NCBI GenBank assembly: GCA_013140465.1
Contig: JABFST010000261.1
Location: 1 to 30,844, forward strand
DNA length: 30,844 nucleotides
Reading direction: 5' to 3'
Source: Methylococcaceae bacterium
GTDB taxonomy: Bacteria > Pseudomonadota > Gammaproteobacteria > Methylococcales > Methylomonadaceae
In this document: one piece after another, positions 1-30,844 of the stretch
Layout of the letters: each line of letters begins with the position of its first letter
Numbering within the stretch: position 1 is the first letter of the stretch
Translations under genes and position numbers: made by a program
Notes under the pieces: model-generated
The model's input: only the letters and a program-made list of their open reading frames with translations
Databases searched by the model: none
What the model was told of the DNA's origin: nothing

Positions 1-122
1 ATTGTAAGGTGATATGCGGTTTTGTTGTAGGGTGAGGGGGTTTTTAGGTGGGTTGCGCTGTCGAGACTGTGAAAGAATTGTAACTATTCAGAGCGACTTC
101 TAATAAGTCAAATTTACCGTAG

Positions 123-199
123 GCTGAGCGGAGTCGAAGTCGGTTTGTTCGCTTCGACTCCGCTCAGCGAACGGCTGTTCCGCTCAGCGAACGGCTGTT
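123..199. repeat. Inverted repeat plus 20-bp tandem duplication (repeat family B)
   Basis: GCTGAGCGGAGTCGAAG (123-139) is perfectly complementary to 152-168, with a 12-base loop. The right arm runs into a 20-bp unit at 160-179 that is repeated exactly at 180-199. The same core recurs at 13043-13163. It looks like a dispersed REP-like element with a short tandem expansion; no coding function is seen. Confidence 0.85.
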
Positions 200-249
200 G
201 TGCCCCGGATGCTGAATAGTTACAAAGAATTAAGGTAAGCTTGGTCATC

Positions 250-277
250 GGAGTGAAAAAACATGTTTTTTCACTCC
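250..277. repeat. 28-bp perfect palindrome
   Basis: The 28 bases form an uninterrupted palindrome: GGAGTG and an A-run on the left, ACATGT at the centre, a T-run and CACTCC on the right. The outer bases resemble the ends (CTGGAGTG) of repeat family A nearby. It could be a bidirectional terminator, a protein-binding site or a collapsed repeat copy. Which of these is not decidable from sequence. Confidence 0.8.
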
Positions 278-375
278 AGTCTCTACTTAAAACAAAGGCT
301 TACGAAAAGAAAAAGCACCTTTTTGTGGGTATTTGAAATACTTTCACAGTCTCTGTCGCTTTACCCTTGCTACGG

Positions 376-444
376 GCTGGAGTAAAACGGCTTTAGACGT
401 TTTACGCGGCGGCACGGCAATGTCTAAAGCCATTGCACTCCAGC
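376..444. repeat. Dispersed palindromic element, family A, copy 1
   Basis: Two 26-base arms (376-401 and 419-444) are near-perfect inverted repeats with the core GGCTTTAGACGTT and the tip GCTGGAGT. The spacer is 17 bases. Related copies lie at 3085-3150, 20788-20862 and 21915-22090, all intergenic. It is the size of a REP or small MITE with no coding capacity. The short reading frames crossing it are by-products of the repeat. Confidence 0.85.
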
Positions 445-497
445 GTGGCGTATTAGCGCAGCGCAATACAACGAGCGGGAACGAGAAAGTGACAGGC

Positions 498-529
498 AAA
501 AAAAAGGCGACCCGAAGGCCGCCTTTTTT
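498..529 (-). terminator. Rho-independent terminator of the secreted-protein gene
   Basis: A stem AAGGCGACC / GGCCGCCTT (one mismatch) with a CGAA tetraloop lies 22 bases past the stop codon of the minus-strand gene ending at 551. It is flanked by an A-run on the left and a T-run on the right, so it could work in both directions. Confidence 0.8.
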
Positions 530-550
530 AGCTACTGCTAAGTTACAATC

Positions 551-2080
551 TTAGTGTGATTGGTACAGAGCAGAAGTCGTAACGGCTTGGATGTAGATGC
601 CGTCTTTTAAACGAGCAGCTAATGGTTTGCCGCCTTTAGTGAAGTTGCCGTCAAGAGCGTCATCACCGAAGTCGCCACGCGCTTCAATTCTTAATCTGCC
701 AGCAACGCCATCAGCATTGGTGCCAACAGTAAATGCAGCGTTTGCAGCTTGTGCAGCGGCATAGATGGCTTCAGTTGTAATTAAAGGGGTGCTAGCTTGT
801 GCGTTCAGTACCAATGGTAAGGCAACGCCAGGTGCTGGGCCAACTTTAACAGCTGATAATGGGAAGTCAACTTTAGCACCAGCATCGTTCCAAACAGTAA
901 AGTTTACTGGGCCAGATGTACCAGTTGGATTGGTGATGCGGAACAACTGTTTGTTGCCTGTGCCAGGAGTTACTACGAAATCAACACGGTCGCTAGAGCC
1001 GCTGAATTTTAACGTACCGCAAGTGTTCAGGTTGATTGGGCTAACAGTTGCATCAGTACCTGCTGTAGGAGTAATCAACACGTCATAGTTGCTGGCAACC
1101 ATTGCAACTGCGTTAGTAGTTGTAGCTCTTATAGTAGTGGCTAGAAAACCATTAGGTGCTGCGGCGAAAGTCCAAGTGCCTGATGTTTTGTTGGCGTCTA
1201 CAATAAAAGCATTGCCTTCCAAAGTGTTAAAGCTTAATGCACCTACAAGGCTACCTGTTGTTTTGATCGTAGTATTTGCGCCCATATAGGCTGTCAATGA
1301 AGCAGGAACAGCGCCTGTTGATGGTAAGTATACACCATTTTTGCGAGTGATTGTCAGGTCGAAAATATCAGAAAAAGTTGTGCTAGAGCCTAAGAAGTTT
1401 TTGGCGTTAGTAGCGTCAATTCTGTTGGCGTTGGTAGTTGAAGCAGCGCAAGATGCAGTAACACCCGATGTCCAAGTATACCAGTTGCCAGTTACAGGGC
1501 CAGATAATGGAGTGACTTGTGTGTTGGCATTGCCACCAAATTCATACAAAGCGTATTTAATGGTTTGGGTGTCTTTGGTTGTGGCTTTAACAGCATTTTT
1601 AGCAACGCCGCCATTAGTAAAAGCTGGACGGAAAACAAAACGGTCAGTGGGCAAAATACCAGCTGGTGTACCCGCAGTGACCTGTACGATGACATAGTTG
1701 TCACCTACGTTGCCACCTGATACCACGGTAAACGAAGGAGCTGGGCCAGCAGCAATAATGGGCGCATTATCTTTGTCCGTTAGTGTAAAGTCGCCAGCAC
1801 CATTTGTGCCACCAGACAATGCAGTTGCCAAGGTGGTGCCTGGGAAGTCAAAACGGATAAAGCGAATAGCCAATGAAGATACGCCAAAACCCGCAGTGAC
1901 TCTTACTTCAAGGGCTGCTTGTGCGTTGCTGATGCTAATGCCGCCGCTAGGTACAGTCACTTCTGATGCAAACGAAGGAGTAACGCCGTTTGCAGCTGTG
2001 TTTAAATCCACAACTGCATGCGATGCGCCAGAAAACGCACTGGCAATGGCCAGCACTAAAAGTTTTTTATTTAAAGACAT
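551..2080 (-). CDS. Secreted low-complexity protein, S-layer-like
   Basis: This 509-aa protein begins MSLNKKLLVLAIASAFSGASHA, a clear Sec signal peptide with likely cleavage after SHA. The start at 2080 is chosen because AAGGA lies 8-9 bases upstream and the signal peptide begins there; a longer in-frame start at 2152 would bury it. The mature part is rich in Ala, Thr, Gly, Val and Asn, with short beta-type stretches, only two Cys (CAAS, NTCGTL) and no transmembrane segment. The C-terminus (RLRIEARGDFGDDALDG ... GIYIQAV) is the most structured-looking part. The composition, size, long leader and strong terminator resemble highly expressed surface-layer or cell-surface proteins of gammaproteobacteria. 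No catalytic motif is visible. The function is inferred from style only. A secreted adhesin or matrix protein is an alternative. Confidence 0.8.
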   Translation of the reverse strand: MSLNKKLLVLAIASAFSGASHAVVDLNTAANGVTPSFASEVTVPSGGISISNAQAALEVRVTAGFGVSSLAIRFIRFDFPGTTLATALSGGTNGAGDFTLTDKDNAPIIAAGPAPSFTVVSGGNVGDNYVIVQVTAGTPAGILPTDRFVFRPAFTNGGVAKNAVKATTKDTQTIKYALYEFGGNANTQVTPLSGPVTGNWYTWTSGVTASCAASTTNANRIDATNAKNFLGSSTTFSDIFDLTITRKNGVYLPSTGAVPASLTAYMGANTTIKTTGSLVGALSFNTLEGNAFIVDANKTSGTWTFAAAPNGFLATTIRATTTNAVAMVASNYDVLITPTAGTDATVSPINLNTCGTLKFSGSSDRVDFVVTPGTGNKQLFRITNPTGTSGPVNFTVWNDAGAKVDFPLSAVKVGPAPGVALPLVLNAQASTPLITTEAIYAAAQAANAAFTVGTNADGVAGRLRIEARGDFGDDALDGNFTKGGKPLAARLKDGIYIQAVTTSALYQSH

Positions 2081-2299
2081 AATTATTTCCTTAGCTAATT
2101 GAAATAACCCTTGTTGAGGGCATTGAAGGGGGTTCAAACTCTGAATGGACACTTTAACGGATTATTAAAAAATTGCAAGCCTTAAGTATGACAAGATCAT
2201 CTGAATTTCAATCCTCTACAACTAAAGCTATTTGAGACATTTAAAAATCAACCCTGTTGGTTCAGAGGCTGAAACCCTGTAATAAGAACAGGTGTCAAG

Positions 2300-2327
2300 A
2301 TTATAGCACCTGACATTAATAATACAA
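2300..2327 (-). promoter_or_regulatory. Candidate sigma-70 promoter of the secreted-protein gene
   Basis: On the minus strand a perfect TATAAT (-10, 2300-2305) is preceded by TTGTAT (-35, 2322-2327) with a 16-bp spacer. It would give a leader of about 210 nt before the start at 2080. The -35 matches the consensus in its first three bases only. Confidence 0.45.
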
Positions 2328-2597
2328 AAAAAAGGGTAGTCTAAGCGGCTAGACAGGGTGTTTTGTTGCTAGTGTGTGAATTATTACCGCTGCAAGTCTG
2401 CGGGTTCAGAGGTGTTGCACTGGCGTGTGCTGTGGCCCATAGTTAAGCAGTGCAGCGTTATTTCGGCAAGGAGGGGCTGGTGATGGCTTAGCCTGAGTTC
2501 GCTTGCGCTGTAGAAATGCTGGCTTAACTGAGGAAGGAGTGAGCCGCAACGGCTAATGCTGTTATGCGCTGTTTTTGCTGAGCGGGTGAGGCTAATT

Positions 2598-2626
2598 TTG
2601 TATTTTATTAAAACATCTTCTATATT
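2598..2626 (+). promoter_or_regulatory. Candidate promoter of the 102-aa gene
   Basis: TTGTAT (2598-2603), a 17-bp A+T-rich spacer and TATATT (2621-2626) lie about 48 bp before the start codon at 2674. The -10 matches five of six consensus positions; the -35 is weak. Confidence 0.4.
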
Positions 2627-2673
2627 AATGGTACTAGACTGAATATCTGCCTTGTGCGTGTAAGAGGAAGAAC

Positions 2674-2982
2674 ATGAACATCATTGACTTAAGAAAAAAT
2701 CTGCAAAGTTCGCCCGTTAGCCAAAACCTGTCAGACCGCCGTAGGGTGCCTTATGAGTACGGCTCAGCGGAATGGTTGGCGTATGTTATAGACAATCCTG
2801 TTGATTGCCCGCCGTTTAACCGCCGTAAGGAAGAACGCCGTGCCAGTGTGCGCCAGCTAGCCGAGGGGGGTTGTGCGCCTACCGCTGAGGCGCAGGCTAA
2901 GGGGAAAAGTTATTTGCGGATTTTTCTTAGCCCAGCTGAGAAAAAATTAATTGAGGACGTGTATTTAATGGATTTGGAGTAG
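2674..2982 (+). CDS. Small conserved-looking hypothetical protein, 102 aa
   Basis: I do not recognise this protein. The ATG at 2674 follows AAGAGGAAG, a good ribosome-binding site, and a plausible promoter lies just upstream, so it is probably expressed. It is hydrophilic, with no signal peptide or membrane segment. A basic Arg-rich stretch (LSDRRRVPYEYGSAEWLAYVI) is followed by a second basic patch (FNRRKEERRASVRQLAEG), and the C-terminal third (SYLRIFLSPAEKKLIEDVYLMDLE) looks helical. The two cysteines (DCPPF, GGCAP) are not arranged as a metal site. The protein stands alone between a divergent secreted-protein gene and a repeat block, so context gives no role. Nucleic-acid binding would fit the charge, but that is only a guess. 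Confidence 0.65.
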   Translation: MNIIDLRKNLQSSPVSQNLSDRRRVPYEYGSAEWLAYVIDNPVDCPPFNRRKEERRASVRQLAEGGCAPTAEAQAKGKSYLRIFLSPAEKKLIEDVYLMDLE

Positions 2983-3010
2983 CCTGATTGGCATCCGCCT
3001 TGCCGACGGT

Positions 3011-3054
3011 TTGCTGGAAACACCGCTTTTCGCATTCGCTTATATCGGCCTACA
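3011..3054. repeat. Diverged direct copy of the downstream repeat arm
   Basis: TTGCTGGAAACACCGCTTTTCGC (3011-3033; key part TGGAAACACCGCTTTTCGC) and the following GCTTAT...GGCCTACA (to 3054) align directly, with gaps, to the right arm of the palindrome at 3166-3288 (TTGCCGGAAAACGCCACTTTTCGC ... GCTTATTCCAGCCTACA). It is a partial third copy of the same unit. Confidence 0.6.
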
Positions 3055-3084
3055 GGGTTGTCAGGTATTAATGGGCGGGGGCAT

Positions 3085-3150
3085 GGCGTGCAATGGCTTT
3101 AGACATTGCCGTGCGTCGAGTAAAGCGTCTAAAGCCGTTTTGCTCCAGCA
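3085..3150. repeat. Dispersed palindromic element, family A, copy 2
   Basis: The left arm GTGCAATGGCTTTAGAC (3089 on) pairs with the right arm GCGTCTAAAGCCG...TGCTCCAGCA (3125-3150). The core TTTAGAC and the tip CTGGAG match copy 1 at 376-444. A short minus-strand reading frame across it is explained by the repeat. Confidence 0.8.
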
Positions 3151-3165
3151 AGATTTTTATAGAAA

Positions 3166-3288
3166 TGTAGGCCGGAATAAGGCCGTTTGAACGAGAGTGA
3201 AAACGGGCGTTTCCTGCGCGACTCGCCCACGATTTGCCGGAAAACGCCACTTTTCGCTATCTCTCAAAGCGGCTTATTCCAGCCTACA
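3166..3288. repeat. Long imperfect inverted repeat downstream of the SPOR gene
   Basis: The left arm starts TGTAGGCCGGAATAAG (3166) and the right arm ends CTTATTCCAGCCTACA (3288). The arms are about 50 bases each and stay alignable over most of their length, including GTGAAAACGGGCGTTT against its complement near 3236-3255. The right arm finishes a few bases from the stop codon of the SPOR gene, so transcripts of that gene would end in this hairpin. TGTAGG...GGAATAAG is typical of dispersed REP-like repeats. Confidence 0.75.
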
Positions 3289-3294
3289 AGGCGA

Positions 3295-4602
3295 TTAACG
3301 GTTGGCGACAGCGGTGCCCGTTAAGCGTTGGGATTTTTTTAGTTTGGCAAGGTAGCTGTTGGCTTGCTGTAGGCTTTGGAAGTTGCCCGCCCTGAGCTGG
3401 TAGCCTTGGGTTTTGCTGGCAAACACTTTAACAGGGATGCCTTTTTGCTGTAATTTTGCCGCTTTATTTTTGGCATCATTAAAGGTTTTATAGCTATTTA
3501 ATTGTACCGACCAAGACGCTGTAGGGCTTGGTTTTTTGGTTGTGCGGGTGCTTTTGGGCAGTGGTGTAAGCCGTGGCTGATTGTGGGGAGCTAGCCGTTT
3601 GGTGATGACAACAGGGCGCGGGCTGGATTTAGGGGTTTGCGCACGCTGTTTTGTGGTGTGTACAGTTGGTTTTTGCGGGGCTGCGGGGGCAGCGGTTGGT
3701 GCTGCAATAGGTGGTTCGGGGTTGGCGATGGTAGTAGCAGAGCTGCTTAATGGCGGCGGTATGACTGCATTAGGGACGGGTTGGGGGGGCTGGGCGATGG
3801 CTGCTTTTTCGGACAAATTGCTCATGTCTTCTTCAAGGATGGACACCAATGCGGTGAGCTTTGAGAGCTTGGTTTGCGCATTGTAGAGCAGGGCTGCCAA
3901 GGCACTGCTGGCAATTAAGGCGACAATCGCTACGCCTAAGGCGGCGTAAGTTACTAGCTTGGTTTTGGGGGCGCCGTTGCCATAGTGGTTGGCGGGGCTT
4001 GCAGGTGAGTCGTTAGCTTTGGGTGGCAGTTCGTCTTTCTCATCAACGAATAACGGGGTGTCGTCTGTGTGCGTGGGGGTGAATGCGGAAAACAGGTCTG
4101 CGCTGTCGTCGGCTATTGGGTCGTTTGGGCTTGCCGCTGGCGTGGGTGTTTGCGTGTCGGGTACGTCAAGGTAGTGTGGTTCGGGCTGTTGGAGATGGGG
4201 TTCGTTAGCCGCTGCAAAGCCTGTTTCTTCCAGCAATAGGTCTATCGCATCGTGTTCAGTGATTTGGGTGTCGTCGGTTTCTGTGCTGGGGGTTTCCGGC
4301 GTAATTGCGCCTACATTCGCCCATTGGTCGGTATACAAGTCGTCGTCACCTAGGTCTATAGCGTCAACAGCATGTTCACCTAACGTATCCACTGCTTCTT
4401 TCTGTGCGTCAGCGGTGTTAAAATCAGTGTGCGCCAGCAAGCTGTCGATGATTTCATCATCGTCATGGAAATGCCCTAATGGTTCTGGATGTGGGTCTTT
4501 TTCGTCCCAAATCTTGTCTAGGTCGGCTAAAATAAAATCATCTTCCTGGCTATTAAAGTCTGCGGTAAAGCCATTCCGTTTAAATTTTTGTTTTTTGGTC
4601 AT
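3295..4602 (-). CDS. Membrane-anchored SPOR-domain protein
   Basis: The 435-aa protein has three parts. Residues 1-215 are an acidic, Asp/Glu/Thr/Pro-rich cytoplasmic region (for example DDFILADLDKIWDEKD and HFHDDDEIIDSLLAH). One transmembrane helix follows at about 216-240 (LVTYAALGVAIVALIASSAL), then a short coiled-coil-like stretch and a Pro/Ala-rich periplasmic linker. The last 75 residues (ASWSVQLNSYKTFNDAKNKAAKL ... YQLRAGNFQSLQQANSYLAKL) are a SPOR domain, which binds denuded septal peptidoglycan. The layout is like DedD/FtsN-type division proteins but with a much longer N-terminus. The start is taken at MTKKQKFKRNG (4602); neither it nor the upstream ATG at 4638 has a clear ribosome-binding site. 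It is monocistronic and ends in the large hairpin at 3166-3288. A role in cell division or envelope maintenance is inferred from the domain. Confidence 0.85.
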   Translation of the reverse strand: MTKKQKFKRNGFTADFNSQEDDFILADLDKIWDEKDPHPEPLGHFHDDDEIIDSLLAHTDFNTADAQKEAVDTLGEHAVDAIDLGDDDLYTDQWANVGAITPETPSTETDDTQITEHDAIDLLLEETGFAAANEPHLQQPEPHYLDVPDTQTPTPAASPNDPIADDSADLFSAFTPTHTDDTPLFVDEKDELPPKANDSPASPANHYGNGAPKTKLVTYAALGVAIVALIASSALAALLYNAQTKLSKLTALVSILEEDMSNLSEKAAIAQPPQPVPNAVIPPPLSSSATTIANPEPPIAAPTAAPAAPQKPTVHTTKQRAQTPKSSPRPVVITKRLAPHNQPRLTPLPKSTRTTKKPSPTASWSVQLNSYKTFNDAKNKAAKLQQKGIPVKVFASKTQGYQLRAGNFQSLQQANSYLAKLKKSQRLTGTAVANR

Positions 4603-4851
4603 AATGGGATCGGTAAGTGCGGGCGTTTCCGCCCTCATGCGGGTTGTTAAAAAAGCTTAAGTGTCTACGGCTGGCAAAATTTAAAATTTAGGCTATGCTG
4701 TAAATATTGCTGTCTGTTTTGCTTGGTCGCTTATGCCTTAAGGGCATGGTGACGAAGATAATTGTCTATTTTAATCCCAATAAATCTTAATGTTCGTAAA
4801 GTTTATTGGTGATTGATGCTAAACTGCCCCAAAAACTTTCTTAAGATTACC

Positions 4852-5382
4852 ATGCAACTAGCCATTACTGTTTTAGGCAGCCATCAGATCAATTTTATTG
4901 GCGAAATATTGCCCGCAGTTCGGGATTGTAACTGCACTATTTTGGAAATAAGATCATCCCGTCTGGGCGTGTCTGCTGCCGCTTATTTGTTGGTCCAGGG
5001 CAATTGGAACCAAATTGCCAAGTTTGAGCATACGCTGGAAAACATCCAGAAGCGCTTGGAAATAAAAGTCCATTGCTTGCGGCCCGAATCTAAGGACAAG
5101 GATAAGGCCAAGGAATGCGTACCTTACTCGTTAGAGACCATCTCCCTAGACAAGGACAGCGTCGTTGAGTCTATCGCTTCCTTTTTGTTGGATCGCGATA
5201 TTGATATTGAAGAGATTACCGGCAGTTCTTATCAGGCGCCGTATATCCAAACCCCCGTGTTTTCGACAAAATTTGTCATTTTAATCCCTCCCCAGTTGCA
5301 TCTGCTCTCGCTTCGCGAAGAATTTTTAGATTTTTGCGACCAGTTGAACATCGATGCCATCCTTGAACCCATCAAGCGTTAG
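4852..5382 (+). CDS. gcvR: GcvR-like ACT-domain regulator
   Basis: The 176-aa protein has two ACT-type modules. The first covers about residues 1-80 (MQLAITVLGSHQINFIGEIL ... VQGNWNQIAKFEHTLENIQ) and the second about 95-170 (TISLDKDSVVESIASFLLDRDIDIEEI ... SLREEFLDFCDQLNID). Tandem ACT domains of this size without a catalytic domain are the GcvR family; in E. coli GcvR represses the glycine cleavage operon by binding GcvA. The gcvR-bcp order also occurs in other gammaproteobacteria. The start at 4852 is preferred because MQLAITVLG aligns with the usual family start; the reading frame is open upstream to 4813. bcp begins 8 bases after the stop, so the two are probably co-transcribed. No gcvA or gcvTHP is in the window, so the actual target is unknown. 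Confidence 0.82.
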   Translation: MQLAITVLGSHQINFIGEILPAVRDCNCTILEIRSSRLGVSAAAYLLVQGNWNQIAKFEHTLENIQKRLEIKVHCLRPESKDKDKAKECVPYSLETISLDKDSVVESIASFLLDRDIDIEEITGSSYQAPYIQTPVFSTKFVILIPPQLHLLSLREEFLDFCDQLNIDAILEPIKR

Positions 5383-5390
5383 GATTGTTT

Positions 5391-5864
5391 ATGGCTACTT
5401 TCGAGCTAGGCCAAAGTGTGGCTAATTTTTCTGCGTCGTCTACAGGCGGCAAAACCCTAGAGTTGGCTGATTATCAGGGCTGCTATGTGATCCTTTATTT
5501 TTATCCCAAAGACAACACCCCTGGCTGTACCCAAGAAGCCCAGGCTTTTCGGGATGCGTATGCCGAATTGACGGCGTTAAATGCCGTGGTTTTGGGCGTG
5601 TCCCGCGATAGTGTGCGTGTGCATGAAGGCTTTAAGTGCAAGCAAGACTTGCCGTTTGAACTGTTGGCGGATGAGGATGAAAGTGTTTGCCAGCTGTTTG
5701 ATGTGATAAAGCTAAAGAGTATGTATGGTCGTGAGGTGCGCGGCATAGAGCGCAGCACTTTTCTTATCGACCCGCAACAGGTATTGGTGGGTGTTTGGCG
5801 CAAAGTGAAAGTCAAAAACCACCTGCAAGAGGTATTGTCGGCATTGGTTGCCGCCCAGGCTTAA
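5391..5864 (+). CDS. bcp: Thioredoxin-dependent peroxiredoxin (Bcp/PrxQ type)
   Basis: The 157-aa cytoplasmic protein is the usual Bcp length and reduces hydroperoxides. The peroxidatic site is YFYPKDNTPGCTQEAQAFRD with Cys46; Pro and Thr of the TPGCT loop are conserved, and ERSTFLID further on gives the conserved Arg. The second Cys that many PrxQ proteins carry five residues after the first is replaced by Gln51 here. A more distant Cys (FKCKQ, SVCQLF or Cys31) or a 1-Cys mechanism would be needed. The ATG at 5391 has AGGA six bases upstream. It sits 8 bases after gcvR and 23 bases before the aldolase-like gene, probably one transcript. Confidence 0.9.
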   Translation: MATFELGQSVANFSASSTGGKTLELADYQGCYVILYFYPKDNTPGCTQEAQAFRDAYAELTALNAVVLGVSRDSVRVHEGFKCKQDLPFELLADEDESVCQLFDVIKLKSMYGREVRGIERSTFLIDPQQVLVGVWRKVKVKNHLQEVLSALVAAQA

Positions 5865-5887
5865 TCGGGTAGTGCGGCGATACGCGT

Positions 5888-6526
5888 ATGCAAGAACAAG
5901 AAGGGGTCATCAAATATCAGTTGTCGCATAGCCAGCAAGCGGTGGCTTGGCCTATGCCGCTAACGGAAATGAACGCATGGCGTGCCGTGATGTTCCGCTT
6001 GCAGCTGATAGGGCAAGATCCCGCGCGATATGATAACTTGGGTTTTGGCAATATTAGCCAGCGTGTGCCAGGAGGGCAGCAATTTATTGTTAGCGGCACG
6101 CAAACGGGACATTTGGCTTGGTTGGATTCCGACCAATTCAGCTGGGTGGTCGGTGCCGATCCTAGGCAAAATTTATTAGAATCCAAAGGCTCTATCAAGC
6201 CGTCTTCTGAAGCGCTGACCCATGCCAGCATTTATCAGCATGACCCGCAGATACAGGCGGTGATTCATGTCCACAGCCCCGAAATCTGGCGACACAGCCA
6301 CACCTTGGATTTGCCCCATACCACTGCCGACGTGCCTTACGGTACGGTCGCGATGGCTCTTGCCGTTGAGCAATTGTTGGCTAGCGGACGTTTGCAAGAA
6401 ACACCTGTGTTTACCATGTTAGGGCATGAAGACGGCGTGGTGGCGGTAGGTGCTAACCATCAACAGGCGGCTATGGTGTTGATCAAGTTTTTGGCTATGG
6501 CCTTGGCTATAGAGCAAGAGCGCTAA
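5888..6526 (+). CDS. Class II aldolase/adducin-family protein
   Basis: The 212-aa protein has the full set of class II aldolase signatures: LGFGNISQR (51-59), IVSGTQTG (67-74), PSSEALTHASIYQ (105-117) with Glu108 in the catalytic position, HVHSPEIWRHS (127-137) with two zinc-ligand His, and TMLGHEDGVVAVG (176-188) with the third His. Family members are zinc enzymes such as fuculose- or ribulose-phosphate aldolases and methylthioribulose-1-phosphate dehydratase. The substrate cannot be read from sequence. A role in sugar-phosphate metabolism of a C1-using cell would be speculation. No clear ribosome-binding site precedes the ATG, so translation may depend on the upstream bcp (23 bases away). 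It is the last gene of the gcvR-bcp group. Confidence 0.85.
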   Translation: MQEQEGVIKYQLSHSQQAVAWPMPLTEMNAWRAVMFRLQLIGQDPARYDNLGFGNISQRVPGGQQFIVSGTQTGHLAWLDSDQFSWVVGADPRQNLLESKGSIKPSSEALTHASIYQHDPQIQAVIHVHSPEIWRHSHTLDLPHTTADVPYGTVAMALAVEQLLASGRLQETPVFTMLGHEDGVVAVGANHQQAAMVLIKFLAMALAIEQER

Positions 6527-8238
<1,712 letters not shown>

Positions 8239-8239
<1 letters not shown>

Positions 8240-9441
8240 TGTCGGCTAGAGAATTTTTAGATAGCATAGAGCCGCATTTTACAAAAGGCGGCCGCTTAGA
8301 GAAGTATTACGGTCTCTATGAGATGGTAGATACTTTCATTTATACACCCTCTGATGTAACACGCGGCACTACGCACGTCCGTGACGGCAACGACCTCAAA
8401 CGGACCATGACTTTTGTGGTGATCGCCACATTGTTTTGCGTGTTGATGGCGATGTACAACACCGGCTACCAAGCCAATTTGGCTATGGAGTCGATGGGTT
8501 TAGAGAAGATTGCCAATTGGCGCAGCATCCCGATGATGATCTTCGGTTACAACCCGATGAATCCCTTCTCTAACTTTGTCCATGGCGCGTTGTACTTTTT
8601 GCCTATTTACATCACCACTTTAGCGGTCGGTGGTGTGTGGGAAGTGTTGTTTGCAACGGTGCGCGGCCATGAAGTCAACGAAGGCTTTTTGGTGTCGTCG
8701 ATGTTGTATGCCTTAATCATGCCGCCCGATATGCCCTTATGGCAGGTCGGTTTGGGCATTTCTTTCGGTATTGTTATCGGTAAGGAAGTCTTTGGCGGTA
8801 CTGGCAAAAACTTTTTAAACCCTGCGTTAACAGGCCGGGCATTTTTATATTTTGCCTATCCTGCGTCTATGACAGGTGACTCTATCTGGGTTGCTGTTGA
8901 CGGCTACACGCGTGCTACGCCCTTAGGGATTGCCGCTAACGGTGGTTTGGATGCGGTTTATGCAGCCAACTATAGCTGGGTACAAAGCTTTTTCGGTTTT
9001 GAACCAGGCTGCTTGGGCGAAACCTCTACCTTGGCAATTTTGCTAGGCGCAGCTTTTCTGTTGTATACCCGCGTTGCCTCTTACCGCATTATGGGCGGTG
9101 TGTTTTTAGGCATGGTGGCAACCTCGGTATTGTTTAATGTGATCGGCAGCGACACCAACCCTATGTTTGCAGTGCCTTGGTATTGGCATTTGACCATGGG
9201 CGGTTTTGCTTTTGGTATGGTTTATATGGCAACCGACCCTGTCAGTGCCGCTATGACCAACGCTGGGCGTTGGGCGTTCGGGATCTTGGTAGGTGGTATG
9301 ACGGTGTTAATCCGTGTAGTCAATCCGGCGTTTCCAGAAGGTATTATGCTGGCAATTTTGTTTTCCAACATGTTTGCGCCAACGATAGATTACTTCGTTA
9401 TTCAGGCCAATATCAGAAGAAGGATGAAACGTCATGCTTGA
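8239..9441 (+). CDS. nqrB: Na+-translocating NADH:quinone reductase subunit B
   Basis: The 400-aa polytopic membrane subunit binds riboflavin and a covalent FMN and forms much of the Na+ pathway. Family landmarks include GYNPMNPFSNFVHGALYFLPIY, GKEVFGGTGKNFLNPALTGR and YMATDPVSAAMTN. The covalent FMN site should be Thr227 in DGYTRATPL (221-229). Here Arg225 stands where the common motif D-G-x-S/T-G-A-T has Gly. GAAGGA lies directly upstream of the start, and the end overlaps nqrC by 8 bases. Function is not in doubt; the flavinylation motif is worth checking. Confidence 0.97.
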
Positions 9442-10369
9442 AAATAAACAATCCAGTAACCCGTTAAACGGTCTTTGTGCGGCTCTGGACAAGAACGAAA
9501 ACTACCAAAAATTTAAAGTTTATCGCGACAAGGTGCTTGCCTTAGGTAACGATAGCTTGGAAAAAACCATCGCCATCGCGGTTTCTTTGTGCTTGGTTTG
9601 TGCGGTGTTGGTTTCCTTTGCTGCGGTTGCCTTAAAACCCCTGCAAGTGGGCAACAAAGCTGCCGACATGAAGAAAAACATTCTCGATGTGGCGGGTTTG
9701 TTGGAAGAAGGCACGAATGTTGATTCTGCGTTTGCCGACAAAATCGAAGCAAAAGTCGTTGATTTGGCAACGGGTGATTACGTTGACAACATCAATGCCG
9801 ACGAATTTGACCAACGCAAGGCGGCAAAAGATCCTGCGCAAAATGTTGCGATTCCTAAAGACAAAGACATTGCCCATATCCGTGTGAAAGCGAAATATGC
9901 CAAAGTGTTTATCGTTAAAGAAGGCGGCGTGACCAAATCGATTATTTTGCCTATGCATGGTTATGGCTTATGGTCTACTTTGTATGGCTTTTTATCGTTG
10001 GATGCCGACGGTCAAACTGTCCAAAGCATCAACTTTTATGACCAAGCCGAAACTCCGGGCTTGGGTGGTGAAGTGGTCAACCCTAACTGGCGCGCGTTGT
10101 GGAAAGGCAAAAAAGTCTATGCCGAAACCGACCAACCTTCTTTAGAAAAAGGCTTGATTGCCGAAGCGGATATTGGTGAACCAGCGTTAGCCTTAATCAA
10201 AGGCTCAGTGGATACCAGCAAACCAGGTGCGCAATACCAAGTGGACGGTTTAGCAGGTGCAACTTTAACCAGCAATGGTGTCAGCAATCTGGTTAGATAC
10301 TGGATGGGTGAAGAAGGTTTTGCGCCGTATTTAAAGAAAGTAAGAACTGTTAAAGGGGCTAAGTCATGA
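9434..10369 (+). CDS. nqrC: Na+-translocating NADH:quinone reductase subunit C
   Basis: NqrC carries one membrane helix (here about 43-68, [20 protein letters not shown]) and a periplasmic FMN-binding domain. The second covalent FMN is expected on Thr277 of [13 protein letters not shown] (271-283); the position that is usually Ser is Ala274. The protein is 311 aa, longer than the roughly 250-265 aa typical of the family. About 35 extra residues precede the helix. The start at 9434 is kept because AGGA lies about nine bases upstream and the 8-bp overlap with nqrB is typical; a GTG near residue 34 ([12 protein letters not shown]) would give a more standard N-terminus. It overlaps nqrD by 4 bases (ATGA). 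Confidence 0.95.
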
Positions 10370-11046
10370 GCGCAGTATTAAATGATGAAACAAAAAAAGT
10401 ATTAGTCACGCCTTTAGTCAACGACAATCCCATCACCTTGCAGGTGTTGGGTATTTGTTCGGCCTTGGCGGTGACTTCGCAAATGTCCACATCACTGATT
10501 ATGGCTTTGGCTTTAACCTTGGTGACGGCATTTTCAAGTGCGGCAATCAGTGCGATCAGAAACCACATTCCCAGCAGCATTCGGATTATTGTGCAAATGA
10601 CCATTATTGCGTCATTGGTTATCGTGGTGGATCAAATCCTAAAAGCGTTTGCTTATGATGTCAGCAAGCAATTATCGGTTTTTGTGGGTTTGATTATCAC
10701 CAACTGTATCGTTATGGGCCGTGCTGAAGGCTATGCGATGAAAAACCCGCCGTTAGAAAGCTTTATGGACGGTATCGGTAACGGTTTGGGTTATAGCTTG
10801 ATTTTGATTATCGTAGCTTTCTTTAGGGAAACTTTAGGCTCAGGCAAATTGCTGGGCATCGAAGTGTTCAAATTAGTCAAAGACGGTGGTTGGTATGATC
10901 CTAACGGTCTGATGTTATTGCCACCTAGCGCATTTTTTATTATTGGTTTGATTATCTGGGGCGTTCGTCAATGGAAACCAGGCCAAGCGGAAAAATCAGA
11001 GTATAAAATCATGTCGATTGCTCATGGTGAAGGGGGACATCACTAA
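10366..11046 (+). CDS. nqrD: Na+-translocating NADH:quinone reductase subunit D
   Basis: The 226-aa integral membrane protein has about six hydrophobic helices. Cys31 (LGICSALAV) and Cys114 ([13 protein letters not shown]) match the two cysteines that, with two from NqrE, hold the iron or [2Fe-2S] centre at the middle of the membrane in the Vibrio complex. [16 protein letters not shown] and [12 protein letters not shown] are family signatures. The ATG overlaps the nqrC stop by 4 bases and the stop shares one base with nqrE, which implies strict coupling of these two partner subunits. NqrD is homologous to RnfE, but the surrounding nqrA-F operon makes NqrD the right call. Confidence 0.96.
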
Positions 11047-11654
11047 TGGAAGCTTATATTAGTTTATTTGTAAAAGCGGTATTTATTGAGAACCTCGCGC
11101 TGTCGTTTTTCTTAGGCATGTGTACTTTTATCGCGGTATCCAAAAAAATTGCCACGGCAATGGGCTTGGGTGTGGCGGTTATGGTGGTGCAAGCGATTAC
11201 CGTACCTGCCAATAACGTGGTTTACCATGCTTTATTGAAAGAAGACGCCTTGTCTTGGATAGGCATCACCGGCGTTGATTTAAGCTTTTTGGCCTTGTTA
11301 AGCTGTATCGGTATGATCGCGGCTTTAGTACAAATTTTGGAAATGATCTTAGATAAGTTCTTTCCGGCTTTGTACCACGCTTTAGGCGTGTTCTTGCCGC
11401 TGATTACAGTAAACTGCGCGATTTTAGGCGGCAGTTTGTTCATGATCGAACGCGATTATAACTTTGGCGAAAGCGTCACTTATGGTGTCGGCAGTGGTTT
11501 GGGCTGGGCATTAGCTATTACCGTTATGGCGGGTGTGCGCGAAAAACTTAAATACAGTGATATTCCAGCCGGTTTGCAAGGCTTGGGCATTACTTTTATC
11601 ACCGCAGGTCTGATGTCGCTTGGCTTCATGGCTTTCTCTGGAATCCAACTTTAA
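11046..11654 (+). CDS. nqrE: Na+-translocating NADH:quinone reductase subunit E
   Basis: The 202-aa membrane protein is homologous to RnfA and is the inverted-topology partner of NqrD. Cys26 ([12 protein letters not shown]) and Cys124 ([14 protein letters not shown]) are the expected ligands of the shared Fe centre. Other signatures are [22 protein letters not shown] and [13 protein letters not shown]. The start overlaps the nqrD stop by one base; 12 bases separate its stop from nqrF, with AAGGTAG as the next ribosome-binding site. Confidence 0.97.
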
Positions 11655-11666
11655 GAAGGTAGAGTA

Positions 11667-12887
11667 ATGCTGGAAATTCTATTAGGGATCATCATTTTTA
11701 CGGCGTTTGTTATTGCCTTGGTGTTTGTCATCATCGGTGCGAAAAGCAAATTGGTCGCAGAAGGGGATGTTGAGATCCTGATCAATAATGAAAAGAAAAT
11801 TCATGTACCCGTGGGTTCAAAACTTTTAACCGCCTTGGCTGACAACGGTTTGTTCGTGTCATCAGCCTGTGGCGGCGGTGGTACTTGCGCACAATGCCGC
11901 GTGGTCGTGCATTCTGGCGGCGGTGAAATCTTGCCGACTGAGTTGACCCACATCACCAAACGTGAAGCGGCACATGGCGAACGTCTGTCTTGCCAAGTTT
12001 CTGTCAAACACAATATGAGCATTGAAGTCGAAGACGACGTGTTCGGTGTTAAAAAATGGGAATGCACCGTTAAGTCCAACAATAACGTGGCAACCTTTAT
12101 TAAAGAACTGGTTTTAGATTTGCCTGAAGGCGAAGCCATCAATTATCGCGCAGGTGGTTATATTCAAATCGAATGTCCGCCACACGTTTCTAAATACAGC
12201 GATTTTGCCGTAGAAGAACGTTTCCGTGAAGATTGGGACAAGTTCAAATTGTGGCGTTATGTGTCTGAAGTGAAAGAACCTGCGCTACGCGCCTACTCGA
12301 TGGCGAGTTACCCCGAAGAAAAAGAAATCATGCTGAACGTGCGTATTGCTACGCCACCGCCAAGCGCACCCGATACCGTGCCGCCAGGCATCATGTCTTC
12401 CTACATCTTCGGCTTAAAACCAGGCGATAAATGTATTATCTCTGGCCCTTACGGCGAGTTTTATGCAAAAGACACCGAAGCGGAAATGGTGTTTGTCGGT
12501 GGTGGTGCCGGTATGGCCCCTATGCGTTCACACATTTTCGACTTGTTAAGAAGGTTGAAGTCCAAACGCAAAATTACTTTCTGGTACGGTGCACGTAGCA
12601 AACGTGAAATGTTCTATGTAGAAGATTTCGACATGTTGGCGCGTGAAAATGAAAACTTCACTTGGCATGTGGCTTTGTCTGACCCATTACCCGATGACAA
12701 TTGGGATGGCTACAAAGGCTTTATCCATAACGTGCTTTTTAATGAGTTTATTAAAAGCCACCCAGCCCCAGAAGATTGCGAGTTTTACATGTGCGGCCCG
12801 CCAATCATGAATACTTCTGTAATCAATATGTTGGTGGAAAATGGTGTAGAGCCTGAAAACATCATGTTAGACGACTTCGGCGGCTAA
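11667..12887 (+). CDS. nqrF: Na+-translocating NADH:quinone reductase subunit F
   Basis: This 406-aa subunit is where NADH electrons enter. Residues 3-25 form an N-terminal membrane anchor. A [2Fe-2S] ferredoxin domain follows with Cys68, Cys74, Cys77 ([16 protein letters not shown]) and Cys109 (LSCQ). The FAD site is RAYSMAS (208-214). The NADH-binding region has [14 protein letters not shown] (276-289), [13 protein letters not shown] and [11 protein letters not shown] near the C-terminus. The length and residues are standard. It is the last gene of the nqr transcript: a strong terminator follows 40 bases after the stop. The apbE gene often found close by in nqr loci is absent. Confidence 0.98.
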
Positions 12888-12926
12888 CAGCTAAAACCAT
12901 CTGCGCTGCGGTTTGGGCGTAACTAG

Positions 12927-12962
12927 AAACGAGGATTGGCGGTGCTGATCCTCGTTTTTTTT
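12927..12962 (+). terminator. Rho-independent terminator of the nqr operon
   Basis: AAACGAGGAT (12927-12936) pairs perfectly with ATCCTCGTTT (12948-12957) around an 11-base loop and runs into eight consecutive T. It lies 40 bases past the nqrF stop, so nqrM needs either read-through or its own promoter. Confidence 0.9.
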
Positions 12963-13042
12963 CGTTATGGATTACGGTTAAAAAGTCCTATACTTATATT
13001 TTATGGCTTCCCTTTTAAGCTGGGACAGTTTGGGTGTTGTTC

Positions 13043-13163
13043 GCTGAGCGGAGTCGAATCCCGCCGCTGGCTTCGACTCCGCTCAGCCAACGGCTCCGCT
13101 CAGCCAACGGCTCCGCTCAGCCAACGGCTCCGCTCAGCCAACGGCTCCGCTCAGCCAACGGCT
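13043..13163. repeat. Inverted repeat and five 17-bp tandem units (repeat family B)
   Basis: GCTGAGCGGAGTCGAA (13043-13058) pairs with TTCGACTCCGCTCAGC (13072-13087). The right arm leads into five exact head-to-tail copies of CCGCTCAGCCAACGGCT (13079-13163), without spacers. The inverted core is the same as at 123-168. A reading frame through the array (LRSANGSAQPTAP repeats) has no ribosome-binding site and is a product of the repeat. The array lies between the nqr terminator and nqrM. Confidence 0.9.
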
Positions 13164-13262
13164 CCTCAGTCCCGCTTTAAGTGAGTAGCCTTTTTTATTA
13201 ACGACCGCCAGCTAAGGGTGCAATGCTTGCATTAATCCTAAGCGGCAAAACGAGGTGTTACG

Positions 13263-13454
13263 ATGACTTATTTTTTGATAACGTTTGTAGTGATGTTGGT
13301 TGTCATAGGCATCATGGCAATTGGGGTGATTTTTGGCCGTCGCGCCATTAAAGGCTCATGCGGAGGAGGCATGAATAAGGCCGAATGCGTTTGTGTGGAA
13401 AAATGTGACAAAAGAAAAAAATTGGATGCCGAAGCGCAACTCAATCAAGGCTGA
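13263..13454 (+). CDS. nqrM: NQR maturation protein NqrM (DUF539)
   Basis: The 63-aa protein has one N-terminal membrane helix (about 3-24) followed by a short Cys-rich tail with Cys33, Cys42, Cys44 and Cys48 (GSCGGG ... ECVCVEKC). This is the NqrM signature. In Vibrio NqrM is required to insert iron between NqrD and NqrE. GAGGTG lies seven bases upstream of the ATG. It is separated from nqrF by a terminator and a tandem repeat array, so its expression may be uncoupled from the structural genes. The CBS-domain gene follows after 43 bases. Confidence 0.92.
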   Translation: MTYFLITFVVMLVVIGIMAIGVIFGRRAIKGSCGGGMNKAECVCVEKCDKRKKLDAEAQLNQG

Positions 13455-13497
13455 TACGCACTAAAGAACATCCACAATAATAACAAAGGAGTTCATT

Positions 13498-13893
13498 ATG
13501 TTAGCTAAAATTACCGTGGCCGATTATATGGCTACACGCTTGGTGACATTGACCGAAGACACCAATGTCATCGATGCGATAAAAAAATTATTGGACCACA
13601 AAATTACCTGCGCTCCAGTGGTGGACAGCAAAGGTCACTTGATAGGCATGTTTTCAGAAAAAGACGGCATGAGGGTGTTTTTGGAAAGTGTTTACAACCA
13701 AGGTATGAGCGGCAAAGTAGGCGAGTATATGACGACCGAAACCATTAGTGTCGATGCTTCATCCAGCATCGTCGATTTGGCGGAAAATTTTAAAAAGTCA
13801 CCAGTACGCAGTTTTCCGGTCTTTGAAGACGGCAAATTTGTCGGTGTGATTAGCCGTATAGATGTGTTGAGGGCGTTAGTTGCCATCAAATAG
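13498..13893 (+). CDS. Two-CBS-domain protein
   Basis: The 131-aa protein consists of little more than a tandem CBS pair (Bateman module). CBS1 is about residues 7-64 (VADYMATRLVTLTEDTNVIDAIKKLLDHKITCAPVVDSKGHLIGMFSEKDGM) and CBS2 about 78-130 (VGEYMTTETISVDASSSIVDLAENFKKSPVRSFPVFEDGKFVGVISRIDVLRAL). Such modules bind adenine nucleotides such as AMP, ATP, SAM or NAD and act as energy sensors. The partner is unknown. The ribosome-binding site AAAGGAG is near-perfect, suggesting strong translation. It follows nqrM by 43 bases, so regulation linked to NQR is possible but unproven. The gene end overlaps the sbcB start by 14 bases. Confidence 0.9.
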   Translation: MLAKITVADYMATRLVTLTEDTNVIDAIKKLLDHKITCAPVVDSKGHLIGMFSEKDGMRVFLESVYNQGMSGKVGEYMTTETISVDASSSIVDLAENFKKSPVRSFPVFEDGKFVGVISRIDVLRALVAIK

Positions 13894-15316
13894 CAGCGCA
13901 GTCGCCAGCTTTTATTGGCATGACTACGAAACCTTTGGCCTGGATCCCCAGCGCGATCGCCCCGTCCAGTTTGCAGGGGTGCGCACGGATGCGGATTTTA
14001 ATGTCATCGATGATCCTCTGTTAATTTACTGCAAACCTAGCCCCGATTATTTGCCCAATCCTGATGCCTGTGCAATTACAGGCATCACCCCACAACTGGC
14101 TTTAGCCAAAGGCGTGTGCGAAGCTGAATTTATCGCGCACATTCACCAACAACTCGCCCAGCCCAATACTTGCACCTTAGGTTACAACAATTTGCGTTTT
14201 GATGATGAAGTCACGCGCAATTGCTTGTACCGCAATTTTTATGACCCCTATGCGCGGGAATGGCAGAACAACAATTCCCGTTGGGACATTATCGATGTCG
14301 TGCGGGCGGCACGCGCTTTACGCCCTGATGGTGTTAACTGGCCTAGAACTGATGACGGCAAGCCTAGCTTAAAGCTAGACCAACTGACGGTTGCCAACGG
14401 CATTGCCCATGAGTCCGCGCATGATGCGCTATCAGATGTTTATGCCACTATCGGTATCGCGCGTTTGGTCAAACAAGCACAGCCCAAATTGTTCCAATTT
14501 CTGATGACCCATCGCTTTAAACCGCAAGTGTCGGCATTGTTGCAACTGGGCAGTTACCAGCCCTTGGTCCATATCTCAGGCCGTTATGCTTCGGCAAAAC
14601 ATAACCTCGCGATCATCTTGCCTTTGTGTAAGCACCCAACGAATCCGAATGGCGTGATTGTTTATGATTTGTCGGTGGATCCTGAACCCTTATTGACCTT
14701 ACCCGTCAGCGAAATCCAATACCGATTGTTTACGGCAACTGCCGATTTGCCCGAAGGCGTGGCGCGGATTCCCCTAAAAACCGTCCATATCAACCGTTGC
14801 CCAGTATTGGCGCCCTTATCGGTGATTAAACCCGAAGACGCGCAGCGGCTGGCGATTGATTTAAAGCTGTGCCTATCCCATAGAGACAAGATTAAGCCTG
14901 TACAAGGCTTGGCGGAAAAACTCGCCGCTGTGTTTAGCGAAAACAATAGCCCAGCGGGTAATGACCCCGACTTAGGCATTTATAGCGGTGGTTTTTTTGC
15001 AGAGGCGGATAAGCCAAAAATGGCTAAAGTCAGGTCAGCAACTACTGGGCAATTGGCAAGCTTAGCACTAACATTTAACGATAAGCGTTTGGCAGAAATG
15101 CTGTTTAGGTATAAGGGTCGCAATTATCCCGACACGCTGACCGCAGATGAAAAAATTCGTTGGCAAGGGTTTTGTAGGGAACGCTTGGCGGGTGGCATCA
15201 CCGACTATTTGGCGCGTCTGGAAAGCTTGAGTGACACGGCGGACAGTGAAGTGCTTGAAGCGTTACGCGCCTATGCCTTAGGGCTATGCAGCGAATATGG
15301 CGTGGATGGGTATTAG
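13880..15316 (+). CDS. sbcB: Exodeoxyribonuclease I
   Basis: The 478-aa 3'-5' single-strand DNA exonuclease acts in recombination and mismatch repair. The DEDD exonuclease core is visible: FYWHDYETFG with Asp15 and Glu17, GYNNLRFDDEVTRN, and HDALSDVYATIGIARL with the catalytic His/Asp pair. The ExoI C-terminal region follows (LAEMLFRYKGRNYPDTLTADEKIRW, a family hallmark). The length agrees with E. coli SbcB (475 aa). The start is TTG at 13880, inside the CBS gene: GAGGG lies seven bases upstream and no ATG gives a complete N-terminus before YWHDYETFG. The 14-bp overlap implies coupling to the CBS gene. Confidence 0.95.
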   Translation: MPSNSSAVASFYWHDYETFGLDPQRDRPVQFAGVRTDADFNVIDDPLLIYCKPSPDYLPNPDACAITGITPQLALAKGVCEAEFIAHIHQQLAQPNTCTLGYNNLRFDDEVTRNCLYRNFYDPYAREWQNNNSRWDIIDVVRAARALRPDGVNWPRTDDGKPSLKLDQLTVANGIAHESAHDALSDVYATIGIARLVKQAQPKLFQFLMTHRFKPQVSALLQLGSYQPLVHISGRYASAKHNLAIILPLCKHPTNPNGVIVYDLSVDPEPLLTLPVSEIQYRLFTATADLPEGVARIPLKTVHINRCPVLAPLSVIKPEDAQRLAIDLKLCLSHRDKIKPVQGLAEKLAAVFSENNSPAGNDPDLGIYSGGFFAEADKPKMAKVRSATTGQLASLALTFNDKRLAEMLFRYKGRNYPDTLTADEKIRWQGFCRERLAGGITDYLARLESLSDTADSEVLEALRAYALGLCSEYGVDGY

Positions 15317-15332
15317 GTGGCGAAAGCTGTGG

Positions 15333-15357
15333 CGCAGGGCAGGTGATGCGCCCTGCG
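15333..15357. terminator. Hairpin between convergent sbcB and the esterase gene
   Basis: CGCAGGGC (15333-15340) pairs with GCCCTGCG (15350-15357), with a 9-base loop. It lies 16 bases past the sbcB stop and 20 bases past the end of the convergent gene. There is no proper T-run, so termination in either direction is only plausible. Confidence 0.45.
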
Positions 15358-15377
15358 TTGTTGAGTGGTTAGACAGT

Positions 15378-16391
15378 TTAAGCTGTTGCGCTAGATAATG
15401 GACGGCGTTGATGCCAGCCTAGTAAGCCCAAACCTAAAACCGTCAGTAAAATAGAGCTAGGCTCGGGTACTTGCTCGAACATCTGTTGGGCAAAAAGTTG
15501 GTGTACGGCGGCAGTCGGATGTTCAAAATCCCAGTAAAAATAGCTGTTAGGCGCAGCGCAAACAGTAGGCGGGGTTGTGCCTGTGGGTAAGGGCGAGCCA
15601 TCAACATAACCGTCATAACATGCTTGGGTCGTGTTGCTAAAGCCATAATTTCCAGGTTGGTTAATGATGGCTTGGTGCAAAGAAAAAGTGTTGAATTGAA
15701 AAATGTTTAGGTTTAACGGCGCTAAACTGTTGAGTGCGTTTGCTAAGGTCGCGTTAAAGGTTTGGGTTAAAAAAGTGGCTTGTGCACTAGCGGCAGGACC
15801 GAAAGCCAGCACTTCGGGTACTAGGCCCAAATCAGGCAAATTAGGGATTAAAAAGTTTTCTGCACCCAGCAGATAAAGGCTTTGGATAGCGTTGACGATG
15901 CCTGAGACCGCCACATTAATCGAATTGCCTGGACTGCCAGCAGGGTTTGCGCCTATGAGTACGTCCGACATATCGTTCGCACCTATCCAAAGCGTATATA
16001 GCGCATTGGCATCGGTACTGGCATGGCTGCTCGTGAAGCCGCTGATTTGTTGGTTAAAGCTTTGGGCACTAGGGGGCAGTCCCGCCGCAACATAAGCGGT
16101 TCTTGCGCCGCCGTAAGCGTAATTGGTGCCACCCAATTGCGAGGCGCTTAAGGGCAGTCCCAATAAGTCAGCGAGTTGGTCGGCATAGTTTTCGCCATTG
16201 CTAAACCTGCCTGGATAATAAGGCGGGCTGCTAGGCACTAGCCCGCCAGTAATCAGGGCATCGTTGCCGCTGTCCGATAAACTGTCGCCAAACACATACA
16301 AGGCTGTGTATGGTCCAGCGTAAACAAGGGGTGAGCATAATGCGCTGGCAAGTGCAAACGTGCCAAGCAGGGTGCGCGTAGATGGTTTCAT
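15378..16391 (-). CDS. GDSL/SGNH esterase with PEP-CTERM sorting signal
   Basis: The 337-aa secreted protein has a signal peptide (MKPSTRTLLGTFALASALCS, cleavage likely after VYA at 25). SGNH blocks follow: FGDSLSDSGND with nucleophile Ser37, GGTNYAYGGART, WIGANDMSD with Asn139, and WDFEHPTAAVH with Asp288 and His291. The C-terminus is a PEP-CTERM signal: VPEPS at 308-312, a hydrophobic helix (ILLTVLGLGLLGW) and Arg-Arg, so it should be processed by an exosortase encoded elsewhere. It probably hydrolyses ester bonds in extracellular lipids or polysaccharides; the substrate is unknown. The start at 16391 is chosen for AGGA eight bases upstream and the signal peptide. Two Cys pairs in the mature region may form disulfides. 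It is likely monocistronic. Confidence 0.9.
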   Translation of the reverse strand: MKPSTRTLLGTFALASALCSPLVYAGPYTALYVFGDSLSDSGNDALITGGLVPSSPPYYPGRFSNGENYADQLADLLGLPLSASQLGGTNYAYGGARTAYVAAGLPPSAQSFNQQISGFTSSHASTDANALYTLWIGANDMSDVLIGANPAGSPGNSINVAVSGIVNAIQSLYLLGAENFLIPNLPDLGLVPEVLAFGPAASAQATFLTQTFNATLANALNSLAPLNLNIFQFNTFSLHQAIINQPGNYGFSNTTQACYDGYVDGSPLPTGTTPPTVCAAPNSYFYWDFEHPTAAVHQLFAQQMFEQVPEPSSILLTVLGLGLLGWHQRRPLSSATA

Positions 16392-16741
16392 AGTGGATCC
16401 TAGGTAAGCGTGCGGAATCGGGAACAGAAAAGTCAGTGATTTTGTGGCTGATTTTAAAAGAAAATCTGCCACTAAAAATATGTTACCGCCGTCCTTGTAT
16501 TTTTACAAATTTATGCTTATCTAAAAGCATTGGCTGTTGTCAGGGTAACCGCTTGTTGTCGGCAATCAATCCGATAGTACACTGTCATAACCGCTTTTAC
16601 TGGATAAATGAGTTACTCTGTATCCAACCCCAATCTAAGCCCCTCTCCCTCAAGTGGGGTATGTAAAGCAATCAGTTAAATCAACCTTCTTCCTGAAGGA
16701 GAAGGCACTTTGTGACTTGTGCAGATACTGATGCTGAACAG
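16392..16741. other. Intergenic gap upstream of the esterase gene
   Basis: These 350 bp separate rlmD from the downstream esterase gene on the minus strand. They hold the esterase leader and a weak hairpin at 16685-16705. No convincing gene, RNA or strong promoter match was seen. Confidence 0.4.
16685..16705 (-). terminator. Weak hairpin downstream of rlmD
   Basis: CCTTCT (16685-16690) pairs with AGAAGG (16700-16705), 36 bases beyond the rlmD stop. Only a few scattered T follow on the minus strand, so it is at best a weak terminator. Confidence 0.3.
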
Positions 16742-18076
16742 CTATCGGCTAAACCAAGCCATCGATTCCACATGCCCGGTTTGCGGGAACATATCCATCA
16801 CCCCGGCTTTGACCAGTTTATAGCCTAAGTCATTGACCAAAATACCCGCATCCCGCGCCAAGGTGGACGGGTTGCACGACACATAAACAATCTGCTCGGG
16901 CCGCCATTTTTTTAGGTGATGCAAGACTTCCGACGCGCCCGCCCGCGAAGGGTCGAGCAAGATTTTGTTGTATTTACGGTTAGCCCACGGTTGGTCGCTG
17001 ATGTCTTTGCTTAAATCGGCGGCATAAAATTCAACATTGGTGATGTTATTGTGACGGGCGTTTTCTCTGGCATGGTTGACCAACGGCAAATCGCCCTCAA
17101 CCCCGACCACGCTGCCCGCAAATTTCGCCATCGGCAAGGTAAAGTTGCCCAAGCCACAAAACAAATCCAACACCGAGTCGTTTTCGTTTAGGTTTAAAGT
17201 TTCCAACACGCGGTTAATCATTTGCCGATTGATGTCGTAATTGACTTGCGTAAACATCGCGGGCTTAAACTTAAATTCCAAACCTTGTTCGGGCAGCGCA
17301 TAAGTCGGGATCACTTCCGGTTCGCCAGGCAGCGGCACTATCGTGTCCGGGCCTTTAGGCTGCAAACACAGGCTGATACCGTGGGTGTGGGCAAAGCTGC
17401 GCATCCGTTCGATGTCTTCGGCGGTCGGCGGCTCCAGTACGCGCACCGCCAGCACGCAATCGTGGTCGCCTATCGCCACTTCAATTTGCGGGATTTTTTC
17501 GCGTATGGTCAAACCCGCGATCATCTCGCCTAAAGCCAAGAGCTTAGTACCGACCAGCGGGTGCATCACCACACAACTGTCAATTTCCGCCAAATACGGA
17601 TGCCGACGTTCTCTAAACCCCACCAACACCCGATTTTTTTTCGCCACATATTTAACCCCCATCCGCGCTTTACGCCGATAGCCCCAATGCGGGCCAGTCA
17701 TCGCGGGCCAGCTTTCGGTCAGTTCGACTTTGCCGATGCGTTTAAATTGCTCCGCCAACAACTCTTGCTTAATGCGGATTTGCGCGGCGGCTTCAACATG
17801 CTGGAAACTGCATCCGCCACACACGCCATAATGTGCGCATAAGGCATCAACACGGTCAGCCGCGCGGCTTAACAGCTTTACCACTTTGCCTTCGGCAAAA
17901 TCTTTACGGACTTCGGTGTAAATAAACTCGACGGCTTCGCCCGGCAACGCCTCGTCTATAAAGACCACTTTGCCATCTACATGGGCAACGCCACGGCCAT
18001 CATGGGCCAAGGATTCAATAGTGACTGCTACGGGGGTGTCGGGTAAGGGTTTACGGGTTCTTTTTCTTTGCGCCAT
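16742..18076 (-). CDS. rlmD: 23S rRNA (uracil-1939-C5)-methyltransferase
   Basis: The 444-aa SAM-dependent enzyme makes m5U1939 in 23S rRNA. It has an N-terminal TRAM domain (about 14-70, VTIESLAHDGRGVAHVDGKVVF), a [4Fe-4S] site with Cys80, Cys86, Cys89 (CAHYGVCGGC) and Cys168, and the methyltransferase fold with LDLFCGLGNFTLPMA (303-317) and DPSRAG (375-380). The catalytic Cys401 lies in VSCNPSTLARD. The frame is open to 18244, but the start at 18076 is preferred: the TRAM domain begins there, and the ATG directly follows the stop of the upstream lipoprotein gene (one base between), which implies translational coupling. Confidence 0.95.
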   Translation of the reverse strand: MAQRKRTRKPLPDTPVAVTIESLAHDGRGVAHVDGKVVFIDEALPGEAVEFIYTEVRKDFAEGKVVKLLSRAADRVDALCAHYGVCGGCSFQHVEAAAQIRIKQELLAEQFKRIGKVELTESWPAMTGPHWGYRRKARMGVKYVAKKNRVLVGFRERRHPYLAEIDSCVVMHPLVGTKLLALGEMIAGLTIREKIPQIEVAIGDHDCVLAVRVLEPPTAEDIERMRSFAHTHGISLCLQPKGPDTIVPLPGEPEVIPTYALPEQGLEFKFKPAMFTQVNYDINRQMINRVLETLNLNENDSVLDLFCGLGNFTLPMAKFAGSVVGVEGDLPLVNHARENARHNNITNVEFYAADLSKDISDQPWANRKYNKILLDPSRAGASEVLHHLKKWRPEQIVYVSCNPSTLARDAGILVNDLGYKLVKAGVMDMFPQTGHVESMAWFSR

Positions 18077-18077
18077 G

Positions 18078-18647
18078 TTATTTTTGTGTCCAACTTCCTG
18101 AGGATTGATACCACCAGCCCGCGCGGGCATGATTGACCCAGCGTTCGGCAAAAGTGGCCTTGATTTGGTTTGCCCAATCGGGATGCCCGTTGGCATTGGC
18201 AATCGCCTGATACAACTGCAAGCGATCTTTATTTTCAGCGGCAACCAGCTTCGCCACTTGGTTTTTGTCTTTTAAGGGGACATCCCTGACCGCCAACAGG
18301 CCATCGGCTTGAATGCCAATAAATCCGGCCGCATAAAACGGCTGCAAGGCGGCAAAACGCGTTGCCATTGTCGCGCGTAGCTTGCTGATTTCTGGACTCG
18401 CCAAGCTTAAGTCCGCCGCCTCCGCCTGTGCCGGGCTAATCACCCAAGCCAGCGCGGTATCGATAGTGCTTTGCCAATCGGATAAGCTGGCTTTGGGTTT
18501 GCTGGGCACGGGCGGCGGCACCAGTTTTTGGATGTCTTGGATAATCTCGTCCGCCGCTTTTTCAGCAGCAGCGGCAGGAAAATAAATATTAATGGTGACG
18601 CACGCCGTCAACAGTAACACGCTTAAAACCGTTACATTTCTCATCAT
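18078..18647 (-). CDS. DUF1318 (YdbL-like) lipoprotein
   Basis: The 189-aa protein starts MMRNVTVLSVLLLTAC, a lipobox with the modified Cys at 16. The segment after it (CVTINIYFPAAAAEKAADEIIQDI) is characteristic of DUF1318 lipoproteins. A Pro/Ala-rich linker leads to the DUF1318 domain at about 90-189 (LRATMATRFAALQPFYAAGFIGIQADGLLAVRD ... WVNHARAGWWYQSSGSWTQK). E. coli YdbL, which is periplasmic and shorter, works with YdbH and the lipoprotein YnbE in outer-membrane lipid homeostasis. The gene lies 8 bases after the YdbH-like gene, and no separate ynbE is present. The lipidated N-terminus here might serve the YnbE role, which is inference. GGAG precedes the start by five bases. Confidence 0.82.
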   Translation of the reverse strand: MMRNVTVLSVLLLTACVTINIYFPAAAAEKAADEIIQDIQKLVPPPVPSKPKASLSDWQSTIDTALAWVISPAQAEAADLSLASPEISKLRATMATRFAALQPFYAAGFIGIQADGLLAVRDVPLKDKNQVAKLVAAENKDRLQLYQAIANANGHPDWANQIKATFAERWVNHARAGWWYQSSGSWTQK

Positions 18648-18655
18648 CGTCTCCG

Positions 18656-20680
18656 TTATTTAATTTGTGGGTTGTCCGATGTTGAAATACGGTTTAACCG
18701 TTCCAGCAATACCTGCCAATCAACACGCGGATTATAGCCGATTACGTTGATTCTAGGCAGACCGCCACCCGTAATAATGGCGTAACCCTCAGGTGTTGCC
18801 GACACCCCGGACAGTTGGCAAACCCCGTTTAACAACACACAGCCTAAACCGATTTGGTCATAACCAAAGCTTGCAAACAGGTTTAAAAAACTTCTGGACA
18901 GAATATCCGTTGCCCCGCCACCGCCAATACTGGCGATATTTTTAACGGCTTTTTGGCTGATGCGGTGACGGGAGTTGTCGCCTTTAGGCGTGCCTAACCA
19001 CGCCTCAAAACTCACGGGCTGCCAGTCCGACATCACTAAATCCCGTACATAACCCGACAATTGCCCGGTCATATTGCCAAAGGCAAAAGTAGAGGTCAGC
19101 TGTGCCAAATCTAGTTTGTTGATGGCAATATCGCCAGAAAATTGCGGTGCAGCCCCGAATAAATCACTCGCTTGCAGGTCGGTGAGCGACACTTCGCCCG
19201 TAAACACCTTAACCGTTAATGCCCCGCCCAAGTGCAGGGTGTTGTGCCGATAAGCCACACTAGGAATAGTACCGCTGAGCGTGCCTGCCAACGGTGTCCA
19301 GTGTAAGGCGCGGCTGATGCGGCTGAGCGACAAGGCCTGCATATCGCCGACAAAATAAAAGGCCGATTCTTGTCCGGCTTTGCTTTGCCACGCAAAACGC
19401 TTAACCGCAAGCTGTCCGCCAAAAACAGGCAACCGCGCGGGCTGCACGAGCTTAACCTGATGGGCGCGGGTTAAAAACACCAGTTCCGCCGAGTCTACAG
19501 GGATTTGATACAGTTGTAAGTGTTGCCAAGCAAATTTTGACGGGATTGCAAACTTTTCGTCTGCCGACCAATGGATCACACCCTGACCGCCCAGCAATTG
19601 GAAACGCCCGGCGCTATCGTTAATCAGCACCTGCGTAGGGATAGCCGTAACGGTTTGCAAGGCATTATTGGCTATCGAAAACTGCGCGTTTAAACGACCG
19701 CCAAAACTGATGCCATCCTCAGCCGTTGCCGTTAAAAACGGCTGTAAATACCGTTCGGTGCTTTGCCGGAGATCGTTGCTTTGTAGCGCGACATGGGCGT
19801 TCGCCAGCTTAAGCGTTTGTTTGCCATCGACCAAAGCGTCGCCGCTCAGCGTCAACGCCTGATCCTGATAAGTAAACAGCGGTATCGCCACGGTTTTTAG
19901 GCGCGGATCCCAAACACCTGCTGCCGCCAAACTTAAGCCCCGACCTTGTGCCGCCAAAAACAGCGGTTCGAGATACAACGAGCCTTCGGTCACTGTGGTT
20001 TGGTTTTGCCAATGCCAACGCGTATTTCGGTATTGCCCGTTTACCAGCATGGTCAGCGTCATGTTTTCACAGGCATAACGACCGTCTGGCGATTGTGCGC
20101 TTATGTTGTGTGCGCTTGCCGTCAAACTAAACTTTTCCAACTGTGCGCCATTGCCCGATGCCAACAGTTTGACATCGCTATGGCCTGCGCTGGTGGGCAT
20201 GACCGCCCCGCCCGCTAGCTTTTGCATTAACACGGTATCCAGCCCGGTCGCGCTGAGCGATAACTGCCATTGCGGGCCTTGCGCGTTCAGTGTTAAGGCG
20301 ACATCGCCACCTGCCAAACGTAAATGGCTGAGGCTAATGCGGCTATGCTGCGGGTGGATTTCTACAAAAAACTGTGCGGACGGCGATTGCCAACGCGCCG
20401 AATGGACGCTGGCACGCCCTTGTGTGCAAGAGATGGTTTGGCCTTGCCAACTGAATTTGGCACAGCGGATATTGACCAGCGTCAGCTCGTCAAAAGGTTT
20501 GGGCAAGCGGATTTGCCGGATAGTGAGCTGAAGTTGACGGGCTTCGTTAAAGCTCAATTGAATGCCATCGATATGCCAGTTGGCGGTGGTGATGGTTTGG
20601 ATCTGCAAGGACAACGGGGCGAACGCGGCGGTTTGCGTGCTGATAGCCAGCAACACCAGCATGAAAAAATGCCTGTACAT
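18656..20680 (-). CDS. ydbH: YdbH-like AsmA-superfamily envelope protein
   Basis: The 674-aa protein has an N-terminal hydrophobic segment (MYRHFFMLVLLAISTQTAAFA) that may be a signal peptide or anchor. A long beta-rich body of repeated short strands follows, as in AsmA/TamB-type bridge proteins. The C-terminal block (QKAVKNIASIGGGGATDILSRSFLNLFASFGYDQIGLGCVLLNGVC ... TGGGLPRINVIGYNPRVDW) is the YdbH signature; two Cys there may pair. YdbH, TamB and YhdP carry phospholipid between inner and outer membrane in E. coli, where YdbH is about 880 aa, so this one is shorter. The first gene of the ydbH-DUF1318-rlmD run, it has AGGAG nine bases before the ATG. The function is assigned by family and by the ydbL-like neighbour. 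Confidence 0.82.
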   Translation of the reverse strand: MYRHFFMLVLLAISTQTAAFAPLSLQIQTITTANWHIDGIQLSFNEARQLQLTIRQIRLPKPFDELTLVNIRCAKFSWQGQTISCTQGRASVHSARWQSPSAQFFVEIHPQHSRISLSHLRLAGGDVALTLNAQGPQWQLSLSATGLDTVLMQKLAGGAVMPTSAGHSDVKLLASGNGAQLEKFSLTASAHNISAQSPDGRYACENMTLTMLVNGQYRNTRWHWQNQTTVTEGSLYLEPLFLAAQGRGLSLAAAGVWDPRLKTVAIPLFTYQDQALTLSGDALVDGKQTLKLANAHVALQSNDLRQSTERYLQPFLTATAEDGISFGGRLNAQFSIANNALQTVTAIPTQVLINDSAGRFQLLGGQGVIHWSADEKFAIPSKFAWQHLQLYQIPVDSAELVFLTRAHQVKLVQPARLPVFGGQLAVKRFAWQSKAGQESAFYFVGDMQALSLSRISRALHWTPLAGTLSGTIPSVAYRHNTLHLGGALTVKVFTGEVSLTDLQASDLFGAAPQFSGDIAINKLDLAQLTSTFAFGNMTGQLSGYVRDLVMSDWQPVSFEAWLGTPKGDNSRHRISQKAVKNIASIGGGGATDILSRSFLNLFASFGYDQIGLGCVLLNGVCQLSGVSATPEGYAIITGGGLPRINVIGYNPRVDWQVLLERLNRISTSDNPQIK

Positions 20681-20787
20681 GGGTTAAGCTCCTAGGCATT
20701 CTTCGCGCTTTAGTAGGTGGCGGACAACCATAGGGGCGACGTGCAGCCGCTAGGCATTGGAGCCAAACCGTCCGTTAAGCACAGCCA

Positions 20788-20862
20788 GCTGGAGTGTAAC
20801 GGCTTTAGACGTTGCCGTGTTGGCAATAAAACCGGGAAAAGGTCTAAAACCGTTTTAACAGT
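20788..20862. repeat. Dispersed palindromic element, family A, copy 3
   Basis: The left arm GCTGGAGTGTAACGGCTTTA (from 20788, then GACGTT) is nearly identical to copies 1 and 4. The right arm (20841-20862, GGTCTAAAACCGTTTTAACAG) is more degenerate but still complementary around TCTAAAACCGTT. It lies between cysM and the YdbH-like gene. Confidence 0.75.
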
Positions 20863-20876
20863 GGATAACCGTCTAC

Positions 20877-20903
20877 GTCGGGTTACGCTAGCGCTAACCC
20901 GAC
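20877..20903. repeat. GTCGGGTTA palindrome
   Basis: GTCGGGTTA (20877-20885) and TAACCCGAC (20895-20903) are perfectly complementary around CGCTAGCGC, with TAC and CTAC outside. This resembles the TAGGTCGGGTTAGCG type of intergenic repeat common in proteobacteria. It lies 36 bases beyond the cysM stop and could end cysM transcripts, though no T-run follows. Confidence 0.75.
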
Positions 20904-20938
20904 CTACAATTGTTTAGGGTTGGCGCGGCTAAGGTGGA

Positions 20939-21829
20939 TTAAGCAGGGAATACGCCTGTAGACAAATAACGATCACCCCGGTCACAAATAATCACCACGA
21001 TAACCGCATTTTCAACCTCTTGGGAAACACGCAACGCCGCAGCTACTGCGCCACCCGATGACACTCCCGCAAAAATGCCTTCTTCTGAAGCCAATAAGCG
21101 CATGACTTTTTCTGCCGAGGCTTGATCCATATCAATGATCCGGTCTACCCGTTCCGGCTGGTAAATTTTGGGCAAATATTCCTTGGGCCAACGGCGGATG
21201 CCCGGGATTTTAGAGTCACCTTCCGGCTGCACGCCGACGATTTGTATCGCCGGATTTTGTTCTTTCAAATACCGCGAAGTCCCCATAATTGTTCCGGTAG
21301 TCCCCATTGCGCTGACAAAATGGGTGACTTTGCCGTGGGTATCCTGCCAAATTTCCGGGCCAGTGCTTTCATAATGCGCCAGCGGATTGTCGGGGTTGCC
21401 AAATTGGTCCAAAATCCGGCCTTTGCCTTCTGCTTCCATCGCCCGCGCCAAATCAATCGCCGCTTCCATGCTACCAGCGGCAGGGGTCAGGATAATTTCC
21501 GCACCGTAGGCTTTCATCGAGGCTTTGCGCTCGTCACTCATATTGTCGGGCATGATTAAGGTCATTTTATAACCTTTAATCGCCGCGACCATCGCTAGGG
21601 CAATCCCCGTATTGCCGCTAGTGGCTTCGATCAAACGATCGCCGGGTTTGATTTCGCCGCGTGCTTCGGCATGTTTAATCATACTAAGCGCGGGCAAATC
21701 TTTAACCGATCCCGCCGGATTATTGCCTTCGAGTTTGGCTAAAATAAGGTTGGAGGTATCACCCGGCAAGCGTTGCAATCGGGCCAAGGGTGCATTGCGG
21801 ACAAACGATTCTATAGTAGGAAAAGTCAT
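20939..21829 (-). CDS. cysM: Cysteine synthase B
   Basis: The 296-aa PLP enzyme makes cysteine from O-acetylserine and sulfide (or thiosulfate). The PLP lysine is Lys43 in GNNPAGSVKDLPALSM. SGNTG (70-74) binds the substrate carboxylate, GTTGTIMG (about 176-183) binds the PLP phosphate, and GVSSGGAV is conserved near the C-terminus. IRRWPKEYLPKIY fits CysM better than CysK. The residue after K43-D44 is Leu45, where CysM proteins usually have Arg (KDRPA). The start at 21829 has AAGGCAAC upstream. The gene is flanked on both sides by palindromic repeats and has no operon partner on its strand nearby. Confidence 0.93.
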   Translation of the reverse strand: MTFPTIESFVRNAPLARLQRLPGDTSNLILAKLEGNNPAGSVKDLPALSMIKHAEARGEIKPGDRLIEATSGNTGIALAMVAAIKGYKMTLIMPDNMSDERKASMKAYGAEIILTPAAGSMEAAIDLARAMEAEGKGRILDQFGNPDNPLAHYESTGPEIWQDTHGKVTHFVSAMGTTGTIMGTSRYLKEQNPAIQIVGVQPEGDSKIPGIRRWPKEYLPKIYQPERVDRIIDMDQASAEKVMRLLASEEGIFAGVSSGGAVAAALRVSQEVENAVIVVIICDRGDRYLSTGVFPA

Positions 21830-21914
21830 GGCAGTTGCCTTAAGTGGAAGTTGTTTGGGATTATCCCATAAAACCTAGGATTCAACATCACCACTGTGTG
21901 GCTCGCTGCCCACA

Positions 21915-22090
21915 GCTGGAGTGCAACGGCTTTAGACGTTGCCGTATCGGCTATGAAACCGTAACTTGTCATGAGTGGCGAGATCAAGACCTGCGAGGTT
22001 TTTAAGACCTCGCAGGTCTGCCGCTATTGCCACAGCTATTGGGTAGGTGCATGAAACTGGGAGTACATCGTCTAAAATCGTTGTACTGCG
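21915..22090. repeat. Family A palindromic element, copy 4, apparently split
   Basis: A complete left arm (GCTGGAGTGCAACGGCTTTA..., 21915-21940) lies about 120 bases from a matching right arm (TCGTCTAAAATCGTTGTACTGC, 22068-22089; core TCTAAAATCGTTGTACT). In the other copies the arms are about 17-30 bases apart. The extra DNA contains a different palindrome (21987-22019), as if one repeat had inserted into another. The right part is itself palindromic (GAGTACA / TTGTACT). Confidence 0.6.
21987..22019. repeat. GACCTGCGAGGT palindrome
   Basis: AGACCTGCGAGGT (21987-21999) and ACCTCGCAGGTCT (22007-22019) form 13-bp perfect arms around a 7-base loop. It lies about 70 bases downstream of the small minus-strand gene ending at 22092 and could terminate it, but no T-run follows on that strand. 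Confidence 0.8.
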
Positions 22091-22091
22091 C

Positions 22092-22316
22092 TTAGCCGCC
22101 GTCGCCGATGTTTTCCCAAGTGTTGCTGCCTAAGGCTTCTAGCGCGTGCAGTTTTCGGGTGGTTTCGCGTTGTTGGGTGCGCAGGTTTTCCAGTTCTTGT
22201 GCGTCGTGGGGGTTGTCGCCTTCTGTGCGGGCCTTAACGACCAACAGGTCAATTTTGGCACTTTGGGCAATCAGTTCGGTGACTAGCTGTTGTCTGTAAT
22301 CAGGGTGGGTGTTCAT
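22092..22316 (-). CDS. Small coiled-coil hypothetical protein, 74 aa
   Basis: The gene has a strong ribosome-binding site (GGAGGA six bases before the ATG), so it is very likely real. The protein is soluble, charged and predicted helical almost throughout: YRQQLVTELIAQSAKIDLLVVKART and ELENLRTQQRETTRKLHALEAL read as two coiled-coil helices. It ends SNTWENIGDGG. The pattern recalls short coiled-coil proteins found in many proteobacteria with a helical hairpin and a final aromatic W-x-x-I/L motif, but I cannot name a family with confidence. It stands between cysM and the fds operon, separated from both by repeats. Confidence 0.75.
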   Translation of the reverse strand: MNTHPDYRQQLVTELIAQSAKIDLLVVKARTEGDNPHDAQELENLRTQQRETTRKLHALEALGSNTWENIGDGG

Positions 22317-22517
22317 CGGATCCTCCAGTTGTTAAAACCTAAGTGTGCGCTAATTATTCGCACCTTGGGCATTTATTCTTATGGTTGCTCGTCGTTAGCT
22401 GTGCGCGGAGCGCGGCTAAACAACAAGACACTAATTTACTCTTTTGCGCTATTTTTGCAATGACACGCAGCCCTCGTTTTACGCCAAGGCTAGGGAAGTA
22501 CGGGTTCTAAGGAGGTT

Positions 22518-22541
22518 GCGGCATTCCGCGTAGAATGCCGC
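22518..22541. repeat. Hairpin downstream of fdsD
   Basis: GCGGCATTC (22518-22526) pairs with GAATGCCGC (22533-22541) around CGCGTA. It lies 43 bases past the fdsD stop on the minus strand. It could end the fds transcript or be another REP-type repeat; there is no T-run. The rest of the gap up to 22316 shows nothing recognisable. Confidence 0.6.
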
Positions 22542-22583
22542 TAAGGGGAGGGAGTTAAGGCTAGGATGATCGCGGCAGTTAGC

Positions 22584-22793
22584 TTATTCCAAGCGCGATA
22601 CGGCGATTTTGACTATATCGCTAAGCCCCGAGCCATCTTCTTGAAGATAAGCAATAATGGCTTTGCGCATTCTGGGTTCCCATGACCGTTGCAGATGTTT
22701 TTTGACGCCCTCTGCGGCGACTTCTTTGTTGCTTTCGGCATTAAAAAATTCACCGATGTTGTTGGCCATTTTAATGAGTGTTTCAGTTTTCAT
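22584..22793 (-). CDS. fdsD: NAD-dependent formate dehydrogenase delta subunit
   Basis: The 69-aa protein matches the small FdsD family: LIKMANNIGEFFNAES at the N-terminus, then a helical hairpin with VKKHLQRSWEPRMRKAIIAYL and a short acidic turn before IVKIAVSRLE. FdsD is a minor subunit needed for full assembly or activity of the FdsGBA complex in bacteria such as Cupriavidus and Rhodobacter; its exact role is less clear. It is the last gene of the operon, 11 bases after fdhD. No clear ribosome-binding site precedes its ATG, so translation probably depends on fdhD. Confidence 0.9.
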   Translation of the reverse strand: MKTETLIKMANNIGEFFNAESNKEVAAEGVKKHLQRSWEPRMRKAIIAYLQEDGSGLSDIVKIAVSRLE

Positions 22794-22804
22794 AGTGGTA
22801 TACG

Positions 22805-23635
22805 TTAAGGGTTGGTATGGGTTAGGCGGTGTGGATGGGTGTAAACCACATGTTTGTCATCACGCGCAAAACCAATCAAAGTGAGTCCGGCTTCATCCGC
22901 CAAGCGTATGGCTAAACCGGTGGGGGCTGAAATGGCGGCGAGCAGGGTAATGCCTACACTCGCTGTTTTTTGTACTAATTCGTAACTGGCGCGGCTGGTG
23001 ACCAGCACAAAGCCCGCGCTTAGGTTTTTACCGCTACGCAATAATAAGCCGATGAGCTTATCTAAGGCGTTGTGGCGGCCTACGTCTTCGCGGATCGCAA
23101 ACACCCCTAAATCCGGTTCTACCCACGCAGCGGCATGGACTGAGCCAGTGAGTTGGTTGAGTGTTTGGTGGTGTTTGATGTCTTGTAAGGCGCGGCTTAA
23201 GGTTTGTGCGCTTAGGCTTAAATCGCCATTGACCGCGTTGGCTGGGCGCATGGCTTGTTTTAAGGTGGTTGCGCCACACAGGCCACAACCTGTGCGCCCA
23301 GTTAGGTTACGGCCTTTATCGGCGAGACAGGACAGCCGTTCTGCGGGGATTTTGACGTGGACTTCAATGCCGTTGGAGCGGTTATAAATCCGCGCCGACA
23401 AAAATTCCTGCGGGGTTTTAATGATACCTTCGGTTATGCTAAAACCTAGCGCAAATTCTTCCAGATTGGTCGGGGTCGCCAACATCACCACATGGGGCGT
23501 GCCGTTGTAAAGCAAGGCTATAGGCACTTCTTCGGCGATATAGTCTTGCTCTTGGTACAGCTGGCCGCCATGCCAACGGTCTACAAGCCGTTGCTGATAG
23601 CTGGGCCAGCCTAAATCCAATAATAACGGTTGCAC
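22805..23635 (-). CDS. fdhD: Formate dehydrogenase accessory sulfurtransferase FdhD
   Basis: The 276-aa protein transfers sulfur from a cysteine desulfurase to the molybdenum cofactor before insertion into formate dehydrogenase. The key motif is GRTGCGLCG, with the two Cys of the C-x-x-C loop. Other family blocks are EEVPIALLYNG, NLEEFALGFSITEGII, EDVGRHNALDKLIG and VLVTSRASYELVQKTASVGI. The start is GTG at 23635, with AAGAGG ten bases upstream; part of this ribosome-binding site lies in a hairpin (23640-23669). It sits between fdsA and fdsD, which matches its client. Confidence 0.95.
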   Translation of the reverse strand: MQPLLLDLGWPSYQQRLVDRWHGGQLYQEQDYIAEEVPIALLYNGTPHVVMLATPTNLEEFALGFSITEGIIKTPQEFLSARIYNRSNGIEVHVKIPAERLSCLADKGRNLTGRTGCGLCGATTLKQAMRPANAVNGDLSLSAQTLSRALQDIKHHQTLNQLTGSVHAAAWVEPDLGVFAIREDVGRHNALDKLIGLLLRSGKNLSAGFVLVTSRASYELVQKTASVGITLLAAISAPTGLAIRLADEAGLTLIGFARDDKHVVYTHPHRLTHTNP

Positions 23636-23639
23636 TTAT

Positions 23640-23669
23640 CAGCCGCCTCTTAAATGCACGCGGCGGCTG
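23640..23669 (-). promoter_or_regulatory. Hairpin covering part of the fdhD ribosome-binding site
   Basis: CAGCCGCC (23640-23647) and GGCGGCTG (23662-23669) form an 8-bp G+C-rich stem in the fdsA-fdhD gap. On the minus-strand transcript the 3' arm includes the last GG of the AAGAGG site (23646-23651). The stem could lower fdhD translation or mark RNA processing or partial termination after fdsA. Confidence 0.5.
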
Positions 23670-23716
23670 TTAGTGGTCATGGCCTTCATCACGCCGGGCT
23701 ACGCAAGTTACGCGCA

Positions 23717-26569
23717 TTAGCCATTGCTGATGCCTTGTTCCAGCAAGTCAAGCTGCTCATCTGAAAACGCCGAGTATTTTGCTTGCCATTCTGAGGTTTG
23801 GCTAACTTTGCTGACTTGCACTGCCGTCACTTTGTATTCGGGGCAGTTAGTCGCCCAGTCCGAGTTATCGGTAGTGATGACGTTTGCGCCCGATTCGGGG
23901 AAGTGGAAGGTTGTATAAACCACGCCCGGTTGTACACGGTCGGTGATTAAGGCACGCAATACAGTTTCACCGGTACGGCTTTTGATACCGACCCAATCGT
24001 CGGTTTTAATGCCACGGTCTTCGGCATCGTGCGGGTGCAGCTCTAAACGGTCTTCGGAATGCCAAGCCACGTTATCGGTACGGCGGGTTTGCGCACCGAC
24101 ATTGTATTGCGACAATATCCGCCCAGTCGTTAAGATCAACGGGAATTTAGGCGTGACGCGTTCTTCTGTGGCAACGTATTGGGTCAGCATAAACAAACCT
24201 TTGCCGTTATCGCGCATAAACTCTTGTTCGTGCATGATCGGTGTGCCGATAGACGCATCATCGTAGCAAGGCCATTGGATACTGCCTAGTTCATCAATTT
24301 TTTCATAACTGACACCGTTAAAAGTAGGGGTCAGCGCCGCAATTTCCGCCATGATTTCTGATGGGTGGCTGTAGTTCATTGGATAACCCAAAGCATTGGA
24401 CAGCAATTGGGTGATTTCCCAATCTTGATAACCTGCTAGTGGTGTCATGACTTTACGCACGGGCGAAATACGGCGTTCGGCGTTAGTAAACGTGCCATTT
24501 TTTTCTAAGAAAGACGCACCTGGCAAGAACACATGGGCAAATTTGGCGGTTTCGTTCAGGAATATATCTTGTACGATCACGCATTCCATCGCGCGTAAGG
24601 CCGAATGGACGTGTTGGGTATCTGGATCAGATTGGGCAATGTCTTCGCCTTCGCAGTACAAGCCCATAAAGCTTTTGTCCATCGCGGCATCAAACATATT
24701 CGGGATACGCAGACCCGGTTCGGTGCTGAGTTCCGCATGCCATGCTTGTTCAAACAATTGGTGGGTGGCAGGGTCGGAGACATGGCGGTAGCCGGGGAAT
24801 TCATGCGGGAATGAACCCATGTCACAAGAGCCTTGCACGTTGTTTTGTCCACGCAAGGGGTTTACACCCACGCCGTCACGGCCTAAATTGCCTGTTGCCA
24901 TCGCCATATTGGCGATGCCGATAACCATAGTTGAGCCTTGGCTGTGTTCGGTAACGCCTAAGCCATAATAAATGGCGGCATTGTCGGCGGTCGCATACAG
25001 TCTTGCTGCGGCGCGCAATTCGCTGGCGGGTACGCCTGTGATGGTTTCGGTGGCTTCTGGCGAATGCTGTTCTTGGGCGATAAAAGTTTCCCATTTGGCG
25101 AAAGAGGCCACATCGCAACGGGCGTTGACAAATGCTTCATCCATTAAACCTTCAGTCACGATGACGTGGGCGAAGGCATTGATTAATGCGACGTTAGTGC
25201 CTGGGCGTAATTTCAAATGATAATTGGCGGTAACGTGCGGGCTGTTTTTGACCAGATCAATTTCGCGTGGATCAACGACTATCAGTTTTGCACCTTGGCG
25301 CAAACGTTTTTTCATCTGCGAGCCAAACACCGGATGACCATCTGTTGGGTTAGCGCCAATAACGATAATGACATCGGCTTTCATGACCGAATCAAAATCT
25401 TGTGTGCCTGAAGATTCACCAAAGGTTTGTTTTAAGCCATAACCCGTTGGCGAATGGCAAACGCGGGCGCAAGTATCAACGTTATTGTTACCAAAACCTG
25501 CGCGTATCAATTTTTGCATGATGTACACTTCTTCGTTGGTGCAGCGCGAAGAGGTGATACCGCCTATAGAATCTTTGCCGTATTTGGCTTGGATGCGTTT
25601 TAATTCGGAAGCCGCATGGTTGATGGCTTCTTCCCAGCTGACTTCTTGCCACGCATCTTTAATGCTGGCGCGAATCATTGGCTTAGTGATACTGTCTTTA
25701 TGGGTGGCATAACCAAAAGCAAAACGGCCTTTAACGCAAGAATGCCCGTGGTTGGCTTTGCCGTCTTTATGCGGCACCATGCGGATGACTTGTTCGCCTT
25801 TCATTTCAGCGCGGAATGAACAACCGACACCGCAATACGCGCAAGTGGTGACGATAGCGTGTTCGGGCTGACCGTGGTCGATCACCGATTTTTCCATTAA
25901 GGTCGCAGTTGGGCACGCTTGCACGCACGCACCGCAAGAAACGCATTCAGAATCCATAAACGCTTCATTTTGGCCGGGCGACACTTTAGAATCAAAACCG
26001 CGACCATCTATGGTTAAGGCAAAAGTGCCTTGGGTTTCTTCACAGGCTCTGACGCAACGCGAGCAAACAATACATTTGCTGGGGTCAAAACTAAAATACG
26101 GGTTGCTTTGGTCTTTTACTGCGTCTAAATGCGTGGTGACAGGTTTGTACCGCACTTCGCGCAAACCAACCGCCCCCGCCATGTCTTGCAGTTCGCAATC
26201 GCCATTGGCAGAACACGTCAAGCAATCTAAGGGATGGTCAGAGATATACAATTCCATCACCCCACGGCGCACATCCGCCAGCCTTTGGTTTTGCGTGACC
26301 ACTTTCATACCTTCAGCAACAGGCGTGGTACATGAAGCAGGCATCCCACGGCCCCCTTCAATTTGCACAACACAAAGACGGCAAGAACCAAACGGCTCCA
26401 CGCTATCGGTAGCGCACAGCTTCGGGATGTCGATACCAATACTTGCCGCCGCGCGCATGACGGACGTACCCACAGGCGCAGTGACTTTAAAGCCGTCTAT
26501 TTCTAAGGTGACGGATTGGGCGGCAACACGGGCGGGCGTGCCAAAATCTTGTTCTTTATTCATGCTCAT
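23717..26569 (-). CDS. fdsA: NAD-dependent formate dehydrogenase alpha subunit (Mo/W-bisPGD)
   Basis: The 950-aa catalytic subunit oxidises formate to CO2. From the N-terminus it has a [2Fe-2S] site (Cys52, 63, 66, 80), a His-Cys3 [4Fe-4S] site (His112, Cys116, 119, 125), two [4Fe-4S] clusters (Cys166/169/172/176 and Cys209/212/215/219) and the [4Fe-4S] of the molybdopterin domain (Cys243, 246, 250, 278). The metal ligand is Cys371 in CARVCHSPTGYG, so this is a Cys enzyme, not a selenocysteine one. The C-terminal molybdopterin dinucleotide-binding domain includes LTTGRILSQYNVGAQTRRTD. The length and cluster set match the soluble FdsABG type. GAGGA lies eight bases before the ATG. Upstream on the transcript is the three-gene cassette instead of fdsB directly. 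Confidence 0.97.
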   Translation of the reverse strand: MSMNKEQDFGTPARVAAQSVTLEIDGFKVTAPVGTSVMRAAASIGIDIPKLCATDSVEPFGSCRLCVVQIEGGRGMPASCTTPVAEGMKVVTQNQRLADVRRGVMELYISDHPLDCLTCSANGDCELQDMAGAVGLREVRYKPVTTHLDAVKDQSNPYFSFDPSKCIVCSRCVRACEETQGTFALTIDGRGFDSKVSPGQNEAFMDSECVSCGACVQACPTATLMEKSVIDHGQPEHAIVTTCAYCGVGCSFRAEMKGEQVIRMVPHKDGKANHGHSCVKGRFAFGYATHKDSITKPMIRASIKDAWQEVSWEEAINHAASELKRIQAKYGKDSIGGITSSRCTNEEVYIMQKLIRAGFGNNNVDTCARVCHSPTGYGLKQTFGESSGTQDFDSVMKADVIIVIGANPTDGHPVFGSQMKKRLRQGAKLIVVDPREIDLVKNSPHVTANYHLKLRPGTNVALINAFAHVIVTEGLMDEAFVNARCDVASFAKWETFIAQEQHSPEATETITGVPASELRAAARLYATADNAAIYYGLGVTEHSQGSTMVIGIANMAMATGNLGRDGVGVNPLRGQNNVQGSCDMGSFPHEFPGYRHVSDPATHQLFEQAWHAELSTEPGLRIPNMFDAAMDKSFMGLYCEGEDIAQSDPDTQHVHSALRAMECVIVQDIFLNETAKFAHVFLPGASFLEKNGTFTNAERRISPVRKVMTPLAGYQDWEITQLLSNALGYPMNYSHPSEIMAEIAALTPTFNGVSYEKIDELGSIQWPCYDDASIGTPIMHEQEFMRDNGKGLFMLTQYVATEERVTPKFPLILTTGRILSQYNVGAQTRRTDNVAWHSEDRLELHPHDAEDRGIKTDDWVGIKSRTGETVLRALITDRVQPGVVYTTFHFPESGANVITTDNSDWATNCPEYKVTAVQVSKVSQTSEWQAKYSAFSDEQLDLLEQGISNG

Positions 26570-26587
26570 GGGGTTGTCCTCGTGTCA

Positions 26588-27274
26588 TTATCGGGCTACG
26601 TTGGCTTCGTTTATTGCCATTTTTTCGGTGTGTTCAATTATTGAATCAAGTATTTGTTGAGCTGGTTTTTCTAACGCTTTTAAACCATGTGGTGGACTAG
26701 GCAAAGTTTCCGCTGCCGCAACTTCTTCAGGTTTAAATCTAAAAATACTTTCTTCACATTTTTTATATTGGGCATTTAAATAATCAGAATCAATATGTCC
26801 TTTTAAAATACTTAATATTTTGATCTGCCAATTTCTATCTTCTTCCCGATACTCCCAGTTTTCAAAATCAATAATGGGATAATCTTGCGAATGAAAAACT
26901 TGTATAACGAAAGTAGCACAAGTCAAACCACCATGCTTTTCGTGAGAAATAAAATTGCCATCCTTAGAAAAGCTAGTGCCATCAATACATATGCCGTATG
27001 GAATCGGCGAGCGATCTTGGCTTGATCTAAAAATAGATGCACAAACTGTTGCTAAATGTATTTTATTTAAATTATCGAGAGGTATATCTAGCCAGAGGTA
27101 TTTTTTATTTGGGGACTCTTTTCTTAAATCAAAATGCCAAGCCAAGTGTAAAAATTTGATTTCCAAATCTTCATCCATGAATAAGAATCCAATATGTTGT
27201 TGTTTTTGCCGACTATCAGGTCTGCCAATGGCGATACATATTCCCTCTATGTTGTCAATAGAATCTATAATCAT
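26588..27274 (-). CDS. Unknown protein, possible permuted papain-like cysteine hydrolase
   Basis: I do not recognise this 228-aa protein by name. Near the N-terminus it has an H-I-G-F-L-F strand (His27) and then KFLHLAWHFDLR (His43, His47). Later KHGGLTCATFVIQVF places Cys119 at the start of a helix. A His strand followed by C-x-x-F-V is the order seen in permuted papain/NlpC-P60-like folds (YaeF/YiiX, LRAT), so a cysteine peptidase, amidase or acyltransferase is possible. That is inference from motif style. The C-terminal 60 residues are helical and charged. There is no signal peptide, so it is cytoplasmic. The start is taken as ATG 27274; a TTG lies just before it. The gene is A+T-rich, 7 bases after the preceding cassette gene and 18 bases before fdsA. 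Confidence 0.75.
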   Translation of the reverse strand: MIIDSIDNIEGICIAIGRPDSRQKQQHIGFLFMDEDLEIKFLHLAWHFDLRKESPNKKYLWLDIPLDNLNKIHLATVCASIFRSSQDRSPIPYGICIDGTSFSKDGNFISHEKHGGLTCATFVIQVFHSQDYPIIDFENWEYREEDRNWQIKILSILKGHIDSDYLNAQYKKCEESIFRFKPEEVAAAETLPSPPHGLKALEKPAQQILDSIIEHTEKMAINEANVAR

Positions 27275-27281
27275 CAAATTT

Positions 27282-27785
27282 TTATAACAGCCCTTTCAAT
27301 ATAGCATTGCTATCGTGTTTTCTATTTGATAACTCTGTTTTTGCACTAGCCAGAAGTCTTGTCCAATAAGGTAATTCATTCTTATGTGAAGAAGTAAGTC
27401 TTAGTAAACCAACAAGCAGTACATCACTTAAATCATTTACTCGAACCTGTTTTAAAAACTCATTACATAGATTAAGCTCACCATGAGAAATTAATTTATT
27501 TATTTCCATATAAAAGGGTAGTAGCGATTTAACATCATTAAGCTTTGATGCAGACTGTAAAAATTCTACCACCCAAGGGGCTTTCCCAATTAATTCATTA
27601 AATCCTTTTGAAGGCTCTCTTACCTTAGTTGAATTTGCCCCAATATGATTTGAAAAACTTAATTCAGCACAACTAACAGATTTGGAGTTATTAATAAAAT
27701 AATCACTTGGTTTACCCTCAACTGTTTGTGAATAACAAGCTGGTATATATGGTGTTGGCTGAAAATCAACTGATTGTGAAATCAT
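27282..27785 (-). CDS. Unknown protein, middle gene of the cassette
   Basis: This 167-aa soluble protein is not recognised. The first 60 residues look extended and low in charge (SQSVDFQPTPYIPACYSQTVEG). The remainder reads as a bundle of helices (GFNELIGKAPWVVEFLQSAS, SLLPFYMEINKLISHGELN, LSDVLLVGLLRLTSSHKNELPYWTRLLASAKTEL). There is no catalytic motif, signal peptide or membrane helix. The ATG overlaps the stop of the TIGR04255 gene by 4 bases (ATGA), so the two are made together, which suggests physical partners. The helical part could be an adaptor or immunity-like domain, which is speculation. Base composition is clearly A+T-rich compared with fdsA and fdsB on either side. Confidence 0.75.
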   Translation of the reverse strand: MISQSVDFQPTPYIPACYSQTVEGKPSDYFINNSKSVSCAELSFSNHIGANSTKVREPSKGFNELIGKAPWVVEFLQSASKLNDVKSLLPFYMEINKLISHGELNLCNEFLKQVRVNDLSDVLLVGLLRLTSSHKNELPYWTRLLASAKTELSNRKHDSNAILKGLL

Positions 27786-28546
27786 TTGTATGCACTCGAT
27801 TTAACTAAAGTTTCAAATGAATTTTTTTGAATATCATGCGCCTGTTCTAGCCACGCCATAATTTCATTACTAACATCGCCATTCAAACAATCATTTGCTT
27901 TAGATTGGACGATGGTTTCCATTAGCAATCCTGGCTTGTCGTAAATAATTGCATTGGCAATTCGGATAACAATAGTTCCTTTTGGCGTTAAAGTTTCAAT
28001 ATTCATTGTAATATTGACATCAGTTTTGTCGCGATTAGCACCAGTATAACTAAAAAATGAATCAGGAAGCTTAGAGCTTACATGAAAATGCTGATCCAAA
28101 TATTCCGCAGTGGACATCTTTTCAGGAAAAAATGCATCTTGGTAACGTAAAGACAACGATAAGGTGTCTTTAACATTGTTTAGTTTATCCGCATCAGCTT
28201 GCTTATAAATTTCAAGCCCCATTTCAATTGCAGCTTTAAATGAATTCCATTCGTACCCTTCTTTGACTTGGTTGACAGTAAAAACACCTAACCCAACTTG
28301 AAAACAAGGGAAATCATGCTGTTGTTTTCTAAAACGATGGGAAACTAGCAGGGGCATCATCATGAGCCCTTGATTTTGCTGAATATTTTGTGTAACAGCA
28401 TAGCCTTTTGAAGCAGCAGCCGCACTTATTTTTCCAGCAAATAATGATTGCTCTTCTTGGGTATAAGAAAATTGCCCTGGAGCGAACTCACCCCACTGCA
28501 ATTCAAAAATAGCTTCAATAAGAGGGGCGTTCTGTAATGTTGTCAT
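27782..28546 (-). CDS. TIGR04255-family protein
   Basis: The 254-aa protein begins TTLQNAPLIEAIFELQWGEF, the hallmark opening of TIGR04255, followed at about 80-110 by the conserved CFQVGLGVFTVNQVKEGYEWNSFK block and later by LSLRYQDAFF. Family members are 230-270 aa, occur sporadically across bacteria and have no established biochemical function as far as I know. There is no membrane segment or signal peptide. It is the first gene of a three-gene, A+T-rich cassette placed 73 bases after fdsB. The ribosome-binding site is weak (GAG near the ATG), so it may rely on fds transcription or a promoter in the 73-bp gap. Family assignment is confident; function is unknown. Confidence 0.88.
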   Translation of the reverse strand: MTTLQNAPLIEAIFELQWGEFAPGQFSYTQEEQSLFAGKISAAAASKGYAVTQNIQQNQGLMMMPLLVSHRFRKQQHDFPCFQVGLGVFTVNQVKEGYEWNSFKAAIEMGLEIYKQADADKLNNVKDTLSLSLRYQDAFFPEKMSTAEYLDQHFHVSSKLPDSFFSYTGANRDKTDVNITMNIETLTPKGTIVIRIANAIIYDKPGLLMETIVQSKANDCLNGDVSNEIMAWLEQAHDIQKNSFETLVKSSAYK

Positions 28547-28619
28547 TGTCTCAATTCTATATTTAGAGGACTATCTGCCATTGTAAAACTAAGTGGTTCT
28601 AAAAAATCAACCAAACTGA

Positions 28620-30158
28620 TTACACATCCACCCCAAAATCTTCAGGGAAATGGTTTAATGCGCTCAACACAGGATACGGTGTCATCCCACCTAAGGCGCA
28701 TAAAGAGCCATTAAGCAAGGTGTCGCACAACGAGCGCAACAACACCACATTTTTATCGCGGTCCACATTATTGATGATGTCGTCCAACACTTCGGTGCCG
28801 CGTGTTGAGCCTATCCGGCATGGAGTGCATTTGCCGCACGATTCCACTGCGCAGAACTCCATGTTGTAACGCGCTAATGCTGCCATATCGGCGGTGTCAT
28901 CAAACGCGACTACGCCGCCGTGGCCTAACACTGTCCAATTGGCGGCGAAGGCTTCGTAATCTAGGGGCGTGTCAAATTGCGATTCAGGCAAATAAGCACC
29001 TAAAGGGCCGCCGACTTGCACGGCTTTTATCGGACGGCCTGTTGCCGAACCGCCGCCAAAATCGTAGAGCAATTCGCGTAGCGTCATACCAAAGGCAATT
29101 TCGACCAAGCCTGTGTATTTTAAGTTTCCAGCAAGCTGTAATGGCAATGTACCGCGTGATCGGCCTAAGCCAAAATCCCGGTAATAATCGCCGCCTTTAT
29201 CTAAAATAATGGGTACAGAAGCCAAGGATATAACATTATTGACGATGGTTGGTTTGCCAAACAAGCCGCTGATGGCGGGTAGTGGCGGTTTAAAACGCAC
29301 TAAGCCGCGTTTGCCTTCCAAGCTTTCCATCAGGGAGGTTTCTTCTCCGCAAATATACGCACCAGCACCTAAACGCACTTCCAGATGGAACGCATTGCCG
29401 CTGCCTAGAATGTCGTCGCCCAAATAACCGGCTGCATAAGCGGCGGCTATGGCGGCATTTAAAGCTTTGTGGGCGTGGGGATATTCGACGCGCAAATAGA
29501 TGTAGCCTTGGTTTGCGCCGACAGCTAAACCTGCGATGGTCATGCCTTCGATCAATACAAACGGGTCGCCTTCCATGACCATGCGGTCAGAGAAGGTGCC
29601 GGAATCGCCTTCGTCAGCATTACAAATAATGTATTTTTGTTCAGACGGGGTGTTTAAAACGGTGTTCCATTTAATGCCAGTAGGAAACGCCGCGCCGCCG
29701 CGACCACGCAAACCGGAGTCGGTAACGGCTTTGACAATCTCAGCTTGCGATTGTTTTAAGGCATTGTTTAGGCCGCGATAGCCGTCATGTGCCAAATAAT
29801 CATCCAAGCTGATCGGGTCAGTGATGCCTATGCGGGCAAACGTCAAACGCTGTTGTTTTTTAAGGTAAGGCAGTTCTTCAGTCAAACCTAAATATAAGGG
29901 ATGGGCTTGTCCAGTCAAAAAATCGGCGGCGAACAAACTGGCAACATCGCTGGTTTGCACGGGGCCGTAAGCGACGCGGCCTTGTTCGGTAGCAACTTCA
30001 ACCAGTGTTTCTAGCCAGTACAAACCTCTGGAACCATTACGCACCAAATTAAGGGCAATGCCCCGTTGTGCGGCTTCTTTAACTATAGCCGCAGCAACAC
30101 GGTCAGCACCAATGGAAACCGCACTGGAATCGCACGGTACAAAAACAGTAATACTCAT
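28620..30158 (-). CDS. fdsB: NAD-dependent formate dehydrogenase beta subunit (flavoprotein)
   Basis: The 512-aa NuoF-like subunit carries FMN and one [4Fe-4S] cluster and reduces NAD+ with electrons from FdsA. An N-terminal thioredoxin-like domain (about 1-95) is fused to the diaphorase part, as is usual for FdsB. Visible motifs are [17 protein letters not shown] (148-164) for NAD(H)/[18 protein letters not shown] (178-192), [13 protein letters not shown] (264-276) and the cluster ligands Cys441, Cys444, Cys447 ([12 protein letters not shown]) with Cys487 (SLCALGG). GAGGAG precedes the ATG, which overlaps the fdsG stop by 4 bases. Its 3' neighbour is the TIGR04255 cassette rather than fdsA. 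Confidence 0.97.
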
Positions 30159-30622
30159 GCTAACTCCTCAATAATCGCGTCAAAACTGTCGGCAGAAACC
30201 CGACCAAAAACGTCTTCGTCAATTTGGATGGCGGGCGAACAAGCGCAATTGCCTAAGCAATATACGGGTTCTAAGGAAAATTGACCGTCAGCAGTGGTTT
30301 CGTGGTAATCAATACCTAACTTGGCTTGGACATGGGCTTCCAAGGCTTTGCCACCCATTGCTTGGCACGATTCGGCACGGCACAAATGGATAGTGTGCTG
30401 GCCTGGCGGGGTGTCGCGGAAATAATGGTAAAAGCTGATGACACCATGCACTTCGGCGCGTGACAAATTAAGCCCTTTAGCGATGGCGGGGACAGTTTCG
30501 GCGGGTACATATCCCAAGGCATCTTGAATGCCGTGCAGGATTGGTAAAAGGGCGCCGGGCTTATGTTTTAGGGTGTCGATGATGTCCTGCACGGTCGCTT
30601 GCATACTGCTGGTATCGGTCAT
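30155..30622 (-). CDS. fdsG: NAD-dependent formate dehydrogenase gamma subunit
   Basis: The 155-aa NuoE-like subunit has a thioredoxin fold with a [2Fe-2S] cluster held by Cys81, Cys86 ([13 protein letters not shown]) and Cys122, Cys126 ([11 protein letters not shown]). The N-terminal helical part ([32 protein letters not shown]) is typical. The start at 30622 ([14 protein letters not shown]) gives the standard length and has GAGAGACC upstream; an upstream in-frame start at 30685 would add an atypical tail. It is the first gene of the operon and overlaps fdsB by 4 bases. Confidence 0.96.
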
Positions 30623-30778
30623 TTTGGTCTCTCTATGGCAGTTCCATTTGTTGGCTGACAATATAACAGCGTATGCTGGCGGCACAAGCCGAGCATAGGA
30701 TGAGAGTTAAATTGCCACGCCATTTGGTGACGCAAAACACCCATGAAAAGGTGCTTAGGTCAGTAAAATATGGGCTGT

Positions 30779-30807
30779 AGCATAGCATAAGAAGTATTTC
30801 ATGTAAA
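30779..30807 (-). promoter_or_regulatory. Candidate sigma-70 promoter of the fds operon
   Basis: On the minus strand TTTACA (-35, 30802-30807), a 17-bp spacer and TATGCT (-10, 30779-30784) match five and four of six consensus positions. The -10 is duplicated directly upstream (30784-30789). Transcription would start near 30772, leaving about 150 nt of leader before fdsG. No operator was recognised in that leader. Confidence 0.55.
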
Positions 30808-30844
30808 AACACATAAAATAGACAAAAGCAGTGTGCTTATTAAC

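Follow-up and report, generated by a model that had tools for sequence, protein, structure and literature searches.

A three-gene unit inserted between fdsB and fdsA of a Methylococcaceae bacterium belongs to a widespread, modular, putative adaptor–hydrolase system

The formate dehydrogenase (fds) operon of a Methylococcaceae bacterium holds, between fdsB and fdsA, a three-gene unit that belongs to a widespread, modular adaptor–hydrolase system, undescribed as far as we have searched. The unit, whose genes are referred to here as g1, g2, and g3, was analyzed in a window comprising the whole stretch of DNA under study (contig JABFST010000261.1, 30,844 nucleotides). Its insertion into the operon is real and lineage-specific. 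We consider it probable that the unit is a modular conflict system consisting of a sensor, an adaptor, and a hydrolase, most likely one that acts against phage.

Results

The trio and its insertion into the fds operon

On the minus strand, fdsG (30155..30685; start codon unrefined; NF004638, 248 bits) forms the upstream end of the operon and is followed by fdsB (28620..30158), the trio, and fdsA, which encodes the formate dehydrogenase alpha subunit (23717..26569; TIGR01591, 926.6 bits). Family searches agree with the preliminary description that fdsG, fdsB, fdsA, fdhD, and fdsD are present, and the coordinates agree with the gene order, strand, and spacing that it gave for the trio. The first gene, g1 (27782..28546), encodes a 254-residue protein of the TIGR04255 family, the proposed sensor; the second, g2 (27282..27785), encodes a 167-residue proposed adaptor that ends in an 86-residue helical domain, g2C (27285..27542); and the third, g3 (26588..27274 with an ATG start, or from 27277 if a TTG is used), encodes a predicted cysteine hydrolase of permuted NlpC/P60 fold, the proposed effector. 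g1 and g2 overlap by 4 bp, and gaps of 7 bp (with the ATG start) and 18 bp separate g2 from g3 and g3 from fdsA. Elsewhere, the window contains a plus-strand Nqr-type sodium pump operon (6890–12887; matches to NqrA, NqrB, an FMN-binding subunit, and an NAD/FAD/2Fe-2S subunit) and two minus-strand ORFs of 674 and 533 residues (18656–20680 and 551–2152) with no Pfam match at E ≤ 1e-5.

The proposal that the trio was inserted between genes that were ancestrally adjacent is borne out by a comparison of the fdsB–fdsA junction, with distances taken between the end of the FdsB match and the start of fdsA, in 39 relatives (31 of the genus's 34 other genomes, 1 of the family, and 7 of the order). The two genes are neighbors in 38 of these, at distances of 41–167 bp (41–48 bp in 32 relatives and 83–167 bp in the remaining 6, which lie outside the family but within the order), which indicates that adjacency is the ancestral state. 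The trio was absent from this position in all 39 relatives examined, rather than present in all of them with matching composition. The single exception to adjacency, G002, has 744 bp that hold a different gene.

The idea that the trio rides on the operon without disrupting it needs correction, as fdsB has been altered: a single Val codon followed by a stop now stands in place of its last six codons. In many close relatives the FdsB tail reads, for example, DDKANAA, and in the window the protein ends with FGVDV. The missing tail lies 1.9 kb downstream, where it is still read in frame and forms the end of g3 (EANVAR), and the fdsA leader follows it. This right junction (26577..26605, minus strand), which comprises the last codons of the ancestral fdsB, its stop region, and the fdsA leader, matches the fdsB end of a typical relative at 25 of 29 bases; the next best match in the window on either strand is 18 of 29. 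The TGA stop of the relatives is CGA in the window, and g3 terminates at the next TAA. A g3 relative, P0007, agrees with g3 up to MAINE and then diverges. Together, the fdsB tail at the end of g3 and the divergence of P0007 indicate that the insertion took place within the last codons of fdsB and cost few bases. The marks of a transposon or integron cassette, terminal repeats and a recombinase of its own, were not found with the trio: no end repeats were detected in 26400–28800, and family searches gave no recombinase among the three genes.

An assembly or binning artefact that joined two genomes would produce a similar picture, and the genome is a 507-contig assembly that is 83% complete. We regard this account as very improbable, since the fdsB end at the right junction is still in the correct frame and G002 also carries an insert at this site; the clusters with g2 and g1 list 4 and 5 contigs, respectively, which may or may not include the junctions, and this also speaks against an artefact. 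G002 is the closest genome by FdsB (99% identical, with 93% DNA identity over fdsB–fdsG), and in both genomes FdsB is cut short at the same codon. The insert encodes a DUF29 protein (E = 3.7e-48; L104:5957-6694, G002:C29). Either a shared first insertion was later replaced, or the site is a favored one. Judged by eye, a broken HicB-type gene precedes the DUF29 gene in G002.

The trio runs in the same direction as the fds genes and no terminator-like site was found in the trio region, so shared transcripts are likely, and the trio is probably transcribed together with fds.

Base composition

The G+C counts of the preliminary description, 17 of 60 bases in the trio against 33 of 60 in fdsA, were reproduced, and the trio as a whole has a GC content of 0.347 vs 0.492 for the remainder of the window. 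In 498 overlapping 1.9-kb windows outside the trio, GC content has a mean of 0.492, a standard deviation of 0.025, and a minimum of 0.439, which places the trio about 6 standard deviations under windows of equal size. The cassette is thus A+T-rich as described; however, this does not serve as proof of foreignness. Loci of the g3 type are richer in A+T than their own flanks in 45 of 47 cases, by a mean of 7.5 points, so that low GC is typical of the gene set and constitutes weak evidence for a recent foreign origin of the trio.

The g2C–g3 core and its exchangeable first gene

The unit recurs elsewhere without fds. In the protein database, homologs of g1, g2, and g3 frequently come from contigs of equal length. 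We assembled 54 loci, comprising 45 g3 loci from a scan of a genome collection, 5 further genome loci (including a distant second copy from the genome of the window itself), 3 plasmids, and the window, and these come from many phyla. Every one of the 54 has, immediately ahead of g3, an ORF with g2C at its end. The g2C model was built with 25 of these loci, the other 29 not being used in building, and the weakest match among the 54 (L063) has an E-value of 5.5e-4. Spacing between the g2C ORF and g3 ranges from −83 to +33 bp in 48 loci with mechanically assigned ORF starts. The second set in the window's own genome (L100:4634-6621, G000:C277) also has the order TIGR04255–g2–g3, with a g3 about 30% identical to that of the window, and has close relatives in G007, G022, G459, and G640.

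Among 55 locus records, two of which are repeats, no fds match was found, and fdsA and fdsB are absent from every other locus of the unit. These counts bear on whether the trio was acquired as an aid to formate oxidation. Its position between fdsB and fdsA, on the same strand and with no terminator-like site, is what such an accessory would show, but 38 of 39 relatives have fds without the trio, and we consider this role extremely improbable.

The view of the trio as a functional unit holds in part: the unit recurs, but only g2–g3 is constant, and TIGR04255 is merely the commonest partner, found before g2 in 28 of 54 loci. The g1 protein scores 70.5 bits against NCBIfam TIGR04255 (cut-off 30), its residues 4–252 aligning with positions 2–247 of the 252-position profile; NCBIfam confirmed the assignment for the window and for 5 of 10 other upstream proteins tested, and the remaining labels come from profiles made here. 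Three other partner families of about 205–265 residues occupy this position, class II in 8 loci, class III in 4, and class IV in 3. In the profile comparisons run, none of these classes had similarity to TIGR04255; the two TIGR04255 subgroups found each other at 96.9%. A ParA-like gene precedes g2 in one locus, and 6 of 54 loci are left unclassed.

In other loci, g2C forms the end of a larger protein. It ends a protein with HTH and M78 domains in two loci (L072 and L077; one M78 match is under the Pfam cut-off), a 1286-residue ResIII-like protein beside an N6/N4 DNA methylase in one (ResIII match just under the cut-off), and a 1301-residue MmeI-type restriction-modification protein in another. 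The restriction-modification proteins with a g2C end are two in number in one Polyangiaceae MAG, and each is followed by g3 (L061:1-6561 and L063:1578-6151). On the g3 tree, with unclassed rows left out, partner changes number at least 11, with a minimum of 6; the backbone of this tree is poorly supported, with 24 of its 51 inner branches open, and its firm branches alone force 4 changes between TIGR04255 and all other rows. Going by record titles, firm groups span phyla: one, for example, mixes Methylococcales with Sulfurovum and Sulfuricurvum, and another mixes Planctomycetota with Verrucomicrobium and a gammaproteobacterial MAG.

Predicted structures of g2 and g3

Searches of Pfam, NCBIfam, and PADLOC gave no family match for g2. 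Its structural model has a mean pLDDT of 74, with residues 38–55 below 50, helices from residue 60 on, and an N-terminal third of low confidence. The model of g3 adopts a permuted papain-like (NlpC/P60) fold. In 229-residue numbering, the proposed catalytic residues are His28 (codon 27194..27196, minus strand, as are all four codons; conserved in 54 of 54 rows), Tyr94 (26996..26998; 53 of 54), and the nucleophile Cys120 in GLTCATFV (26918..26920; 54 of 54, a count partly selected by the locus-search pattern). Position 44 (27146..27148; His in 44 rows, Asp in 8, Asn in 1, and Glu in 1 of 54) is the candidate for the third, polar catalytic residue. The g3 alignment thus has the order of His before Cys, the polar residue, and the Tyr described in PMC3142127. 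No Pfam family matched the window g3 at E ≤ 1, nor the g3 of L033 or L065, and that of L076 had a chance match only; we therefore limit our claim to the fold and catalytic set and do not assign g3 to a named family. The NCBIfam score of g1, the g2 and g3 models, and the catalytic alignment support the earlier reading of the trio as a TIGR04255 protein, a helical protein, and a putative cysteine hydrolase.

Distribution, mobility, and loss

The unit is sporadic. In 301 Methylococcales genomes, g2C was found in 11 and g3 in 8, and in a phylum survey of 398 genomes each was found in 4, the window's genome being counted in both surveys. Three genomes have g2C without g3. G030 and G600 hold short g2C pieces only. 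In G011 (L109, G011:C161), compared with the matching G007 locus (L099), 552 bp of g3 are missing and the TIGR04255 and g2 frames are open; this loss of most of g3, with g1 and g2 kept, is what one would predict were g3 the costly component.

Plasmids carry the unit in 3 of 72,556 records. On Rhizobium pCB3060_2 (L132:358-9230), 0.5 kb separates the TIGR04255–g2–g3 set from a multiubiquitin/ThiF/DUF6527 set, presumably a defence system; the trio is preceded by this set and by dGTPase, PfkB-type, and deazaguanine synthase genes; DUF87 and DUF4297 genes (annotated as anti-phage-associated) are located 6–8 kb downstream, with IS transposases between. Two Moraxellaceae plasmids, 6.6 and 6.9 kb in size, contain the set together with only replication, mobilization, and a few other genes. 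Four viral contigs carry the unit: L135 has the order integrase, class II partner, g2, and g3, in L134, at the contig end, a phage lysozyme gene is followed by g2 and g3, and L133 and L136 are truncated immediately before g3. The unit was not found in GenBank phages. A tRNA-Met gene is present 0.4–0.6 kb before the trio in two loci (L037:4014-4090 and L038:4244-4320), and tRNA genes, possible integration sites, are also found upstream of the trio in L040, L066, L070, and L074.

Carriage by such small plasmids and by prophage-type contigs, as well as the fact that g3 can be deleted, would also suit a toxin–antitoxin or addiction module, in which g3 would be a toxin held by g2 (and g1) that kills cells losing the module, with no phage sensor involved. 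We judge this unlikely. The large size and exchangeability of the first partner, and the restriction-modification proteins among its forms, would be odd for a plain antitoxin, and in G011 it is the proposed antitoxin side that has outlived the toxin.

The unit could instead serve ordinary physiology as a horizontally spread regulatory or protein-modification unit with no role in conflict, for example in the cleavage of acylated proteins. The g3 fold is known in housekeeping enzymes too, and in some loci the unit follows dnaG–rpoD-type ORFs, tRNA genes, or an MCH gene. Its sporadic distribution, partner exchange, and presence on plasmids and prophage-type contigs run counter to this account, which we consider decidedly unlikely.

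Discussion

Several features together argue for a conflict system: the pairing of g2C with g3 in 54 of 54 loci, the lack of fds genes in all of these but the window, the exchangeable partners that include restriction-modification and HTH–M78 proteins, the sporadic spread, the mobility, the predicted fold and catalytic set of g3, and the loss of g3 alone in G011. We infer an anti-phage function with a lipid target along the following lines, in which trigger, relay, target, cell arrest, and protection, like co-transcription, are all conditional. The TIGR04255 protein g1 would bind or sense a trigger linked to infection, g2 would hold or activate g3 or relay the signal through its C-terminal helical domain, and g3, acting in the cytoplasm, would cleave acyl lipids (our first guess) or a protein target, which would stop the infected cell. 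Where g2C is fused to a restriction or metallopeptidase protein, that protein would itself be the detector.

A broader proposal, which we hold only tentatively, is that g2C–g3 is a general plug-in self-destruct module that has been recruited repeatedly by unrelated detectors (TIGR04255, the three other families, HTH-metallopeptidase proteins, and restriction-modification proteins of the type III-like and MmeI kinds). A restriction enzyme could in that case call up a second, probably membrane-directed response.

The predicted g3 resembles the permuted NlpC/P60 enzymes (PDB 2if6 and 3kw0; PMC3142127) in its fold, in the order of His before Cys, and in a polar third residue, and the spacing of Tyr before Cys is similar to that of 3kw0. 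In contrast to those enzymes, g3 has no Pfam match, always lies directly behind a g2C-bearing ORF, and has its own conserved RF(K/R)PEE region and long C-terminal helix. Tox-Act1/TseH-type toxins are also permuted NlpC/P60 enzymes that act in conflict, and Tox-Act1 is a phospholipase (PMC12994826), but they are secretion-system effectors with immunity proteins, whereas g3 would remain in the cytoplasm, as nothing in our results suggests that it is secreted. The EAD-type conflict systems (PMC7159879 and PMC8195603) share with the unit a small non-catalytic domain that links varied proteins to effectors. EADs, however, sit in both partners and occur with NTPase cores, whereas g2C was seen once per locus and the trio has no NTPase core; in 48 loci, the best g2C match was the ORF before g3 and never the g3 ORF.

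PADLOC-DB 2.0.0 gave no family at E ≤ 5 for g1, g2, or g3. TIGR04255 was not mentioned in the literature searched, which covers few subscription papers, and in titles and abstract starts of the conflict and anti-phage literature on permuted NlpC/P60 or papain-like effectors, with similar coverage, nothing described the g2C–g3 pair.

The locus is a clean case of a catabolic operon capturing a three-gene unit through the takeover of a host gene's terminal codons. More widely, the system ties a predicted permuted NlpC/P60 enzyme to swappable, defence-like partners that include restriction enzymes. It also gives a testable functional hypothesis to TIGR04255, a family without assigned function for which the unit is a constant context in 28 of 54 g3 loci. 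If g2C–g3 is indeed a plug-in module, TIGR04255 proteins would represent a large, unrecognized class of infection sensors.
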